Shown here piece after piece: positions 1 to 62,191 of a stretch of 62,191 nucleotides of DNA. The notes under the pieces are model-generated. The model was not told the DNA's origin, made no database searches, and saw only the letters and a program-made list of their open reading frames with translations. Within the stretch, counting starts at the first letter, position 1. Each line of letters opens with the position of its first letter. Source of the stretch: Desulfovibrionaceae bacterium (GTDB taxonomy: Bacteria > Desulfobacterota > Desulfovibrionia > Desulfovibrionales > Desulfovibrionaceae). The position numbers were made by a program, and so were the translations under genes. Where the stretch lies: contig JACCQI010000019.1 of assembly GCA_015709315.1 (NCBI GenBank), positions 1-62,191 on the forward strand, given 5' to 3'.

Positions 1-45
1 ATAGGAAAAGGATATTACAGATTGCCTTGACCTGAGGCCACATAG

Positions 46-114
46 GAAAAGTTTGGGAAGGGGGTCCGGGGGGAACCCTTTTCAAAGGGTTCCCCCCGGC
101 CGCCGGAGGCATTC
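46..114. repeat. Dispersed terminator-like repeat, copy A
   Basis: A perfect 13-bp stem (68-80 with 85-97) follows the stop of the minus-strand nuclease gene. It is bordered by the GCCGGAGGC and GGGGGTCC blocks that recur near 14790, 36812-36915, 3150-3207 and 62135-62191. Read on the minus strand it begins GCCTCCGGCGGCC, then hairpin, then CCGGACCCCC and a pyrimidine-rich tail. Its position after a stop codon suggests transcription termination, but the T-tract is poor. Confidence 0.6.
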
Positions 115-621
115 CTACTTCTCCCGTTTTCGCGGATGCGCCTTGCGCCATTGGGCGGGGGGCATTTTCAGGCCGCCTTGTTTCCAGAAGCCGTGCTTCC
201 TGTCCTCGGCCAGATGTTCGGCGGCCTTGAGGCGGGAGTAGTGGCGGGTATTGGGCTTGACCTTGACGGCCACTGCCAGTCCGGCTTTGAGGAGCTCCTC
301 GTTGAGCATTTTGCCGTCCCGGTGGACGTAGGCCAGAACCCGGCCATAGCGGTCGAGCTTGTCCCTGTCGAGTTCGAGGCGCAGCCGGTGGCCGTGGCAG
401 AAGCGCAGGGAGAACTCCTTGGCTTCCCGGCCGTATTCCTGCTTGAACTCGGGAGCGTCCACGCCGATGAGGCGGACTTCCATGGACCGGCCCCCGGCCT
501 CCACGAGCAGGGAATCGCCGTCGATGATTTTGATGAAGGCGGCCATTTGGGCGCGGACCGGGGCGGCCAGCAGCAGGGCGGCCAAAAAGATACATGGGGC
601 AAGGCGGTTGCGTGAATGCAT
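115..621 (-). CDS. Secreted thermonuclease-family (SNase) endonuclease
   Basis: The 168-residue product has an N-terminal signal peptide (about residues 1-25, ending PVRAQ), so it probably acts outside the cytoplasm. A staphylococcal-nuclease fold follows. The motifs seen are DGD (34-36), R50, VDAPE (D55, E58) and DRYGR (90-94), matching the Ca2+-binding and catalytic Arg/Glu positions of the family. The tail is short and basic. An alternative ATG at 633 would add four residues; neither start has a clear ribosome-binding site. The gene diverges from the MBL-fold gene and ends in repeat copy A. Confidence 0.85.
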   Translation of the reverse strand: MHSRNRLAPCIFLAALLLAAPVRAQMAAFIKIIDGDSLLVEAGGRSMEVRLIGVDAPEFKQEYGREAKEFSLRFCHGHRLRLELDRDKLDRYGRVLAYVHRDGKMLNEELLKAGLAVAVKVKPNTRHYSRLKAAEHLAEDRKHGFWKQGGLKMPPAQWRKAHPRKREK

Positions 622-675
622 GGGATGGAGCATAAAACAATTCGTTTGACCATTCCAGCACATGCGGAGGATATC

Positions 676-1512
676 ATGGAACTGACATTTCTTGTGGACA
701 ACAATTCGCTGACAGGCACCCAGTTCTTGGCGGAACCGGCCCTCTCGATGTTCATTCGGGACGGGGAAAAACGGGTGTTGTTCGACGCCGGGTATTCGGA
801 CGCGTTCCTGAAGAACGCGCAGCGCAAATCCATCGATCTGCTGCACCTGGACTGGATCGTGCTGTCGCACGGCCATTTCGATCACACCTGGGGGCTGGAT
901 ATTCTGATCCGGCACTATTTCGAGGCGGCCATCCACGGGCAAAAAAATGTGCGGCCCATGCTCACGGCGCACCCTGCGGCGTTCACGGCCAAGCGCAAGA
1001 GCGTGGTGCCGGAGCTGGGCATGCTCCTGGCAGAGGAGAAGCTGTCCACCCAGTTCGACCTGAATCTGAGCGACAAGCCGGTGTGGCTGACGGACCGGCT
1101 GGTGGTCCTGGGCGAGATCGAGCGGGTGATGGATTTCGAGCCGCCCGCCCCGCTGGGCGAGCGCCGGGAGAAGAACGGCTGGGTGGAGGACGACCTGCCG
1201 GACGACACGGCCATGGCCTATGTTTCGGAGACCGGGCTGGTGGTCATCGCGGGCTGCGCCCATACCGGCATCTGCAACACCGTGGAGCAGGCCCGGCGGG
1301 TGACGGGCGTGAGCAACGTGCGCGTGGTGCTCGGCGGATTCCATCTGCAAAAGGCCAAGCTTGAGCGGCTGGACCCGACCACGGACTACCTGGCCGACTT
1401 GGACCTGGAAGCGCTCTACTGCTGCCACTGCACGGACCTGGCTGGCAAGATCGCCCTGGCTCGCAAATGCCCGGTCAAGGAAGTCGGATCAGGGCTGACC
1501 TTGGAATTCTGA
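676..1512 (+). CDS. MBL-fold metallo-hydrolase
   Basis: The 278-residue protein carries the metallo-beta-lactamase signature HGHFDH (H65, H67, D69, H70) plus downstream metal-ligand candidates in AGCAHTG and GGFHL. The overall pattern resembles the cytosolic dihydropterin/ribofuranosylaminobenzene-phosphate-synthase-like branch of the superfamily, which acts on phosphoester or thioester substrates; the substrate cannot be read from sequence. The start was set at 676 because GCGGAGG lies six bases upstream; an upstream in-frame ATG at 616 overlaps the divergent gene. No signal peptide is seen. Confidence 0.82.
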   Translation: MELTFLVDNNSLTGTQFLAEPALSMFIRDGEKRVLFDAGYSDAFLKNAQRKSIDLLHLDWIVLSHGHFDHTWGLDILIRHYFEAAIHGQKNVRPMLTAHPAAFTAKRKSVVPELGMLLAEEKLSTQFDLNLSDKPVWLTDRLVVLGEIERVMDFEPPAPLGERREKNGWVEDDLPDDTAMAYVSETGLVVIAGCAHTGICNTVEQARRVTGVSNVRVVLGGFHLQKAKLERLDPTTDYLADLDLEALYCCHCTDLAGKIALARKCPVKEVGSGLTLEF

Positions 1513-1639
1513 TGCCCTCGGGCCTCAGCCGTTAGCGAGTCTTCAGGCTTGACGGAAAAGGGGTGCGGTGATCGGCCGGGAGAAGAGCAACGCCTTTGAA
1601 AATGATAGTTTTCCCCTTTTCCCCGGACCTCTCCCAAAA

Positions 1640-1663
1640 GGGGCCTCCCCGAAGGAAGGCCCC
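1640..1663 (-). terminator. Terminator after the capsid/decoration genes
   Basis: A 7-bp stem (1640-1646 with 1657-1663) is followed on the minus strand by CTTTTGG. It lies about 40 bp past the stop of the small decoration-like gene, so it is probably the operon terminator. The U-run is short. Confidence 0.5.
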
Positions 1664-1704
1664 GACTGGAGGAGGGTATGCCCCATGTTCGGGTTCGGTG
1701 CCGC

Positions 1705-1953
1705 CTAGGCTCCGCCGGCCACGGTGACCACGCCGTCCGTGTTGGCGGCTACCAGCATGTCCACGGCCTCGGCCATGTCCGCGCCGGTGCAGGCGATGAT
1801 GATGTCGCCGGTGTCCAGGGTATAGTCCACCACAGCCTCGTCAAAGTAGCCGGAAGCCGTCACGGTCCCGGCCGCGTCTTCGGTGCGGTAGAGGAACAGC
1901 TGCTGGCCGGGAACCCCGCCCATGAGCCGCATGTCTTCACTTTCGTATGCCAT
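1705..1953 (-). CDS. Small phage head-decoration-like protein
   Basis: This 82-residue protein has the pattern [15 protein letters not shown], then a GYFD segment, then GDIIIA, ending in a small Ala/Gly/Val-rich tail. From memory, short beta-rich proteins of this kind commonly follow the capsid gene in tailed-phage genomes and may decorate the head or fibre; the exact role is inferred. AAGGAGTAAT precedes the ATG. It lies 67 bp downstream of the capsid gene on the same strand, separated by a strong hairpin. No tail, portal or terminase gene is nearby. Confidence 0.6.
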
Positions 1954-1974
1954 TGTGTATTACTCCTTGTGTTT

Positions 1975-1999
1975 CGGAAGGGGGACGCGCCCCCTTCCG
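1975..1999 (-). promoter_or_regulatory. Intercistronic hairpin between capsid and decoration genes
   Basis: A perfect 10-bp G/C-rich stem (1975-1984 with 1990-1999, loop ACGCG) sits between the two cistrons. On the minus strand it is followed by AAACAC, not a U-run, so it is unlikely to be a full terminator. It could protect the upstream message or set the ratio of the two proteins. Confidence 0.55.
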
Positions 2000-2020
2000 G
2001 TTGGATTTTGGGGGACGCGG

Positions 2021-2851
2021 CTAAACGATGGTCGCGTCGTCGTCGCACAGGATCTCGATGACGCCTTCCGGGTCGATGAGGCAGGCGCCGGCCGAGAGCA
2101 TGTGGTCCACCAGGTGGGCGGCCTTTTCCGGCACCCAGTCCACGAACGCCTGGACCTTCTGGCCCTCGGCCAGGCCCGCGGCGTTGCGGTGGTAGATGTA
2201 GCATTTGCGGGTGCCGGATTCCACGGGCAGCCCGGTGTGGAACATCCAGGTGATGCCCAGCCAGGTGCGGGACTCGGTTCCCTTGAGCCAGGGATACTGC
2301 TCGCCCGCGAAGTCGCTGGACTTGAACTCCTGGATGTTCAGCAGCTCGTTCCACTGGTGCGGGCCGACCAGGGCAAAGCGGTGGCCGTCGTCGGGCACGT
2401 CGCTGGCGTTGAGGGTGCCGAACGCCTGAAGGATCTTGTCCTTGGTCAGGCCGGAGGCGGATTCGGCCACCACGTTGGCGGCGCCGTCGAGCTTGGTGAT
2501 GATCAGCTCGTCGATCTTGCGGCCCAGCGCCCAGGCCCCGGCGTCGGCGGCCACCTGCTTCTCGTCGCTCTTGTCCTTGAGCTCGTCGAGCTTGTCGACG
2601 TACTCGGCGGCGTACCAGTCGGACAGGGTGCAGGACACGTTGGAGTGGTTGAGGTTCATGAGCGGCACGTTGCCGTGGCGGGTCTTCCTGCCCGCAGCGC
2701 CCCGGCCGACCTTCTGGAAGACGCACTTGGAGCCTTCCACGCCTTCCTGGAGGCGGACGGTCTGGCGCAGCTTGGAGCCTCGGGCCTGATATGCCTGATG
2801 CACCATTTCCACGTATTGTGTGACAAAACCATTGCTGACGGTCGTGGACAT
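2021..2851 (-). CDS. Phage major-capsid-like protein (orphan)
   Basis: The 276-residue protein resembles phage capsid proteins annotated as a stand-alone capsid family (Phage_capsid_2-like). It has an N-terminal segment FVTQYVEMVHQAYQARGSKL, a central ALGRKIDELIITKLDGAAN helix region, and an F-ALVGPHQWNELL segment with a conserved Trp-rich middle. It lacks the cargo-peptide-operon context of encapsulins. The reading frame is intact and a good AAGGAGAAATCA site precedes the ATG. The only phage-like neighbour is the small downstream gene. It could be a domesticated head gene, part of a dispersed gene-transfer-agent, or a prophage remnant that has kept its coding capacity. Confidence 0.68.
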   Translation of the reverse strand: MSTTVSNGFVTQYVEMVHQAYQARGSKLRQTVRLQEGVEGSKCVFQKVGRGAAGRKTRHGNVPLMNLNHSNVSCTLSDWYAAEYVDKLDELKDKSDEKQVAADAGAWALGRKIDELIITKLDGAANVVAESASGLTKDKILQAFGTLNASDVPDDGHRFALVGPHQWNELLNIQEFKSSDFAGEQYPWLKGTESRTWLGITWMFHTGLPVESGTRKCYIYHRNAAGLAEGQKVQAFVDWVPEKAAHLVDHMLSAGACLIDPEGVIEILCDDDATIV

Positions 2852-3123
2852 TGATTTCTCCTTTGTCCGTTGAGGGTGATACAGACCGGGTGTCCGGGCT
2901 GCATCCCCGCAACGGGTGTCCGGGGCCGAAAGCGAAGCCGTTCCGCATTCGTCCGCCGGGCCGTGGGGAGACCTCCGGGCCGGGTGCGAAACCCTACCAC
3001 GGGATTTTTGATAAACCCGGTTTTGTCAAAGAATGCACAGTAAAAACAGCCTATGGGATAAAATTAGCGCTTGACAGAGTTCTAGCCTGGAGTCCGAAGA
3101 AGTCCCGGGACGACTGGCGACAG
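2852..3123. other. Gene-free leader upstream of capsid gene
   Basis: No gene is seen. On the minus strand this is the presumed promoter and leader of the capsid pair, with an operator-like palindrome at 3007-3030. Two copies of the direct repeat GGGTGTCCGGG occur near 2888-2922. Confidence 0.5.
3007..3030. promoter_or_regulatory. Operator-like imperfect palindrome with TTGACA
   Basis: The 24-bp segment is an interrupted palindrome with TTTGA and TCAAA ends around a central CCGG. About 20 of 24 positions are symmetric. On the minus strand it contains a perfect TTGACA at 3029-3024, so it overlaps a likely -35 box for the capsid operon; a convincing -10 was not found. A repressor site is inferred. 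Confidence 0.4.
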
Positions 3124-3207
3124 CAGGCCACACACCCCGAGCGAAGCGAGCGCCAAAAAGTTTTGGAAAAGAAGGGGATGGGGGGCCGGGGGAAGGGGAG
3201 GCTCACC
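3124..3207 (-). repeat. Dispersed terminator-like repeat, copy B
   Basis: Directly after the stop of the cyclase gene, the minus strand reads GCCTCC, CCCCCGGCCCCCC, ATCCCCTTCTTTTCC and AAAACTTTTTGG. These are the same blocks as in copies C and D but without the internal long hairpin. The AGCGAAGCGAGCG stretch at its outer edge resembles the end of copy C. Confidence 0.6.
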
Positions 3208-3846
3208 CTACAGCGTCACCCCGACGGCGCGGACCGGGGAGGCTTCGCCGTCGGCGATCCGCAGGGGCAGGCAGGCGAACAGGAAATCCTGCGGCGGCAG
3301 TTCGCCGAGGTTGGTCAGGTTTTCCGCAATGACCAGGCCGTGGTCGAAGAGGATGTGGTGCGCGGGCAAATCCTTGGAGCCGATGGAGTCCGGGGACGGG
3401 GTGTCCAGGCCGATGCCCTTGAGCCCCAGGCCGGAGAGGAACCGGGCCGCGGTTTCGGAAAGCACGGGAAACCCGTCCCGGTAATACCGATCGGTCAGCC
3501 AGTGGCGGTCCCAGCCGGTCCGCAGCAGGACGAAATCCAGGGCCTCGACGTCGGCCAGACGGGCGAGATCGGGCTGGCCGATCACGGGCCGGGCCAGGGC
3601 GGTCAGGTCGACCACGGCCGCCCAACCGAGGAAGTTGTCCGGGCCGAGCCAGTCCAGGCCGGGCGCGTCCGCAAAGAGATGGGCCGCCGCGTCCACGTGC
3701 GTGCCCGTGTGCGACCCCATGGACAGGGAGGTCTGGGCGAACCCGTCGCGGTGGATGAAACAGGTGCGCCGCAGGTTGGGCGGCTCGTCGCCGGGAAAGA
3801 CCGGCATGCCGGTACGGACGGGATGGCTCAGGTCGATGGTCTGCAT
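3208..3846 (-). CDS. Cyclase/kynurenine-formamidase-family hydrolase
   Basis: The 212-residue protein begins IDLSHPV and carries the family metal-binding motif HTGTHVDAAAH (H46, H50, D52, H56). This identifies the PF04199 'cyclase' fold, Zn/Mn-dependent amidases that include kynurenine formamidase and isatin hydrolase. Tryptophan-degradation neighbours are absent, so the substrate is open. It is the last gene of a probable mobA-dus-cyclase operon, nine bases downstream of the dihydrouridine synthase gene. Confidence 0.82.
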   Translation of the reverse strand: MQTIDLSHPVRTGMPVFPGDEPPNLRRTCFIHRDGFAQTSLSMGSHTGTHVDAAAHLFADAPGLDWLGPDNFLGWAAVVDLTALARPVIGQPDLARLADVEALDFVLLRTGWDRHWLTDRYYRDGFPVLSETAARFLSGLGLKGIGLDTPSPDSIGSKDLPAHHILFDHGLVIAENLTNLGELPPQDFLFACLPLRIADGEASPVRAVGVTL

Positions 3847-3854
3847 GGCGTGCC

Positions 3855-4892
3855 TCAGGTGTTGTGGAGGTTCATGTTCGGGCGCTTTACCAGCGGCATG
3901 CCCGGCTTGACGTGGGCCTCGGCCACGGCCCGGATGTCGTCCATGGACTTGGCGGCCAGAAACTTGGATTGCAGGCTGTGGCCAAAGGAGAAGTTGGCCG
4001 CGAAATACACGGTGAACAGCTTATAGCGCTTGAGCGCGAGGATCGGGTCGAAGTCCCGGTCCAGGGCGTCGGCCAGCCGCAGGGCGTAGTCGCGGAAGCA
4101 GGTGTCGGGCGGCGTGAAGCCTTGCGTCCACTCGGCGAACAGCCAGGGCCGGGCCACGGCCATGCGGCCCACGGACACGCCGTCGCAGCCGGTCTGTTCG
4201 AGCATGTCCAGGCAGTCCTCGGGGGTGATCACGTCCCCGTTGCCGAAGACCGGGATGGACACGGCCCCGGCAATGGCCTTGATGTGCTCGCGCACGGGCG
4301 GGCGGGTGCGCCTGTCCGGGGCCACGCGCGGGTGGAAGACCAGGCAGTCCACGCCCGCCGCCTCGAACCGCCGGGCCAGGTCCTCGGCGGGCCGGATGTC
4401 CGGGGTCCAGCCGGTGCGGAACTTGACGAACAGGGGGATGGACACGGCCTCGCGCACGGCCTGGACGGCGGCCAGGGCGGCGTCCGGACGCTTGAGCAGG
4501 GCCGCGCCCGCGTCGCGCTTGACGATGCCCGGCACCGTGCAGCCCATGTTGATGTCCACGCCGAAAAATCCCTCCCGCTCCACACGCTCGGCCGCCGGGA
4601 CCAGGTCCTCGGGCGTGGCCCCCGCGATCTGGCAGACCAGGCGCGGCAGCTCCTCCTCGCGCCAGCGGAAGACCGGCGACTTGCGCGGATTCTCGGTGGG
4701 CAGCGCCCTGGCCCCGCACATCTCGGTGAAGGCCAGCCCGCAGCCGCCGTATTCGTCCAGCACCCGGCGGTAGGAGATATGCCCCAGCCCGGCCATGGGC
4801 GCGAGCCACAGCCGATTGGCCACGGGCCTGCCGCCGATGGAAAGGGGCCGGTTCAGCAGACCGGCCAGGGCGTTCGACGCTGCGGGAGCCAT
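3855..4892 (-). CDS. dus: tRNA-dihydrouridine synthase
   Basis: The 345-residue flavoprotein reduces uridines in tRNA to dihydrouridine with NADPH and FMN. Visible features are APMAG near residue 31, the catalytic-Cys motif DINMGC (C118), a VKFRTG strand (Lys near 157) and FGNGDV and DGVSVGRMA phosphate-binding loops. The Cys is followed by TVP instead of the usual P, a small deviation. The C-terminal helical domain (KRYKLF) is present. The start at 4892 was chosen because the longer frame reads back into mobA. It resembles the DusB group; the exact uridine position is not inferable. Confidence 0.88.
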   Translation of the reverse strand: MAPAASNALAGLLNRPLSIGGRPVANRLWLAPMAGLGHISYRRVLDEYGGCGLAFTEMCGARALPTENPRKSPVFRWREEELPRLVCQIAGATPEDLVPAAERVEREGFFGVDINMGCTVPGIVKRDAGAALLKRPDAALAAVQAVREAVSIPLFVKFRTGWTPDIRPAEDLARRFEAAGVDCLVFHPRVAPDRRTRPPVREHIKAIAGAVSIPVFGNGDVITPEDCLDMLEQTGCDGVSVGRMAVARPWLFAEWTQGFTPPDTCFRDYALRLADALDRDFDPILALKRYKLFTVYFAANFSFGHSLQSKFLAAKSMDDIRAVAEAHVKPGMPLVKRPNMNLHNT

Positions 4893-4899
4893 GGCGGGT

Positions 4900-5505
4900 C
4901 TAGAGGCCCAGTTCCTCGGCCAGGCGCTCGGCCTGCCGGAGGTCGTCCGGGGCGTTGACGTTGAAGAAGGACACCTGGCCCGGGTCGCCGGGCAAAAGCC
5001 GGGCAATGGGCACTTCCTTGACCGCCACGTGCTCGAAGAAACGGATGATCTTGAAGTCCTCCCGTTGGAGCTGGGCCTCGATGAACGGCAGGCAGCGCTT
5101 GGAATAGATCGCGCACAGCGGCTCGCGGTAGCCGTCTTCCTTCAGGGGGATGATCACGTCGAACTCGGGCGCGGCCTCGGCCAGGAGGCGCTCCACCAGG
5201 CCGGGTTGCAGGAACGGGGCGTCGCAGGCCGCGAAAAAGCCGTGGGAGGCGCGGATGGCGCACAGCCCGGCGTGGATGCCCGTCAGGGAGGAGCGCGCCG
5301 CGAAACGGTCCTCGGCCACGGGCAGGTTGTAGATCGCAAAGTCTTCGGCCTCGCGGGCCGAGATGACGATCTCGGAGAACAGGGGGCGGTACACGGCCAG
5401 CAGCCGGTCCAGAATGGTCCGGTCGCCGATGCCCAGAAAAGCCTTTTTCACGTGGCCCATGCGGGTGCCGAGTCCCCCGGCCAGTATGACGCCTGCGATG
5501 TCCAT
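4900..5505 (-). CDS. mobA: Molybdenum cofactor guanylyltransferase-like protein
   Basis: The 201-residue cytosolic protein has the nucleotidyltransferase signature ILAGGLGTRMG (7-17) and a FAACDAPFL metal-binding strand near residue 94, as in MobA, which attaches GMP to molybdopterin. The usual DKA after RMG is replaced by HVKKA, and the C-terminus has the FFNVNAPDDL segment typical of MobA. It is the first gene of the operon and diverges from the alpha/beta-hydrolase gene. Molybdopterin-guanine enzymes such as formate dehydrogenase are expected in this lineage. Confidence 0.85.
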   Translation of the reverse strand: MDIAGVILAGGLGTRMGHVKKAFLGIGDRTILDRLLAVYRPLFSEIVISAREAEDFAIYNLPVAEDRFAARSSLTGIHAGLCAIRASHGFFAACDAPFLQPGLVERLLAEAAPEFDVIIPLKEDGYREPLCAIYSKRCLPFIEAQLQREDFKIIRFFEHVAVKEVPIARLLPGDPGQVSFFNVNAPDDLRQAERLAEELGL

Positions 5506-5578
5506 GAACGCAGACTAGATCAAGCGCAGGCAAATGGGAAGGGTCCACAATCGGGCGCAACCCGTGTATGGTCCCCCT

Positions 5579-6433
5579 ATGTGGACGGCAATGAACATCG
5601 CGGGCTTTTTGGCCCTGGCCTATGTGGTCCTCGCGGCCTGGATGTACTTCTCCCAGGGCAGCCTGGTCTATTATCCCAGGCCGGAACTGGCGGCAACGCC
5701 CAACGACGCCGGACTGGCCTACGAGGACGTGTTTCTGGCCTCCGGCCCGGAGACCACCATCCACGCCTGGTGGCTGCCGCACGAGCGGTCCCGGCTCACG
5801 CTGCTCTTTTCCCACGGCAACGGCGGCAACATCTCGCACAGGCTGGATACCCTGCGCATCTTCCACAACCTGGGGCTGTCGGTGCTGATCTACGACTACG
5901 CGGGATACGGCCGGAGCAACGGCAGTCCGAGCGAGGAGGCGACCAGGGCGGACGCACGGGCCGCCTGGCGCTGGCTGACCAGGGAGCGCGGCATCAACCC
6001 CGGCTCCATCGTCCTGTTCGGCCGCAGCCTGGGCGGGGCCGTGGCCGCCGAGCTGGCCGCGCACGTCCACGGCCGGGGCGAGCCGCCCGCCGGACTGATC
6101 CTGGAATCCACCTTCACCTCCATCCCGGACATGGGCGCGCTCCTGTATCCGTGGCTGCCGGTGCGGCTTTTGTCCCGCTTCAACTACGACAGCCGGGAGG
6201 CCCTGCGGTCCGTGGCCTTGCCCGCCCTGTTCCTGCACAGCCGGGATGACGACATCATCCCGTTCGAGTTGGGCAGGCGGCTCCACGACGCCTATGCCGG
6301 ACCCAAGACCTTCCAGGAGCTGCGGGGCGACCACAACACCGGCTTCCTCCACACCGGGCAGGCCTACGCGGACGGCCTAAACCGCTTCCTTTCCGGGCTT
6401 GAGCCGCCCGTACACGGGGGAGCCGTGCAATGA
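5579..6433 (+). CDS. Membrane-anchored alpha/beta-hydrolase
   Basis: The 284-residue protein starts with one hydrophobic segment (residues 5-25) and then an alpha/beta-hydrolase domain. It has the oxyanion strand FSHGNGGN, a nucleophile elbow GRSLGG, an acid in LHSRDDDIIP, and a late HNTG histidine, giving a plausible Ser-Asp-His triad. The pattern matches the BEM46/YfhR-like family of membrane-tethered hydrolases with unknown substrates. The first ATG after the divergent promoter region was used; ATG 5591 and an upstream ATG at 5534 are alternatives without good ribosome sites. It overlaps the next gene by four bases. Confidence 0.82.
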   Translation: MWTAMNIAGFLALAYVVLAAWMYFSQGSLVYYPRPELAATPNDAGLAYEDVFLASGPETTIHAWWLPHERSRLTLLFSHGNGGNISHRLDTLRIFHNLGLSVLIYDYAGYGRSNGSPSEEATRADARAAWRWLTRERGINPGSIVLFGRSLGGAVAAELAAHVHGRGEPPAGLILESTFTSIPDMGALLYPWLPVRLLSRFNYDSREALRSVALPALFLHSRDDDIIPFELGRRLHDAYAGPKTFQELRGDHNTGFLHTGQAYADGLNRFLSGLEPPVHGGAVQ

Positions 6434-6882
6434 CCGACGGGCAGATGCTCCTGCCGGCGGACGCGGTCCTGGCGGCCCACTTCCTGATCGCGGCCTTCAA
6501 TGCGCTGAGCCTGCCGGTCATCTGGCTGGGCGGGTTGCTCGGCTGGCGGTTCGTCCGCAACCCGTGGTTCCGCTTTTCCCACGTGGGGCTGATGGGCTTT
6601 GTGCTGGCCGAGACCGTGGCCGGGGCGCTCTGTCCCCTGACGGTCTGGGAAACGGCCCTGCGACGAGCGGCCGGGCACGGCCCGGCGGGCGAAGGGCAGA
6701 CCTTCGTGGGTTACTGGCTGGGCAGGCTGCTCTTTCACGACTTCACCCAGACGCAGTTCGCCGTGGCCTACGGCCTGTTCTTCGGCCTGATCCTTTTGAC
6801 CCTGCTGCTGGTGCCGGTGGGGCGGACGCGGAAAAAACTGCCTGAATCCCGCCAGGGTGGAAAAGACAATAATCTGAAATAA
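6430..6882 (+). CDS. DUF2784 membrane protein
   Basis: This 150-residue protein has about four transmembrane segments. It contains the DUF2784 landmarks R-W-F-R-F-S-H, an ALCPLTVWE segment and F-V-G-YWLGRLLF. The function of the family is unknown. It overlaps the hydrolase gene by ATGA (translational coupling), so the two are probably co-expressed and may act together at the inner membrane. Confidence 0.8.
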   Translation: MTDGQMLLPADAVLAAHFLIAAFNALSLPVIWLGGLLGWRFVRNPWFRFSHVGLMGFVLAETVAGALCPLTVWETALRRAAGHGPAGEGQTFVGYWLGRLLFHDFTQTQFAVAYGLFFGLILLTLLLVPVGRTRKKLPESRQGGKDNNLK

Positions 6883-6945
6883 TTCAACTTCACAATAACT
6901 GCACGGGATTTGCTGTACCCTGCTCCAGCCCCAAGGAGGAACAAC

Positions 6946-7203
6946 ATGCCCGGCATCGAATCCGTACGGATACAGAAACCCGCAGTCGACAACGACCGCA
7001 TTCGCGAACTCAAAAACCGCGCCGCAGCCGCCCTGGACGACGCCCTGGGCGTGGTCGCGCAGAACCTGGGCCGCGAAGAGGCCCGCCGGGCCGACGTTTC
7101 CCTGGCCGGGCTGAACGGGCTTTCAGGTGACGACGCTCCGGCCCACAGCCTGAACATCGACCGGGTCATGGACCTCATCGCCGATCCGTTCGAGGACGAG
7201 TAG
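6946..7203 (+). CDS. Small soluble protein of unknown function
   Basis: The 85-residue acidic protein is mostly helical by composition (RIRELKNRAAAALDDALG) with a conserved-looking LNIDRVMDLIADPFEDE tail. AAGGAGGA lies 8 bp before the ATG, a strong start. No known family was recognised. It is followed by a good intrinsic terminator, so it is a genuine single-gene unit or the end of the preceding operon. Confidence 0.7.
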   Translation: MPGIESVRIQKPAVDNDRIRELKNRAAAALDDALGVVAQNLGREEARRADVSLAGLNGLSGDDAPAHSLNIDRVMDLIADPFEDE

Positions 7204-7233
7204 CCCTTCCGGGATACCGGCCCCTTTTTTACG

Positions 7234-7268
7234 GCGGACAGGCCTATTCAGGGGCCTGCCCGCTTTTG
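7234..7268 (+). terminator. Intrinsic terminator after the small protein gene
   Basis: An 11-bp stem with one mismatch (7234-7244 with 7253-7263) is followed by TTTTGTTCTT. It closes the transcript of the 85-residue protein gene. Confidence 0.8.
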
Positions 7269-7335
7269 TTCTTGCCTTTTCTCGTCCTCTTCAATATGTT
7301 GGCTTAATTGAATCTTCTTTATTTTTCCTGTCCCT

Positions 7336-7368
7336 GGCCGGTGACTCCGGCCCCTGCCCGGTTTTTTT
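7336..7368 (+). terminator. Second terminator-like hairpin with T7
   Basis: GGCCGG (7336-7341) pairs with CCGGCC (7347-7352). After a short C-rich spacer, seven T residues follow at 7362-7368. It lies in a gene-free stretch, so something short may be transcribed upstream or this backs up the terminator at 7234. Confidence 0.45.
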
Positions 7369-7400
7369 CCATTTTTATCTCCAAAGGTACCCGAAGGTTG

Positions 7401-7421
7401 CGGTCGACGGACCGTTTTTTT
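7401..7421 (+). terminator. Third terminator-like hairpin with T7
   Basis: CGGTC-GACG-GACCG (7401-7414) is followed directly by seven T residues (7415-7421). It insulates the promoter-like pair at 7434/7457 from upstream transcription. Confidence 0.6.
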
Positions 7422-7433
7422 CGTTGCGGAGTC

Positions 7434-7462
7434 TTGTGCTGATTTTTGGGGAGGCGTATAAA
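7434..7462 (+). promoter_or_regulatory. Sigma70-like promoter for candidate RNA
   Basis: TTGTGC (7434-7439) and TATAAA (7457-7462) are separated by exactly 17 bp. The -10 box matches five of six consensus bases, the -35 box three of six. Transcription would begin near 7469. Confidence 0.5.
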
Positions 7463-7468
7463 GGAATC

Positions 7469-7693
7469 AAATGCTGGAACACCTCGCAACGAGGATACCA
7501 GACAACCTCAGCGGAGGGTGGGAGGAAATAGAGACCGAGTTCTTCCACGACATAATGGCGAATCGAGTCGCCACGCTCCAAGAAAGAGCACCGTGCGCCA
7601 ATACTGAACGCGCCAGGCCGTCATAAAGTGTATATTTTGAAATGTCAGGCCCTGGTGCAAAGCCGGAGAATCCGGCAGGGCGCACTTTTTTTT
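7469..7693 (+). ncRNA. Candidate structured non-coding RNA
   Basis: About 225 nt lie between a promoter-like pair and a T8 run with no plausible protein. Read as RNA the stretch folds into several short perfect hairpins: 7474-7501 (CTGG/CCAG closing CCTCG/CGAGG), 7506-7517 (CCTC/GAGG) and 7556-7573 (TGGCGA/TCGCCA). It ends in a multi-branch terminator: GTGCGCC 7593-7599 pairs with GGCGCAC 7679-7685, enclosing GCGCCAGG/CCTGGTGC (7610-7617/7651-7658) and GCCGGA-GAA-TCCGGC (7662-7676), followed by T8. No Rfam family was recognised; several GGA motifs make a CsrA-type target one possibility. Confidence 0.5.
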
Positions 7694-7721
7694 GCGCCCG
7701 CGGGAGAGCGGGCGGGAACGC

Positions 7722-7750
7722 TTGACATATTGCCGAGATAGTGTGGTAAG
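7722..7750 (+). promoter_or_regulatory. Promoter candidate for the GGDEF gene
   Basis: A perfect TTGACA (7722-7727) lies 17 bp before GGTAAG (7745-7750), a poor -10. It follows a 7-bp GC hairpin (7695-7701 with 7708-7714), so the cyclase gene appears to have a promoter separate from the candidate RNA. Confidence 0.4.
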
Positions 7751-7804
7751 TTGCCTGTGTCGGCTTGCGTTTCGCTTCCCGACCCCCCAGACAACGGACA
7801 CCGT

Positions 7805-8854
7805 ATGATTCGCACCGTCTGCACCAAGGACCTCTACCGCATCCTGAAGAACGCCGGTATCGACGACGACCCCGACTGGATGGCCGTCGTCCTGTTCGTC
7901 CGCAACCTGCTGCCCCGCCTGAGCGTGTACTCCGAAGAAAAAAAGGCCGAGGTGCAGCGGGAGATATGCGAGATGATCGCCCGGCGCGACTTTTCGGAAG
8001 AGGCGTACCAGTCCATCCTGGCCATGCTCGACATGTACGTCATGCAGACCATCGGCACCCTGGAGCTGGAGGAGGCCCTTGCCTTCGAGAAGCGGTCCGC
8101 CGCCCAACTCCTCAACGAAATGACCGAGATCATCGCCTCCATGCAGGGGGTCAGCGAGCGCCAGGCCGGGCGGCTGGACTCCTTCAGGGAGGACACCGTG
8201 GACATCATCGAGTCCGGGTCCAAACGCTCCCAGATCGTGTCCCGTGTCCGGGGGCGGTTCCAGGAGCTTATCCAGGAGTTCAAGACCGAGGCCGGTGAGT
8301 TGAACGCCAAGGCCGCCTATTTCGAGCGGACCGCCAATTTCGACCCCCTGCTCACCGCGCTGTACAACCGCCGGGTCTTCGACGCCTACGTGGAAGAGGC
8401 CGTGCTGGGCAGGGCGGACGACGCCGCGCCGCTGTCCATGATGATGATCGACGTGGACCACTTCAAGAACGTGAACGACGCCCACGGGCACCAGACGGGC
8501 GACGACGTGCTGCGCGCCCTCGCCCGGATCATCACGGCCCACGCCTCCCATTATGCCGGGTTCACGGCCCGCTACGGCGGCGAGGAGCTGGCCGTCGTCG
8601 TCAAGAACATGAGCCTCGACAACGCGGCCATCAAGGCCCAGGCCATCCGTTCGGACGTGGAGAACTACGACTTCCGCGCCCGCACCAACGGCAGGCTGGC
8701 CGAGGAATCCATCCAGTTCACCGTGTCCATCGGCGTGGCCCAGTGGCGGCCCGGATGGTCCGCCGCCGACCTGGTCAGTGCGGCGGACAACGCCCTGTAC
8801 CGGGCCAAGAATTCCGGCCGGAACAAGGTATGGGTCTACTCGGACGCAATCTAA
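7805..8854 (+). CDS. Diguanylate cyclase (GGDEF domain)
   Basis: The 349-residue cytosolic protein has an unrecognised helical N-terminal half (about 1-170). A C-terminal GGDEF domain follows, with FDPLLTALYNRRVF, the metal-binding MMMIDVDHFKNVND strand and the active-site RYGGEEL (GGEE at about 258-261). It should make cyclic di-GMP from GTP. The RxxD inhibitory site expected just before the active loop is not present (AGFTA instead), so product feedback is probably lost. ATG 7805 was preferred over 7751 because the domain start needs no extra residues. The next gene encodes an anchored periplasmic sensor-like protein. Confidence 0.87.
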   Translation: MIRTVCTKDLYRILKNAGIDDDPDWMAVVLFVRNLLPRLSVYSEEKKAEVQREICEMIARRDFSEEAYQSILAMLDMYVMQTIGTLELEEALAFEKRSAAQLLNEMTEIIASMQGVSERQAGRLDSFREDTVDIIESGSKRSQIVSRVRGRFQELIQEFKTEAGELNAKAAYFERTANFDPLLTALYNRRVFDAYVEEAVLGRADDAAPLSMMMIDVDHFKNVNDAHGHQTGDDVLRALARIITAHASHYAGFTARYGGEELAVVVKNMSLDNAAIKAQAIRSDVENYDFRARTNGRLAEESIQFTVSIGVAQWRPGWSAADLVSAADNALYRAKNSGRNKVWVYSDAI

Positions 8855-8874
8855 CCCCATCCGCAACCTTGGTC

Positions 8875-9969
8875 ATGCCCGCACGCCTTCTCTTGATGAT
8901 CCTTTTTCTTTTCGCGCTCGCCCGCGCGGCCCTGGCCGCCGATCCGGGCGTCCTGCTCCTGCACGGCGACGCCGGTCCCACGCCCTGGACCGACGGCCTG
9001 GCGGCCGGAGCGGTCGAAGAGGCGGGCGGTAAAGCCGCAATCCAGCGCGAATACCTCGGCGGCCTCGCCCACGACGCCGAGGCCGTGTACGACTTTGCCC
9101 AACGGCTGAAGGAGCGGCTTCACGGGCCGGTGCGGGTGGTGGTCGCCACGGACGCCACGGCCGCGGCCTTTGCGGCCAAATACCGTGAGGACCTGTTCCC
9201 GGAGGCGGCCATGGTGCTGGCCGGGGCGGACCGGATCGGCGCGGACAGGCTGACCCTGTGCGGGGAGTGCGCGGCCCTGGGGTTTGAAACCGACCTGGAC
9301 GGGACCCTTGACCTGATTTTCGCCCTGCGGCCGGGCACGCGGCTGGTGGCGGGCATTGCGGACGGCACACCGGCGGGGCGGGCCGCCAGGGAAAGCCTGA
9401 AGCGGGCCATGGAGCGGCGCCGGAACAAGGCGACGCTCATATTCCCCGGCCACGAGCCGGGCGACGACAACGGCCTGGACCTCGACGGGCTGGCCGACGT
9501 CCTGTCCAATATGCCGAGCCACGGCGTGGCCGTGCTGCTCCGCTTTGCCGAGGACAACGCCGGAAGCCCGGTGGACGCAGGGCGGCTGTACCATGTGCTG
9601 GAAACGCGCCTGGGCTCGCCGGTGTTCGTGCTCACGGACGCCATGCTCGGCTCCGGGGTGGCGGGAGGCGTGCTGGTCACGGGCCGGGAAACGGGACGCC
9701 GGGCCGTACGCCTGGCGCAGCGCATCCTAGCCGGGGAGCCGGTCCGGGAAATGCTGCCGGAGCCGGTCAAGGCGCAAACCGTGCTCGACGGCACGGCCCT
9801 GGCGCGGTTCGGCATGCGGCCCGTGGACGGGGCCATCGTGGTCAACCGGCCCGCCGCGCCGGAAACGACGGACGGACTGGCCCCTGGCTTTGCGCCCTTG
9901 GTTTTGGCGATCCTGCTGGCCTTTGTGGCCGCGCTGTTCCTGCTGCGCCGCTACAGGCAGAACAGGTAG
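8875..9969 (+). CDS. ABC-substrate-binding-like periplasmic sensor with C-terminal anchor
   Basis: The 364-residue protein has a signal peptide (1-22), then a two-lobed domain like the PF04392 ABC-type substrate-binding family (GDAGPTPWTDGL, VVATDATAAAF, PVFVLTDAMLGSG, GVLVTGRETGRRAV). One transmembrane helix follows near 335-357 and the chain ends with RRYRQNR. In relatives this domain is commonly the extracytoplasmic sensor of a histidine kinase; here the chain stops right after the membrane helix. It starts 20 bp after the diguanylate cyclase gene, so it may gate that enzyme in trans. The 3' end overlaps a small minus-strand gene. Confidence 0.7.
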   Translation: MPARLLLMILFLFALARAALAADPGVLLLHGDAGPTPWTDGLAAGAVEEAGGKAAIQREYLGGLAHDAEAVYDFAQRLKERLHGPVRVVVATDATAAAFAAKYREDLFPEAAMVLAGADRIGADRLTLCGECAALGFETDLDGTLDLIFALRPGTRLVAGIADGTPAGRAARESLKRAMERRRNKATLIFPGHEPGDDNGLDLDGLADVLSNMPSHGVAVLLRFAEDNAGSPVDAGRLYHVLETRLGSPVFVLTDAMLGSGVAGGVLVTGRETGRRAVRLAQRILAGEPVREMLPEPVKAQTVLDGTALARFGMRPVDGAIVVNRPAAPETTDGLAPGFAPLVLAILLAFVAALFLLRRYRQNR

Positions 9970-10109
9970 GTCACGTCCAGCACCATCTGCACGGCGGCCG
10001 CCCCCACGGCGACCAGCGCCATGTTTCGGGTCGAACGCCTCACATGGCCGTGAAGCGCATCCAGCCGGGCCACGGCCTCTTCGGGCGTGATATTGGTAAT
10101 CCAAAGCAT
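9951..10109 (-). CDS. 52-residue membrane micro-protein
   Basis: The reading frame MLWITNITPEEAVARLDALH... has 52 codons. AAGGAGG is placed 7 bp before the ATG, which strongly supports translation. Residues 28-50 form one hydrophobic helix preceded by the basic stretch HVRRSTR, so the N-terminus is probably cytoplasmic. It lies 89 bp downstream of the chemoreceptor gene on the same strand and overlaps the end of the convergent sensor gene by 19 bp. Function unknown. The size and layout resemble the micro-protein at 48475-48633. Confidence 0.65.
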   Translation of the reverse strand: MLWITNITPEEAVARLDALHGHVRRSTRNMALVAVGAAAVQMVLDVTYLFCL

Positions 10110-10198
10110 GGTTGCGTCCTCCTTGAATTCGATCTCCTTAACAGCCCGGCATGGCGCTTCCGCGCCCGCCCTGCGGCCGTATCATCACGAAAACGCGG

Positions 10199-12781
10199 CT
10201 AGGCGGCCGAAGAAAGCTCCATTTCCGGCTCGCCGTGGCGGACGTCCACGGCCAGGACGCCCACAATCGCTTCCACCCCGTCCCTGACGGGTGCGGAAAT
10301 GGTCAGGCAGTAGTCCTCGATGGCCTCGGAATAGTAGATGTTGGAGATGAAGGTCTCGCTGGTCCGCATGGGTTCCCTGAACCAATCAAGGTGCGACCTG
10401 TCGGACCCCTTGCCGCCCTCGGCCCTGGCCGCCGACGCGGCGTGGGCGGCGGCGAAATCCGTCGCCTGGATGCCCCGCCCGTCCGTGACCCAGGCCATTT
10501 CCAGGCACGGGTCGGCCAGCACGATCCGCTCCAGGACGGCGAACACCTTGGCCGCGTCCCTTGAGGCCAGTTCCGGCGTCCGGGCCAGGTCGGCCACATT
10601 TTTCTGGACCGTGCCCTCGCCGAGCAGCATGAACAGCCCGTAGAGCTTGGACAGGGTGTCGATCTGCCCGGTCAGTTCGCCGATGGCCCCGCTGGTCTGG
10701 CCCACGGCTTCGGCGGTCTTGGAGGACACGCCGTCCACCTCGCCGACGGCCCGGTTGATCTCCTCGCCCACCGTGGACTGCTGGGTTCCGGCGGCCGCGA
10801 TGGCCTGCACCTGGCGGGTGGTGGCGTCGAAGAACTCCATGATCTCGTTCAAGGCCCGTCCCGATTCCCCGGCCAGGTCGTTGGCGACCTCGACCCGTTC
10901 GGCGGCCAGGTCCATTTCCTCGATGTTGGCGCGCACGTCGGACTGGATGCCCGCAATGGACGCGCCCACCTCGCGGGTGGCGTCCATGGTCTTCTCGGCC
11001 AGCTTGCGGACCTCGTCGGCGACCACCGCGAACCCGCGCCCGGCCTCGCCCGCGCGGGCCGCCTCGATGGCGGCGTTGAGCGCCAGCAGGTTGGTCTGGT
11101 CCGCGATGTCCGAGATGACGTTCATGACCTTGCCGATGGAATCCGCCTTGGACCCGAGGCTGGCCACCTTGCCCTTGAGCCGGGAGGTGATGGCGTGGAC
11201 GTCCCCGATGGACCGGACGGTCCTGCGAACCACTTCGGACCCGTCCTCGGCCCGCCGCCGGGCCTCCTGGGCGTCCTTGTACGCGGTCTCGGCATTGGCC
11301 GCGACCTCCCGGATGGACACGGCCAGTTGGTCCATGGACGCGGCCGTGGTCTCCACCCTGGCGCTCAGGCTGTTGGCCCCTTCGAGAATCCGGCCGGACT
11401 CGGCGTTGACCGTGGCCGAGGCATCCTTCATGCCCGCGACCACGGCTTCCAGCATTCCGGCGGCCTGGAGCATGCCCTCGCGCTGGGACCGGGCCGCGTC
11501 GCTCCGCGCCTGTTTTTCGCGCTCGGCGCGCTCCACGGCCACCTCGGCCTCGGCCGCGCGGACCTCGGCCAGCTCGGACGCGGCCTCGGCTTCCTGCATC
11601 TTGTCCGCCAGGGTGCGGACCATACGCTCGATGGCCGTGGCCACATGCCCAAGCTCCGCCTTGAACGCGCCCGGCTCGGCGTCCAGGTCGCCGTCGGCCA
11701 CCCGGCCCGCATACCGCCGCAGCCGTTCCAGCGGCTTGAGGAGGGAAAAACGGAGAAAAAACAGGGCGACCAGAACGATGCACACCACCGACCCGGCGGC
11801 CGTCACATAGGCCGCGTTTTCCAGCCGGTCCACCGGAGCCAGGGCCTCGGAGGCGTCAACCTTGGTCACCAGGCCCCAGGAGACATCGCCCATCCTCACC
11901 GGCGCATAGGCCGCCAGAACCTTGCGGCCCCGGTAGTCCAGGGCCTCCATGCTGCCGGTCTCCCCGGCCAGGGCCTTGGCCAGGTACGCGGCGTTCAGCC
12001 GTCCGAGACGGGTGTTCGCGAAAGAGGCGGACACGCTGTGCCCCTCGGGATCGGAGTACAGGTCCGAGCGCATCAGCCCGTCCTGGCCCACCAGGTACGC
12101 CTCGCCGGATTCGCCCATGCCCGCGCGGGCGCTCATCACCCCATTCACGGAGTCCATGGGAATGCGCAGCACGGCCGCGCCCTCGATGGCCCCTCCGTAC
12201 CGCCGAACCGGTGCGGCGATGAAGGCGCACGGCAGCCCGTCGAGCGGCTGGTGGGGGTGGAAGTCAACGATCACGGTCTCGCCCTTGAGGGCGCGCTTCC
12301 AGGCGGCGGGCAGGCAGCTCCCGGACAGGGGGCCGTTGACCAAATCCTCGCCCAGCTCCGCGCCCCCGGCCGAGGAAAAGACCACCCGCCCGGCGTCGTC
12401 CAGAATCAGGGCGTCGCTATAGCCGCGCACCTTGATCCACGGCTCGATCTCCGGCGCTACCTGCCTGATGGCGTGGGCGAAATCCTCGTTGGCCACGTCC
12501 ATCCGCCTGCCGGGCTTGGCCTCGTAGAAGATGATGTCCCGCAGCCGGACCAGGGCGCTGTACACGTACCGCGCCTCGGAAAACATGGCGATGTCCTTGC
12601 GCCACTCCCGGCTCAGGGCCTCCATGTCGTGCAGCTTGGCCTCCCGAAGGGCAACCAGCTTGCTGAAAGCCTCCTCCTTGAGGCTGTCGGAGGCGGTATG
12701 CACGCTGTAGACGGCCATCCCGCCCAGGGGCAGAACGCCTATCAGCAGACAAAACACGAGGATCTTGACGCTCAGTTTCAT
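10199..12781 (-). CDS. Methyl-accepting chemotaxis protein with C-terminal Cache-like domain
   Basis: The 860-residue receptor has TM1 (7-27), a periplasmic dCache-like sensor (about 30-320), TM2 (324-344), HAMP and a coiled-coil segment (345-470). The MCP signalling domain follows, with the hairpin tip [19 protein letters not shown]. Unusually, about 145 more residues follow (about 715-860): [43 protein letters not shown] and GVLAVDV, the pattern of a second Cache/PDC ligand domain, here in the cytoplasm. The start at 12781 follows a GGGGGAACC site. Palindromic operators lie upstream (12829-12925). Confidence 0.9.
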
Positions 12782-12828
12782 GGTTCCCCCTCTCTCATGT
12801 TGAGGGGGAAACACTAGCCGCAACAAAA

Positions 12829-12870
12829 AACAAATCGACCTGATTTGTTACAGGCAGACGACGGTACCGT
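12829..12870. promoter_or_regulatory. Two palindromes upstream of the chemoreceptor gene
   Basis: AACAAATC (12829-12836) and GATTTGTT (12842-12849) form a perfect 8-bp inverted repeat with a 5-bp spacer. A perfect 10-bp palindrome ACGGTACCGT follows at 12861-12870. Both lie within 90 bp of the receptor start and are likely protein-binding sites. Confidence 0.45.
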
Positions 12871-12889
12871 GACTCTTGGCGAACAATTC

Positions 12890-12925
12890 AGTTACGATTA
12901 ATGGTAACTATAACCATAAGTTACC
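12890..12925. promoter_or_regulatory. Triple GTAACT-type operator array
   Basis: Three half-sites alternate in orientation: AGTTAC (12890-12895), GGTAACT (12903-12909) and AGTTACC (12919-12925). The last two make a perfect 7-bp inverted repeat with a 9-bp spacer. The array sits just after the stop of the small membrane protein gene and before the chemoreceptor promoter. Confidence 0.45.
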
Positions 12926-12927
12926 CT

Positions 12928-13155
12928 TTATCCGTCCAAAACGGCGAACAGGGCGGCCAGGCCCCAGAGCAGGGCGCAGGCCGTGGCCGTGGCCGGGATC
13001 ATCCACCACCGGAGCTGCACCGGCCGACCTCTCAGAGTGAAGGCCGCGCAGCAGCTGAACAGGGACAGGACCATCCGGGCCAGCAGGCCGGACGCGGCCA
13101 GGGCGGGCAGGGCCGCCACCCAGAACAGGGGATCGGTAAGCCAGTCTGAGCGCAC
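12928..13155 (-). CDS. Small two-helix membrane protein
   Basis: The 75-residue protein starts with GTG at 13155, three bases after the stop of the diadenylate-cyclase-like gene, so the two are very likely co-translated. It has two hydrophobic helices (about 10-38 and 50-72) joined by a short basic loop with RGRPVQLRWW. No family was recognised. Its place in the operon suggests a membrane partner for the upstream cyclase-like protein. Confidence 0.6.
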   Translation of the reverse strand: MRSDWLTDPLFWVAALPALAASGLLARMVLSLFSCCAAFTLRGRPVQLRWWMIPATATACALLWGLAALFAVLDG

Positions 13156-13158
13156 GGG

Positions 13159-14583
13159 TCAGCTCATTACCCACTCGGCGAGCAGGGGAGGGCGGGACAG
13201 CCCGCGAACCGGCCCGTACTGGCACAGGGCGGTCAGCTCGACGCCGTTCTTGATGATGGAGACCGGCCGGTCGGCGGAAACGACCACCACGATGATGTCC
13301 TCGTGCTCGGCCGTAAACCGGAGCGCGGAATTGAAGCGCGCGCCGCGCGCCCGATTCTCGCCCGGCACGCAGCGGCCGTCCATGAGGCAGCCGAACCCGT
13401 GCAGATGAAGGTCCCGGCAGATATGGAGCGCGCCGTCCAGCTTGGCCAGGGAGCAGGCGAGCTTGAGCTGGCTGGATTCCTGGAGGTCGAGCGGTTCCAC
13501 GAAATGCTGGCCCGACATGGCCAGCCGGTTGTGACCGGTGTCCACCACCAACGTGCAGCCGTGCTTGCGGTCGCGCGCCCGGTTGACCATCATGGACACG
13601 ATCTGCATCAGCTGGTGCTGGGTCTCCATGTCCATGTCCGATTCGAGCAGCTGCTCTTCGAGCTGGACCAGGTTGGCGCGCAGGTTGGACGAATGGAACC
13701 GGCCGTCAGCGAAGCTGCACACCAGGTCGTCCTTGATCCACAGGAATCCGTAGGTGCCGGAGAACTGGGCCGCCAGGTACGCGCCCGGCATGGGGCCGAT
13801 GGCGATGCCGAGCACGGTGGACCCGTCGGACACCAGCACGCGCCCGGAATCCTCCACGGCCTGCAAGAGCTTGCGAACGTGCTTGGTGTCCGCCAGCCGG
13901 GGCTGCTCGTGGGCCGGGAACCGGCAGATGAAGCGGACCTGGTCCAGCTGGCTCGGCTCCACCACCACCATGCGCCCGCGCGGCCAGGCCCCTTCCTCCT
14001 TGGTGGCGGACAGGCAGATGATCGCGTCCAGGAAGGGGTAGACGCGGATGTGGGTGTCCAGCCAGCCCATGCGCGACCGCTCGTCCACGATGAAGTTGCG
14101 GACAGCGTGGGTGCCGCAGTGCTGGAGCATGAACCCGGCGGTGTCCAGATTCATCACGTTGCAGGTTTCGAAATTCTGGGAAATGAGTTCGGACGCATAC
14201 TCCAGCCAATTGCGCGTGGGCCCCAGGGAACACATGTCCGGGTGCTCCTCGGTGAACCACATCTGGTAGTGCATGGACCGGGAGCGAGCGCCCTGACTGA
14301 TGAGACCGGCCAGGTCCAGGCCGGACTCCTCCTGGGTGATGACCTTCAGCTCCTGGCCCTCGGGCGCCACGCCCCGCCACCTGGAGGAATACAGGTAGTA
14401 GTCGCGCAGCTTGGGCTCATGGCCTTCCAACAGATCCTGCGGGTCCCAGATGCGCGGCGGGGATTTCTCCCGCCGGGCATAGATGACCGCTGCCCGGCTC
14501 TGTTGGGAAAAATGCGACAACCCCTCGCGCAGACCGTCCAAGATATGGAAAATGCAGACACTTTCAAAAGAAGCTTCGTTCAT
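13159..14583 (-). CDS. Diadenylate-cyclase (DAC/DisA_N)-domain protein with N-terminal sensor
   Basis: The C-terminal region of this 474-residue protein matches the DAC fold that makes cyclic di-AMP: LDGALHI (D383-G-A), GARFNSAL (414-421) and a VVVVSADRPVSII strand pair. The canonical RHR after the glycine is RFN here, so activity or nucleotide choice may differ. The first 340 residues are unlike DisA or CdaA. They resemble the sensor modules described for DAC proteins in Gram-negative bacteria (DACNV-type); this assignment is from memory. No membrane helix is seen in it. ATG 14601 is an alternative start. Confidence 0.68.
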   Translation of the reverse strand: MNEASFESVCIFHILDGLREGLSHFSQQSRAAVIYARREKSPPRIWDPQDLLEGHEPKLRDYYLYSSRWRGVAPEGQELKVITQEESGLDLAGLISQGARSRSMHYQMWFTEEHPDMCSLGPTRNWLEYASELISQNFETCNVMNLDTAGFMLQHCGTHAVRNFIVDERSRMGWLDTHIRVYPFLDAIICLSATKEEGAWPRGRMVVVEPSQLDQVRFICRFPAHEQPRLADTKHVRKLLQAVEDSGRVLVSDGSTVLGIAIGPMPGAYLAAQFSGTYGFLWIKDDLVCSFADGRFHSSNLRANLVQLEEQLLESDMDMETQHQLMQIVSMMVNRARDRKHGCTLVVDTGHNRLAMSGQHFVEPLDLQESSQLKLACSLAKLDGALHICRDLHLHGFGCLMDGRCVPGENRARGARFNSALRFTAEHEDIIVVVVSADRPVSIIKNGVELTALCQYGPVRGLSRPPLLAEWVMS

Positions 14584-14724
14584 TCCCGGCCCCCGATGCA
14601 TTCCGGCTCTACGATCTTCGCAAAATCTATGACAGAAGTCTCAAGAATGTCCAGAAAAGTCTTCCGGCACGGCCGGTTGCGAGCGGAGGGGGGCGGCGGA
14701 AGCTCGCCCGGCTCCCTTCGGGGA

Positions 14725-14800
14725 GGCCAGGGCGCGGCCCTTGTCCCGCACTTTGAAATCCCGTGCCGCGCCCCTTCCCCCGATCGCCGGAGGCAAAAGC
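14725..14800 (-). terminator. Terminator-like hairpin with partial dispersed repeat (copy E)
   Basis: On the minus strand, after the VOC-HAD gene, GCCTCCGGCGATCGGGGG is followed by a 9-bp stem (14765-14773 with 14730-14738). The leading block matches the start of copies A and C but the hairpin is different. It probably terminates the VOC-HAD transcript. Confidence 0.45.
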
Positions 14801-14805
14801 CCCAT

Positions 14806-15597
14806 CTACCCCCGTCCGGCTGTCAGGACGTCGGCCAGTTCGCGGATGACGCCGTAGCCGCCGGGGACCTCGGTGATGTAGTCGGCCAGGGCGAGAATGG
14901 AGGGATGGGAGTCCGCCGGGGCCGCCTTGAACCCGGCCAGGCCCATGGCGTCGGCGTCGTTGACGTCGTTGCCCACGTAGAGGATGTCGGCCACGGAAAT
15001 GGCCCGTTTCTCGGCCAGTTCGATCAGGGCCGACCCTTTGTCCCGGATGCCGTGGATGGCTTCCAGCCCGATCTTGTCGGCGCGGGCCTTGACCACGGGA
15101 TTGGCCTCGGTGGAAAGGATGACCTGCTCCAGGCCGAGGGAGCGGATCATGCCCACGCCCAGGCCGTCGGAACGGTCGGCGCGCACGGATTCGCGGCCGT
15201 CCTGGTCCACGGACACCAGATTGTCGGTCATGACCCCGTCGAAATCGTAGACCACCAGTTTGATTCGGTCGGCGCCATCCAGGCCGCGCCGGGCCAGGGA
15301 GAGCATTTCGCCGTCCGGGCCGAGATAGAGCGGGGCGTCGCCCATGAGCTTTTCCGCGCGGCCGCCGCCGTTGTTCAGTATGGCGTCCACGGCCTTGTCC
15401 ACGTCCGCCACCTCGATGGTCACGATGACGCAGCCCCCGGCGGTGGTGTCGGCCACCTCCACCAGACGCAGGGACTGGCCGAACGGCCCCAAGAGCAGGC
15501 CGTCCCAGGCCGGGGCGAATCCCAATGCCCGGTCATAGAACCGGGCGGACTTGTCGATGTTCCTGACCAGCAGGGTCACGGGAGGGTAGGCGGCCAT
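14806..15597 (-). CDS. VOC-domain / KdsC-like HAD phosphatase fusion
   Basis: The 263-residue protein is a fusion. Residues about 1-105 form a glyoxalase/VOC-type domain (VTLLVRNIDKSARFYDRALGF, then SLRLVEVAD). Residues about 110-263 are a class C0 HAD phosphatase of the KdsC/NeuAc-9-phosphatase type: DFDGVMTDN with the nucleophile Asp, ILSTE, a conserved Lys in RDKGSAL, and VGNDVNDADAM. KdsC dephosphorylates KDO-8-phosphate in lipopolysaccharide synthesis; the actual sugar phosphate here is unknown. The VOC half keeps few metal ligands and may be structural or regulatory. It stands alone. Confidence 0.82.
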   Translation of the reverse strand: MAAYPPVTLLVRNIDKSARFYDRALGFAPAWDGLLLGPFGQSLRLVEVADTTAGGCVIVTIEVADVDKAVDAILNNGGGRAEKLMGDAPLYLGPDGEMLSLARRGLDGADRIKLVVYDFDGVMTDNLVSVDQDGRESVRADRSDGLGVGMIRSLGLEQVILSTEANPVVKARADKIGLEAIHGIRDKGSALIELAEKRAISVADILYVGNDVNDADAMGLAGFKAAPADSHPSILALADYITEVPGGYGVIRELADVLTAGRG

Positions 15598-15818
15598 ATC
15601 AGCTCCTTTTTCAGCGGTTTGCCGGGCAGATTACCCTGCCTCGCGTTCTGGCGCAAGCCATCCCGCGCCCATTCTCCGGCTCCGGCCCGAAGACGCGCTC
15701 CAAAGCCGGGGACTCCTGGACCCGCCGAAAGGCGATCGACTGGTGCATAGCCGACTATATATTGATATATAGTCGGCTAACGAAATACTTATCCCACTGG
15801 TATGAAAGAGAAAAGAAC

Positions 15819-17039
15819 TTACGTCTTCAAAACGTCGAGAATTTCGATCTTAGCGGCCTGCCAGGCGGGGTAGGCCCCGGCCGCCACGCCCACCAGACAG
15901 GAGCCGAACAGGGTGACGGTCAGGCTGACCGGGTCGATGACCAGCGGCAGGTCGGCCAGACTGCAACCGACCACAACGAGGCCCACGGTGGCCAGCACGC
16001 CCAGGCCGCCGCCCACGCCCGCCATCAGCGCGGACTCGAACAGGAACTGGCGCACGATGTCGCGCCGCCGTCCGCCCACGGCCCGTCGCACGCCGATCTC
16101 CACCCGGCGGGAACGGACCACCAGAATCATGATGGACAGGATGCCGAGTCCGCCAACGCCGAACGAGATGGTGGAGGTGATGCCGCCCAGTGTGGTCATA
16201 AGGTCCAGGGCCTGCCGCTGGAGCTGGACCGCGTCGCGCGGGGAGAGCGCGCCGAAGTCGTCCTCCTGGCCGGGACCGATGTTGTGCCTGTGGCGCATGA
16301 CCGACTTGACCGACGCCTCGACCTCGTCAAGCTCCGCGTCCTTGTCCAGGCGCAGATAAACGCCGCTCACCCAGTCCTGGTTGCTCGCCCGGCGCATAAA
16401 GGTGGTGAGGGGCACGAACAGGACCTCATCCTGGTCCGTGCCCGAGATGTCCGCGCCCTTGGCCTCCATCACGCCGAGCACCTCGAAGCCTGCCCGGTAC
16501 ATGAGGACGCGCCTGCCCACGGCGCTTTCCGGATCGCCGAAAAGCCGCTCGGCAATGGCCCGGCCGAGCACGCAGACCATGGCCCGGTCCTCCACCTCCT
16601 GGTCGGTGAAGAACCGCCCGTACTCGGGATGGAAGCTGCGTATGATCTGGTAGTTGGGCAGCGAGGCCATGACCATGGCGTTCACGGCGTTGCCCCCGCC
16701 CTTGACCGGCAGGGTCTGCGACACGTAGGGCGCGCCCTCCAGCACCGAGGGAACCGAGTCGATCACGGCCTGGGCGTCGGCCAGGGTGAAGGTCCTGACC
16801 CGGCCGAACACGCGCACGTCGCCCCGAGGATTGAAGCGCACCGTGCCCGCCACCACGGCGTAGAGATTGGGGCCGAGCTTCTCGGTCTCCATCTCGGCCT
16901 GGCGGACCATGATCTTGGACACGTGCTGCACCCCGGTGAAGGCCAGGGCGCCGAGGAACACGCCGAGCATGGCCAGAATGGCCCGCAGCTTGTGCGCGGC
17001 CAGGGAGGAAACGGCCATGCGGAAATTGATGGAAAGCAT
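15819..17039 (-). CDS. MacB-like ABC transporter permease
   Basis: The 406-residue inner-membrane protein has one N-terminal TM helix (about 17-38), a large periplasmic MacB_PCD domain (about 45-270) and a C-terminal FtsX domain with three TM helices. It contains a GGLGILSIMILVV helix, GVRRAVGGRRRDI and a final AGAYPAWQAAKI. Proteins of this class transmit ATP hydrolysis to periplasmic lipoproteins or efflux substrates. No ATPase or membrane-fusion gene adjoins it; its partner must be elsewhere. It starts 15 bp after the DUF3431 gene. Confidence 0.85.
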   Translation of the reverse strand: MLSINFRMAVSSLAAHKLRAILAMLGVFLGALAFTGVQHVSKIMVRQAEMETEKLGPNLYAVVAGTVRFNPRGDVRVFGRVRTFTLADAQAVIDSVPSVLEGAPYVSQTLPVKGGGNAVNAMVMASLPNYQIIRSFHPEYGRFFTDQEVEDRAMVCVLGRAIAERLFGDPESAVGRRVLMYRAGFEVLGVMEAKGADISGTDQDEVLFVPLTTFMRRASNQDWVSGVYLRLDKDAELDEVEASVKSVMRHRHNIGPGQEDDFGALSPRDAVQLQRQALDLMTTLGGITSTISFGVGGLGILSIMILVVRSRRVEIGVRRAVGGRRRDIVRQFLFESALMAGVGGGLGVLATVGLVVVGCSLADLPLVIDPVSLTVTLFGSCLVGVAAGAYPAWQAAKIEILDVLKT

Positions 17040-17054
17040 ATTTCCCTCCGCGTC

Positions 17055-17720
17055 CTACTCGTAGCGGTCCCGGTTCCAGGCCGTATTGCCGTTGAACACG
17101 TGCTGCCACAGCCGCTCGAAAGCGTGCCCGGTGTTGTTCCCGTCGTCCGGGTCCGCCTCGATCATCCGCAGTCCGTATTCGTAGAACGCGCGCGGGCGGG
17201 TGCGGATGCGTTCGCCCGTGACGCAGAAATTGCCCGTGGGCGCGCGGGCGATGATCCGCTCCGGCATGGGGACGCCGAACAGCCGCGTGAAGACCTCGCC
17301 CAGCGGGATGTCCTTGCCCCAACCGGCCCAGCGCCCCTTGTTGGCGGGCTTGCGCAGGTCGTGCGGGCGGCCCAGCGCGTCGCACTTGAGCTTGAACCAG
17401 GCCAACCCCTTGAACGGGACCATGCGCTCAACCGCGTCGCCGAGCTGTTCGCGCAGGATGTCCACCGTGGCCCGGCCCTGATCATGGATGTGATCGAACG
17501 GATCGCCCTGAAGAAAGACGTTCATGTCGGCAAGATGATCGTATTCACGCACGATATGTGTGAGATAGGTGTGGGTCTCGCGGCCGATATTCGGGAGAAT
17601 CCGGGCAGTTGGGTCAGTATTGCCGCCCTTGTCATACACAATGTAATCATACCCCAGGGACGCGGCCCAGTCGATGTCCTCGCGGTAGCGGGCTATGATC
17701 ACCTGGACCGTGGCTGCCAT
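17055..17720 (-). CDS. DUF3431 protein (glycosyltransferase-like)
   Basis: The 221-residue protein shows the DUF3431 landmarks IARYREDIDW near the start, DYIVYDKG, ETHTYLTHIV, and the NVFLQGDPFDH strand. The family is of unknown function but has a nucleotide-sugar-transferase-like look. It begins three bases after the larC N-terminal gene, so it seems to be read from the lar operon, yet its role there is unclear; it may have replaced the missing larC C-terminal part by gene rearrangement. Confidence 0.75.
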   Translation of the reverse strand: MAATVQVIIARYREDIDWAASLGYDYIVYDKGGNTDPTARILPNIGRETHTYLTHIVREYDHLADMNVFLQGDPFDHIHDQGRATVDILREQLGDAVERMVPFKGLAWFKLKCDALGRPHDLRKPANKGRWAGWGKDIPLGEVFTRLFGVPMPERIIARAPTGNFCVTGERIRTRPRAFYEYGLRMIEADPDDGNNTGHAFERLWQHVFNGNTAWNRDRYE

Positions 17721-17723
17721 GAT

Positions 17724-18488
17724 CTACACCCGATCCTTCCCGCCCGCGCCGGGCCGTTCCAGGAGCATGGCCCGGACAAAGGTGGGCTGCTCGGCGGACG
17801 AGCGGGTGCCCGAGCCGTATCCCACGGCCTTGACCACGCCGAGCGGCATAGCCCCGAAGCCGTCCGCAACCGTCCGCAAGATGGCCAGGCCCGTGGGCGT
17901 GGCCCGCTCCATGAAGCACTCCGAGCCAAAGGTGGTCAAGCCCTTGGCCAGTTCGGCGCAAGCCGGCGCGGGAACAGGCATTCTCCCGTGCGCGCACTGC
18001 ACGGAACCCGAACCGAGATCGATCGGTGAACAGGTCACGGAATCGACCTTGAGGGCGTCCAGGAGAAGCATGGTTCCACAAATATCCACAATGGTGTCCA
18101 CGGCCCCGATTTCATGGAAATGAACCTGGTCCAGGGTCACGCCGTGGACCTTGGCCTCGGCCTCGCCCAACAGGCGCAGGGCGGTGATGGCCCGCTCCCT
18201 GGCCCGGCCGCCCAGGCCGCTGCCCTCGATAAGGCCCTTGATGTCCGCGTAGTGCCTGAGAGGCTGGTCTTCGGTCTGGACCACCTCCACATGGTGCGTG
18301 GCGATGCCGGAAATGTGCTTCACCGACCACTCGAGGCCGAACCCGCGCACGCCCAGGGAGGACAACTCACCGTCAAGATGGGAAAATCCCTTGCCCGCAC
18401 CGGACAATTCCTCCAGTGCGTGGCTCAGCGCGGCCAGGAGCATGTCTCCGCTCACGCCGGTGGAACAGTCCAGATACAATGCATGCAT
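17724..18488 (-). CDS. larC: LarC N-terminal domain protein (nickel insertion)
   Basis: The 254-residue protein starts LYLDCSTGVSGDMLL, with HFHEIGAVDTIVDI and CSPIDLGSGSVQCAHGRMPVPAPA, all typical of the first domain of LarC, which inserts nickel into the pincer cofactor using CTP. Full LarC is about 400 residues. This one ends right after the GYGSGTR segment, where the second domain should begin, and the next gene (three bases on) is DUF3431. A GGAG site precedes ATG 18488. In lactobacilli larC is split and joined by frameshifting; no second half is visible here. Confidence 0.82.
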   Translation of the reverse strand: MHALYLDCSTGVSGDMLLAALSHALEELSGAGKGFSHLDGELSSLGVRGFGLEWSVKHISGIATHHVEVVQTEDQPLRHYADIKGLIEGSGLGGRARERAITALRLLGEAEAKVHGVTLDQVHFHEIGAVDTIVDICGTMLLLDALKVDSVTCSPIDLGSGSVQCAHGRMPVPAPACAELAKGLTTFGSECFMERATPTGLAILRTVADGFGAMPLGVVKAVGYGSGTRSSAEQPTFVRAMLLERPGAGGKDRV

Positions 18489-18571
18489 GCGATCTCCGGG
18501 GATAGGGGTCTCACTCCCGTCCATATCCGCTCCGACAGCCGGTTGCAACCGTGAGCCGAGTTCCACCAGCA

Positions 18572-19318
18572 TCAGGCGGCCCCGGAGGCCAGCACGTTGA
18601 TCTTGTGGGCCAGGAAACCCGCCCCGAACCCGTTGTCGATGTTGACCACGCCGATGCCCGGCGCGCAGGAGTTCATCATGGTCAACAAGGCGGCCAACCC
18701 CTGAAAGCTGGCCCCGTAGCCCACGCTGGTAGGCACGGCAATGACCGGCGGCGCGGACAGACCGCCCACCACGGACGGCAGCGCCCCCTCCATGCCCGCC
18801 ACGGCGATGATCACGGAAGCCCCGTTCAGGTCGTTCAGCACGGCGAACAGCCGGTGGATGCCCGCCACGCCGCAATCGAAATGACGCTCCACGGCGCTGC
18901 CCAGGAATTCCGCCGTGCCCGCCGCCTCCTCGGCCACGGGCAGGTCCGAGGTGCCGCCGGACACCACGACCACCTTGCCCCCGGACACCTGCGGGGACCG
19001 GCCCAGCGTGATCAGACCCGACACCTCGTCGAACGCGGCCCCCAGCCCCTGGTCGATGGCCTCGAAATGCGGCCGAGAGGCCCGCGTGCCGAGCACCCGG
19101 CCCATGTGGCCGGCGCATTCGGCGAAGATGGCCGCAACCTGCTCCGGGGTCTTGCCCTCGCAGTAGACCACCTCGGGACCGCCGGTCCTGCACGCTCGCA
19201 AGTGATCGATCTTGGCGCACCCGGCATCGATAAACGACTGCCGGAGCAGCCCTTTCTTCAATTCCTCCCGGGTCACACGGCCCGCCTTGAAGCCGTCCAG
19301 CATATCGTCCAGGCTCAT
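18572..19318 (-). CDS. larB: Pyridinium-3,5-biscarboxylate synthase LarB
   Basis: The 248-residue protein carboxylates and hydrolyses nicotinate adenine dinucleotide, the first step of nickel-pincer nucleotide synthesis. It has the PurE-like C-terminal Rossmann region VVVVSGGTSDLPVAEEA, the VIIAVAGMEGALPSVVGGL segment and VPTSVGYGAS. It overlaps larE by four bases (ATGA-type) and is followed by larC. Neither a larA racemase gene nor a larO transporter is visible here, so the enzyme that uses the cofactor must lie elsewhere. Confidence 0.92.
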   Translation of the reverse strand: MSLDDMLDGFKAGRVTREELKKGLLRQSFIDAGCAKIDHLRACRTGGPEVVYCEGKTPEQVAAIFAECAGHMGRVLGTRASRPHFEAIDQGLGAAFDEVSGLITLGRSPQVSGGKVVVVSGGTSDLPVAEEAAGTAEFLGSAVERHFDCGVAGIHRLFAVLNDLNGASVIIAVAGMEGALPSVVGGLSAPPVIAVPTSVGYGASFQGLAALLTMMNSCAPGIGVVNIDNGFGAGFLAHKINVLASGAA

Positions 19319-20073
19319 TCAGCGTACTCCTTGAACAGGCATGATCCTACCCCGATCCTTAGGGCCAAAGCCATCAGAGAATCACGGTTTTGTTCCATAA
19401 TATCCGCGTACTGTGGCAAATATTCCATAATCGCCACCAGATTATCATAGTGGACGCGCAGGGTGTCTGCGCCCATCTCGTGGCACTGCGACTCCAGACA
19501 TTCCACCACCTTGAGATTGTCTGCGTCAAGCGCGATCCCGCGCGGTATGCGGGTGGCCAGGCAGCTTTCCGAAGGCGTGTCATGGTTGGGCAGCCCGGCG
19601 CGGCGCGCCAACTCGCGAACGGCCCGCTTGCCCAGCCCGGCCTCGCGCAGGGGAGAGCGCACGCCGTGCTCGCGCAATGCCTTCAGCCCCGGCCTGTGCG
19701 GATCGTCGTCCGCGTTGGTGCCGTCGAAAAAGACCGCATCCGGCCCGAATTCCTCGCGCAACACCCGAAAAATCAATCGCTTGCAGTGATAACACCGGTC
19801 CGGCCCATTGGCCCGAACCAGCGGGTCGCCAAGCACCGAAACCGGCACGGCCCGAAAGGGGAGGCCTATGTGGCGGGCCAGGGCCTCGGCGCGCCCGAGT
19901 TCCCGCGCGGGCGTCAGTTCCGACACCGCCGTGGCGGCAACGCATCCGGTGCCCAACGCCTTGCGCGCGGCCAGGGCGACCAGGCCGCTGTCCACGCCCC
20001 CGGACAGGGCGACGACGGCCCATCCGCCGTCAACCGCCTCCGTCAGGCGCGCAACCAGAAATTCCAAGTCCAT
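19315..20073 (-). CDS. larE: ATP-dependent sacrificial sulfur transferase LarE
   Basis: The 252-residue protein adenylates the LarB product and transfers sulfur. It has the PP-loop SGGVDSGL (about 24-31), an HCKRL segment with Cys, and the SESCLATRIPRG motif, where Cys is placed as in LarE-type enzymes. It is the first gene of larE-larB-larC. The sulfur may come from the conserved Cys (single-use) or through a cluster if extra Cys residues group together; the chain has several Cys but a cluster cannot be shown. Confidence 0.9.
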   Translation of the reverse strand: MDLEFLVARLTEAVDGGWAVVALSGGVDSGLVALAARKALGTGCVAATAVSELTPARELGRAEALARHIGLPFRAVPVSVLGDPLVRANGPDRCYHCKRLIFRVLREEFGPDAVFFDGTNADDDPHRPGLKALREHGVRSPLREAGLGKRAVRELARRAGLPNHDTPSESCLATRIPRGIALDADNLKVVECLESQCHEMGADTLRVHYDNLVAIMEYLPQYADIMEQNRDSLMALALRIGVGSCLFKEYAE

Positions 20074-20082
20074 GGTGCAAGA

Positions 20083-21498
20083 TTACCCGAGGCTGTCCCT
20101 CGGTTCAACACATTTGCCCCGGGACGCGTGGTCGATCACCTCGATCCGTTTCCACGGTCCCTTCTTGAACCGGACCACAAAGGCCACGGCCAAAATGACG
20201 ATGTAGGCCAGCAGGCAATTCCACGGGGCGCGGATGTCGCGCACCTCGAGCATGTAGAGAACGACCACGGGAAGGATGAGGAAGACCACCGACGACACCG
20301 CGATGGTGAACATGACGTACCGAGTGTCCCCCGCTCCCTTGAGAGCGCCGACGTAGACCAGGGCCACCGCGTCCGCCAGAGTGAAGATCGCGGCGTAGCG
20401 CATGAGTACCACCCCCATTTCCACCACGTCGTCAAACCCTGCACCGGCTTCGCCCCTGGTTCTGAACAGATTCAGCAGGAACTCCGGGAAAACCACGAAA
20501 AGCACCCCCATGACGGCCATATAGGCCATTGCCATGTGGAAGACGGACTGCGTGGAATAGGCCGCCAGGCCGATGTTGCGGTCGCCCATGGCCTGGCCGA
20601 CCATGATCGAGGCCGTGATGTTCAGGCCGATGATCGGCATGAAGGCCAGGTTGTAGATGGAAAAGACCGCATTGGTGGAGGCCAGTTCCACCTGGCCGTA
20701 CCGGCCGACCATAAACACGAAGAAGGAGATGGCGAAGATGTCCAGGAACATCTCGACCCCGCCCGGAAGCCCGAAGCGCATGAACCGCGAAAACAGGTCC
20801 CGGTCCAGCCGCCAGGCCGACCGCATGCGGTAAGCCTCTTCGTTTTCCCTGGTGAAGACCAGCTTGACGTACATCAACGTCGGCAGGGTGTACCCCACGA
20901 GCGTGGCGATGCCCGCCCCGGCGATGCCCATCTCGGGAATGGGGCCGAAACCGTAGATCAGGCAGTAGTCCAGGGGAATGTTGATGGCCGCGCCGAGCAT
21001 GTGGACGACCATGACGGTCTTGGTCAGGCCCCGGCCGGAATAGAAGCAGGACAGGCACAGCCCCAAAAGAAACGGCAGCCCGCCCAGGCTCAGGATGCGG
21101 AAATACACGATCTCCAGCTCGCGGACCGCCTGCGGATGCCCGCCCAGGTCGAACAGGGGAGTGGCCACGAACCAGAACCCTGCCAGCAACAGGCCGGACG
21201 GCACGCAAAACCACATTCCCTGCCAGATGGCGCGCCCCACCTTGTGCGGCCGGCAGGCCCCGGTGTACTGGGCCACGAAAACACCCACGTATTCGGTGAC
21301 GCCCATGAAAAAACAGAGGAACAGGAAGGCCGCGACGCTGGCCGGTACCGACGCGGACAGGGCATTCAGCGAATACCCGCCCAGGAAGATGCGGTCCGTG
21401 AAGGTCATCACCGTGGAGGAGACCATGCTCACAACCAGGGGCATCCCGATTTTCAGGGCCTTCCCATACCCGCCGTCCGCCGACCACCTGTCCAACAT
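20083..21498 (-). CDS. MATE-family efflux transporter
   Basis: The 471-residue inner-membrane protein has twelve predicted helices in two six-helix halves, with MATE features DRIFLGGYSLNALSAS, GVFVAQYTGA, LPGGVEMFLDIFAI and GQAMGDRN. Such pumps export drugs or metabolites in exchange for Na+ or H+. It diverges from a MarR regulator gene. Its 5' leader carries a terminator hairpin overlapping a 19-codon reading frame (21515-21574), so expression is probably attenuated and inducible. Confidence 0.9.
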   Translation of the reverse strand: MLDRWSADGGYGKALKIGMPLVVSMVSSTVMTFTDRIFLGGYSLNALSASVPASVAAFLFLCFFMGVTEYVGVFVAQYTGACRPHKVGRAIWQGMWFCVPSGLLLAGFWFVATPLFDLGGHPQAVRELEIVYFRILSLGGLPFLLGLCLSCFYSGRGLTKTVMVVHMLGAAINIPLDYCLIYGFGPIPEMGIAGAGIATLVGYTLPTLMYVKLVFTRENEEAYRMRSAWRLDRDLFSRFMRFGLPGGVEMFLDIFAISFFVFMVGRYGQVELASTNAVFSIYNLAFMPIIGLNITASIMVGQAMGDRNIGLAAYSTQSVFHMAMAYMAVMGVLFVVFPEFLLNLFRTRGEAGAGFDDVVEMGVVLMRYAAIFTLADAVALVYVGALKGAGDTRYVMFTIAVSSVVFLILPVVVLYMLEVRDIRAPWNCLLAYIVILAVAFVVRFKKGPWKRIEVIDHASRGKCVEPRDSLG

Positions 21499-21514
21499 CG
21501 CCTTGCCGCTCCGT

Positions 21515-21574
21515 TTAAAAAAGCCGCCGGTTCCCCGGCGACGCGTGAACAGGAAGCCTATACCTGCCGGACAT
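21515..21574 (-). CDS. Putative leader peptide of the MATE gene
   Basis: ATG at 21574 opens a 19-residue frame (MSGRYRLPVHASPGNRRLF) ending TAA at 21515, 16 bp before the MATE start. Its last codons run through the terminator hairpin and U-tract, as in leader-controlled resistance genes. The upstream site CGGA is weak and only a few bases from the ATG, so translation is plausible, not proven. Confidence 0.4.
   Translation of the reverse strand: MSGRYRLPVHASPGNRRLF
21517..21540 (-). terminator. Attenuator hairpin in the MATE leader
   Basis: CGCCGG-GGAA-CCGGCG (21540-21525 on the minus strand) is followed by GC and six U residues (21522-21517), just before the MATE ribosome site. An upstream CCGGC with CAGG (near 21571-21563) can instead pair with the 5' arm and a CCTG, giving a competing antiterminator. 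Confidence 0.65.
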
Positions 21575-21659
21575 TTCCGTAAAGCCGAATCCGCCTATTT
21601 TCACAGCTTGCGCGGTTTTTGACAGCATGCTATATATTTTTCGGCAACGTATCGGGATA

Positions 21660-22142
21660 ATGGAGACTATGTTAACAAACGACGACGAACTATTTTTTCA
21701 CCGGCTCTGCCGCCTGCAACGCGCATATGCCGGGGCCTTGTCCCGGCGGCTCGAGCCGCACGGGGTGAAGCCGGGATACCTCGCCATCCTCGAAAGCCTC
21801 TGGCTGCGCGACAACGTCACCCAGAAGGAACTGCACGCCACTCTGGACATCGAACAGGCCACGCTGTCCAGCACTTTGCAGCGCATGGAGCGGGACGGAT
21901 TGCTCACACGGGAGCGGCTCTCGCAAGACCGGCGGATCACCCGCATCGCGCTCACCGAACGCGGACAAGGGCTGAACAAGGCGGTCCAGGCCTCGCTCGC
22001 GGATGCCCACACCCTGGCCACCTCCGGGCTGACCGTCAATGACCGGCGATATTTCTACCGTATTCTCAAGCAGATAGCCGAACATCTCGACGCCGACGCC
22101 GAGGACGACACCCTGATCCTCCTCGATGAAGTGGAGGACTGA
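21660..22142 (+). CDS. MarR-family transcriptional regulator
   Basis: The 160-residue protein has the MarR winged-helix pattern: an N-terminal dimer helix (FFHRLCRLQRAYAGALSRR), the recognition region NVTQKELHATLDIEQATLSSTLQRMERDGLL and the wing RERLSQDRRITRIALTERG. It is divergent from the MATE pump, the classic arrangement for a ligand-sensing repressor of a drug exporter. Start 21660 or 21669 are both possible; the GGAG at 21663 would favour 21669. Confidence 0.88.
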   Translation: METMLTNDDELFFHRLCRLQRAYAGALSRRLEPHGVKPGYLAILESLWLRDNVTQKELHATLDIEQATLSSTLQRMERDGLLTRERLSQDRRITRIALTERGQGLNKAVQASLADAHTLATSGLTVNDRRYFYRILKQIAEHLDADAEDDTLILLDEVED

Positions 22143-22540
22143 GTCCGGTCCGCCCATTGTTTTTCTACAATCAACCGCAAACCCATTTCCGCCAATGTGC
22201 CATGGCATATCCCCCATGACGCCCTCCATGCGAGCGATCCGATATATTCCGTCCGCAACCTTCTCCAATCGTCCATAAATGCTTCCGGCAAGGTCTTTTC
22301 CGCTCCATGCCACAAAGGGCGCGCCAGACACGCCCCCTGGGTCCTTCCATCCGCCCCGTCTTTAGAGTTTTCTCAGACATTTTCGATAGTACCGGCATTC
22401 CTGAACAATACCGACGAGCTGTTTTTTTCTACGCCCAAAATGGATTTTTGGGTGTTTTTCCCATTATTTTTTACGATGAAATCTGCTATATGCATCCCTA
22501 ATAAACAGCAACGCCCTGTAATGTTTTCGTATCGTTATAT
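22143..22540. other. Gene-free AT-richer stretch
   Basis: No gene with codon bias or ribosome site is visible. CCCAAAA/TTTTGGG (22434-22452) followed by GTTTTT is a terminator-like hairpin. The base composition is lower in GC than either neighbour, hinting at a remnant or a regulatory region. Confidence 0.4.
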
Positions 22541-22612
22541 CTCTAGAATTATTCTAGAGTTTGTAGACCAGCGTTGTACTTTGTTGACAATCTTTGACTC
22601 CTTATGTCAAAG
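22541..22612. promoter_or_regulatory. Two perfect palindromes upstream of the HTH gene
   Basis: CTCTAGAATTATTCTAGAG (22541-22559) is a perfect 9+1+9 palindrome. CTTTGAC (22592-22598) and GTCAAAG (22606-22612) form a perfect 7-bp inverted repeat overlapping a TTGACA-like box at 22584. Both are within 105 bp of the HTH gene start and are candidate operators, possibly autoregulatory. Confidence 0.5.
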
Positions 22613-22642
22613 AATGAACATCATAGGTCAGATCGTGACAGT

Positions 22643-22900
22643 ATGAACAACCCAGGCGCATCCATCCCCCCGACACTGCTTACCGTGCGGGAAGTTGCGG
22701 AGTTTTTACGGGTGCATCAGCGAACGGCGTACAGGCTGATTACTGGCGGGAGCATCAAGGCGATCAAGATCGGGAGCCAGTGGCGCGTCCCGGAAAGCGC
22801 ATTGATGGACTATTTGGAGAGTGGGTTCCGGGCCGCGGCAGAGTCCAGGGGGAAGAAGGGCCGCCGCAGGCCGGATCAGTTCAAACTCCCATTGGAGTAA
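22643..22900 (+). CDS. Excisionase-type helix-turn-helix protein
   Basis: The 85-residue protein has an HTH_17/excisionase-like winged helix: LLTVREVAEFLRVHQRTAYRLI (residues about 13-34), then GSIKAIKIGSQWRVPESALMDYLE. A basic tail with KKGRRRPDQFKLPLE follows. Such proteins bind DNA as small activators or recombination directionality factors. No integrase is adjacent. ATG 22643 fits the domain start; the palindromes upstream are possible self-binding sites. It is 10 bp from the next gene, so the two form an operon. Confidence 0.78.
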   Translation: MNNPGASIPPTLLTVREVAEFLRVHQRTAYRLITGGSIKAIKIGSQWRVPESALMDYLESGFRAAAESRGKKGRRRPDQFKLPLE

Positions 22901-22910
22901 GGAGAAAGGC

Positions 22911-23315
22911 ATGTCGAAAAGAATGGGTGGCGGTCATGACGGAAAAGACACGGTCCTCAATGTGAACCTCCCCAACGACTTCGGTCAGGATCTGGAGGTC
23001 ATCGGCCATCTCATTGGCGAAGAAATGTATTTTGACGACAGCACCGGCATGTTGACCATGGAGAAGCTGTATCGAGACGAGGACGGCAAGCTGGCATACG
23101 GCATCATCTCCGCCATCGGCCATGCCCGCGAGCGCCGCGCCTACCGCGTGGAGGAACGCGAGAAAAGCTGCATCGTCACCAACGGCTGCCTGAGCCTTGA
23201 ATTTTCCTATGACGAGCTTTTCGAACTGCTGGCCGTGGCCATGGAGTCCGAAAAGGAAAGCTCCAGCCGCCAGGTCAACGAACAGGTCCGCCGCCGCCTG
23301 GCAGCCAACGAATAA
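22911..23315 (+). CDS. Conserved-looking protein of unknown function
   Basis: The 134-residue protein follows a strong TAAGGAGAAAGGC site. It reads as a mixed alpha/beta chain with LPNDFGQDLEVIGHLIGEEMYFDD, RDEDGKLAYGIISAIG and a charged helical C-terminus. No family was recognised and no membrane helix or metal motif is seen. It is co-transcribed with the HTH gene and followed by a strong terminator, so it may be that regulator's partner. Confidence 0.65.
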   Translation: MSKRMGGGHDGKDTVLNVNLPNDFGQDLEVIGHLIGEEMYFDDSTGMLTMEKLYRDEDGKLAYGIISAIGHARERRAYRVEEREKSCIVTNGCLSLEFSYDELFELLAVAMESEKESSSRQVNEQVRRRLAANE

Positions 23316-23343
23316 TTTTCTTCCCGTCATGCACGAGAAAGAG

Positions 23344-23368
23344 GGGGGCCGGACGGTCCCCTTTTTTT
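23344..23368 (+). terminator. Intrinsic terminator after the HTH operon
   Basis: GGGGGCC (23344-23350) pairs with GGTCCCC (23355-23361) with one G-T pair, loop GGAC, followed by seven T residues. Confidence 0.8.
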
Positions 23369-23389
23369 GCGCCCGGTGCCCGGCGCGCC

Positions 23390-24691
23390 TTATTTCAGAT
23401 ATTCCATCTGTCCGGTGGATTCCATGACCGAGAACCAGTAGTCGGAATTGACGTTGATGTTCCGCCGCTTGGTGGCGACCAGCTCGAGCGGCAGGTGGAC
23501 CAGACTCGACTTGAGCCGGGTCACGACCATGCCGGTTTTTCCGGCCATGGCCGCATGGACCGCGTTCTGCCCCAGGAACCCGCAGTAGACGCGGTCCCCG
23601 GCATTGGCCGGCACGGATCGAATCAAGTAGCTGGGATCAATGAACTTTATGTTCATTTCAAGGTCCTTCTTGCGGCAGTGGGCCATGAGCTTGTCGATGA
23701 TGTGGCCGCAGATGTCCCGCAGTTTCGGGTTGCCGGAGGGGTCGCGCTCCAACGGCCCGCCGAGCAGGTCTTGACCCGCGCCTTCGGCGCAGACGATGAC
23801 GGCATGTCCCCGTTGGGCGAGGCGGCGTTCCACGGCCATAAGCAGCCCGTTTTCGCCGTCCAGGGTAAATTTCTGTTCCGGCACGAGCAGGAAATTGACC
23901 TCCTGCATGGCCAGGGACGCCTGGGCGGCGATGAACCCAGCCTCGCGGCCCATGAGCTTGACCAGCCCCACGCCGTTGTCCACGCCCGTGGCCTCCACGT
24001 GGGCGCAGCGGATGGCTTCGGCCGCCTTTTCCACGGCCGTGTCGAAGCCGAAGCATCGGGTGATGAAATTGATGTCGTTGTCGATGGTCTTGGGGATACC
24101 GATAATGGCGATCTTCCGCTTGCGCCGGGACACTTCGTCCACAATGGACCTGGCCGCGCGCATGGCCCCGTCGCCGCCGATGACGAAGAGCACGTTCACG
24201 TTGAGGCGCTCCAGGGAGTCCGCAATCAGCTCCGGGGGCTGGAGGCCGCGCGAGGAGCCGAGCACCGTGCCGCCGAACTCGTGGATATTGGTCACGTTTT
24301 GCGGGGTCAACTCCTTGATATCATACCCATACTCCGGGATGAACCCGCGCAGCCCGTTGGTGATGCCCAGCACGCTCCGAATGCCGTAATGATAGTAGGC
24401 TTCCATGACGATGGACCGGATCACGTCGTTGATGCCCGGGCAGAGGCCGCCGCAGGTGACGATGGCGCACTTGGTCTTGGAGGGGTCGAAATAGAGTTTT
24501 TCGCGCGGCCCTGCTTTTTCGAACTGTTTTTTCAGGATGTCGGTATCCAGCTCGTTCAGTTCCTCGCTGGTAAGCATGAGGGTCGTGCGGACCGATTCGT
24601 CCACACATCGGATGTTGGCCAGCGGCGTGGGAATCTTCGGCGTGCCGAGGCGGGCTATGGCCGTCTCGAAATCCAGTTTCTTTCGTGCCAT
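23390..24691 (-). CDS. pfkA: ATP-dependent 6-phosphofructokinase
   Basis: The 433-residue cytosolic enzyme phosphorylates fructose-6-phosphate in glycolysis. Visible motifs are CGGLCPGIND (nucleotide loop), GGDGAMRAA, where the Gly after GGD favours ATP over pyrophosphate, PKTIDNDI with the catalytic Asp, and MGREAGFIA for substrate. The long N-terminal extension and PKTIDND resemble the plant-type or clade-X ATP enzymes instead of the short E. coli form. It ends facing the HTH operon terminator and is followed upstream by the heptose kinase gene. Confidence 0.88.
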   Translation of the reverse strand: MARKKLDFETAIARLGTPKIPTPLANIRCVDESVRTTLMLTSEELNELDTDILKKQFEKAGPREKLYFDPSKTKCAIVTCGGLCPGINDVIRSIVMEAYYHYGIRSVLGITNGLRGFIPEYGYDIKELTPQNVTNIHEFGGTVLGSSRGLQPPELIADSLERLNVNVLFVIGGDGAMRAARSIVDEVSRRKRKIAIIGIPKTIDNDINFITRCFGFDTAVEKAAEAIRCAHVEATGVDNGVGLVKLMGREAGFIAAQASLAMQEVNFLLVPEQKFTLDGENGLLMAVERRLAQRGHAVIVCAEGAGQDLLGGPLERDPSGNPKLRDICGHIIDKLMAHCRKKDLEMNIKFIDPSYLIRSVPANAGDRVYCGFLGQNAVHAAMAGKTGMVVTRLKSSLVHLPLELVATKRRNINVNSDYWFSVMESTGQMEYLK

Positions 24692-24710
24692 GGCAGCTCC
24701 CGATGCGCCG

Positions 24711-25718
24711 TCACCAGGCTGAAACGTCCGGTTCCGGCAATTCGTCCACGGTTTGCTTCAATTCATCGGCCGAGGCCGAGGCCGCGCCCACCTGGCCCAC
24801 GACAACGCCCGCCGCGTAGTTGGCCAGGGTGCAGGCGGTCAAAAGGTCCAGCCCGGCGGACAGACCGAGGGCGGTTGTGGCGATGACGGTATCGCCCGCG
24901 CCGGTCACGTCGAAGACCTTGCGGGCCACGGTGGGAATGTGGGTGATGTTCTCCGGCCCCTCGAACAGGGCCATGCCGTCGGACCCGAGGGTGATGAGCA
25001 GGTTGTTGCAGTTGAGGCGGTCGAAGAGGGCGTGCCCGGCGCGGATCACCGAGTCGCGGGCAGAGACCGGGAAGCCCGCGCCTTCGCCCGCTTCCTTGGT
25101 GTTGGGCGTGAGCAGGTCCACACCCTGGTAGCGGTCGTAGTTGGCGGTCTTGGGGTCGACCAGCACCAGCGGCCGGGGTTCGCAGCGGCCGACCAGCTCC
25201 ATGAACCGGCGCATGAACTCCTCGGACACCGCGCCCTTGCCGTAGTCGGAGATGACGACCACCGGGTATTCGGCGATGTCGGCCTCCACGGCTTGCATCA
25301 CGCTGTCCAGGGCGATGCCGGAAAGGGCGTCCGCCTGCTCGTGGTCCACGCGCACCACCTGCTGGTTGTGGGCGATGATGCGGGTCTTCTTGGTGGTAGG
25401 GCGGCCGTCGTCCGCAATGAGCCGGGTAACGAGGTTGGCGTTGGCGCACATGCGGCCGAGGAGCGCGCCGTCCCTATCGTTGCCGATCAAGCCGACGAGC
25501 AGGGGAGCGCCGCCCAAAGCGGCAATGTTGCGGGCCACGTTCCCGGCCCCGCCCAAAAGATGGGATTCCGACTCCACGCGGACCACGGGCACCGGGGCCT
25601 CGGGCGAGATACGCTCAACCCCGCCCATCAGGTAATGGTCGAGCATGAGATCGCCGATGATCATGACCTTTCGGCCCTTGAGACCGGTGATCGCCGAATG
25701 GATTGTATCGCGTGACAT
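24711..25718 (-). CDS. rfaE1: D-glycero-beta-D-manno-heptose-7-phosphate kinase
   Basis: The 335-residue PfkB/ribokinase-family enzyme phosphorylates heptose-7-phosphate at C1 for ADP-heptose and lipopolysaccharide core synthesis. It shows GDLMLDHYLMGGVERISPEAPVPV, typical of HldE/RfaE domain I, then GGAGNVARNIAALGG, and the ATP/catalytic DVTGAGDTVIA near the end. The second (adenylyltransferase) domain of E. coli HldE is absent, so a separate RfaE2 is expected elsewhere. It lies 19 bp upstream of the phosphofructokinase gene in the same direction. Confidence 0.9.
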   Translation of the reverse strand: MSRDTIHSAITGLKGRKVMIIGDLMLDHYLMGGVERISPEAPVPVVRVESESHLLGGAGNVARNIAALGGAPLLVGLIGNDRDGALLGRMCANANLVTRLIADDGRPTTKKTRIIAHNQQVVRVDHEQADALSGIALDSVMQAVEADIAEYPVVVISDYGKGAVSEEFMRRFMELVGRCEPRPLVLVDPKTANYDRYQGVDLLTPNTKEAGEGAGFPVSARDSVIRAGHALFDRLNCNNLLITLGSDGMALFEGPENITHIPTVARKVFDVTGAGDTVIATTALGLSAGLDLLTACTLANYAAGVVVGQVGAASASADELKQTVDELPEPDVSAW

Positions 25719-25753
25719 ATTGTAAACAACCAGTATTTTTAAAATGTTATTTC

Positions 25754-25771
25754 ATCAGACCACGGTCTGAT
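25754..25771. promoter_or_regulatory. Perfect 8-bp inverted repeat
   Basis: ATCAGACC (25754-25761) and GGTCTGAT (25764-25771) are separated by two bases. An alternative hairpin ACCACG/CGTGGT overlaps it. It lies between parB and the heptose kinase start and may end the parB message or bind a regulator. Confidence 0.4.
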
Positions 25772-25881
25772 CGTGGTCGGCGGCAGTGGTCGATCCCCAT
25801 TGCCGCGAGGCGGAAGATCATGCGGTTCATCGGCGTGGGATCGCTGGCCGCCATATTCGGCTCAGGAGGAATAATCCCTGC

Positions 25882-26796
25882 TCAGGCGAACTCGACCCCA
25901 AGTTTTTCCACAAAAGACCGCAAATCGTCTTCATCGCCGTAACTTACCGTAACCTTGCCTTTTTTGGATGACCCGGAGATCTTGACCTTAACGCCCAACA
26001 CATCGGACAGCGACGTTTCGAGGGATTCCAGTTTCGGATCCAGCGTCTTGGGCTGCGCCTTGGCCGTCCTGGCGGCGGCGGAACCGATCTCGTCCGCGCC
26101 GGGCAGTCGGCCGTTCTGTTTGTAGAAGGTGGCCTGGGCTTCGGCCTGGCGCACGGTCAGGCCGTTGTCCACGATCCGGCGATGCAGCTCGGCCTGCGGA
26201 TCGGCATCGGGCACGGCCATGATGGCACGGCCATGCCCGGCGGAAATGGCGTTTTTCTGGATGTCCGCCTGCACCGGCTCGGGCAGGTTCAGCAGACGCA
26301 GGGCGTTGGCCACGGCGGACCGGCTCTTTCCCACCTGCCGGGCCAGCTCCTCCTGGCTCAGGCCGAATTGCTGCTGGAGCTGCTGGTAGCCGAGCGCCTC
26401 TTCAACGGCGTTCAGGTCCTCGCGTTGCAGGTTCTCGATAAGGGCTATGGCCAAGCTCTCCTGGTCCGTCATCTCACGGACCAGGGTGGGGATCTCGGAC
26501 AGGCCCGCGATCTTGGAGGCGCGCAGTCTGCGCTCGCCCGCCACCAACTCGTAGCGGTTGTTGCCGAGCGTGCGAATGAGGACCGGCTGCAGTACCCCGC
26601 GCGACTTGATGGACGCGGCCAGGTCGTTCAGGGCGTCCTCGGAGAACTCCCTTCGCGGCTGGTGCGGGTTGGGCACGATGGCGTTGATGTCGATCATCCG
26701 CACCTCCGCGGAATCGGCAGTGATCTTTTCGTCTTCCCGAACACCGCCGAGCAGGGCATCCAGCCCCCGTCCCAATCCCCTGTTAGCAGACATCAT
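25882..26796 (-). CDS. parB: Chromosome partitioning protein ParB
   Basis: The 304-residue protein begins with the typical GRGLDALLGGV, then a CTP-binding ParB/Srx domain with NPHQPRREF and the GERRLRASK box. The parS-binding HTH follows (EEALGYQQLQQQFGLSQEELARQVGKSRSAVANALRLLNL) and a C-terminal dimerisation segment. It spreads from parS sites to guide origin segregation and load SMC. ATG 26796 follows GAGGAG at 8 bp; a GTG at 26802 is closer to the site. parA is 0.6 kb upstream, separated by an opposite-strand gene. Confidence 0.93.
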   Translation of the reverse strand: MMSANRGLGRGLDALLGGVREDEKITADSAEVRMIDINAIVPNPHQPRREFSEDALNDLAASIKSRGVLQPVLIRTLGNNRYELVAGERRLRASKIAGLSEIPTLVREMTDQESLAIALIENLQREDLNAVEEALGYQQLQQQFGLSQEELARQVGKSRSAVANALRLLNLPEPVQADIQKNAISAGHGRAIMAVPDADPQAELHRRIVDNGLTVRQAEAQATFYKQNGRLPGADEIGSAAARTAKAQPKTLDPKLESLETSLSDVLGVKVKISGSSKKGKVTVSYGDEDDLRSFVEKLGVEFA

Positions 26797-26891
26797 ACAC
26801 ACTTCTCCTCGATTCTATGGTACTGCACCCTTGCCCAATCGGGCGGGAGCGCCTATAACGCCCCGAAGACGATCAACCCTTCGGAGCAATC

Positions 26892-27317
26892 ATGTCTGAA
26901 CACATCAACGAACTCTTTGACAAGGACGGCAACCTCGTGGGCGCACTGCTCACGGCGGAGGCTTGGACCACCGTTCGGGACCAGGTCATGGCCGCCCTCG
27001 GCGTGGACGAACAACCGGCGGAGCAGGAACGCCCCGAGCCCACGGCGGACTGGGAGACCCTCCAAGAGTACTGGGATTTCCCATATCCCGTGGACGTGGA
27101 CGTGAACTGCGAGCACTGCGGCAACGCCACGGACGACTGGACCGCCGACGAGCCTCGCCTGTTCCGTCTGACCAGCGTCAACCTGGCGGGACTGGTCGCC
27201 TTCACCTGCATGAACTGCCGGGCCAAGGTCACCAAACGGCACTTCAAGGACAAGATCGTCACCGAATGCGCCCCGTACCTCGACTCCAAGGTCACATCCA
27301 AGGAAGGGCGGTACTGA
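26892..27317 (+). CDS. Zinc-ribbon-like protein between parA and parB
   Basis: The 141-residue acidic protein starts SEHINELFDKDGNLVGALLT and has two CxxC pairs (CEHC near 75 and CMNC near 106), spaced like a zinc ribbon. The rest is unlike any family recognised. It is transcribed opposite to parA and parB and sits exactly between them, breaking the usual parAB operon. It has a shared hairpin terminator with parA (27334-27368). It could be a regulator of the locus or an unrelated insertion. Confidence 0.65.
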   Translation: MSEHINELFDKDGNLVGALLTAEAWTTVRDQVMAALGVDEQPAEQERPEPTADWETLQEYWDFPYPVDVDVNCEHCGNATDDWTADEPRLFRLTSVNLAGLVAFTCMNCRAKVTKRHFKDKIVTECAPYLDSKVTSKEGRY

Positions 27318-27333
27318 TCGCCGAATTCTCAAG

Positions 27334-27368
27334 CTGTCCGACCACCGTTTTCTCGCGGTCGGACAGCC
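27334..27368. terminator. Shared hairpin between convergent genes
   Basis: GCTGTCCGACC (27334-27344) pairs perfectly with GGTCGGACAGC (27358-27368). It lies between the stops of the zinc-ribbon gene and parA. The T-run is inside the loop, so termination strength is uncertain. Confidence 0.55.
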
Positions 27369-27383
27369 TGTCAAAGAGCACGT

Positions 27384-28157
27384 CTAGACCCCGGCGGTGG
27401 AGCTTTTTTCCACTTCCTGGGCCAGCGCGAGATACGCCTCCGCACCCCGCGATTTGATATCGTAATTGATCACCGGTTTTCCAAAGCTCGGAGCCTCCGA
27501 GAGGCGCACGTTCCTCGGGATGATCGTCTCGAACAGGTGCTGCGGAAACGCCTTTCGCACCTCATTCTTCACCTGCCACGACAAACGGTTCCTGGAATCG
27601 TACATGGTCAGCACCACGCCCAGGATGTCCAGGTCCGTGTTCAGGCGCTTGCGGACCAACTCGTATGTCATCAAGAGTTGCGCGATGCCTTCCAGGGCGT
27701 AATACTCGCACTGGAGCGGCACCAGCATTTCGGTCGCCGCGCACAGGGCGTTGACCGTAAGCAGGCCCAGGGAAGGAGGGCAGTCGATGATGATGAAATC
27801 ATATTCGTCGTTCACCGGGTCCAGCAATTCGCGCACATAATACTCGCGCCCGAACTTGTCCACCAGCTCGATTTCCGCGCCCACCAGATCCTGCGTTCCA
27901 GGCAGAATATCCAGGAACGGCACGCCTGTTTCGCAAATGGCCTTGCGAACATTATTGGGCTCGAACAAGACGGTATAGATGTTTTCCCGCTTGTCGCCCG
28001 GATAAAAACCCAATCCGCTGGAGGCGTTTCCCTGGGGATCGCAATCCACCAGGAGGACCCTTTTTTCCATCACTGCAAGGGACGCCGCCAGGTTCACCGA
28101 GGTCGTAGTCTTGCCGACCCCGCCTTTTTGGTTCGCTACCACAATTCTTCTTGCCAC
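27384..28157 (-). CDS. parA: Chromosome partitioning ATPase ParA
   Basis: The 257-residue protein has the deviant Walker A KGGVGKTTTSVNLAASLA (10-27), Walker A' LVDCDPQGNASSGLG, and Walker B FIIIDCPPSLG. It is a Soj-type nucleoid-bound ATPase that moves ParB-parS complexes. No N-terminal HTH is present, so it is a chromosomal and not a plasmid P1-type ParA. Two parS sites lie 50-100 bp upstream of its start. Confidence 0.94.
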   Translation of the reverse strand: MARRIVVANQKGGVGKTTTSVNLAASLAVMEKRVLLVDCDPQGNASSGLGFYPGDKRENIYTVLFEPNNVRKAICETGVPFLDILPGTQDLVGAEIELVDKFGREYYVRELLDPVNDEYDFIIIDCPPSLGLLTVNALCAATEMLVPLQCEYYALEGIAQLLMTYELVRKRLNTDLDILGVVLTMYDSRNRLSWQVKNEVRKAFPQHLFETIIPRNVRLSEAPSFGKPVINYDIKSRGAEAYLALAQEVEKSSTAGV

Positions 28158-28205
28158 GAGACCCTCGCTTCACGGTGGTGATTGACGATCACTTGTTCAA
28201 CCGAC

Positions 28206-28221
28206 TGTTTCACGTGAAACA
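28206..28221. promoter_or_regulatory. parS: parS site 1
   Basis: TGTTTCACGTGAAACA is a perfect 16-bp match to the chromosomal parS consensus, 50 bp upstream of parA. Confidence 0.95.
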
Positions 28222-28240
28222 ATCTCAACGCAAACCAAAA

Positions 28241-28256
28241 AGTTTCACGTGAAACA
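28241..28256. promoter_or_regulatory. parS: parS site 2
   Basis: AGTTTCACGTGAAACA matches 15 of 16 positions of parS (first base differs). The centres of the two sites are 35 bp apart. ParB spreading from here would cover the parA promoter. Confidence 0.92.
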
Positions 28257-28326
28257 TGTTTTTGGACGTTTTCTTTTCGTAGGCTGAAACGCATGTGAAG
28301 GCAAGGGGTGTTGTGTGAAAGGAATG

Positions 28327-28349
28327 AAAAAGGGCGGCTTTCGCCGCCC
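28327..28349 (-). terminator. Intrinsic terminator of the epimerase gene
   Basis: GGGCGGC (28332-28338) pairs with GCCGCCC (28343-28349), loop TTTC. On the minus strand it is followed by TTTTTC. It lies 27 bp past the epimerase stop. Confidence 0.75.
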
Positions 28350-28375
28350 CTGAATATCCGAATCCGGAATTTCCT

Positions 28376-29383
28376 CTATTTATTGTAATAGCCGCGGTAC
28401 CAATCCACGAAATTTCTGATTCCCACTTCGATGGACGTGTCGGGTTTGAAACCTACGTCGCGGACCAAATCGTCCACATTGGCATAGGTGGCCGGAACGT
28501 CGCCGGGCTGCATGGGCATGTAGTTGAAGATGGCCTTTTTGCCCACAACCTCCTCGATAACCTCGATGTACCGGGACAGCTCGACGACATTGTTGTTGCC
28601 GATGTTGTAGATCTGATAGGGCACGGTGCTGGTGCAAGGGTCAGGGTTGTCGCCGTCCCAGTTCAGATTCGGGCGGGCCGTGTGTTTGGTCACGCGAACC
28701 ACGCCTTCCACAATGTCGTCGATGTACGTGAAGTCGCGCATCATCTTTCCGTAATTGAAGACGTTGATGGGCTTCTCGGCAAGGATGTTCTTGGTAAACA
28801 GGAAAAGCGCCATGTCCGGGCGGCCCCACGGTCCGTAGACCGTGAAAAACCGAAGCCCCGTGGTGGCCATTCCGTAGAGGCTGGAATATGAATGGGCCAT
28901 CATCTCATTGGACTTCTTGGTGGCCGCGTAGAGGCTCATGGGATGATCGACGCCCTGATGGGGATCAAGCGGCATTTTCGTGTTCTTGCCGTAGACTGAG
29001 CTGCTCGAAGCGTACACCAGGTGCTCGACCTCGTTGTGTCGGCAGCCTTCGAGGATGTTCAAAAAGCCGACGATATTGGAGTCGACGTAGGACCTGGGGT
29101 TTTCGATGGAATAACGCACGCCCGCCTGAGCGGCCAGGTTGATGACGTGCGTGAACTTCTCGCGGGCGAAAAGCTCGGTCATGTCCCGTTCATCCTGAAG
29201 ATTGATGTTCACGTGCCTGAACAGGTCGCTTTCCTTGAGTATGTCCAGGCGCGCCTTTTTCAGGTTCACGTCATAGTAGTCGTTCAGGTTGTCCAGGCCC
29301 ACGACTTCGTGGCCTTCGGCGGTCAACCGCCGGGAAAGATGGAATCCGATGAATCCGGCTGCGCCGGTGACAAGTATCTTCAT
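28376..29383 (-). CDS. NAD-dependent UDP-glucuronate 4-epimerase-like protein
   Basis: The 335-residue short-chain dehydrogenase has the NAD loop [11 protein letters not shown] (7-17), catalytic SSSSVYG and YAATK (Tyr-Lys), and the [18 protein letters not shown] segment typical of UDP-glucuronate/UDP-galacturonate epimerases of the LspL/CapI group. It would supply galacturonate for surface polysaccharide. The start at 29383 was set by the MKILVTG Rossmann start; a longer frame adds an unlikely tail. It is a single-gene unit with its own terminator. Confidence 0.88.
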
Positions 29384-29769
29384 GGAGGGGTCGATCCTTT
29401 GGCCCCGGTGTCCGGGGGCGTTTGTTGTCGTCAAGATTGCCGAGCCGGGCTTGGGCGCGGGCCGAGGTCACACATTCCTTGATGCACAACGCTCATACTC
29501 CACACCTGCGCGTCAATGCAAGCCGGGTTACGAAGTTCACAAATGCGGGAAATCGTGCCCGTGAAATGGCAACTATCCGGTTCAGGGCTCCGCCGCGCCT
29601 GCCTGCCATCTCAAAACCCTTGTGTCCCAACGAGTTCCGGGGGCACAGTCCATATTTTGCCTCTGCGGCGTTTTTCCGAAAAACAGGAGCGGGACCTCGC
29701 CTAAAGGGCTATCTTTCGGCACAGGGTCAAAAATGAGGAATTTTGGTGAAAAATAAAATTTTTGGACCA
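29384..29769. other. Gene-free region upstream of the epimerase
   Basis: No gene is seen. It should hold the epimerase promoter on the minus strand. An AT-rich segment (29725-29765) follows the stop of the CoaBC-linked gene and may serve as its terminator, but no clear hairpin with U-run was found. Confidence 0.4.
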
Positions 29770-30486
29770 TCACAGCCGGATTTTGAGCAAATCGTCCACG
29801 GCCATCTGCTGTTCGTGAGGCAGAAGGGCGGTCAACCGTCCGAGTGGAGGCAAAACGTGTACAATGACATGTTCGAGCATGTGCGTGCTCAGTGAGGGGT
29901 CGGCCTGGGGCAGAATGACCCTGAGGGCCTCCTCGCCGAAACAGGCGATGTGCGGCGTGCGCCACAGTTCCCATCCCTTCCAGAACAGATTCGTATCCGG
30001 TTGCAGGGCACCGTCCGCAAGCGCGCTGACCGGCCAGAAATTGATCGTGCCCTTGGGCCAGCGCAGATGCGCCTGCAAGTTTTTGAGCACCTCGCTGCGC
30101 CTGTGGTCGGGCTGGCCGCCCAGGTCGAGGCCGAGCTCCATGTAGGTCCACACCACCTTGGCCCCGGGCTTGGTGAACTTCAGGAAATGATCCCATGGCC
30201 GGGGAAAATCCGGGGCGGGTGTCGGGGTAGGGGGCATGGCGGGCCTGGATGTGGAGGCCGGACGCGGGCCGGGCGCACCCTTCGGCGCAACAGCCTGCCT
30301 GCGCTCGGGAGGGTACGAAGGGGAGGGGGGGTGCGGGACGGATTGCGCGGGCGAAGCCCCTTGGGCGGGCGGGCCGTTTTCGGCTTCGACGCGTACGCCG
30401 CCGGGCAGATACAGGAACTCCAGGCCGGACTCGACCCAGGTCCGCAAGTCCTCGCGGGTGTTCAGCCGAGCAGAAGGTGATCCCAT
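29770..30486 (-). CDS. Unknown protein downstream of coaBC
   Basis: The 238-residue protein has a short N-terminal segment (LNTREDLRTWVESGLEFLYLPGG), a Pro/Ala-rich linker (about 45-95) and a C-terminal globular domain (about 96-238). That domain contains KVVWTYMELGLDLGG, HLRWPKGTINFWPVS, NLFWKGWELW, ACFGEEALRVIL and HVLPPLGRLTALLPHEQQ. The placing of Trp/Pro and the late HxLPPL-x-R motif loosely recalls the uracil-DNA-glycosylase fold, but this is weak. It overlaps coaBC by 25 bp after a GTGGAG site, so it is translated with it. Confidence 0.65.
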   Translation of the reverse strand: MGSPSARLNTREDLRTWVESGLEFLYLPGGVRVEAENGPPAQGASPAQSVPHPPSPSYPPERRQAVAPKGAPGPRPASTSRPAMPPTPTPAPDFPRPWDHFLKFTKPGAKVVWTYMELGLDLGGQPDHRRSEVLKNLQAHLRWPKGTINFWPVSALADGALQPDTNLFWKGWELWRTPHIACFGEEALRVILPQADPSLSTHMLEHVIVHVLPPLGRLTALLPHEQQMAVDDLLKIRL

Positions 30487-31688
30487 AATCTCCACGCCAC
30501 TTCGGTCTTGGGCAGTTGCGGCCAGGTTTCCATGCGGCCCGATTCGTCCAGCACCGTCATCTGGTTGGTGGGAACGCCGAACCCCGAGCCGGGCCGCGAA
30601 ATGTCGTTGGCCGCAATGAGGTCGAGGTTCTTGGCCGCAAGCTTGCGGGCCGCCTCTTCCTTGACGTTGTCCGTTTCGGCGGCGAACCCGATGAGCTTCT
30701 GGCCGTCCTTCTTGGCCTGGCCCAAGCTTTTGAGAATGTCGGGGTTGGGCTCGAACTCCACGGTGATCCCGGCACCGGCCGAACTCGTCTTCTTGAACTT
30801 GGTGTCGCCGAAGGGCACCGGGCGGTAGTCGGCCACGGCTGCGGTCAGGCAGGCCGCGTCCATGCCGGGCCAGAGATCGGCGCACGCCTCAAACATCTGC
30901 CGGGCGGTGGTGACGCTGACCACGGAAATGTCGCCGGGGAAGGTGAGATTCGTGGGACCGGCCACCACGGTCACCTCGGCGCCGCGCAAATGGGCGGCCA
31001 TGGCCATGCACGCGCCCATGGTCCCGGAAGAGGGGTTGGACCAGAACCGAACCGCATCCCACGATTCGCGGGTGGGGCCAAGCGTGATCAGGACCTTGCG
31101 GCCCGCGAGATCCTGGGGGCTGAGGGCCTTGAGCACGGCGGTCAGGATTTCCTCCATGGGGGCAAGCCGCCCGGTGCCGGTGTCGCCGCAGGCCACGAAC
31201 CCCGTGCCGGGAAGCACGCGGATGTAGCCGAGTTCCCCGAGCATGTCCCAGTTGCGCCGGGTGGCCGGGGCCTCCCACATGCGCGGGTTCATGGCCGGGG
31301 CCACGATCTTGGGGCCGGGAAAGGCCAGGGCCTGGCAGGAAAGCATGTCGTCGGCCAGGCCGTAGGCGAGGCGGGCGAGGGTGTTGGCAGAGGCGGGCGC
31401 AATGGCCATGACGTCCGCTTCCTGGCCCGGTTCCAGATGCCCGAAGGCGGTGTCCGCGTCCGGCGCTTCGTCAAACATGGAGGTGTAGACGGGTGCCGCG
31501 CCCAGCGCCTCGAAGGTGAGCGGCGCAACAAACCGGGCGCACGACTCGGTCAGGGTCGCGGAAACCCGGCAATCCGCCTCCTGAAGCAGGCGGAGCAGGT
31601 CGAGCGCCTTGTACGCGGCAATGGAGCCGGTCACACCGAGGTGGACCCGCTTGCCCATGAATCCGGCAAATCCGAAATGTGATTGCAT
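30462..31688 (-). CDS. coaBC: Coenzyme A biosynthesis bifunctional protein CoaBC
   Basis: The 408-residue flavoprotein joins cysteine to 4'-phosphopantothenate (CoaB) and then decarboxylates it (CoaC). The N-terminal half has GVTGSIAAYKALDLLR, APASANTLARLAYG and a PAMNPRMWEAPATRRN motif. The C-terminal half has ITLGPTRESWDAVRFWSNPSSGTMG and AVADYRPVP, with KKT downstream. ATG 31688 overlaps the stop of the upstream lipoprotein gene (TGATG), giving coupling; ATG 31658 is an internal alternative. Confidence 0.92.
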   Translation of the reverse strand: MQSHFGFAGFMGKRVHLGVTGSIAAYKALDLLRLLQEADCRVSATLTESCARFVAPLTFEALGAAPVYTSMFDEAPDADTAFGHLEPGQEADVMAIAPASANTLARLAYGLADDMLSCQALAFPGPKIVAPAMNPRMWEAPATRRNWDMLGELGYIRVLPGTGFVACGDTGTGRLAPMEEILTAVLKALSPQDLAGRKVLITLGPTRESWDAVRFWSNPSSGTMGACMAMAAHLRGAEVTVVAGPTNLTFPGDISVVSVTTARQMFEACADLWPGMDAACLTAAVADYRPVPFGDTKFKKTSSAGAGITVEFEPNPDILKSLGQAKKDGQKLIGFAAETDNVKEEAARKLAAKNLDLIAANDISRPGSGFGVPTNQMTVLDESGRMETWPQLPKTEVAWRLWDHLLLG

Positions 31689-32149
31689 CAATTTTTCTTT
31701 TCGCCCGTTTCCTTGACTTCCACGGCGAAAATGGTGGTGACCGAGGTGGCGAATTTGTCGTCGATCTGGATGACGCAGCTCTTGTTGAACTTCTCGAAGT
31801 TCAGGATGTGCGAGTCGCTCGCCTTGTTGTTGGAAACCAGCGTCCAGTTATCCTTGGTCATGTTGTTGATGAAGAACTGGACCAGTTCGAGAATCTTGAC
31901 GCGGCCCTTGAACTTCATGATGGACGCCTTGAACTTGGCGTTGTCCAGCCGGTAGGAACCGTCGTTCACGTAGTCGATTTCCTTGGGCAGCATGATGTCG
32001 TCGAAATCGAGATAGTAATTGGGTTCCTGGTATTGGGCACTGTCGGACTGGCCGGTGTCGGTCGTGGTCGAGCCGGAGCCGGTGGTGGTGCAGGCGGCAA
32101 GCATGCCGGCAAACGCCAACGCGATGAAAATTCTGGTCAGGGTGCGCAT
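31688..32149 (-). CDS. Small lipoprotein of unknown function
   Basis: The 153-residue protein has a lipoprotein signal peptide with lipobox LAAC (Cys 20), a Thr/Ser/Gly-rich linker, and a compact domain: YLDFDDIMLPKEIDYVNDGSY, ILELVQFFINNMTKDNWTLVSN and CVIQIDDKF. The domain pattern is like small DUF799/BamC-type lipoprotein folds; no firm family was assigned. It sits between the HTH-coiled-coil gene and coaBC and is translationally coupled to the latter. Confidence 0.7.
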   Translation of the reverse strand: MRTLTRIFIALAFAGMLAACTTTGSGSTTTDTGQSDSAQYQEPNYYLDFDDIMLPKEIDYVNDGSYRLDNAKFKASIMKFKGRVKILELVQFFINNMTKDNWTLVSNNKASDSHILNFEKFNKSCVIQIDDKFATSVTTIFAVEVKETGEKKN

Positions 32150-32171
32150 GGTCTCCTCCGTAAAAAATTTG

Positions 32172-32846
32172 CTACACCGACTCCTTGAGCCGGTCTATCT
32201 TGTCTTGCAGGTATTTTTCCATATCCCGCCTGTCCTTTCGGAGCCGAACCAGCTCGGATTCGAGAATCTGAAGCTTGGCCTTGATGTCCGAAGTGTCGAA
32301 GGACAGCTTGAGCGCCATCTCCTCGATCTCCGCGTCTTTCTGTTCCAGGGCGCGGGTCTGCTCGAGGATCTCGCCGGGCAGGGCGTCGGTTCCGGCGGGC
32401 AGTTGCTTCAGCCGCTTCTGGCTGCGGGCCAGGAGCACGAAAGCCGTCTTGAGCTTGCGGATGTCGTCCTGCTGGCTGTCGATGATGGACTTCTGGTCGG
32501 CCATCACCGCCATGCAGGCCGCCACCTTTTCGATGACCCCGTTGAACGTGTGGGCCAGGTCGGCATACCCTTCGGCCTGCGGAGCGGGCGTGGCCACCCG
32601 GTGCTCCACATCGATGGTGCGAGGAAATTCGGTGCGAAGCCGGTCGTCGATCTCGGCGGTCACGCATCCATCGGCGTACAGGGTCGAGATGCGCTCGAAA
32701 ACAACCACGGACTCTTCGGGGTACCTGGTGACGCGGCCCATCTTGCGCCCGCCGAGAAAATCCTTGAACAGCGAAGCGTACCGACGGGCCGTCGGCGCGG
32801 GAATGCGGGTGAGTTTGGCTATCTCAGCCACGGAAAGCCAATTCAT
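32172..32846 (-). CDS. MerR-type HTH protein with long coiled coil
   Basis: The 224-residue protein starts with a MerR-like winged helix (NWLSVAEIAKLTRIPAPTARRYASLF, about 1-30, then MGRVTRYPEESVVVFERI). A helical middle and a heptad-rich coiled coil follow (about 115-224), rich in Lys/Glu/Leu. No ligand Cys are present, so it is not a metal-type MerR. The layout recalls DNA-binding structural or segregation proteins as well as regulators. The start at 32846 places the domain at the N-terminus; a longer frame is possible. It precedes the lipoprotein gene by 22 bp. Confidence 0.7.
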   Translation of the reverse strand: MNWLSVAEIAKLTRIPAPTARRYASLFKDFLGGRKMGRVTRYPEESVVVFERISTLYADGCVTAEIDDRLRTEFPRTIDVEHRVATPAPQAEGYADLAHTFNGVIEKVAACMAVMADQKSIIDSQQDDIRKLKTAFVLLARSQKRLKQLPAGTDALPGEILEQTRALEQKDAEIEEMALKLSFDTSDIKAKLQILESELVRLRKDRRDMEKYLQDKIDRLKESV

Positions 32847-33006
32847 GCATAATGAAATACCATGAATACGGCCAATATCAAGCCCCAAAGGGAAACGCGT
32901 CTGATGGCATTCCATCCTGTTGATATCATTGAATAACAAAAAAAGATTCCGTTGAATATCGAGGTGTTGTACACTCATCCGCTCTGACCGAGAGCTGTAC
33001 TATATT

Positions 33007-34089
33007 ATGGAAATACCCCAAGACTACCTTCTTTCGAGCTACGACTACCTCCTGCCCGAGGACCGCATCGCCCAGGAACCCGCCCGCCAAAGGGACGGTT
33101 CCAAGCTGCTGGTGCTCAACCGCGACAATGGGGGCCTGACCCGATCCCGGTTCACCGACCTGCCCGGCCTGCTGCCCAAAAACGCGCTGCTGGTGGCCAA
33201 CAATTCGCGCGTCATACCGGCCCGCATCTTCGGGGAAAAGCCCACCGGAGGCCGGGTGGAGTTCCTGCTGCTCACGCCGCTGCCCCTTATCCGGGCGCAT
33301 ACGGACAACGGCTGGAACCACGCCACGGTGGAAGGGCTTTTGCGCGCTTCCAAGACCCCCAAGCCCGGCACCGCCGTCCGGTTTTCGGACACCTTCCGGC
33401 TGGTGGCCGGGGAGCCGGGCGAATTCGGCCGACGGCGGGTGGAGCTGCAATGGAAAGGCGACCTGGAATCCCTGTTCTTCGAGCTGGGGCACCTGCCCCT
33501 GCCGCCCTACATCAAGCGGCCGGACCGGGCCGCCGACCGCGACCGCTACCAGACCACCTACGCCGATACGGCCAAGACCGGGTCCGTAGCCGCGCCCACG
33601 GCCGGGCTGCACTTCACGCCCGAGCTGCGGCAGCGCATCGCGGACAAGGGCTTCGAGTGGGCCGAGGTCACGCTGTACGTGGGGTACGGCACTTTCAGCC
33701 CGGTGCGGTGCGAGGACATCCGCGACCACTCCATGCATGCCGAATACATCGAAGTGCCGGAGGGGACCGCCGAGGCCATCCGCCGGGCCAAGGCCGAGGG
33801 ACGGCCGGTCATAGCCGTGGGCACCACCAGCGCACGCACCCTGGAAGGCATGTACAGGGCCTGCGGCGCGGTGTCGGAATTCAAGGGAGAGACCGACATT
33901 TTCATTTATCCCGGCTATGCATTCAATATGATAGACGGCATCGTGACAAACTTCCATTTGCCAGAATCGTCGCTCATCATTATGCTTTCGGCGTTTGCGG
34001 GAAGAGAAACCATACTTTCCGCGTATGAGTTTGCACTGAAAAACGACTTTCGCTTTTTCTCCTACGGAGATGCGATGCTCGTCCTGTAA
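33007..34089 (+). CDS. queA: tRNA preQ1(34) S-adenosylmethionine ribosyltransferase-isomerase
   Basis: The 360-residue enzyme adds the ribose of SAM to preQ1 in tRNA to form epoxyqueuosine. It has the N-terminal YDYLLPEDRIAQEPARQRD, VANNSRVIPARIFG, GSVAAPTAGLHFTPEL, and HAEYIEVP motifs, and a closing FHLPESSLIIMLSAF segment, all typical of QueA. The length is normal. It diverges from the HTH-coiled-coil gene and precedes the kor operon by 41 bp. Confidence 0.95.
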   Translation: MEIPQDYLLSSYDYLLPEDRIAQEPARQRDGSKLLVLNRDNGGLTRSRFTDLPGLLPKNALLVANNSRVIPARIFGEKPTGGRVEFLLLTPLPLIRAHTDNGWNHATVEGLLRASKTPKPGTAVRFSDTFRLVAGEPGEFGRRRVELQWKGDLESLFFELGHLPLPPYIKRPDRAADRDRYQTTYADTAKTGSVAAPTAGLHFTPELRQRIADKGFEWAEVTLYVGYGTFSPVRCEDIRDHSMHAEYIEVPEGTAEAIRRAKAEGRPVIAVGTTSARTLEGMYRACGAVSEFKGETDIFIYPGYAFNMIDGIVTNFHLPESSLIIMLSAFAGRETILSAYEFALKNDFRFFSYGDAMLVL

Positions 34090-34130
34090 TACGGGTAACC
34101 GTATAATATTTAACGGAACTGGAGTCATAC

Positions 34131-34364
34131 ATGTCGCGAATCGTAGTTCAGGAAGACCGGTGCAAGGGGTGTCTGCTCTGCACCACGGTCTGTCCTGTAG
34201 ACATCATTGTCCAGTCTGACCGCTTCAACGCGAGCGGCTACAAGGTCGCCGAGGTGCCTGAAGCGGACGCGGACAAATGTACCGGCTGTGCATCCTGCGC
34301 GACGATCTGCCCGGATGTAGCGATCAAAGTGTACAAAACCCCCAAGAAAAAGAAGGGGGAGTAG
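34131..34364 (+). CDS. korD: 2-Oxoacid:ferredoxin oxidoreductase ferredoxin (delta) subunit
   Basis: The 77-residue protein has two 4Fe-4S motifs: CKGCLLCTTVCP (about 11-22) and CTGCASCATICP (about 45-56). It carries electrons for the oxidoreductase encoded by the next three genes. An ACTGGAG site precedes the ATG. Genes D-A-B-C run with zero to one base between them, so they form one transcript. Confidence 0.9.
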   Translation: MSRIVVQEDRCKGCLLCTTVCPVDIIVQSDRFNASGYKVAEVPEADADKCTGCASCATICPDVAIKVYKTPKKKKGE

Positions 34365-34365
34365 C

Positions 34366-35436
34366 ATGACCAAGCAAGCTGAACGTATTTTCGTCAAGGG
34401 CAACGAGGCCATCGCCCGGGGCGCGCTGGCCGCCAAGTGCAAGTGCTTCTTCGGCTATCCGATCACGCCCCAGAACGACATCCCCGAATTCATGTCGTCG
34501 GCCATCATCAAGGCGGGCGGCGACTTCGTGCAGGCCGAATCCGAAATCGCGGCCGCCAACATGCTGCTCGGCGCGGGCGCGGCCGGTGTCCGCGCCATGA
34601 CCTCGTCCTCCTCGCCGGGCGTATCGCTGAAACAGGAGGCCATCTCCTACATGGCCGGTTCCGAAATACCGGCGGTCGTCGTCAACATGAACCGCGGCGG
34701 ACCGGGACTGGGCGACATCGGCCCGGCCCAGGGCGACTACTACCAGTCCACCCGGGGCGGCGGCCACGGCGACTACCGCCACTTCACCCTCGGACCCGCC
34801 ACGGTCCAGGAAGCTTACGACCTGACCATCCGGGCCTTTGACATCGCCTTCAGGCACCGCACCCCGGTGCTCATCCTCGGCGACGCCATCCTCGGCCAGA
34901 TGAAGGAACCCATCGTTCCCTGGGAGCCGGAAAACATCGATGACGAGCCGGGCCGCGACTGGTGCCTGGACGGCAAGACCCCGGACCGCGAAAAGCGCCT
35001 GCTCAAGTCCCTGTTTCTCCAGGAAGGGGAGCTGGCCGGGCAGAACAAGCACCTGCAGGCCAAGTACGATGCCTGGGAGGAACTGACCGAATGCGAGCAG
35101 TTCGAGACCGAGGACGCCGAACTCGTCATCTGCGCCTACGGCTCCATCGCCCGAATCGCCAAGTCCGCGGTCCGCAAGTTCCGCAGCCAGGGCAAAAAGG
35201 TCGGCCTGTTCCGACCCATCACGCTCTACCCGTTCCCGAGCAAGGAACTCAAGGCGCTGGCCGAGCAGGGCAAGCGCTTCCTGACCATCGAACAAAACCT
35301 GGGCCAGATGCTTGACGACGTCCGCCTGGCCATCCGCACGGTGGCCGACTCCGACTTCTACGCCATCTACCCCGGCAACCTGCCCACCCCGGACGAACTC
35401 GAGGAACCCATCCTCAACAGCCTGGAGGGGAAATAA
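34366..35436 (+). CDS. korA: 2-Oxoacid:ferredoxin oxidoreductase alpha subunit
   Basis: The 356-residue subunit carries the pyrimidine-binding domain of the thiamine-dependent enzyme. It has KGNEAIARGALAAKCKCFFGYPITPQND, FVQAESEIAAANMLLGAGAAG, TSSSSPGVSLKQEAISYMAGSEIP and, near the end, a domain II segment with AYGSIARIAKSAV. The ITPQNDI signature matches 2-oxoglutarate/isovalerate-type enzymes. It makes the acyl-CoA with reduced ferredoxin from a 2-oxoacid, CoA and thiamine diphosphate. Confidence 0.92.
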   Translation: MTKQAERIFVKGNEAIARGALAAKCKCFFGYPITPQNDIPEFMSSAIIKAGGDFVQAESEIAAANMLLGAGAAGVRAMTSSSSPGVSLKQEAISYMAGSEIPAVVVNMNRGGPGLGDIGPAQGDYYQSTRGGGHGDYRHFTLGPATVQEAYDLTIRAFDIAFRHRTPVLILGDAILGQMKEPIVPWEPENIDDEPGRDWCLDGKTPDREKRLLKSLFLQEGELAGQNKHLQAKYDAWEELTECEQFETEDAELVICAYGSIARIAKSAVRKFRSQGKKVGLFRPITLYPFPSKELKALAEQGKRFLTIEQNLGQMLDDVRLAIRTVADSDFYAIYPGNLPTPDELEEPILNSLEGK

Positions 35437-36207
35437 ATGTCTGAAATGAACGAAAAACTCGTATTCGATCGGCCCAAGTCCGTTATCGACCGCGCCACCC
35501 ACTACTGCCCGGGCTGCCATCACGGCGTGGCCCACAGGCTGGTGGGCGAGCTGCTCGACGAGATGGATCTGGCGGAAAAGGTCATCCTGACCACCTCCAT
35601 CGGCTGCTCCGTATTCCTGTACAACTACCTGAACGTGGACGCCGTCGAGGCGCCGCACGGCCGCGCTCCGGCCGTGGCCACCGGCATCAAGCGCGCCCGT
35701 CCCGAACACTTCGTCTTCACCTACCAGGGCGACGGCGACCTGGCCTCCATCGGCATGGCCGAGATCATCCACGCGGCCAACCGGGGCGAGAAGATCTCCG
35801 TAATCTTCGTCAACAACACGGTCTACGGCATGACCGGCGGCCAGATGGCCCCGACCACGCTCATCGGCCAGACCACGACCACCACGCCCGCAGGCCGGTG
35901 CATGACCCACGAGGGCGCGCCCATCCGCATGACCGAGATCATCGCCTCCCTGGGCGGCGTGGCCTATGCCGCGCGCGGCTCGCTCGACAATGTGAAGAAC
36001 ATCCGCAAGGCCAAGAAATACATCAAGAAAGCCTTTGAATTCCAGTTGAGCGGCACGGGCTTCGGTTTCGTGGAGCTGCTCTCCGCCTGCCCGACCAACT
36101 GGAAGATGACGCCGCTTGCGGCCAACGAACGCATCCAAAAGGAAATGATCCCCTACTTCCCGCTCGGCGTGTTCAAGGACGTGTCCGAGGAAGGAGGCAT
36201 CTGCTAA
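35437..36207 (+). CDS. korB: 2-Oxoacid:ferredoxin oxidoreductase beta subunit
   Basis: The 256-residue subunit binds thiamine diphosphate through GDGDLASIGMAEIIHAANRGEKISVIFVNN, the GDG-(X)n-NN motif. It has the CPGCHHG Cys pair near residue 25, and the ATGIKRARPEHFVFTYQ strand. It overlaps the gamma gene start by one base. Whether it prefers 2-oxoglutarate, branched-chain or aromatic acids cannot be read from these motifs. Confidence 0.92.
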   Translation: MSEMNEKLVFDRPKSVIDRATHYCPGCHHGVAHRLVGELLDEMDLAEKVILTTSIGCSVFLYNYLNVDAVEAPHGRAPAVATGIKRARPEHFVFTYQGDGDLASIGMAEIIHAANRGEKISVIFVNNTVYGMTGGQMAPTTLIGQTTTTTPAGRCMTHEGAPIRMTEIIASLGGVAYAARGSLDNVKNIRKAKKYIKKAFEFQLSGTGFGFVELLSACPTNWKMTPLAANERIQKEMIPYFPLGVFKDVSEEGGIC

Positions 36208-36749
36208 TGCGCTACATCGACACCATCATCGCCGGATTCGGCGGCCAGGGCGTCATGCTCATCGGCAACCTGCTGGCCTACGCGGGCATGAAGGACGGCC
36301 TCAACGTCACCTACATCCCGGTCTACGGCCCGGAAATGCGCGGCGGCACCGCCAACTGCACGGTCGTGCTGTCCGAGGAGGAAATCGGCTCCCCGATCAT
36401 CCATCGACCCGTGTCCCTCATCGCCATGAACCGGCCGTCGGTGGACAAGTTCCAGCCGCGCGTCCAGGACGGCGGGGTCCACATCATCAACTCCTCGCTC
36501 ATCGACATGGAGCTGGCCGACGAGAAGCGGCTCAAATGCCACGCCGTTCCCTGCAACGAAATCGCGGACAAGCTGGGCAACACGCGCATGGCCAACATGG
36601 TCGCCATCGGCGCCTACGTCCAGGCCACCGGGATCATCCCGCTGGACGCGGTCATCGGGTCGCTCGAAAACGTGATCTCCCCGCGCTACCACAAGCTCAT
36701 TCCCGCCAACACCGAAGCCATCAAGGCCGGAGCGGAACACGTCGCCTAA
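36207..36749 (+). CDS. korC: 2-Oxoacid:ferredoxin oxidoreductase gamma subunit
   Basis: The 180-residue subunit carries the catalytic gamma domain: [21 protein letters not shown] at the start and [17 protein letters not shown]. It is the last gene of korDABC and is followed by a strong intrinsic terminator at 36773. Confidence 0.92.
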
Positions 36750-36772
36750 ACGGCCGGCAATGAAACACTCCG

Positions 36773-36810
36773 CCGCCCTGTTCCGCTCACGCGGAGCAGG
36801 GCGGTTTTTT
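36773..36810 (+). terminator. Intrinsic terminator of the kor operon
   Basis: CCGCCCTG (36773-36780) pairs with CAGGGCGG (36797-36804), with an inner TTCCGC/GCGGA stem, followed by six T residues. Confidence 0.9.
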
Positions 36811-36930
36811 GTGCCTCCGACGGCCGGGGCAAGGGGAAGGAAAAACCTTTCGTGAAAGGTTCTTTCCTTCCCCTTGTCCCGGACCCCCATCCCCTTCCTT
36901 TTCCGAAGCTTTTTGGGTCGCTTCGTGAGG
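36811..36930 (+). repeat. Dispersed terminator-like repeat, copy C
   Basis: The copy reads GTGCCTCCGACGGCC, then a stem of about 27 bp (36824-36850 with 36855-36882) with one bulge and one G-T, then GACCCCCATCCCCTTCC, TTTTCC and GAAGCTTTTTGGG. It follows the kor terminator on the plus strand, so it lies at the 3' end of that operon like the other copies. Confidence 0.65.
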
Positions 36931-37017
36931 GATGACGAGGGAGATGGTTGGTGGTAGGTTTTGAGGGTTAATTGGAATATGTTTTTGATACTATGAAATA
37001 TTTCGGAGGGTTGATAC

Positions 37018-37818
37018 ATGTCTGATGCGGCGTTTGTCTGGAGGGGATTGAAAAAGGTCCGGATGACGGGGCCGCTGGTGCTGTCCGTGACCAATTACGT
37101 GGCCGCCAACCTGAACGCCAACGGGTTGCTGGCCGTGGGAGCCTCGCCCGTCATGACCCACCAGCCCGAGGAGATCGAGGACCTGGTCGCCATTTCCGGG
37201 GCCGTGGTCTGCAACATGGGCATTCCCGCGGGCACGCTGCCCGAGGCCCTATACAAAGCCGGAGCCTGCGCCAACACGTTGTCCAAGCCGCTCGTCTTCG
37301 ACCCGGTGGGGGCCGGTGCCTCCGGCTACCGCAACCTGGTCTGCGAAAGGCTGCTCCAGGCCGCCTCGCCGGACGTCATCCGGGGCAACGGGTCCGAGAT
37401 CATCGCCCTGGCAGGCCAGAGCGGGGCCACCAAGGGCGTGGACAGCACCCACGGCGCGCTTGAGGCGCGATCCGCCGCCGTGGGCCTGGCCAAGCAGCAT
37501 TCCTGCGTGGTCTGCGTGTCCGGGGAAACCGACCTGGTCACGGACGGAAAACGCGAAATCCTAATCCGAAACGGCCACCCCATGATGCCCCGCATCACCG
37601 GCCTGGGCTGCACCGCCACAGCCCTGGTAGCGGCCTTCGCCGCGGTCGTGGAGGACACAATGGAAGCCGTGGCCGGAGCCATGACGGTCCTTGCAATAGC
37701 AGGGGAAATCGCCGCGAAGCAAGCCGCCGGACCGGCCTCCCTGCAAACCGGCATCATCGATCTTCTGTACACCATGACCAACGAGGAAATAGACACCTGC
37801 GCCCACATCTCCGGCTAG
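37018..37818 (+). CDS. thiM: Hydroxyethylthiazole kinase
   Basis: The 266-residue ribokinase-fold enzyme phosphorylates the thiazole alcohol for thiamine salvage. It has PLVLSVTNYVAANLNANGLLAVGASPVMT, PVGAGASGYR, RGNGSEIIALAG, and a late ITGLGCTATAL with the active-site Cys. CGGAGGG precedes the ATG. No other thiamine gene is near. The 85 bp upstream show no recognisable TPP riboswitch. It serves cofactor supply for enzymes such as the upstream oxidoreductase, but the link is only positional. Confidence 0.93.
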   Translation: MSDAAFVWRGLKKVRMTGPLVLSVTNYVAANLNANGLLAVGASPVMTHQPEEIEDLVAISGAVVCNMGIPAGTLPEALYKAGACANTLSKPLVFDPVGAGASGYRNLVCERLLQAASPDVIRGNGSEIIALAGQSGATKGVDSTHGALEARSAAVGLAKQHSCVVCVSGETDLVTDGKREILIRNGHPMMPRITGLGCTATALVAAFAAVVEDTMEAVAGAMTVLAIAGEIAAKQAAGPASLQTGIIDLLYTMTNEEIDTCAHISG

Positions 37819-37870
37819 GGCGATAGCATCCGCACAATTTAAGCAAACAGATAAGACAATCCAAAATAAT

Positions 37871-37906
37871 AAGACCTGCCGAGGCTGCTCGGCAGGTCTT
37901 ATTTTG
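37871..37906. terminator. Bidirectional terminator between thiM and DUF39 gene
   Basis: AAGACCTGCCGAG (37871-37883) pairs perfectly with CTCGGCAGGTCTT (37888-37900), loop GCTG. Plus strand continues ATTTTGC; minus strand continues ATTATTTTGG. Confidence 0.85.
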
Positions 37907-37922
37907 CATTCGAATTATCCGT

Positions 37923-39092
37923 CTAGAAGCTCGGAATATCCTCCACCTTTTCGGTAAGCAGGAACTCGCCGTTTTCAATGGATTCCTTGAGCTTGTCCGC
38001 CACTTCCAGCGACATGGAATAACTGGTCACCGGGACCGTGGAGGTCTTCTTGCCGTTGACCGTGACCTCGCCGGAGCGCAGCTCCGCCATGGACACCCGG
38101 GCCAATTCGCGCGGGATGCCGTTGGGGTAGTCGTAGCCGTAGTCCTTGACCGGCATGGTGATGTCCTCGTCGGACACGCCGGTGAACCAGGCCATCTCCT
38201 CGTTGAGCATGGGGATGGGAATGCCCACGCCCACGGCCAGGGACACGCCGTAGCCCACGATGGACTGGGCGCGCACGTACCGGGCCTTCATCTGCTTGAA
38301 GTCGCCCTTGACCATGAGCGTCCCGGCCGGATTCTCGGGCAGGCCGCGCTCCGTGCGCTTGGGCTTCTGCACGTGCTGGGTGCCCTCGCCGATGACGTAG
38401 CCCACGCCGCCGCCGAGGAAGATGCGCGTGCCCAGGCCGATGGTCCTGAAGTACGGATCGTTGAACAGCGGCGACAGGCAGCCCGCCGTGGCGTAGTTCA
38501 CGTTGGAGGAGTTCGACTTGAGCGGACCCATGTACGTATAGATGGTCCGGCTGGTCATGTTCACGGCCGCGTTGTAGTTCTGGTAGCAGTTGCGCGGGTT
38601 GAGCATGACCGCGTTGGGCAGATCGGCCAGGGTTATGTCCTTGTCCAGCTCGCGGCGCGGATAGCAGTCCGTGCCGTACGCCTCGGCCCGCAGGTGGACG
38701 GCCTTGCCCCTGAGCAGATCCTCCATGACGTGAGCCCCGCCGTAGGCGAACCGGCCGGGATGAACCTTGTTCAACGGATCGTCGTCGCAGGGCTCGGTGG
38801 CCCCGAGATAAGCGTCCACGGCCGCCACGCCGCAATAGCACGGCACATTGTTCAGCCACAGCCTCGAAACCTTCATCACCGGGGGCTGTTGCCCGATGTT
38901 GAACAGGAGACCGGAGGAACACATGGGCGAGAACGTGCCCGTGGTGACCACGTCGATCTCCTGGGCCGCCTTGACCTTGCCTTCCTTCCTGACGATGGCG
39001 ACCATTTCCTCGGCATTGACCACAACGGCCTTGCCCTTGCGGATGCGCTCGTTGATCTCCCGTACCGTCTTGTTCACTTTGTATTCTGCCAT
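37923..39092 (-). CDS. Homocysteine biosynthesis protein (DUF39/HcyBio)
   Basis: The 389-residue protein carries DUF39 landmarks: VVVNAEEMVAIVRKEG near 30, TTGTFSPMCSSGLLFN with Cys, ATEPCDDDPLNKVHPGRFAYGGAHVMEDL, and GGGVGYVIGEGTQH. The family is involved in making homocysteine from aspartate semialdehyde and sulfide in methanogens and sulfate reducers (established for the family). The ferredoxin-NIL partner often found next to it is not here. GGAGG lies 5 bp before ATG 39092. Confidence 0.88.
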   Translation of the reverse strand: MAEYKVNKTVREINERIRKGKAVVVNAEEMVAIVRKEGKVKAAQEIDVVTTGTFSPMCSSGLLFNIGQQPPVMKVSRLWLNNVPCYCGVAAVDAYLGATEPCDDDPLNKVHPGRFAYGGAHVMEDLLRGKAVHLRAEAYGTDCYPRRELDKDITLADLPNAVMLNPRNCYQNYNAAVNMTSRTIYTYMGPLKSNSSNVNYATAGCLSPLFNDPYFRTIGLGTRIFLGGGVGYVIGEGTQHVQKPKRTERGLPENPAGTLMVKGDFKQMKARYVRAQSIVGYGVSLAVGVGIPIPMLNEEMAWFTGVSDEDITMPVKDYGYDYPNGIPRELARVSMAELRSGEVTVNGKKTSTVPVTSYSMSLEVADKLKESIENGEFLLTEKVEDIPSF

Positions 39093-39524
39093 TATGCCTC
39101 CGGGACCGCTGGGCACGTCCGGCCCGTCCCACTCTTAACATTGCCTCACGCCGCGCACACGGGCTTTTTCGTCCTCTCCGCAGGGAGATTACCGCCGCGC
39201 ACCGGGTCAACCCCTTGTAATCGAAAATCCGGCGAAGGAAAACCAGCTTCTTGCCGCCCGTGCCGCACTCGTCGCGGCCGCGCCCCCAGGGGGGAAATAA
39301 TTCCGCCGAAACAAACCTTTTTCAACAAGGAAAACGCCACCCGTCAAAAAGCTTCCCTAACCGTGGTTTTTCCGTAAAAACCAGGCTAAAAAGCTTGGCT
39401 TCAGGTATATTATAATGTATAGATCCTAAGGAATTTCGGGAATTTCTTTAGACTCCTATTTTACTGTTTTTTCCGTTTGAATTCCAGCAATTTAAAACAA
39501 CAATTTAACGAGCGTCCATACAGC
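39093..39524. other. oriC: Gene-free region upstream of dnaA (origin candidate)
   Basis: No gene is seen. The last 140 bp turn AT-rich. TATAAT lies at 39411-39416 inside a TATATTATAATGTATA tract, a likely dnaA promoter -10 and possible unwinding element. No TTATCCACA-type DnaA box was found by eye, so the origin call rests only on the dnaA-dnaN-gyrBA context and nearby parS. Confidence 0.4.
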
Positions 39525-40823
39525 GTGAAAGACTCCTTACGGAAACATTTGCTTCAGACCTGCTCGGAAGACGAACTCAAGCGGTGGTTCGACCCTTTGT
39601 TTTTTGATTATTCCGAAAAGGAAAAGCGGCTGACGGTGGGTTTTCCCCATGCATTCTTCGCCAAATGGTTCGAGGTGGATATCCAGGACAAATTCGAGGC
39701 GCAGCTGAACCTGTTCCTCGGCTCCGGCTATGTGATCAGCTACCGGGACACCGAGCCCCTGGAGAGGGGCACCGGCGTGCAGGTGGCCGACGTGGTCAAG
39801 CGCATCGACTTTCCCTTTGGTCAGGAATTCACCTTCGACACCTTTCTGATCAACAAGAAGAACTACTTTCCCATCGCCTCGGCCAAGGAGGTGGCCAAGC
39901 AGTCCGGCTCGCTCTTCAATCCGTTCATCATCTGCGGCTCGGGCGGTTCGGGCAAAACCCATCTGCTCCGGGCCGTGGCCAACGAGATTTCCAAGCAGCA
40001 CGACTATTCCACCCTCTTCATGGGGTCCATGGATGAACTGCACTCCCTGTATTCCATCCGCTTCAAGGGCGACCGATTCAAGGCGCGCAGTCATTTGTTC
40101 GAGTACGATTTCCTGTTCATCGACGATTTTCACAAGATCCGGGAACACCCCCATTTCCAACAGGAACTCGTCAACATATTCAATCACTTCTACGACAACA
40201 AGAAGCAGATGGCCATCGCCTGCCGGGAAAAGGTAACCAGCTACGACTTCCTGGACGAGGCGTTGCAGTCCCGCCTCGGCTGGGGGCTGATCGTCACCCT
40301 CAAGGAGCCGGACCTGGAAATCAGGGTCGGGTACATCCAGCGGCAGGCCCAGGCCAAGCGGCTCACCCTGACCAAGGAACAGGTCCTCACCCTGGCCCAG
40401 CGGTTCACGGACTTCCGCTACCTGCAAGGCATCCTGCTCAAGCTCTTCGCCTTCAAGGAGCTGGTCAAGCAGGACCTGTCGCAGAAGGATTTCGATCACA
40501 TCCTGGCCAACACCGAGGAAAAGACCACCGACGACCTGACGCCCAAGAAGATACTCAACGTGGTCAGCGAGCACTTTAGCGTCCACGTCAAGGATCTGAT
40601 CGGCACCAAGCGGCACCAGCACATCGCCCATGCCCGCCAGGTGGCCATGTTCCTCTGCCGCCAGATGCTCAACACATCCTATCCGGCGCTGGGCCGGTCC
40701 TTCGGCGGAAAGGATCACTCGACGGTCCTGTATTCGGTTAAAAAAATCGAACAAATGCAGGAAGATGACTTCGAATTGAAACAACTGTTGAAAACCTTGA
40801 AGAATAAATGTCGCATGTCGTGA
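39525..40823 (+). CDS. dnaA: Chromosomal replication initiator DnaA
   Basis: The 432-residue AAA+ protein has domain I (about 3-75), a very short linker, Walker A GSGGSGKTH (138-146), Walker B FLFIDDFHK (near 200), and domain IV with RHQHIAHARQVAMFL and LGRSFGGKDHSTV (Lys in place of the usual Arg). It opens the origin. A GTG at 39525 puts domain I right at the N-terminus; the frame extends back to a TTG at 39477 through AT-rich sequence. Neither start has a good ribosome site. The protein is divergent from E. coli DnaA but has all domains except a long domain II. Confidence 0.9.
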   Translation: MKDSLRKHLLQTCSEDELKRWFDPLFFDYSEKEKRLTVGFPHAFFAKWFEVDIQDKFEAQLNLFLGSGYVISYRDTEPLERGTGVQVADVVKRIDFPFGQEFTFDTFLINKKNYFPIASAKEVAKQSGSLFNPFIICGSGGSGKTHLLRAVANEISKQHDYSTLFMGSMDELHSLYSIRFKGDRFKARSHLFEYDFLFIDDFHKIREHPHFQQELVNIFNHFYDNKKQMAIACREKVTSYDFLDEALQSRLGWGLIVTLKEPDLEIRVGYIQRQAQAKRLTLTKEQVLTLAQRFTDFRYLQGILLKLFAFKELVKQDLSQKDFDHILANTEEKTTDDLTPKKILNVVSEHFSVHVKDLIGTKRHQHIAHARQVAMFLCRQMLNTSYPALGRSFGGKDHSTVLYSVKKIEQMQEDDFELKQLLKTLKNKCRMS

Positions 40824-40970
40824 CTATTGTTGCCGAACGCGGGTTTACGCAAAAGAAGTTCCAAAACAAACACACTGCGTGTTCTAAAAAAAATCCATGA
40901 TTCAAGTAAGATGGATTGGTTAGGAACAAAGGAACCGAGACAATAAATCTCAATCAAGGAGATATTTTTT

Positions 40971-42140
40971 ATGTTTCTGAAAGTGAACAGAGATGAAATC
41001 ATCGAAGGACTCCAGAAGTCGGCCAATATCATCCCGGCCAAAACGGGAGCCGCCTTCCTTCGCACCATATGGCTGCAGTGCGAGGACGGAAACCTGAACG
41101 TGATGTCCACCGACTCGAACCTCGAGTTCATGGGTTCCTACCCGGCCGCCATCGAGGGCGAAGGGTTGGCCGGCGTCCAGGGCCGCGCCTTCTATGATCT
41201 GGTCAAGCAGCTCCGTTCCGACCAGGGCGAACTCACCATCCGCACGGACGACGAGAACCAGAACGTGCTGGTGGAGCAGAAGACCAGGAAGTACAAGTTC
41301 CCGGTCAACGACCCGGAGTGGTTCCAGAAGTTTTCGACCTTCCCGGAAGACGCCACCGTGTTCTGGTCCGGCGATTTCCTGCACGAGATCATCGAGAAGA
41401 TATCGTTCTGCATCTCCGACGAGGACTCCATGGAGGCCATCGCCTGCATCTACATGGTGCCCCGCGACAAGATGGGCGTGAAGACCGTGGAGGTCTGCGG
41501 CTTGAACGGCCACCAGTTCGCCATGCTCGATTTCGTCAATGACGACATCTTCGCCATGCTCCCGGAAGAGGGCGTGCTCATCCAGAAAAAATACCTGACG
41601 GAGCTGAAGAAGTGGCTGACCGCGGACGAGATCGAACTGGCCATCTCCAACAAGCGGCTGTTCTTCCGCACCGGCGACAAACGCGAGACCTTTACCCTGC
41701 CACTGTCCTACTACCAATATCCGAACTACAACAATTTCATGGCCAAGCTGAACGACCCGGACGTTTCCACCCTGGAAGTGAACAGGCTGGACCTGATGGA
41801 CGCCCTGTCCCGCGTGGCCCTGTTCAACACCGATTCCAACCGTTGCGCGTATTTCTCCTTTGCGGGCACCGAGGTCACGGTTTCGGCGCAGGGCCAGGAA
41901 ACGGGCACGGCCAGGGAATCCATCGACGCCGCCTTCACCGGCGAAATGACCCGGATCGCCTTCCCGACCCGGAACCTGATCGAGATACTCAACCACTTCA
42001 ACTCCGACACCGTGAAGTTCACGCTCACGGGAACCGAGGCGCCCTGCGGACTGACCGGGGCGGACGACAAGAACTACAATGTGATCGTCATGCCGATGAT
42101 GATCCAGGAAGAGACTTATTATACCGAGGAAAATGCATAG
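40971..42140 (+). CDS. dnaN: DNA polymerase III beta subunit (sliding clamp)
   Basis: The 389-residue clamp has three repeated domains: N-terminal LKVNRDEIIEGLQKSANIIPAKT, a middle domain and a C-terminal domain with the end NYNVIVMPMM in place of the usual YV-PMRL. The AAGGAGATATTTTTT site precedes ATG. A 147-bp gap after dnaA probably contains a separate promoter. The stop is directly followed by gyrB. Confidence 0.94.
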   Translation: MFLKVNRDEIIEGLQKSANIIPAKTGAAFLRTIWLQCEDGNLNVMSTDSNLEFMGSYPAAIEGEGLAGVQGRAFYDLVKQLRSDQGELTIRTDDENQNVLVEQKTRKYKFPVNDPEWFQKFSTFPEDATVFWSGDFLHEIIEKISFCISDEDSMEAIACIYMVPRDKMGVKTVEVCGLNGHQFAMLDFVNDDIFAMLPEEGVLIQKKYLTELKKWLTADEIELAISNKRLFFRTGDKRETFTLPLSYYQYPNYNNFMAKLNDPDVSTLEVNRLDLMDALSRVALFNTDSNRCAYFSFAGTEVTVSAQGQETGTARESIDAAFTGEMTRIAFPTRNLIEILNHFNSDTVKFTLTGTEAPCGLTGADDKNYNVIVMPMMIQEETYYTEENA

Positions 42141-44537
<2,397 letters not shown>

Positions 44538-44552
44538 GTTTGGGGCGAATGA

Positions 44553-47000
44553 ATGAATAATACCATCACCATCGAAAGCGAACTCAAGAAAAGCTACCTT
44601 GAGTACTCCCTGTCGGTCATCATCGGGCGCGCCATCCCGGATGTGCGCGACGGGCTGAAGCCCGTCCACCGCCGCATCCTCTACGCCATGCATGACCTGG
44701 GCAACTATTACAACCGGGCCTACAAGAAATCCGCGCGCGTGGTCGGCGACGTCATCGGTAAGTACCACCCGCACGGCGACTCGGCCGTGTACGACGCCCT
44801 GGTCCGCATGGCCCAGGACTTCTCCATGCGCGACATGCTTGTGGACGGCCAGGGCAACTTCGGTTCCATCGACGGCGACTCCGCCGCCGCCATGCGATAC
44901 ACCGAAGTCCGCATGGCCAGGCTCTGCTCGGAGTTCCTCGGCGACATCGAGAAGAACACCGTCGACTTCATACCCAACTACGACAACACCATGCAGGAGC
45001 CGTCGGTCCTTCCCACCAAGGTCCCGAACCTGCTCCTGAACGGCACTACCGGCATCGCGGTGGGCATGGCCACCAACATTCCGCCCCACAACCTGGGCGA
45101 GCTTATCGACGGTTCCGTCCACCTGCTGGACAAGCCGGACTGCACCATCGAGTCGCTGATGAAGCGGGTCAAGGGCCCGGACTTCCCCACCGGCGGCACC
45201 GTCTTCGGCGGCCAGGGGCTGGTGGACGCCTATACCACCGGGCGCGGCTCCATCAAGATCCGGGGCGTGGTCGAGATCGAGGAGGCCCGCCGGGGCCACA
45301 AGGAAGCCATCGTCATCCGGGAGATTCCCTACGCGCTGAACAAGTCCACCCTGGTGGAAAAGATCGCGGCCCTGATCCACGAGAAGAAGATCGAGGGCGT
45401 GTCCGACCTGCGCGACGAATCCGACCGCAAGGGCATCCGCATCGTGCTCGACATGAAGCGCGGGGCCATCCCGGACATCATCATCAACTCGCTCTACAAG
45501 TACACGCCGCTGGAGACCAGCTTCGGCATCAACATGATGGCCGTGGTGGGCAAGCGGCCCATGCTGCTCAACCTCAAGGAAGTGCTCGGTCACTTCCTGG
45601 AGCACCGGCGCGAGGTCATCATCCGCCGGACCAAGTTCGACCTCGACAAGTGCGAGAAGCGCGTCCACATCCTGGAAGGCCTGCGGATAGCGTTGGACAA
45701 CATCGACGAAGTGGTCAAGCTGATCCGAGCGTCCAAGACGCCGGAAGAGGCCCGCGACGGCCTGATGGCCCGGTTCGGCCTGTCCGAGATCCAGGCCAAG
45801 GCCATCCTCGACATGCGGTTGCAGAAGCTGACCGGCCTGGAGCACGACAAGCTGCTCGAGGAATTGGCCGACCTGATGAAAAAGATCGAGTACTTCAAGT
45901 CCATCCTGGAAAACGACGAGGTGCTCAAGGGCGTCATCCGCGACGAACTCAAGGAGATCAAGCAGAACTACGCCACCCCGCGCAAATCCGAGCTGCTCAA
46001 GGCGGACCTGGATTCCATCGACATCGAAGACCTTATCCCGGACGAGGAGACGGTCATCACCCTGTCGCGCCGGGGCTACATCAAGCGCACGCCGCTTTCC
46101 AACTACACGGCCCAGCGGCGGGGCGGAAAGGGCATCGCGGGCGTGCAGACCGGCGACGGCGACTTCATCCACACCTTCATGCTGACCACCAACCACCAGC
46201 ATCTGGTGCTGTTCACGAACCTCGGTAAGATGTTCAAGATCAAGGTCCATCAGGTGCCCGAGGGGTCGCGCTACGCCAAGGGCGGCCACGTGAACAACCT
46301 GCTGCCCTTGGAAAAGGAGGAGAACATCGCCACCTGCCTGTCCCTGCGCGAGTTCCAGGACGACCGCTTCTTCCTGTTCGTGACCCGCAAGGGCATGATA
46401 AAGCGGTCCTCCATCGGGCTGTACGGCAACTGCCGGTCCACCGGCATCCGGGCCGTGAACCTGCGCGACGGCGACGAGCTGATGACCGTGCGCGAGCTTG
46501 ACCCGGACGTGGATTGCATCCTGGCCAGCCGCGAAGGCTCGGCCATCCGGTTCAACATCAACGACGCCCGGCCCATGGGCCGCGCCACGGCAGGCGTCAA
46601 GGGCATGGCCCTTAGGCCCAACGACGAGGTCGTGGCCTGCGTGGTCACCGGCGACACCGAGCGCGACCAGTTGCTCACGGTCTCGGAAGGGGGCTTCGGC
46701 AAGCGCACCTCCATCGACCAGTACCGGGTCCAGACGCGCGGCGGCAAGGGCATCCTGAACATGCGCCTGACCAACAAGACCGGCAAGGTCATCGGCGCGC
46801 GCATGGTCAACGAGAGCGACGACGTCATCCTGCTCACCTCGCAGAACAAGGTCATCCGCATGTCCGTGTCCGAGGTCAGCCGGACCAGGGGCCGCGCCAC
46901 CCAGGGCGTCCGCCTGGTGCGTATGGACGACGACAACAAGGTGGTCGGTTTCGACCTTGTCATGGACGATGACGAGGAATTGAAAGACAACAATTCCTAG
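44553..47000 (+). CDS. gyrA: DNA gyrase subunit A
   Basis: The 815-residue subunit has the breakage-reunion domain with [43 protein letters not shown] (quinolone region) and the catalytic Tyr in [10 protein letters not shown]. The C-terminal beta-pinwheel with the GyrA box QRRGGKG marks gyrase and excludes topoisomerase IV. The tail is acidic. The usual Ser and Asp of the quinolone-resistance region are kept as HGDSAVYDA. Confidence 0.97.
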
Positions 47001-47007
47001 GACTTAG

Positions 47008-47841
47008 ATGAAACGGTTAGTGCTGTTTACATTGCTGGCCGCGGCGATGACCGTCGTCGCGGCCTGCTCGTCCGATTCCTCGCCGGGCCGCGAGGACATC
47101 GAGCGGGCGCGTTCGTCCTATTCCAAGGGGTTCTACCTCGAGGCGGAAAAGGACTACGAGCGCTACCTGCAGATAGAGCCGCAGGGCGAGCACCGCAAGG
47201 AGGCGTGGGACCGGCTCAGCGAGATCGCGGTGTCCATCAAGGGCGACTACGACCGCGCCGTGGTCCTGCTGGAAGCCATGTACCTGGAACTGGGCGAGGA
47301 CCCGGACGAGGCGTGGAAGATCATGTTCCAGTTGGGCGATGTCTACGCCGAGCTGGGCAACCGCGCCAAGGCCATAGAGTCCTTCGAGAAATGCCTGGTT
47401 CACGCCGAGGACAACCCGGAGCACGCGTACAGGACGCAGTTGCGGATGGCCCGGCTGTATCGGGACATGGGCAGCTACGACCTGGTGGCCTCCACCCTGG
47501 AAAACTGCGCCGATTCGGCGACCGAGCCGGAGGTCAAGGCCCGCTGCCTGTACGAGCTGGCCCAGAGCTACAGCATCATTTCCGGCTGGAACCAGGCCAA
47601 GAAGGCCCTGGAGGAGTTGCTGGCCATACAGGGGCTGTCCGAGGAAACCCACGCCCTGGCCGTGTTCCTGCTGGCCGACATCTACGAGCACGAGCGGGAC
47701 TATCGCAAGACCCGCGAGCTGCTGGGATCCATCCTGAGCACATACCCCAACCCCAAGGTGGTGGAATCGCGGCTGGGCAGCCTGCCGGACGTTGCGCCGG
47801 AGCCCATTCCCCTGGTTCCCCCGCCTTCCGAGCAGCCATGA
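47008..47841 (+). CDS. TPR-repeat lipoprotein
   Basis: The 277-residue protein has a lipoprotein signal (lipobox VAAC, Cys 20) and about five tetratricopeptide-like repeats from 35 to 245. Examples are RSSYSKGFYLEAEKDYERYL and MFQLGDVYAELGNRAKAIESFEKCL. It ends in a Pro-rich tail. Such proteins scaffold envelope complexes, BamD-like in layout. It overlaps the phosphatase gene by four bases (ATGA) and follows gyrA by 7 bp. Confidence 0.85.
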   Translation: MKRLVLFTLLAAAMTVVAACSSDSSPGREDIERARSSYSKGFYLEAEKDYERYLQIEPQGEHRKEAWDRLSEIAVSIKGDYDRAVVLLEAMYLELGEDPDEAWKIMFQLGDVYAELGNRAKAIESFEKCLVHAEDNPEHAYRTQLRMARLYRDMGSYDLVASTLENCADSATEPEVKARCLYELAQSYSIISGWNQAKKALEELLAIQGLSEETHALAVFLLADIYEHERDYRKTRELLGSILSTYPNPKVVESRLGSLPDVAPEPIPLVPPPSEQP

Positions 47842-48464
47842 CCGCATTTTTCTGCCTGCGCCACGGAATGACCGACTGGAACAGGGAACACCGCATACAG
47901 GGGCGCACCGACACCGCGCTCAACGACGAGGGCCGCGAACAGGCCCGGAACTGGGCCGAGGCGCTGGCCGGGGCCGGATTCGACCTGATCGTGACCAGCG
48001 GGCTGGCCCGCGCCCGGGAAACCGGGGCCATCCTCAACCAGGTGCTGAACCTGCCCATGGTCGAGGACGCCCGGCTCAACGAGCAGGACTGGGGCAATTG
48101 GACCGGCCTGACCCGCAAGGAATTGGCGAAAAAAGGGAAGCTATTGAATCAGCAGGAGAAAAAGGGGTTCGACTTCAGGCCGGAGGGCGGCGAGAGCCGC
48201 AACGAGATGCTGGATCGCGCCTGTGACGCCTTCATCGACCTGTCCGGGGAGCATCCCGGCAAGTCCGTGCTGGTGGTGACCCACAACGGGGTGTTGCGGT
48301 GTTTGGCCCACGCCCTGTCCGGGTCGGACTATTTGCCCGGCGACCCGGACCCGATCATGCCGGGCCGGCTGCACCGCTTCGAATGCGCCGAACTGGAGCT
48401 GGCCCTGGGCGAGCTGAACGTGGCGTTCGCACGCCCAGGCGGTTCGGGCGAAGCCACGGAATAA
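47838..48464 (+). CDS. Histidine-phosphatase-superfamily protein
   Basis: The 208-residue protein has the phosphoglycerate-mutase-like catalytic LRHGMTDWN (His 9), an RIQGRTDTALNDEGREQA segment, SGLARARETG, a Glu in LNEQDWGNWTG and a second His in VVTHNGVLR. Members include alpha-ribazole phosphatase (CobC), sugar-phosphate phosphatases and SixA-like proteins; this one looks most like the phosphatase branch, with no mutase insert. It is co-translated with the TPR lipoprotein. Confidence 0.87.
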   Translation: MTAFFCLRHGMTDWNREHRIQGRTDTALNDEGREQARNWAEALAGAGFDLIVTSGLARARETGAILNQVLNLPMVEDARLNEQDWGNWTGLTRKELAKKGKLLNQQEKKGFDFRPEGGESRNEMLDRACDAFIDLSGEHPGKSVLVVTHNGVLRCLAHALSGSDYLPGDPDPIMPGRLHRFECAELELALGELNVAFARPGGSGEATE

Positions 48465-48474
48465 GGGGAACCGG

Positions 48475-48633
48475 CTAGCCGAGCCGGCTGATGCCCACGC
48501 TCATGACCATGGCCATGGTGATCCAGAGCGCGGTCTTGACCGTTCGGACGGACCGGGGAATCCTTGCCTGGACGGCTTCGGTGAGGCCGTGGGTGGAGTC
48601 TTCCGGCCGAAACAGATAGGTCAGGTAGGACAT
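48475..48633 (-). CDS. 52-residue membrane micro-protein, LysR-linked (left)
   Basis: MSYLTYLFRPEDSTHGLTEA... is a 52-codon frame with AAGGAG 8 bp before the ATG. A basic stretch (ARIPRSVRTVK, about 23-33) precedes one hydrophobic helix (TALWITMAMVMSVGISRL). It is divergent from the LysR gene at 48924 and separated by a 290-bp region containing a LysR-type binding motif, so it is a likely target of that regulator. Function unknown. It mirrors the micro-protein at 50894. Confidence 0.65.
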   Translation of the reverse strand: MSYLTYLFRPEDSTHGLTEAVQARIPRSVRTVKTALWITMAMVMSVGISRLG

Positions 48634-48724
48634 GGGTGGCTCCTTGTATCGGGTTCGTTGTCCGCTGATTTCCTAGTAGGGAAAAGCGGGGCCGAAGGTC
48701 CAATAAAGATGCCTGAGACTATCC

Positions 48725-48739
48725 ATAAGGATTTCTTAT
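48725..48739. promoter_or_regulatory. LysR-type (T-N11-A) binding motif
   Basis: ATAAGGATTTCTTAT is a perfect ATAAG-N5-CTTAT palindrome with the T-N11-A spacing typical of LysR boxes. It lies between the divergent micro-protein and LysR genes. Confidence 0.65.
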
Positions 48740-48822
48740 GAAAGGGCTGTAAAGGCCGTTGCGCGGGCAGGGCCGCGGTTTCCCGTTTTCCACGCATCCA
48801 GCCTTTTCCGCAGGGAAACCCT

Positions 48823-48876
48823 ATGCCGGGCGACGGCCAATACGGGGTTACTGGCGCATCCCCTGACGCCCGGCAT
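48823..48876. promoter_or_regulatory. 10-bp inverted repeat upstream of LysR gene
   Basis: ATGCCGGGCG (48823-48832) and CGCCCGGCAT (48867-48876) pair perfectly around a 34-nt loop. It falls in the LysR leader. Whether it is an operator, an RNA hairpin or a repeat is unclear. Confidence 0.4.
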
Positions 48877-48923
48877 CAGCGATCCTGATTGATAACCGGC
48901 CCCTGTCCGGGTATGTACGGCTC

Positions 48924-49805
48924 ATGGAACTCTATCAGCTCAGAACCTTCGTGGCCGTGGCCGAGGAGGGCAATTTCACCCGTGCCGGCAAGCGCGTCCA
49001 CGCCACCCAGCCCGCGGTCAGCGCGCACATCAAGGCCCTTGAGGAAGAGCTGGGCGTCCGGCTGTTCGACCGGGTGCCGCGCGGCGTGGAGCTGACCCAG
49101 GCCGGTGCCGAACTGGTCCAGGACGCCATCGAGGTGCTGTCCGCGGCCAACGGACTGGCCGCCAAGGCCGTGACCCTCGGCGCCGAGGTTGCGGGCAAGG
49201 TCTCCCTGGGGCTGTGTACCGACCCGGATTACCTCCGGGTGACGGCCCTGCTGGCCGAGATCGAAAAACGGTTTCCCCGGCTCAATCTTTCCCTGGCCCA
49301 ATTCCCTTCGCGGGTCATCCTCAAGGAAATCCGCGCCCACAATCTGGACGCGGGCTTCGTGTTTTCCGGCAACCCCTACGGGGATCTGGAGGTCATCACC
49401 CTGGCCCGGCCGTCCTACGTCATCATCGGCGCGGCCAGATACCGCGAGCAGCTCGAGTCCGAAGACACGGCCCCGCTTTCCGAATACACCTGGATCATGC
49501 CCACCACGGACTGCGCCATCAGGGAGTTGCAGCTCGACCTGTTCAACCGGCACAACATCGTGCCCGCCCGGACCATCGGCGCGGATTCGGAAGAGGTCAT
49601 CCGGCCCCTGATACTGGAAGGAAAGGCGCTCGGCCTGGTGCGCGCGGACGAGGCCGGGGGCATGGTCGAGTCCGGCCGGGCCGTGGAATGCGCGGCCCTG
49701 GGCCGCCACTTCGTGGAATTGCGGTTCGCCTACCGCAAGGGCGAGGCCGACGACCCGTCCCTGGCCGCGCTCATCGAGATCGTGCGCGCCGCCTGGGAGG
49801 AGTAG
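48924..49805 (+). CDS. LysR-family transcriptional regulator (left paralogue)
   Basis: The 293-residue protein has a LysR winged helix (MELYQLRTFVAVAEEGNFTRAGKRVHATQPAVSAHIKALEEELG, 1-45) and a periplasmic-binding-like effector domain (about 90-290; VSLGLCTDPDYLRVTALL). It shares the start MELYQL, the HTH and much of the effector pattern with the convergent regulator at 49827-50720, so they look like paralogues. The start has no strong ribosome site but matches the family N-terminus. Confidence 0.9.
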   Translation: MELYQLRTFVAVAEEGNFTRAGKRVHATQPAVSAHIKALEEELGVRLFDRVPRGVELTQAGAELVQDAIEVLSAANGLAAKAVTLGAEVAGKVSLGLCTDPDYLRVTALLAEIEKRFPRLNLSLAQFPSRVILKEIRAHNLDAGFVFSGNPYGDLEVITLARPSYVIIGAARYREQLESEDTAPLSEYTWIMPTTDCAIRELQLDLFNRHNIVPARTIGADSEEVIRPLILEGKALGLVRADEAGGMVESGRAVECAALGRHFVELRFAYRKGEADDPSLAALIEIVRAAWEE

Positions 49806-49826
49806 CCGAACCCGCTGTATCCGCGG

Positions 49827-50720
49827 CTATTGCGGGGCGTTGTCCACACCCCAGGCCCGTTTCACATGTTCGATGACGGCCCGCATGACCGGGTCCTGGT
49901 CGCGCCGCTTCAGGCAGACGAAATTCAGGTCGATGGACAGCTCGTCAAAGGCCATTACGTGAACCTTCCGACCGATGCGGTTGGCCGCCCGGACCTCGTT
50001 GCTGCGAAGGAACGATACGCCCTTTCCCGCCGCCACCAGCACGCGGATGACCTCGTCGCCGTCCACTTCCAACTGGTTGGCGGGCTTGAAGGCGCGGGAC
50101 TGGAAAAACGGTTCGATCAACTGCTGCACCGGGTTGTCGGACGGGTCCATGATCCACGGCAGGTCGGCCAGCGCGGACAATCCCCCCTTGATGCGGTCCT
50201 TCCAGATGTCGGGCACGGCCACGTAGAACTGGGTGGTTTCCAGGGTCACGGCGTCGATCTCCGGGTGCCGCGGCCCGCCGAAGATGAAGCCGCAGTCCAG
50301 GTCGCCGTCGCGCACAGCCCCCTGGACCGAGGTCGAGGCCCGTTGCTGAATCTGCAGGGTCAGCTTGGGGTGCGCCTCGCCCAGAGAGGTGAGCAGGGGC
50401 ACCATGCGCAGGTATTCGGCGTCGGTGTTCAGCCCCATGGACAAGTCGCCCACCAACTCGTCGCCCATGTTGCGCGCCTCGATCTTCAGCTCCCTGGCCG
50501 CCCGGAGCACGTCCTTGGCCTTGTCCCGGAGGCGTTCCCCGGCCTCGGTCAGCCGCATGCCCTTGGGAGTGCGGATGAACAGGCGCGTTTCCAGCTCCTC
50601 CTCCAGCGACTTGATGTGCGCGCTGACCGAAGGCTGGCTGGTGTGCAGCCGCACCGAGGCCCTGGTCAGGTGCCCCTCTTCGGCCACCACCACAAAGGTC
50701 TTGAGTTGGTAAAGTTCCAT
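49827..50720 (-). CDS. LysR-family transcriptional regulator (right paralogue)
   Basis: The 297-residue protein has the LysR HTH (MELYQLKTFVVVAEEGHLTRASVRLHTSQPSVSAHIKSLEEEL) and an effector domain with LSMGLNTDAEYLRMVPLL, parallel to the left paralogue, and a final KRAWGVDN. AAGGAGG lies 10 bp before ATG 50720. It is tail to tail with the left LysR gene (21-bp gap) and head to head with the 54-residue micro-protein gene at 50894. Confidence 0.9.
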   Translation of the reverse strand: MELYQLKTFVVVAEEGHLTRASVRLHTSQPSVSAHIKSLEEELETRLFIRTPKGMRLTEAGERLRDKAKDVLRAARELKIEARNMGDELVGDLSMGLNTDAEYLRMVPLLTSLGEAHPKLTLQIQQRASTSVQGAVRDGDLDCGFIFGGPRHPEIDAVTLETTQFYVAVPDIWKDRIKGGLSALADLPWIMDPSDNPVQQLIEPFFQSRAFKPANQLEVDGDEVIRVLVAAGKGVSFLRSNEVRAANRIGRKVHVMAFDELSIDLNFVCLKRRDQDPVMRAVIEHVKRAWGVDNAPQ

Positions 50721-50736
50721 GGTCGATCAGCCTCCT

Positions 50737-50751
50737 TGATGACGGTCATCA
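50737..50751. promoter_or_regulatory. Inverted repeat near right LysR start
   Basis: TGATGA-CGG-TCATCA is a perfect 6+3+6 palindrome 17 bp upstream of the right LysR start. It is a candidate autoregulatory site. A looser ATCAA...TTGAT pair lies near 50800-50822. Confidence 0.5.
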
Positions 50752-50893
50752 TCATACGTGATTGAGAAACGGATTGTCATCAGAAAAACCGAAGAAGTGT
50801 ATCAAACAAAACAATTGGATTGATTTCGCGGACATCCTTATCTCTGCACTATAGGAAAAGGCCCCCTGGGGACAACGAGCAAGGAGAACGAAC

Positions 50894-51058
50894 ATGAGCA
50901 TGGAAAACGATACCCGTCTGGCCATGTTGCATTTGCAAAACGACGCAAGGGAAACCGGCGTCCGTTCGCCCCGTCGCCGCAACTTCCGGCGTTACCGCCG
51001 CGTTGCCGGTGCGACCCTGACCGCCTTTGCCCTGACCCTGTTCACCCGGGGCGCATAA
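50894..51058 (+). CDS. 54-residue membrane micro-protein, LysR-linked (right)
   Basis: MSMENDTRLAMLHLQNDARE... is a 54-codon frame with AAGGAG 7 bp before the ATG and a perfect 17-bp-stem terminator after it. A strongly basic stretch (RSPRRRNFRRYRR, about 24-36) precedes one hydrophobic helix (VAGATLTAFALTLF). It is head to head with the right LysR gene. The function is unknown; single-helix micro-proteins of this type often modulate a larger membrane partner. Confidence 0.7.
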   Translation: MSMENDTRLAMLHLQNDARETGVRSPRRRNFRRYRRVAGATLTAFALTLFTRGA

Positions 51059-51094
51059 ATTTCCGGGCCGCACGGCCCCATTACCAAGCGGGTT

Positions 51095-51152
51095 AGAGCC
51101 GCTCTTGTCTGGGGATTCTCATCCTTTCCTCTCAGACAAGAGCGGCTCTTTT
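51095..51152 (+). terminator. Strong terminator after the micro-protein gene
   Basis: A perfect 17-bp stem (51095-51111 with 51133-51149) is followed by TTTATTG. It closes the 54-residue protein transcript. Confidence 0.85.
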
Positions 51153-51164
51153 ATTGTGGTCCGG

Positions 51165-51452
51165 CGGCTTGCGATAGCGGGCCGCCTGCACAATTTCCGA
51201 GGGTGACTTTCATCCTCACGTACCGGGTGTACGCTGCGGTGAAAGACTCCCTCGGCGCCCATGCGGGCATTAGATCTTGTACGGCTCGAAGACTCGCCTA
51301 CAATTCACTATAAATGCACATGCGACCCACTCTCCCAAGCCTCGCATCGTGCGTAGGGAAAGGGGAGGAGCTTTGGGCGGGACGTGTGGCTGGGGGGCCC
51401 GCTGTCAGGTGCCTGAAGGTACCTGAATCGCTTGTGGCGGCGTTGTGGGGAG
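51165..51452. ncRNA. Duplicated structured element, copy 1
   Basis: The element shares with copy 2 an identical 28-nt 5' block (51165-51192), an identical 33-nt 3' block (51312-51344), CCCGCTGTC (51398-51406) and a tail around GAATCGCT and TGTGGGGAG. The two blocks can pair with each other over 26 positions (19 matched). Between them is a 7-bp-closed imperfect hairpin (51197-51255) with an internal TCCTC/TGCGG motif, and later an 8-bp hairpin (51406-51425). Strand is unclear. It is bordered by terminators on both sides, so if transcribed it is a separate RNA. Confidence 0.6.
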
Positions 51453-51570
51453 ACTGCGTGGAGGTGTCGATGCGCGGGTAAGGGCGCGCCGATTGATCTT
51501 TTGAGTGGGATTGGAGAACGTGGGCGGCATGCGGTTCAACCGCCGCCCGGTGGACGGGATGGGGAAAAAA

Positions 51571-51598
51571 AGGCTCCGGCTAATTGCCGGAGCCTTTT
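51571..51598 (-). terminator. Terminator of rubrerythrin gene
   Basis: AGGCTCCGGC (51571-51580) pairs with GCCGGAGCCT (51586-51595). On the minus strand seven U residues follow, 18 bp past the rubrerythrin stop; the plus side also has TTTT. Confidence 0.9.
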
Positions 51599-51613
51599 GC
51601 ATGCCGGGGTTGG

Positions 51614-52111
51614 CTAGTCGACCTTGTGGTAGGCCTTGGCGGCCGCGCCGCAGATGGGGCACTTATCGGTAGGTTTGCCATTGTGGGTGTGGCCGCAGAC
51701 CGAGCAGATGTAGAATTCGGCGTCGGCAAAGACGTCCCCGTCCGCTTCGAGCGCCTTGGTGTAGAGGTCGGCGTGGACCTTTTCCGCCTCGTTGGCGAAA
51801 CCGAAATAGCGCAGGGTGGCGTTCTCGCCCTCGGCCTTGGCGTCCTCCATCATCTCGGGATACATCTTCTCGAATTCGTAGGTCTCGCCGGAGATGGCGG
51901 CCTTGAGGTTCTCTTCGGTGGAGCCGATGCCCTTCATCAGCCGCAGGTGGGCGTGGGCGTGGATGGTCTCGGCGGCGGCAGCGGCACGGAACAGCTTGGC
52001 TGCGCCGGGCTTGCCTTCCTTCTCGGCCTGCTCGGCAAAGGCGAGATACTTGCGGTTGGCCTGGGACTCTCCGGCAAAGGCGGCTTTCAGGTTCTCCAAC
52101 GTCTTGGTCAT
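51614..52111 (-). CDS. rbr: Rubrerythrin
   Basis: The 165-residue protein has an N-terminal ferritin-like di-iron four-helix domain (NLKAAFAGESQANRKYLAFAEQAEKEG and AISGETYEFEKMYPEM, with the paired E-x-x-H type ligands) and a C-terminal rubredoxin knuckle CSVCG...CPICG (residues about 136-154). It reduces hydrogen peroxide to water in anaerobes. GGAGAAACGC precedes the ATG. It is a single-gene unit with its own terminator. Confidence 0.95.
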   Translation of the reverse strand: MTKTLENLKAAFAGESQANRKYLAFAEQAEKEGKPGAAKLFRAAAAAETIHAHAHLRLMKGIGSTEENLKAAISGETYEFEKMYPEMMEDAKAEGENATLRYFGFANEAEKVHADLYTKALEADGDVFADAEFYICSVCGHTHNGKPTDKCPICGAAAKAYHKVD

Positions 52112-52170
52112 GATGCGTTTCTCCTTGATTGATGAAAGTTTCGGTCAAAAAGACCGTGATATTCAGTGAA

Positions 52171-52179
52171 TGTGGATAA
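52171..52179 (-). promoter_or_regulatory. Single perfect DnaA box
   Basis: TGTGGATAA is the exact complement of TTATCCACA. It lies 60 bp upstream of the rubrerythrin start, beside an AT-rich stretch. It is isolated, so it may be chance or a DnaA titration/regulatory site. Confidence 0.35.
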
Positions 52180-52195
52180 ACTAGTAATGGTTCCT

Positions 52196-52218
52196 AAAAA
52201 GGAAATCAAGTCCTTTTT
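52196..52218 (-). terminator. A/T-rich hairpin after ftsX
   Basis: AAAAAGGA (52196-52203) pairs perfectly with TCCTTTTT (52211-52218). On the minus strand it lies 30 bp past the ftsX stop and ends in a U-run. The stem is GC-poor, so it may be weak. Confidence 0.5.
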
Positions 52219-52248
52219 CATAATAATCGGGGACCGGCCGCACGGGCG

Positions 52249-53124
52249 CTATTTGACGGCGACCCAGCTGGACAGGACCGACACCAGGGTCACGGCTCCG
52301 GCGAGCGCAAGAAGGTATTCCGGGGGCAGGAAGCGGATTTCCAGCAGGAAGGGCGGGAAGTTCAGCGCCTCGGCGATGAAGGAGTGGACAATGGCCAGCA
52401 GGCCGATGCCCAGGCCGGAGCCGAGCACGCCCTGGACGAACCCGCCGGTCAAAAGCGGCCAGCGGATGTAGCCGGGACGGGCACCCACCAGGGAGAGGAT
52501 TTCCACCTCGTCCAGACGGGTCATGAGCGAAAGCTTGATGGTGTTGTGGACCACCAGGGACACGATGAGCGCCAGAAAGCCGAGCACGGGCCAGATGACC
52601 ATGTGCGAGATGGTCCTCCAGCTCTGGGCCAGGTCCGCCTGGAACGGGGTGTAGTGGACCTTGTCCACGCCGGGCAGGGACTTGATCTGGGTGAGCAGTC
52701 CGGCGGCCCAGCCCTGGTCTTGGGCCTCGGGCGGCACGTGGAACGAGACCAGCCCGGAATAGGGCAGGGGATTGTTGTCCGCCAGCCAGGAGAAATCGCC
52801 GGTCTCGCCCAGGGTGGAGGCCAGTTCGGTCAGAGCGTTGTCCGGGGTGAAGGTCTTGAAATCCTTGAGGTGTTCCATGGCCCGGATGGTGTCCCAGTCC
52901 TTGACCACGGTTTCCGCGTCCGCATCGGTCTTCCAGTAGACCTGGAACTCCACCTGGCCGCGCGACTTGAGCAGCTCGATGTTGACCGTGTGCAGGCCGA
53001 GCAGGATCAGGCCGGTGAGCAAGGTGACCATGGCCACGGCCACCAGGGTGAGCAACTGGGCAAAGGGGTGCAGCCGCAGGTCCGCCACGCCCCGTGCCGA
53101 CAGCCTGAGGAACTGGCCGATCAT
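52249..53124 (-). CDS. ftsX: Cell division protein FtsX
   Basis: The 291-residue membrane protein has four transmembrane helices: one near 25-45, then three in the C-terminal FtsX domain (about 170-290), with an extracytoplasmic loop between. It contains SLVVHNTIKLSLMTRLDEVEILSLVGARPGYIRWPLL, typical of FtsX. With FtsE it transmits ATP hydrolysis to activate periplasmic murein hydrolases at division. It overlaps ftsE by four bases (ATGA). Confidence 0.92.
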   Translation of the reverse strand: MIGQFLRLSARGVADLRLHPFAQLLTLVAVAMVTLLTGLILLGLHTVNIELLKSRGQVEFQVYWKTDADAETVVKDWDTIRAMEHLKDFKTFTPDNALTELASTLGETGDFSWLADNNPLPYSGLVSFHVPPEAQDQGWAAGLLTQIKSLPGVDKVHYTPFQADLAQSWRTISHMVIWPVLGFLALIVSLVVHNTIKLSLMTRLDEVEILSLVGARPGYIRWPLLTGGFVQGVLGSGLGIGLLAIVHSFIAEALNFPPFLLEIRFLPPEYLLALAGAVTLVSVLSSWVAVK

Positions 53125-53843
53125 AACCCCACCTCGCCGAGGCTTGCGGGTTCCTCTTTCTCTGGTTCGGGTTCCGCGCCCGAAGCCTCGTCCACGATGC
53201 GGCCGTCCTGCAAATGCAGGATGCGCGCGCCCGGCACGCACTCCAACACCTCTTTCGAGTGGGTGGCCATGATCACGGACGTGCCGTAGGTGTGGAATTG
53301 CTGGAAGATTTCCATGAGATGCATGGTCAGGTCCACGTCCAGGTTGCCTGTGGGCTCGTCCGCCAGGATCAGCTCCGGGTTGGCGACCATGGACCGGGCG
53401 ATGGCCACCCGCTGCTGTTCGCCGCCGGACAGCCGTTCGCAAATGGAATAGGACTTGGTTTCCAGGCCCATGGCCCGGATGATGGCCCGCACGCGCCGCT
53501 CCAGGTGCTGTCGGGGCATGCCGCGCACCTCAAGTGCCATGGCCACGTTGTCGAAGACCGTCCGGTCGGACAGTATCTTGAAATCCTGGAAAACCACCCC
53601 GACCTTGCGTCGAAGCTGCGGGATGTCCCGCTTCCTGAGGTTGTTGAGCTGGTATCCGGCCACCGAGGCCCGGCCCCGCGTGACCGGCAGCGCCCCGTAG
53701 AGCAGCCGCAGCAGCGTGGTTTTGCCCGCCCCCGAGTGCCCGGTCAGGAACAGGAACTCTCCCTTTTTCAGCGAAAACGAAACATCCTTCAGCGCCCAGT
53801 AGGTCCCGAAATTATAGGAGAGTCGCTCAACAGTTACCATCAT
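53121..53843 (-). CDS. ftsE: Cell division ATP-binding protein FtsE
   Basis: The 240-residue ATPase has Walker [10 protein letters not shown] (about 34-42), a Q-loop in VFQDFKIL, signature [15 protein letters not shown], Walker [14 protein letters not shown] and a switch His. Its length and coupling to ftsX identify FtsE and not a general exporter. ATG 53843 and 53840 are both possible; the frame extends back to a TTG. The tail beyond residue 215 is acidic and Pro/Glu-rich. Confidence 0.93.
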
Positions 53844-53911
53844 GCCCGCCAATGTACCTGTAGCTTATGATTATAGCAAGGAGGGGTGAACGCGACGGCG
53901 GTGGGGCGCGT

Positions 53912-54160
53912 CGGCTTGCGATAGCGGGCCGCCTGCACATTTTTCGGCCGATCCGCGTCCTCGTCGTATTGGGATACGACTGCGGGGCGGATTCGGCCGA
54001 GAAAATGCACATGCGACCCACTCTCCCAAGCCTCGGAGACGGCATTGGCGCTCGGGGGAAAAGGGTGGGGGGCGGTGGGATATTTGTTCGGGGCTGCGGG
54101 GGTGACCCGCTGTCGGGAGCCGGTGGCTCCCGAATCGCTGAGGGCGGCGGTGTGGGGAGG
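53912..54160. ncRNA. Duplicated structured element, copy 2
   Basis: This copy has the same 5' block (53912-53939), 3' block (54003-54035), CCCGCTGTC (54106-54114) and GAATCGCT/TGTGGGGAG tail as copy 1. Its central hairpin (53945-53999) and its 8-bp hairpin (54114-54132) differ in sequence from copy 1 but keep the pairing. The internal TCCTC/TGCGG motif is conserved. It lies between ftsE and gspN, 100 bp before the gspN stop. Confidence 0.6.
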
Positions 54161-54258
54161 GCGTTTGGGAAATTGTTTTGTTGATCGCCTTAGTGATTAT
54201 ATTCTTTTGGACCGCCGCACGGCCTTTCTGGCTGCTTAAGCGAAGCGGGAAGCCGATG

Positions 54259-55005
54259 TTACCACAATGCTTGGGCGAGGGTTCCCTTCATTTCGTAGGG
54301 GAAGGTGTCGTTTCCCACCGTCATCTCTCCGGCCAGGCTGAACAGGGTCTGGAAGAAGTTGTCCGGGTCGATCACGGCCACGCCCGCGGATTTGTAGGTG
54401 ATGGGGCGGCGCAGGGAAAAGTCGCGAATGTCGAGGTGGTTGCCCTCTATGGCGGCGGTGAAGGCGAGGTCCTCCACGGACCGCTCGCCGGGCAGGATGA
54501 GCTGCTGGGAGCGGATGTCCAGCCAGCCGTTTTTGGGCAGCCGCGCGCCGTCGGGCATGAACAGGCTGCCCGAGGTGTTGAGCGTGCCCTTGAAGTCGCC
54601 CTGGCCCAGCAGGTAGGTCAGGTTGAGATCCCCGCTGAACTCGAAGATGCCGTTGGAATAGAGTTCCAGGAAGCACTGGGTGCCGTGGGTGTCCAGCCGG
54701 ACCTTGGCCAGGGGGGCGAAGCCCACGGTCACGTAGGCGTGGCGGAAGCGCAGGGCGCCGGGGGTCTTGGCCACGGCGATCCTGAAGTCGTTTACCCGGA
54801 AGCCGAAGGGGCCGTCCCGGTCGATGTTCTCCCAGGTCAGGCCGACCATGGGCAGGTTCTCGTCCAGGCGGGTCAGGGCGGAGGCCCATATCTTGTTCCA
54901 GGGCGTGAACAGGGCCACGCCGAGGAAAAAGCCCAGCAGGACGAGGAGCAGGCGGGCCAGGATGCGGCCCGGCAGGGAGGACGGCTTGCGGCGTCTTTTG
55001 GTCAT
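54259..55005 (-). CDS. gspN: Type II secretion GspN-like protein
   Basis: The 248-residue protein has a basic N-terminus, one TM helix (about 16-36) and a periplasmic beta-rich domain with the GspN pattern: LTWENIDRDGPFGFRVNDFRIAV, FAPLAKVRLDTHGTQCFLELYSNGIFEFSGDLNLTYLLGQGD and GWLDIRSQQL. GspN is an accessory of the type II secretion inner-membrane platform. It is the last of a gspL-gspM-gspN group with gaps of one to two bases. No other secretion gene is in the window. Confidence 0.78.
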   Translation of the reverse strand: MTKRRRKPSSLPGRILARLLLVLLGFFLGVALFTPWNKIWASALTRLDENLPMVGLTWENIDRDGPFGFRVNDFRIAVAKTPGALRFRHAYVTVGFAPLAKVRLDTHGTQCFLELYSNGIFEFSGDLNLTYLLGQGDFKGTLNTSGSLFMPDGARLPKNGWLDIRSQQLILPGERSVEDLAFTAAIEGNHLDIRDFSLRRPITYKSAGVAVIDPDNFFQTLFSLAGEMTVGNDTFPYEMKGTLAQALW

Positions 55006-55007
55006 GC

Positions 55008-55505
55008 CTACCTTGCCAGCACGAGGTGCGCGTCAGCCAGGCGCGGGTCCTCGGGGTTGCGGGTCAGGGTGAAGTCCGGGGCCTGGAGATTGGCCCGGTC
55101 GCGCACCTCTTCCAGAAAATCCGTCAGCATGATCAGGGTCAGGCGATGGCAGGTCACCTGCGCGCCCACCACGTCCTCCTTGAGCCGTGTGATGCGAAGC
55201 GAGGTCACGTGGTCGCCCATGCTCCGGTCCTCGATGATCCGTTGAACCGCTTCCACCGGAGACAGGTGGGCCAGGTCTCCCTGACGGGCGCGCAGGGTGC
55301 GGATGTCATGTACCAGCGGGGCGACCCGCCCGTATTGCGTCTTTTCGACGGCGATCTGCTGGGTCAGCTTGCCCGTGAACAGCCCGCCGCCCACGAGCAC
55401 GGCAAAACACAGCCCGGCCAGCCCGGTCAGCACGAGCTTGAAGAAACGCTGCTGCGAGGCGGGCGGCCATTTCGACCAGGGGTATCCGTGCTGTCCGGCA
55501 GGCAT
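55008..55505 (-). CDS. gspM: Type II secretion GspM-like protein
   Basis: The 165-residue protein has a short cytoplasmic N-terminus, one TM helix (about 22-44), a coiled-coil-like segment (KLTQQIAVEKTQYGRVAPLVHDIRTLRARQ) and a small ferredoxin-like C-terminal domain. This is the layout of GspM/PilO, which pairs with GspL in the inner membrane. Sequence similarity to GspM is weak; the assignment leans on architecture and neighbours. Confidence 0.65.
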   Translation of the reverse strand: MPAGQHGYPWSKWPPASQQRFFKLVLTGLAGLCFAVLVGGGLFTGKLTQQIAVEKTQYGRVAPLVHDIRTLRARQGDLAHLSPVEAVQRIIEDRSMGDHVTSLRITRLKEDVVGAQVTCHRLTLIMLTDFLEEVRDRANLQAPDFTLTRNPEDPRLADAHLVLAR

Positions 55506-55506
55506 G

Positions 55507-56022
55507 TCAACGAGGCTCCACGGTCAGGATGAAGAGGGTGTCGTCGCCGAGTTCGTCGCTTTTGTACAGGGAAAAGAGATAGTACTCGTCGTCGGACAAG
55601 GCCCCCATGTAGGCATGGAATCCGTCCGGGCCGCCGCCGATGACGCCGCGCACTCGTCCGGTGGTCCCGGCCAGGGTCAGCCCTTCCAGGCGCAGGCTTT
55701 CCTCGGCTGGCCGGCTCAGGGCGGCCAGCACGCCCAGGGGGTCCAGGCCGATGCGCCTGGAGGCCATGAGCTTGCCGTGCTCGAATTGCAGCCGACCGAA
55801 CGGCGAGCCGCCGATGTCCGGGCCGAGCACCGAGCTGTAGAGCTTGTCGGTCTCGTGCCGGATTTCCATGAGCTGGGCGCGGTTGAGGCCGTAGCGCACC
55901 CCCTGTCCGGCCAGGAAAAGGCCGCCGATGGCCAGCACCCAGACCAGGTTGCGGATGAACCGTCTGGATTCCCTGGCCGAGTCGAACCTGGGCACGTGGT
56001 TTGTGTTGGTGGATTCCGTCAT
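55507..56022 (-). CDS. GspL-like protein, periplasmic part only
   Basis: The 171-residue protein has a cytoplasmic stub (1-25), a TM helix (about 27-44) and a periplasmic domain with RAQLMEIRHETDKLYSSVLGP and LGVLAALSRPAEESLRLEGLTLAG, matching the C-terminal half of GspL. The actin-like cytoplasmic half of GspL, which binds the GspE ATPase, is absent. It may be encoded as a separate PilM-like gene elsewhere, as in type IV pilus systems (PilM-PilN-PilO), so this could be called a PilN-type protein. Confidence 0.62.
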   Translation of the reverse strand: MTESTNTNHVPRFDSARESRRFIRNLVWVLAIGGLFLAGQGVRYGLNRAQLMEIRHETDKLYSSVLGPDIGGSPFGRLQFEHGKLMASRRIGLDPLGVLAALSRPAEESLRLEGLTLAGTTGRVRGVIGGGPDGFHAYMGALSDDEYYLFSLYKSDELGDDTLFILTVEPR

Positions 56023-56167
56023 GGCTTATGCGGATTCATTACGCGAATCCCCCAGGCGGAGCAAGCGGGCGACAGGGCCTGCACATCCCGCCCGTCGGCC
56101 GGAAGAAGCCGCAAACGGCGGGCCGCGCAGAAGCGCCACCCGCCGTCTTGCAGTCGTTTCGCCGCCG

Positions 56168-56650
56168 CTAGAGGCTTTGGGCCGCTTTTTCCACGGACTC
56201 CTTGAATCCCTCGCGGGCGGCCTTGATCCGTTCGGCCAGCTCCGGGTCGTTCAGGGCCAGGATCTGGGCGGCCATCCAGGCGGCGTTCTTGGCGCCGACC
56301 TTGTCCAGAGCCAGGGTGCCCACCGGGAAGCCCGGCGGCATCTGCACGGTGGCCAGCAGGGCGTCCATGCCGCCCAGGGGGGAGGCGGTCAGGGGCACGC
56401 CGAGCACCGGCTTCGTGGTCTTGGCGGCCACGGCCCCGGCCAGGTGGGCGGCCAGCCCGGCGGCGCAGATGAAGACCCGGCAGCCGTCGGCCTCGTATTC
56501 CGCCACCAGACGGGCGGTGCGCTCCGGGGTGCGGTGCGCGGACGACACGGTGAACACGTGGTCCACGCCCAGTTCGGTCAGCAGGTCGGAACACGGGCGC
56601 ATCGTGTCCTCGTCGGACAGGGATCCCATGAATATGGCGACTTTCGGCAT
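56168..56650 (-). CDS. purE: 5-(carboxyamino)imidazole ribonucleotide mutase
   Basis: The 160-residue enzyme has the PurE signature [17 protein letters not shown] near the start, [23 protein letters not shown] and [33 protein letters not shown]. It moves the carboxyl group in purine ring synthesis (class I type, with the SAHRTP loop). It follows purD by 16 bp on the same strand. Confidence 0.95.
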
Positions 56651-56666
56651 GACGTGAATCCTTTGT

Positions 56667-57944
56667 TTATGAGAGCCGCTTCAAGCCCTTGTCGGCGATG
56701 TCGCGGCGATAGTAGCTGTTGTCGAAATGGATTTTTTCCACGGCCTGATAGGCCCGCTCGCGGGCGGCGGCCAGGTCGTCGCCGAGCGCGGTGACGCAGA
56801 GCACGCGGCCGCCCGAGGTGACGATCTTGTCCCCGTCCGTCCGGGTGCCCGCCTGGAAGACCTTGACCCCTTCCATGGCGTCGGCCTCGTCCAGCCCGGT
56901 GATCTCCATGCCCTTGGGATAGGAGCCGGGATAGCCTTCGGCGGCCATGACCACGCCGCACGCGGTCTGCGGGGAGGACGTCACGTCCACCTGGTCGAGC
57001 TTGCCGTCGATGCAGGCGAACATGATCTCCAGCAGGTCGGTTTCGAGCCGCATGAGCAGGGGCTGGCATTCCGGGTCGCCGAACCGGACGTTGTATTCGA
57101 GCACGCTGGGGCCGTTTTCGGTGTACATCAGCCCGGCGTAGAGCACGCCCTTGAAGGGTTCGCCCTTGGCGGCCAGATGGCGGAGGATGGGCTTGATGCA
57201 CAGCTCGGCGGTTTCCTCGTATTGCTCCTTGGGCAGGATCGGGGCCGGGGAGTATGCGCCCATGCCGCCGGTGTTGGGGCCGGTGTCGCCCTCGTAGGCG
57301 GCCTTGTGATCCTGGCTGGAGGGCAGCATGGCGTAGTTTTTGCCGTCGCAGAAGCAGAGGAACGACGCCTCCTCGCCCGAGAGCGCCTCTTCGATGACCA
57401 CCCGTTCCCCGGCCGAGCCGAACGCCTTCTTGACCATCATCTGGTGGACGGCCTCCACGGCTTCTTCCTCGCTCTTGGCCACGATCACGCCCTTGCCCGC
57501 GGCCAGGCCGTCGGCCTTGACCACGATGGGCGCGCCCTTTTCACGGATGAAGGCCACGGCCTCCTCGTAGTCGTCGCAGACCCGAAACGGCGCTGTGGGC
57601 ACGCCCGCGTCGGCCATCACGTTCTTGGAGAACGCCTTGGAGCCTTCCAGATTGGCCGCGAACGCATTGGGCCCGAAGCAGGGGATGCCCTCCTGCCTGA
57701 GCGCGTTTTCCAGCCCGAGCACCAGGGGCAGCTCCGGTCCGGCCACCACCAAGCCCACTTCCTCGTCCCTGGCCAGGGCCACCAGGGCCGGAATGTCGTC
57801 GTCCTTGACGGCGACGTTGACGCCCACCTGGGCCGTGCCGCCGTTGCCCGGCGCGCACAGGATGGATTCGACCTTGGGGTTTTGGGCAAGCTTCCAGCAC
57901 AGCGCGTGCTCACGACCGCCGGACCCGACAACCAATATCTTCAT
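56667..57944 (-). CDS. purD: Phosphoribosylamine-glycine ligase
   Basis: The 425-residue ATP-grasp enzyme joins glycine to phosphoribosylamine. It shows KILVVGSGGREHALCWKLAQNP, VVKADGLAAGKGVIV, DHKAAYEGDTGPNTGGMGAYSPAP, and VLEYNVRFGDPECQPLL, all classical. It is first of purD-purE. The gene starts 90 bp from the convergent-side gap before the aminotransferase gene. Confidence 0.96.
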   Translation of the reverse strand: MKILVVGSGGREHALCWKLAQNPKVESILCAPGNGGTAQVGVNVAVKDDDIPALVALARDEEVGLVVAGPELPLVLGLENALRQEGIPCFGPNAFAANLEGSKAFSKNVMADAGVPTAPFRVCDDYEEAVAFIREKGAPIVVKADGLAAGKGVIVAKSEEEAVEAVHQMMVKKAFGSAGERVVIEEALSGEEASFLCFCDGKNYAMLPSSQDHKAAYEGDTGPNTGGMGAYSPAPILPKEQYEETAELCIKPILRHLAAKGEPFKGVLYAGLMYTENGPSVLEYNVRFGDPECQPLLMRLETDLLEIMFACIDGKLDQVDVTSSPQTACGVVMAAEGYPGSYPKGMEITGLDEADAMEGVKVFQAGTRTDGDKIVTSGGRVLCVTALGDDLAAARERAYQAVEKIHFDNSYYRRDIADKGLKRLS

Positions 57945-58033
57945 GTAGTCCCCCTCTCAGTGTTTTGGGATGTACAGGTGTGTTAAGGAAAAACCCCGGA
58001 ATTATCAAGGGAGGAGGGGGCGGCGGACCGCCC

Positions 58034-58798
58034 TCATTCGCCCAGGACCCGGCGCATCACCTTGGCGCAGGCGTCGTCGTCGGGCACGAAGGCGGTTTCG
58101 CCGATGGAAACGACCGGGCGCATGCCGATGAGGGAATTGAGGATGTAGGCGTGGCGATAGCCCGGAAGGTCGTCCGGGCCGATGCGGGCGGGCTGGATGT
58201 TGAGTTCCTCCCCGGCCAGGTCCAGTGCGATGGAGGGCTGGCGGTACGGGGAGTCCACGCAGACGAATGCCCCTTCCTTCTTGAATGCCAGCGCGCCCTC
58301 GGCGGCCTGGAGGATGTTGCAGTCCAGGTCGAACAGGGCCACCTCGTCGAACCCGCGCGACAGGGCGCGGCGCAGGGCCAGGTGGGCGAACATGGCGTTG
58401 GTGGTCTTGTGGCCGTTGAGCATGGACACGTGGCGGTTTTTGCAGACGCAGAGCCGGTATGCCTTGTACGGCTTGGGTTCGTGGGGCGCGGCCGTGACCA
58501 CGGGCGAGGCCGTGTCCGCGCCCATGGGATAGAAGATGTTGACCCGCGCGGTCTGCCCGGTCAGGCCGTTGCGGTTGAGCACCTGGGCGATGACCTCCTC
58601 GAAGTCCACGGTCTCGTACTCCACGTCAAAGGTCCGCAGGGAGTGGAAGATGCGGTCCAGGTGCTTTTCCAGGTGGCGGATTTCGCCGCCGTTGCAGTAG
58701 AGTGTCTCGAAAAAGCCCGCGCCGCAACGAAACGCCGGGGCGGCCGGGTCCATCGGGACCGGTTCCAGGGTGTATCCGTTGTCTCGGTAATGGATCAT
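58034..58798 (-). CDS. Aminotransferase class IV (PabC/IlvE-like)
   Basis: The 254-residue PLP enzyme has the fold-type IV pattern: FRCGAGFFETLYCNGGEIRHLEKHLDRI, KTTNAMFAHLALRRA with the PLP Lys region, and ALFDLDCNILQAAEGALAFKKEGAFV. It could be 4-amino-4-deoxychorismate lyase (folate) or a branched-chain/D-amino acid transaminase; the short length favours PabC. GGGGGAACG precedes ATG 58798. It is separated from zinc-binding protein gene by 84 bp. Confidence 0.82.
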   Translation of the reverse strand: MIHYRDNGYTLEPVPMDPAAPAFRCGAGFFETLYCNGGEIRHLEKHLDRIFHSLRTFDVEYETVDFEEVIAQVLNRNGLTGQTARVNIFYPMGADTASPVVTAAPHEPKPYKAYRLCVCKNRHVSMLNGHKTTNAMFAHLALRRALSRGFDEVALFDLDCNILQAAEGALAFKKEGAFVCVDSPYRQPSIALDLAGEELNIQPARIGPDDLPGYRHAYILNSLIGMRPVVSIGETAFVPDDDACAKVMRRVLGE

Positions 58799-58882
58799 CG
58801 TTCCCCCGGGGCAAGAGGTGTCTCGGCCGGAAGGCCATGCCTCTTGATACGCCGTTGCGGGGTTCGCGTCCACCGCGTCGGC

Positions 58883-59818
58883 CTATTTCAGGGCTTCGGC
58901 GAACCGGGCGGCCACCTGGAGCAGGTTTTCGTCCCAGCGGGCGGCCAGGGGGTCGGCGACGACCACTTCGCCGCCGATGGCCCGGGCGATGGTGGCGGCG
59001 GACTTGGACGAGAACTGCGGCTGGGCGAAAATGGCCCGGATGTTCTCCTCCCTGGCCAGGGCGATGACCGAGGCCAGCTCCTTGGGACCCGGCTCCTTGC
59101 CCTCCAGCTCGACGGGCACCTGGATCAGCCCGTAGTCGCGGGCGAAGTAACCCCAGGAGGGGTGGTAGACCAGGAAGCGGGAGCCGGACAGGCCGTGGAG
59201 CATCTCCCGGATGCGGCCGTCCACCTCGCGGATGCGCGCGAGCAGGGATTCGTAATTGGCCTTGTAGGCGGCCTCGCCTTCGGGGTCCGCCGCGACCAGG
59301 GCGGCCAGGATGTTTCCGGCCATTTTCACGCACAGGCTCGGGGCGTTCCACACGTGCGGGTCGAGCGGCCCCTGGTGGTCGGCCTCTCCCGCCTCACCGT
59401 GGCCGTGGTGATGGTCGGCCTCGTCGTGGTGGTGTTCCCCGGCTTCGTCATGGTGATGGACACCCTCGTCGTGATGATGGTGGGCGGCCATGGACATCCG
59501 TTCGATGCCCGCATCGGCCTGGACCACGGCGATGTCCGGGTTGGCGCTTTGCATGCGCGGCAGCCAGGCGCGCTCAAAGGGCACGCCTATGGCGAAGAAA
59601 ATGGCGGACTGATCCAGCCGCACCATCTGGCGGGGCCGAGGCTCGTAGGAGGCCGGGCTTGCGCCCGGCGGCACCATGACCTCGGACCGGACCCGGTCGC
59701 CGCCGATGCGGTCGACAAAGAATTTGAGCGGGGCGATGGACACCGTGACGTTCAGGTCCGCAGCCATGGCCGGTGCGGCCAGCAGCAGGGCGGCAAGGGC
59801 GAGGAGCAGTTTTTTCAT
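58883..59818 (-). CDS. znuA: Zinc ABC transporter substrate-binding protein (ZnuA-like)
   Basis: The 311-residue periplasmic protein has a signal peptide (1-19), a cluster A-1 metal-binding fold with VSIAPLKFFVDRIGGDRV, and an acidic His-rich loop (about 113-150; runs of HHHHDE and HHH). DPHVWNAP and HPSWGYFARDYG supply metal-ligand His. The His-rich loop points to zinc and not manganese. No permease or ATPase gene follows; they are presumably elsewhere. It diverges from a ZIP transporter gene. Confidence 0.88.
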   Translation of the reverse strand: MKKLLLALAALLLAAPAMAADLNVTVSIAPLKFFVDRIGGDRVRSEVMVPPGASPASYEPRPRQMVRLDQSAIFFAIGVPFERAWLPRMQSANPDIAVVQADAGIERMSMAAHHHHDEGVHHHDEAGEHHHDEADHHHGHGEAGEADHQGPLDPHVWNAPSLCVKMAGNILAALVAADPEGEAAYKANYESLLARIREVDGRIREMLHGLSGSRFLVYHPSWGYFARDYGLIQVPVELEGKEPGPKELASVIALAREENIRAIFAQPQFSSKSAATIARAIGGEVVVADPLAARWDENLLQVAARFAEALK

Positions 59819-59959
59819 GGGGTTCCTTTGGGATATGTTCCGTTAAATCGGTTTCGAGATTGAAGACATCTATGGCAATAAAAGACGTTTTACACGCTAT
59901 CGCCGGGTAAGACAACTTCCCTGGATGACAACGCGCCGCAATCTGCTATAACCGCATCC

Positions 59960-60787
59960 ATGGATAGTCAAACCGTGCTTTTCGCCTTCGGGCTGACCTT
60001 GTTCGCCGGGCTTTCCACGGGCGTCGGCTCGGCCATCGCCTTTTTCGCCCGCCAGACCAATACGAAATTCCTGTCCCTGGCGCTGGGGTTTTCCGCCGGG
60101 GTGATGATCTACGTGTCCTTTGTGGAGATCATGGTCAAGGCCCGCGACGCACTGGCCACGGAGCTGGGCGGGGTCGCGGGGGCCTGGGTGACCGCGCTGT
60201 CCTTTTTCGGCGGCATCGCCTTCATCGCGATCATCGACAAGTTCGTGCCCAGCTACGAGAACCCGCACGAGATGCACTCCATCGAGGAGATGGAGGACGG
60301 CTACGAACTGCCCAAGGACGAAACGCACGATTTCGACAAGCTCAGGCGAACCGGCGTGTTCGCGGCCGTGGCCATCGCCATCCACAACTTCCCGGAGGGC
60401 TTGGCCACCTTTACCGCGGCCCTGACCGATCCCGCCCTGGGCCTGGCCATCGCCGTGGCCATCGCCATCCACAACATCCCCGAGGGCATTGCGGTGTCCA
60501 TCCCGCTCTACTACGCCACCGGGGACCGGAAAAAGGCATTCTTCTACTCCTTCCTGTCCGGCCTGGCCGAGCCGGTGGGGGCGATTATCGGCTACCTGAT
60601 TTTGCTGCCGTTCTTCACCCCCACGGTGTTCGGCGTCCTGTTCGCGGGCGTTGCGGGCATCATGGTCTTCATTTCCTTCGACGAGCTGCTTCCCGCGGCC
60701 GAGGAGTTCGGCGAGCACCACCTGTCCACCTACGGCCTGATCGGCGGCATGGCGGTCATGGCCGTTTCCCTGCTGCTGTTCATGTAG
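59960..60787 (+). CDS. zupT: ZIP-family zinc transporter (ZupT-like)
   Basis: The 275-residue protein has eight predicted helices and the two signature metal-binding helices [10 protein letters not shown] and [17 protein letters not shown] cytoplasmic loop rich in His/Glu/Asp ([25 protein letters not shown]) lies between helices 3 and 4. It imports zinc and other divalent metals. It is head to head with the znuA-like gene across 141 bp, so one metal-responsive promoter region may serve both; no clear Zur box was seen. Confidence 0.93.
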
Positions 60788-60816
60788 TGTTGTCCCGCGC
60801 GGGCCGCGGCTTCGGG

Positions 60817-60837
60817 AACCCCCGGAGTCCGGGGGTT
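60817..60837. terminator. Hairpin after zupT
   Basis: AACCCCCGG (60817-60825) pairs with CCGGGGGTT (60829-60837), loop AGT. No T-run follows. It may mark the 3' end of the zupT message. Confidence 0.5.
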
Positions 60838-60915
60838 GCCAAGCGCCTTCTTCATATGTATTGGTTGTGCCCTGCCGCCGGATCGGGCGGACATCATATA
60901 TAGCAGGAGCGCACC

Positions 60916-61197
60916 ATGGCATCCAACGTCGACGAAATCACCATCAATTATTCCGAAGACAACCAGCTCATCGTCAAGGAGCTGGACAAGGTCATCCTGT
61001 CCAAGGGCGCATGGACGACCATTATTTTCCGTTACCAGGAACTGAATCGCGCCAAGGGCGAATACGGCCCGGAAAAGTACACCATCCGGCGCTACCAGAA
61101 GGTGGACGGCACCTACCGTCCCAAGTCCAAGTTCAACATTTCCAGCCAGGCTCAGGCCGAGAAGATCGTCGAGGCCCTGGGCAGCTGGATTTCCTAG
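60916..61197 (+). CDS. Small conserved-looking protein of unknown function
   Basis: The 93-residue protein follows a GCAGGAGC site. The sequence reads VDEITINYSEDNQLIVKELDKVILSKGAWTTIIFRYQELN, then RRYQKVDGTYRPKSKFNISSQAQAEKIVEALGSWI. The beta-rich middle and C-terminal helix suggest a compact soluble domain. No metal or catalytic motif is seen. It lies 15 bp before endonuclease IV gene, so co-expression with DNA repair is likely. Confidence 0.75.
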   Translation: MASNVDEITINYSEDNQLIVKELDKVILSKGAWTTIIFRYQELNRAKGEYGPEKYTIRRYQKVDGTYRPKSKFNISSQAQAEKIVEALGSWIS

Positions 61198-61212
61198 CTC
61201 CGGGAGCGCCGC

Positions 61213-62058
61213 ATGTTTCTGGGCGCGCACATGTCGATAGCCGGGGGCCTGCACATGGCCTTCGAGCACATCGGCAGGGTGGGCGGCACCGCGCTTCAGA
61301 TCTTCACCCGCAACCAGCGGCAGTGGAAGATTCCCCCGCTGACGGGCTACGACGCGGAGCTGTTCGCCGCCGCATGGGAGCAGTGGGGCGACTACCCGGT
61401 GGCGGCCCACGACTCCTACCTCATCAACCTGGCCTCCGATCAGGAGGAACAGGAAAAACGCTCCCTCATCTCCTTTGCCGAGGAGCTTCGGCGCATCGAA
61501 ACGCTCTCCATCCCGTACCTGGTCACCCATCCCGGCTCGCACCTGGGCCGGGGGGCGGAAGCGGGCATCGAGCGCTACGCGGCCAACCTGGACCGGGCCA
61601 TCGAGCGGTCCGGTACGGAAGCGGGCACGATCATGCTGGAGACCACGGCCGGGCAGGGCACCAACCTGGGCGCGACCTTCGAGGAACTGGCGGCCATCAT
61701 CTCCCTGTCCCGCCATCCCGACCGGCTGGGCGTGTGTTTCGACACCTGCCACGCATTCGCCGCCGGGTACGACATCCGCACCCCCGAGACCTACGCCGCC
61801 ACCTTCGACGCCTTTGACCGCACCGTCGGCCTTTCCCGGCTCAAGTTCTTCCACGTCAACGACTCCAAGACCGAGTTCGGCTCCCGCCGGGACCGGCACG
61901 AGCACATCGGCCAGGGCCATATCGGCCTGGCCGGTTTCCGCAACCTCATGCGGGACCCCCGTTTCGCGGAGGTTCCCAAGACCCTGGAAACCCCCAAGGG
62001 CACGGACCTCGAGGACGACGTCCGCAACCTGAATATCTTGCGCGAACTGGCGAAATAG
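61213..62058 (+). CDS. nfo: Deoxyribonuclease IV (AP endonuclease)
   Basis: The 281-residue TIM-barrel enzyme has the Nfo signatures LGAHMSIAGGLHMAFEH, HPGSHLGRGAEAG, MLETTAGQGTNLGATFEEL, VCFDTCHAFAAGYDIRTPETYA and FHVNDSKTEFGSRRDRHEHIGQGHIGL, which supply the three-zinc site. It cleaves at abasic sites in base-excision repair. The length is normal. Confidence 0.96.
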   Translation: MFLGAHMSIAGGLHMAFEHIGRVGGTALQIFTRNQRQWKIPPLTGYDAELFAAAWEQWGDYPVAAHDSYLINLASDQEEQEKRSLISFAEELRRIETLSIPYLVTHPGSHLGRGAEAGIERYAANLDRAIERSGTEAGTIMLETTAGQGTNLGATFEELAAIISLSRHPDRLGVCFDTCHAFAAGYDIRTPETYAATFDAFDRTVGLSRLKFFHVNDSKTEFGSRRDRHEHIGQGHIGLAGFRNLMRDPRFAEVPKTLETPKGTDLEDDVRNLNILRELAK

Positions 62059-62104
62059 TATTTCAACAACAGACGGCGTCCGGCAACAGCCCGCCGCCGC
62101 AAAC

Positions 62105-62191
62105 AACGACAACACCCCGCATCCCTCCCCCGCGCCAGGCGCGGCGACAAAAAGCTTTGGAAAAGAAAGGGGATGGGGGTCCGGGGGAAGG
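62105..62191 (-). repeat. Dispersed terminator-like repeat, copy D (cut by window end)
   Basis: Minus strand reads CCTTCCCCCGGACCCCCATC, CCCTTTCTTTTCC, AAAGCTTTTTG and then GCGCC/GGCGC hairpin bases. These match copies B and C. The orientation implies a minus-strand gene ending just beyond the window. Confidence 0.6.

Follow-up and report, generated by a model that had tools for sequence, protein, structure and literature searches.

REPINs, which are REP doublets that form hairpins, are outlined in PMC3116915 as extragenic, multi-copy elements in which a pair of conserved inverted arms encloses a variable spacer whose sides pair. The element that we describe here is built in the same way, as a dispersed extragenic hairpin. 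It differs from REPINs in that we found no intact RAYT/Y1 transposase in the genome in which it occurs (G000), and a RAYT/TnpA_REP (Y1_Tnp) gene is not a regular feature of copy-rich genomes. By inspection, its arms also lack the GTAG/CGTC end tag, as that tag is outlined in PMC3733652 (the ends here are CGGC.. and ..CTCG). Finally, it lies mostly at gene 3' ends, and its inner modules swap and invert.

ERIC is 127 bp long, and the transcripts of ERIC/IRU and MITE-like repeats of about 100-200 bp form long stem-loops, according to brief descriptions (PMC2229807, PMC2267715). Our element is likewise an intergenic unit of about this length with a long stem-loop, which is a likeness by description and not by sequence. 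We saw no TA target duplication, and unlike ERIC/IRU as described, the element covaries strongly and exchanges parts at addresses that stay fixed. Multicopy intergenic sequences of Geobacter (PMC2700814, PMC2996986) are partly palindromic deltaproteobacterial families, and the central palindrome of one, GRCGTAGCGCTGCTACGCC, resembles the GCGTAC..GTACGC apex of our element (compared by description only), but covariation and exchange are absent from the features given in these descriptions. Mitochondrial double-hairpin elements such as the sponge RHE (PMC2800124) are, judging by title, repetitive hairpins read as invading DNA; they are organellar, and the likeness is by title and not by sequence. 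Among the titles and abstract openings that a literature search ranked highest (the best 8-20 of many, with few subscription papers and no supplements), none named such a repeat in Pseudodesulfovibrio or Desulfovibrio.

The window is a 62,191-nt stretch of DNA from a Desulfovibrionaceae bacterium (G000). A sequence-only reading of it had reported two copies of a non-coding element whose hairpins differ in sequence but still pair. We found both copies where they had been placed: an identical 28-nt first block starts at 51165 and at 53912, a second identical block, of 33 nt, occupies 51312-51344 in one copy and 54003-54035 in the other, and the remaining shared stretches and both small-hairpin stems (CAGGTGCC/GGTACCTG and CGGGAGCC/GGCTCCCG) are present. 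Chance is ruled out, as a 29-nt part of the shared block, allowing up to 3 mismatches, has two matches in the window and none in 100 shuffled versions. The observation thus holds, and it extends further than had been noted, as the element belongs to a genome-wide family. Besides this spread, two other features go beyond that reading: a 56-nt insert in copy 1, and the separability of the core hairpin (HP1) from the small hairpin (HP2). The parts are as follows, with the strand where one was assigned.

51095..51149, plus strand: terminator-like inverted repeat with 17 perfectly paired bp, immediately before copy 1
51165..51344, minus strand: HP1 of copy 1, 61.4 bits, with its 3' arm broken by the 56-nt insert
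51256..51311: insert module of copy 1, common to the copies on C41 and C58 in this genome
51312..51344: HP1 outer arm 2 in copy 1 (the 33-nt block)
51345..51397: linker of copy 1, with 29 G and 7 C on the plus strand
51398..51432: HP2 of copy 1, CAGGTGCC/GGTACCTG
53912..54035, minus strand: HP1 of copy 2, an imperfect hairpin of about 125 nt, the core of the element
53912..53939: HP1 outer arm 1 in copy 2, whose 28 nt match copy 1 exactly
54003..54035: HP1 outer arm 2 in copy 2, whose 33 nt match copy 1 exactly
54036..54105: linker of copy 2, with 38 G and 9 C on the plus strand (C-rich on minus)
54106..54139: HP2 of copy 2, a small CGGGAGCC/GGCTCCCG hairpin whose conserved flanks are CCGCTGT and AATCGCT

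The terminator-like repeat is outside the element, yet it is a frequent kind of left neighbour of copies. The insert module of copy 1 is also partly present in single copies of G007, G016, and G030.

The suggestion that the two outer blocks can pair holds for copy 2, whose minus-strand fold joins them into one long hairpin (z = -6.77, versus -4.80 for the plus strand). The total fold energy is -142.6 kcal/mol for plus and -120.7 kcal/mol for minus, and the G-rich linker joins the plus-strand fold. We assigned HP1 of copy 2 to the minus strand because this is the strand on which mismatches are mainly G.U and G.A. The covariance model gives this hairpin 133.7 bits on minus and 58.8 on plus, but since minus strands were used to build the model, the gap alone is no evidence.

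BLAST finds 25 places in G000 (24 full copies and one truncated), and the covariance model adds five weaker ones. HP1 has matches in 31 of the 36 genomes of this genus of sulfate-reducing bacteria, counting G000; those without a match include G011, G013, G015, and G027. HP2 is a clade-specific tail and was not seen behind the copies that we examined in G009 and G033. Linkers range from 12 to 100 nt across copies. Beyond the genus, 199 genera of the phylum were sampled, and 16 of them have matches to a related AGGCTGTT hairpin; many of these matches cover one end only. We scanned the whole window and nine loci against Rfam, and no family passed its gathering cut-off for the element (the nine loci gave rRNA only, and the remaining hits for the element were all below their family cut-offs). 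In seven AGGCTGTT-type loci, the hairpin also had no Rfam match. Given these matches across genera and the lack of Rfam matches, many genomes probably carry unannotated copies. We rejected phage or plasmid cargo as an explanation, as there was no match in a phage or plasmid collection.

The folded shape is kept while the sequence turns over, at the level of the family. In an alignment of 69 distinct HP1 sequences, 96.0% of 2898 pair cells are paired (at most 51.3% in slid controls), and 29 of 42 pairs show two-sided changes, which none of 500 shuffles equalled. The mismatches fit the minus strand: there are 366 G·T versus 52 A·C and 276 A·G versus 7 C·T. Conserved stem mismatches persist and are not corrected away. 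The covariation and the mismatch asymmetry support selection on the structure, as had been suggested, for the family as a whole. However, the inner hairpin travels as a cassette with both of its arms, so the apparent covariation is inflated.

This exchange can be seen by comparing G005 and G007, two species 9.5% apart (90.5% identity over 328 kb aligned). Fifteen addresses have the element in both. By eye, the inner hairpin differs at five of the 15, two of these with an inverted apex (inverted apices are 2/75 overall), and at one of the 15 the inner part is lost. As most addresses are common at this divergence, new insertions must be rare. In G033, additional units (at spacings of 158 and 167 bp) lie between the gene end and the old element at two addresses and are absent in G009, where they could equally have been lost by recombination.

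Over shorter times, copies change much like their surroundings. Between G008 and G009, which are about 1% apart, 24 of the 1877 positions in 15 elements have changed (1.3%), as have 131 of 9000 flank columns with gaps counted (1.5%). Thirteen of the 24 differences make or break a pair, versus 14.3 expected at random (P = 0.35); this test of constraint at individual sites rests on those 24 differences, and one of the two genomes, G008, is probably metagenome-assembled. These copies drift at the flank rate, so selection is visible on the family and not on each site.

The element had been offered as either a new RNA family or a structured mobile DNA element. The lack of Rfam matches fits the first, while drift that does not avoid breaking pairs, and covariation inflated by cassette movement, speak against its simple form. 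The second is favoured by the dispersal of the copies and their exchange, but no transposase was found accompanying them, and the element is at most a candidate for structured mobile DNA.

We propose, with about even confidence, that the element is a REPIN/ERIC-like, non-autonomous, hairpin-forming dispersed repeat that is copied and exchanged via its folded structure by a putative engine. The folded minus strand, as single-stranded DNA or RNA, would be what the copying or exchange machinery recognizes. If so, only copies that still fold would seed new ones or donate inner hairpins. A settled copy would drift like its flanks and might later be overwritten by another member, via ectopic gene conversion or unequal recombination.

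The main rival is a host function as a cis-acting RNA at gene 3' boundaries, which is possible but, we think, probably wrong. The minus transcript (convergent or antisense) would carry HP2, the C-rich linker, and HP1; the linker could be a Rho entry site and HP1 a stable 3' end, so that transcription is halted before it can run into the upstream gene through its 3' end. On the plus strand, the element would be a 3' UTR hairpin. Placement fits this. Arm 1 is toward the gene 3' end in 15/16 copies in G007 and 17/18 in G005 (expected fraction, 0.53), and within 20 nt of the stop codon in 10/16 and 12/18 (expected, 0.03), with mostly the same addresses in both genomes. In G000, the upstream gene is known for 24 copies, and 20 of these have arm 1 at its 3' end. 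The mainly G.U and G.A mismatches on the minus strand also fit, and in each of the 17 G000 copies with a pattern-detected HP2, G is at least twice as frequent as C in the plus-strand linker. In G081 and G175, related hairpins lie inside rRNA operons, before the 5S gene, but the transcribed strand there is plus. Copies behind terminators would be unexpected in a plus transcript, and the inverted apices, the variable linker length, and the lack of short-term pairing constraint in G008 and G009 also argue against an RNA function.

A purely selfish repeat would not be expected to keep to one side of genes, and this counts against our proposal. As to what might be targeted, we rejected the TAG stop codon, as it is in any case the most frequent stop in G005/G007, where it closes 322 of 655 genes. 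None of the 29 other genomes of the genus that we could see has a counterpart of the window's ftsE copy in the 1500 nt upstream of that gene. A pattern scan (up to 3 mismatches) flagged several other genomes, but the covariance model found no HP1 upstream there. We also note a related AGGCTGTT-type remnant upstream of ftsE in G024, judged by eye.

We suggest only tentatively, and think it unlikely, that this is a phylum-wide self-propagating hairpin, with selection acting on the folded strand as its unit and with no reverse transcriptase or intact RAYT-type transposase in G000. The base, middle, and apex modules nested in the stem would be exchanged as matched arm pairs, and new units would be placed at gene 3' ends, possibly via an RNA or single-stranded DNA intermediate and a host or unrecognized enzyme.

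It is more doubtful still that the element is a MITE moved by an ordinary DDE transposase, now lost or unassembled, with covariation arising secondarily as palindromes are corrected and genes converted. It has terminal inverted arms and many copies, and contigs C40, C41, C31, and C38 start or end near copies. However, arm pairs in G000 (34 BLAST matches, in a draft of 87 contigs) never bracket a longer insert with a gene. Persistent stem mismatches are not what correction would leave, and among the empty/filled pairs that we looked for, there was no clean empty site with a target duplication.

A folded single-stranded DNA recombination site, similar to attC, at which a recombinase would work on a single folded strand to swap inner cassettes, is quite improbable. 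The strand asymmetry of the mismatches and the swaps and inversions between fixed outer arms would fit, but the swapped pieces that we saw carry no gene. Copy orientation is also unbiased with respect to the replication fork (26/46 in G014 and 23/42 in G006, including three weak places per genome), and on these counts we rejected a replication-strand model. Separately, the dnaA-distal half of the chromosome holds more of the copies, 31/46 in G014 (KS P = 0.046) and 29/42 in G006 (P = 0.012, with its length taken as 4.0 Mb), again including the weak places.

A retron-like element, with HP2 as the msr hairpin and HP1 as the msd stem, is close to refuted for G000: the two hairpins bear a resemblance to these parts and the minus-strand order HP2-linker-HP1 would fit, but HP2 was not seen behind the G009 and G033 copies examined, the RVT_1 profile has no match in G000, reverse transcriptases have none in copy-rich G005, G014, G018, G030, and G033, and the 10 of 36 genomes that do have a match include G015 and G013, which show no HP1, as well as copy-rich G006, G007, and G020. 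We also rejected RAYT as the engine. G000 has only a fragment of Y1_Tnp (PF01797; 48 profile positions) and no intact gene, and Y1_Tnp does not track copy number: G005 has a fragment, copy-rich G006, G007, G014, G030, and G033 have no match, and matches occur in four genomes without an HP1 match (G011, G013, G015, and G027), with longer ones in G013 and G015 and in copy-rich G018 and G020.

This family is a bacterial hairpin repeat that keeps its shape while its sequence turns over, without the transposase proposed for REPINs. Its mostly stable addresses, inner exchange, and near-neutral short-term drift together provide a means of telling selection on host function apart from selection on spread. 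ERIC, REP, and the hairpin repeats of organelles raise the same question.

Both copies of the element lie where the sequence-only reading had placed them, and the 33-nt block that they share is exact; this block occurred 0 times in 100 shuffles of the window. That reading missed a 56-nt insert in copy 1. The features are:

50894-51059, plus strand: 54-codon ORF with no Pfam match
51095-51149: perfect terminator-like repeat
51165-51452: copy 1
51256-51311: the 56-nt insert in copy 1
51312-51344 and 54003-54035: the shared 33-nt block, in copies 1 and 2
53912-54160: copy 2, between two minus-strand genes and 68 nt upstream of the gene for an FtsE-like ABC ATPase, with FtsX adjoining

An Rfam scan of the window found no family at its cut-off. 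Over the full 261 nt, folding energies do not point to one strand (-142.6 kcal/mol on the plus strand, z -4.80, and -120.7 kcal/mol on the minus strand, z -6.77). We also note that four genomes have a module of about 45 nt (GATCTTGTACGGCTCGAAGACTCGCCTACAATTCACT) inserted into HP1-like hairpin stems (window 51256-51311 and fetched loci L046, L018, L215, L147, and L086). In G016 (L147), its orientation is reversed with respect to the outer arms.

With copy 2 as the BLAST query, its own genome (G000) gave 34 matches. Manual merging reduced these to 25 places, of which 24 have both arms (the insert is present in three) and one is truncated (contig C35). Our covariance model of the core hairpin (R1, trained on the minus strand of the 21 full own-genome copies without the insert) added five weaker places, at 75, 59, 37, 34, and 30 bits. 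Matches were found in 31 of the 36 genomes of the genus (own genome included), with 60-88 on the two strands together in the richest of these (G005, G007, G014, G006, and G030). With stricter filters, 15 of the 199 genomes in a sample of the family had matches; they belong to 3 of its 44 sampled genera. We found no match to the element in phage and plasmid records. Two arrangements are worth recording: four tandem HP1 units with a period of 173 nt in G016 (L146, C1:2276410-2277051), and two copies that are face to face between convergent genes, each standing at its own gene's end (G000 C42:116618-117040).

The small second hairpin, HP2, lies behind HP1 in 17 of the 25 own-genome copies by pattern, with those on C4 and C26 added by eye, and it is doubled (by pattern) at C42_5776, C85, and C42_41824. 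HP2 stems vary in sequence and retain their pairing. We saw no HP2 behind the G009, G033, and G016 copies that we inspected. The linker is G-rich on the plus strand and C-rich on the minus strand. Downstream of one copy (L219, G007 221690) is a tandem run of HP2-like hairpins (CTGTTTGGGGG..CCCCCAAAG), and several copies are followed by a second recurrent stretch, GCGAAGCGGC..AAAAAGTTTGGAAGGGGGAGTCC..GGCCGCCGGAGGC (as at L227, G007 386593, and near 5776 of G000 C42). This stretch is probably another repeat family.

R1 also picks up a related hairpin within rRNA operons of genus g7. Its position in G081 is 5019-5144 of L148, between an LSU rRNA match that extends to 4982 and a 5S rRNA that begins at 5202; in G175 (L138), it lies at 4893-5015, directly before the 5S rRNA. 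(For the g7 copies L139, L140, and L149, the comparison was of sequence alone.) The hairpin has identical letters in the three places in G175, and likewise in the two places compared in G081. A further G175 copy differs at the base, which is AGGCTGTT..AACAGCCT, but its apex (TCCTCACGTAC..GTACGCTTCGG) is almost unchanged. A BLAST search with this AGGCTGTT-type copy had matches in 19 of 297 genomes and in 16 of 199 genera sampled across the phylum; many of these were to one end only, at most a few per genome were scored, and two were at additional places in the own genome. Full AGGCTGTT-type hairpins were read in the fetched loci. Because mixed copies exist in G009 (L249 and L253), which combine an HP1-type base and apex with a AGGCTGTT-type middle stem, we infer that the two types form one superfamily.

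The strongest rival to our reading of the family as a REPIN/ERIC-like repeat is that the minus-strand RNA may mark a boundary behind genes. In the own genome (with genes called by a custom codon-usage gene finder trained on that genome), the gene upstream of arm 1 is known for 24 copies, and its 3' end faces the arm in 20 of them. In the 11 convergent contexts, either orientation satisfies this rule. The tandem contexts split 6 versus 4, and for one of the four (copy 1), an unscored 54-codon plus-strand ORF intervenes. Copy 2 is an exception to gene-end placement. In G007 and G005, whose sets are mostly the same addresses and are not independent, a gene end faces arm 1 in 15/16 and 17/18 copies (0.53 expected from intergenic lengths), and the tandem contexts split 15 versus 2. 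Copies within 20 nt of a stop codon number 10/16 in G007 and 12/18 in G005 (0.03 expected), and 9/24 in the own genome; by eye, several others lie about 11-30 nt after the T-run of a terminator-like repeat. Along the chromosome, the copies are not biased to either fork strand, and they are moderately enriched away from dnaA. Separately, all 12 of the genus genomes searched have a second, weaker Bac_DnaA match (e.g., G014 C1:1930867 and G007 C1:557164), which in these two genomes is within about 20 kb of ftsE.

For covariation, we fitted 75 HP1 hits from 66 chosen sources (69 distinct; E up to 1e-20) to the model, excluding insert-bearing and degenerate copies. Standard pairs make up 96.0% of the 2898 pair cells of the 69 distinct sequences, in an alignment that leans towards the model and whose cells, given exchange between copies, are not independent events. 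Two-sided changes occur at 29 of 42 pairs. None of 500 shuffles reached the paired fraction or the two-sided count, and sliding the partner by 1-3 columns gave at most 51.3% paired. When the 69 sequences were self-aligned in a strand-neutral way, the minus strand (3986 positions) had 366 G·T versus 52 A·C, 276 A·G versus 7 C·T, and 60 G·G versus 2 C·C. The inner part alone has no clear bias for G·T versus A·C (43 versus 34) and is biased for A·G versus C·T (83 versus 5). The row sums for 19 AGGCTGTT-type hairpins, each oriented so that a C follows the basal AGGCTGTT (or the equivalent sequence), were 157 to 4 for A·G versus C·T and only 51 to 38 for G·T versus A·C. Therefore, the outer and loop mismatches are strand-specific and conserved, and the inner stem turns over.

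At ftsE, which we compared in 30 genomes of the genus, an HP1 (by the model) lies within 1500 nt upstream in the own genome alone. The nearest genome by FtsE identity (G014, 92%) has a similar right-hand neighbor and no HP1. Most of the others have a different neighbor and hence not strictly the same address; in G024, a remnant of the related AGGCTGTT type is present there. In G005 and G007, 15 addresses are occupied in both. At a further address, G005 313905, the G007 counterpart is a copy whose inner part is deleted; G007 273698 and G005 343970 are in rearranged borders; and G005 has one weak 25-bit match of the other type without a scored counterpart. By eye, the inner hairpin is different in five of the 15 pairs (G007 4313, 58588, 158458, 183015, and 386593), and in two of these the apex is inverted in G005 (83115 and 383900, by a pattern test). 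A sixth (141690) is partly different, and in one pair the inner hairpin has been lost. Counting only the tails CCTTG and CCTAT, G007 has 6 and 2 and G005 has 2 and 8; these species-leaning tails suggest concerted change. In G033, additional units at two addresses each lie between the gene end and the old copy and may reflect either gain or loss.

Between G008 and G009, the 15 elements compared (of 18 places listed for G009) are all at shared addresses, with no swaps; G008 1715907 is a weak match with no clear G009 counterpart. Differences affect 24 of 1877 columns in the elements versus 131 of 9000 in the flanks (gaps counted, genes included). They made or broke 13 pairs (14.3 in simulations, P = 0.35) and kept 3 (4.8 in simulations), and 7 fell on positions unpaired in both. 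Covariation across the family with no visible short-term constraint at single addresses agrees better with selection in the course of copying or exchange than with selection for a host function at each address.

Exchange of the inner cassette moves both arms together and thereby accounts for some of the covariation with no need of selection; it leaves unexplained the origin of new paired inner sequences and the persistence of specific mismatches. As to a copying enzyme, G000 has no reverse transcriptase and only a fragment of a Y1 transposase, whose presence does not track element copy number across the genus.

PMC3116915 reads REPINs in close to the same way as we read selection on the HP1 family, and it describes compensatory changes in REPIN spacers as well. 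However, the HP1 family differs from REPINs in its missing RAYT, its absent tag, its placement at gene ends, and its inner exchange. For these reasons we regard it as a new form of REPIN/ERIC-like repeat and not as a REPIN.
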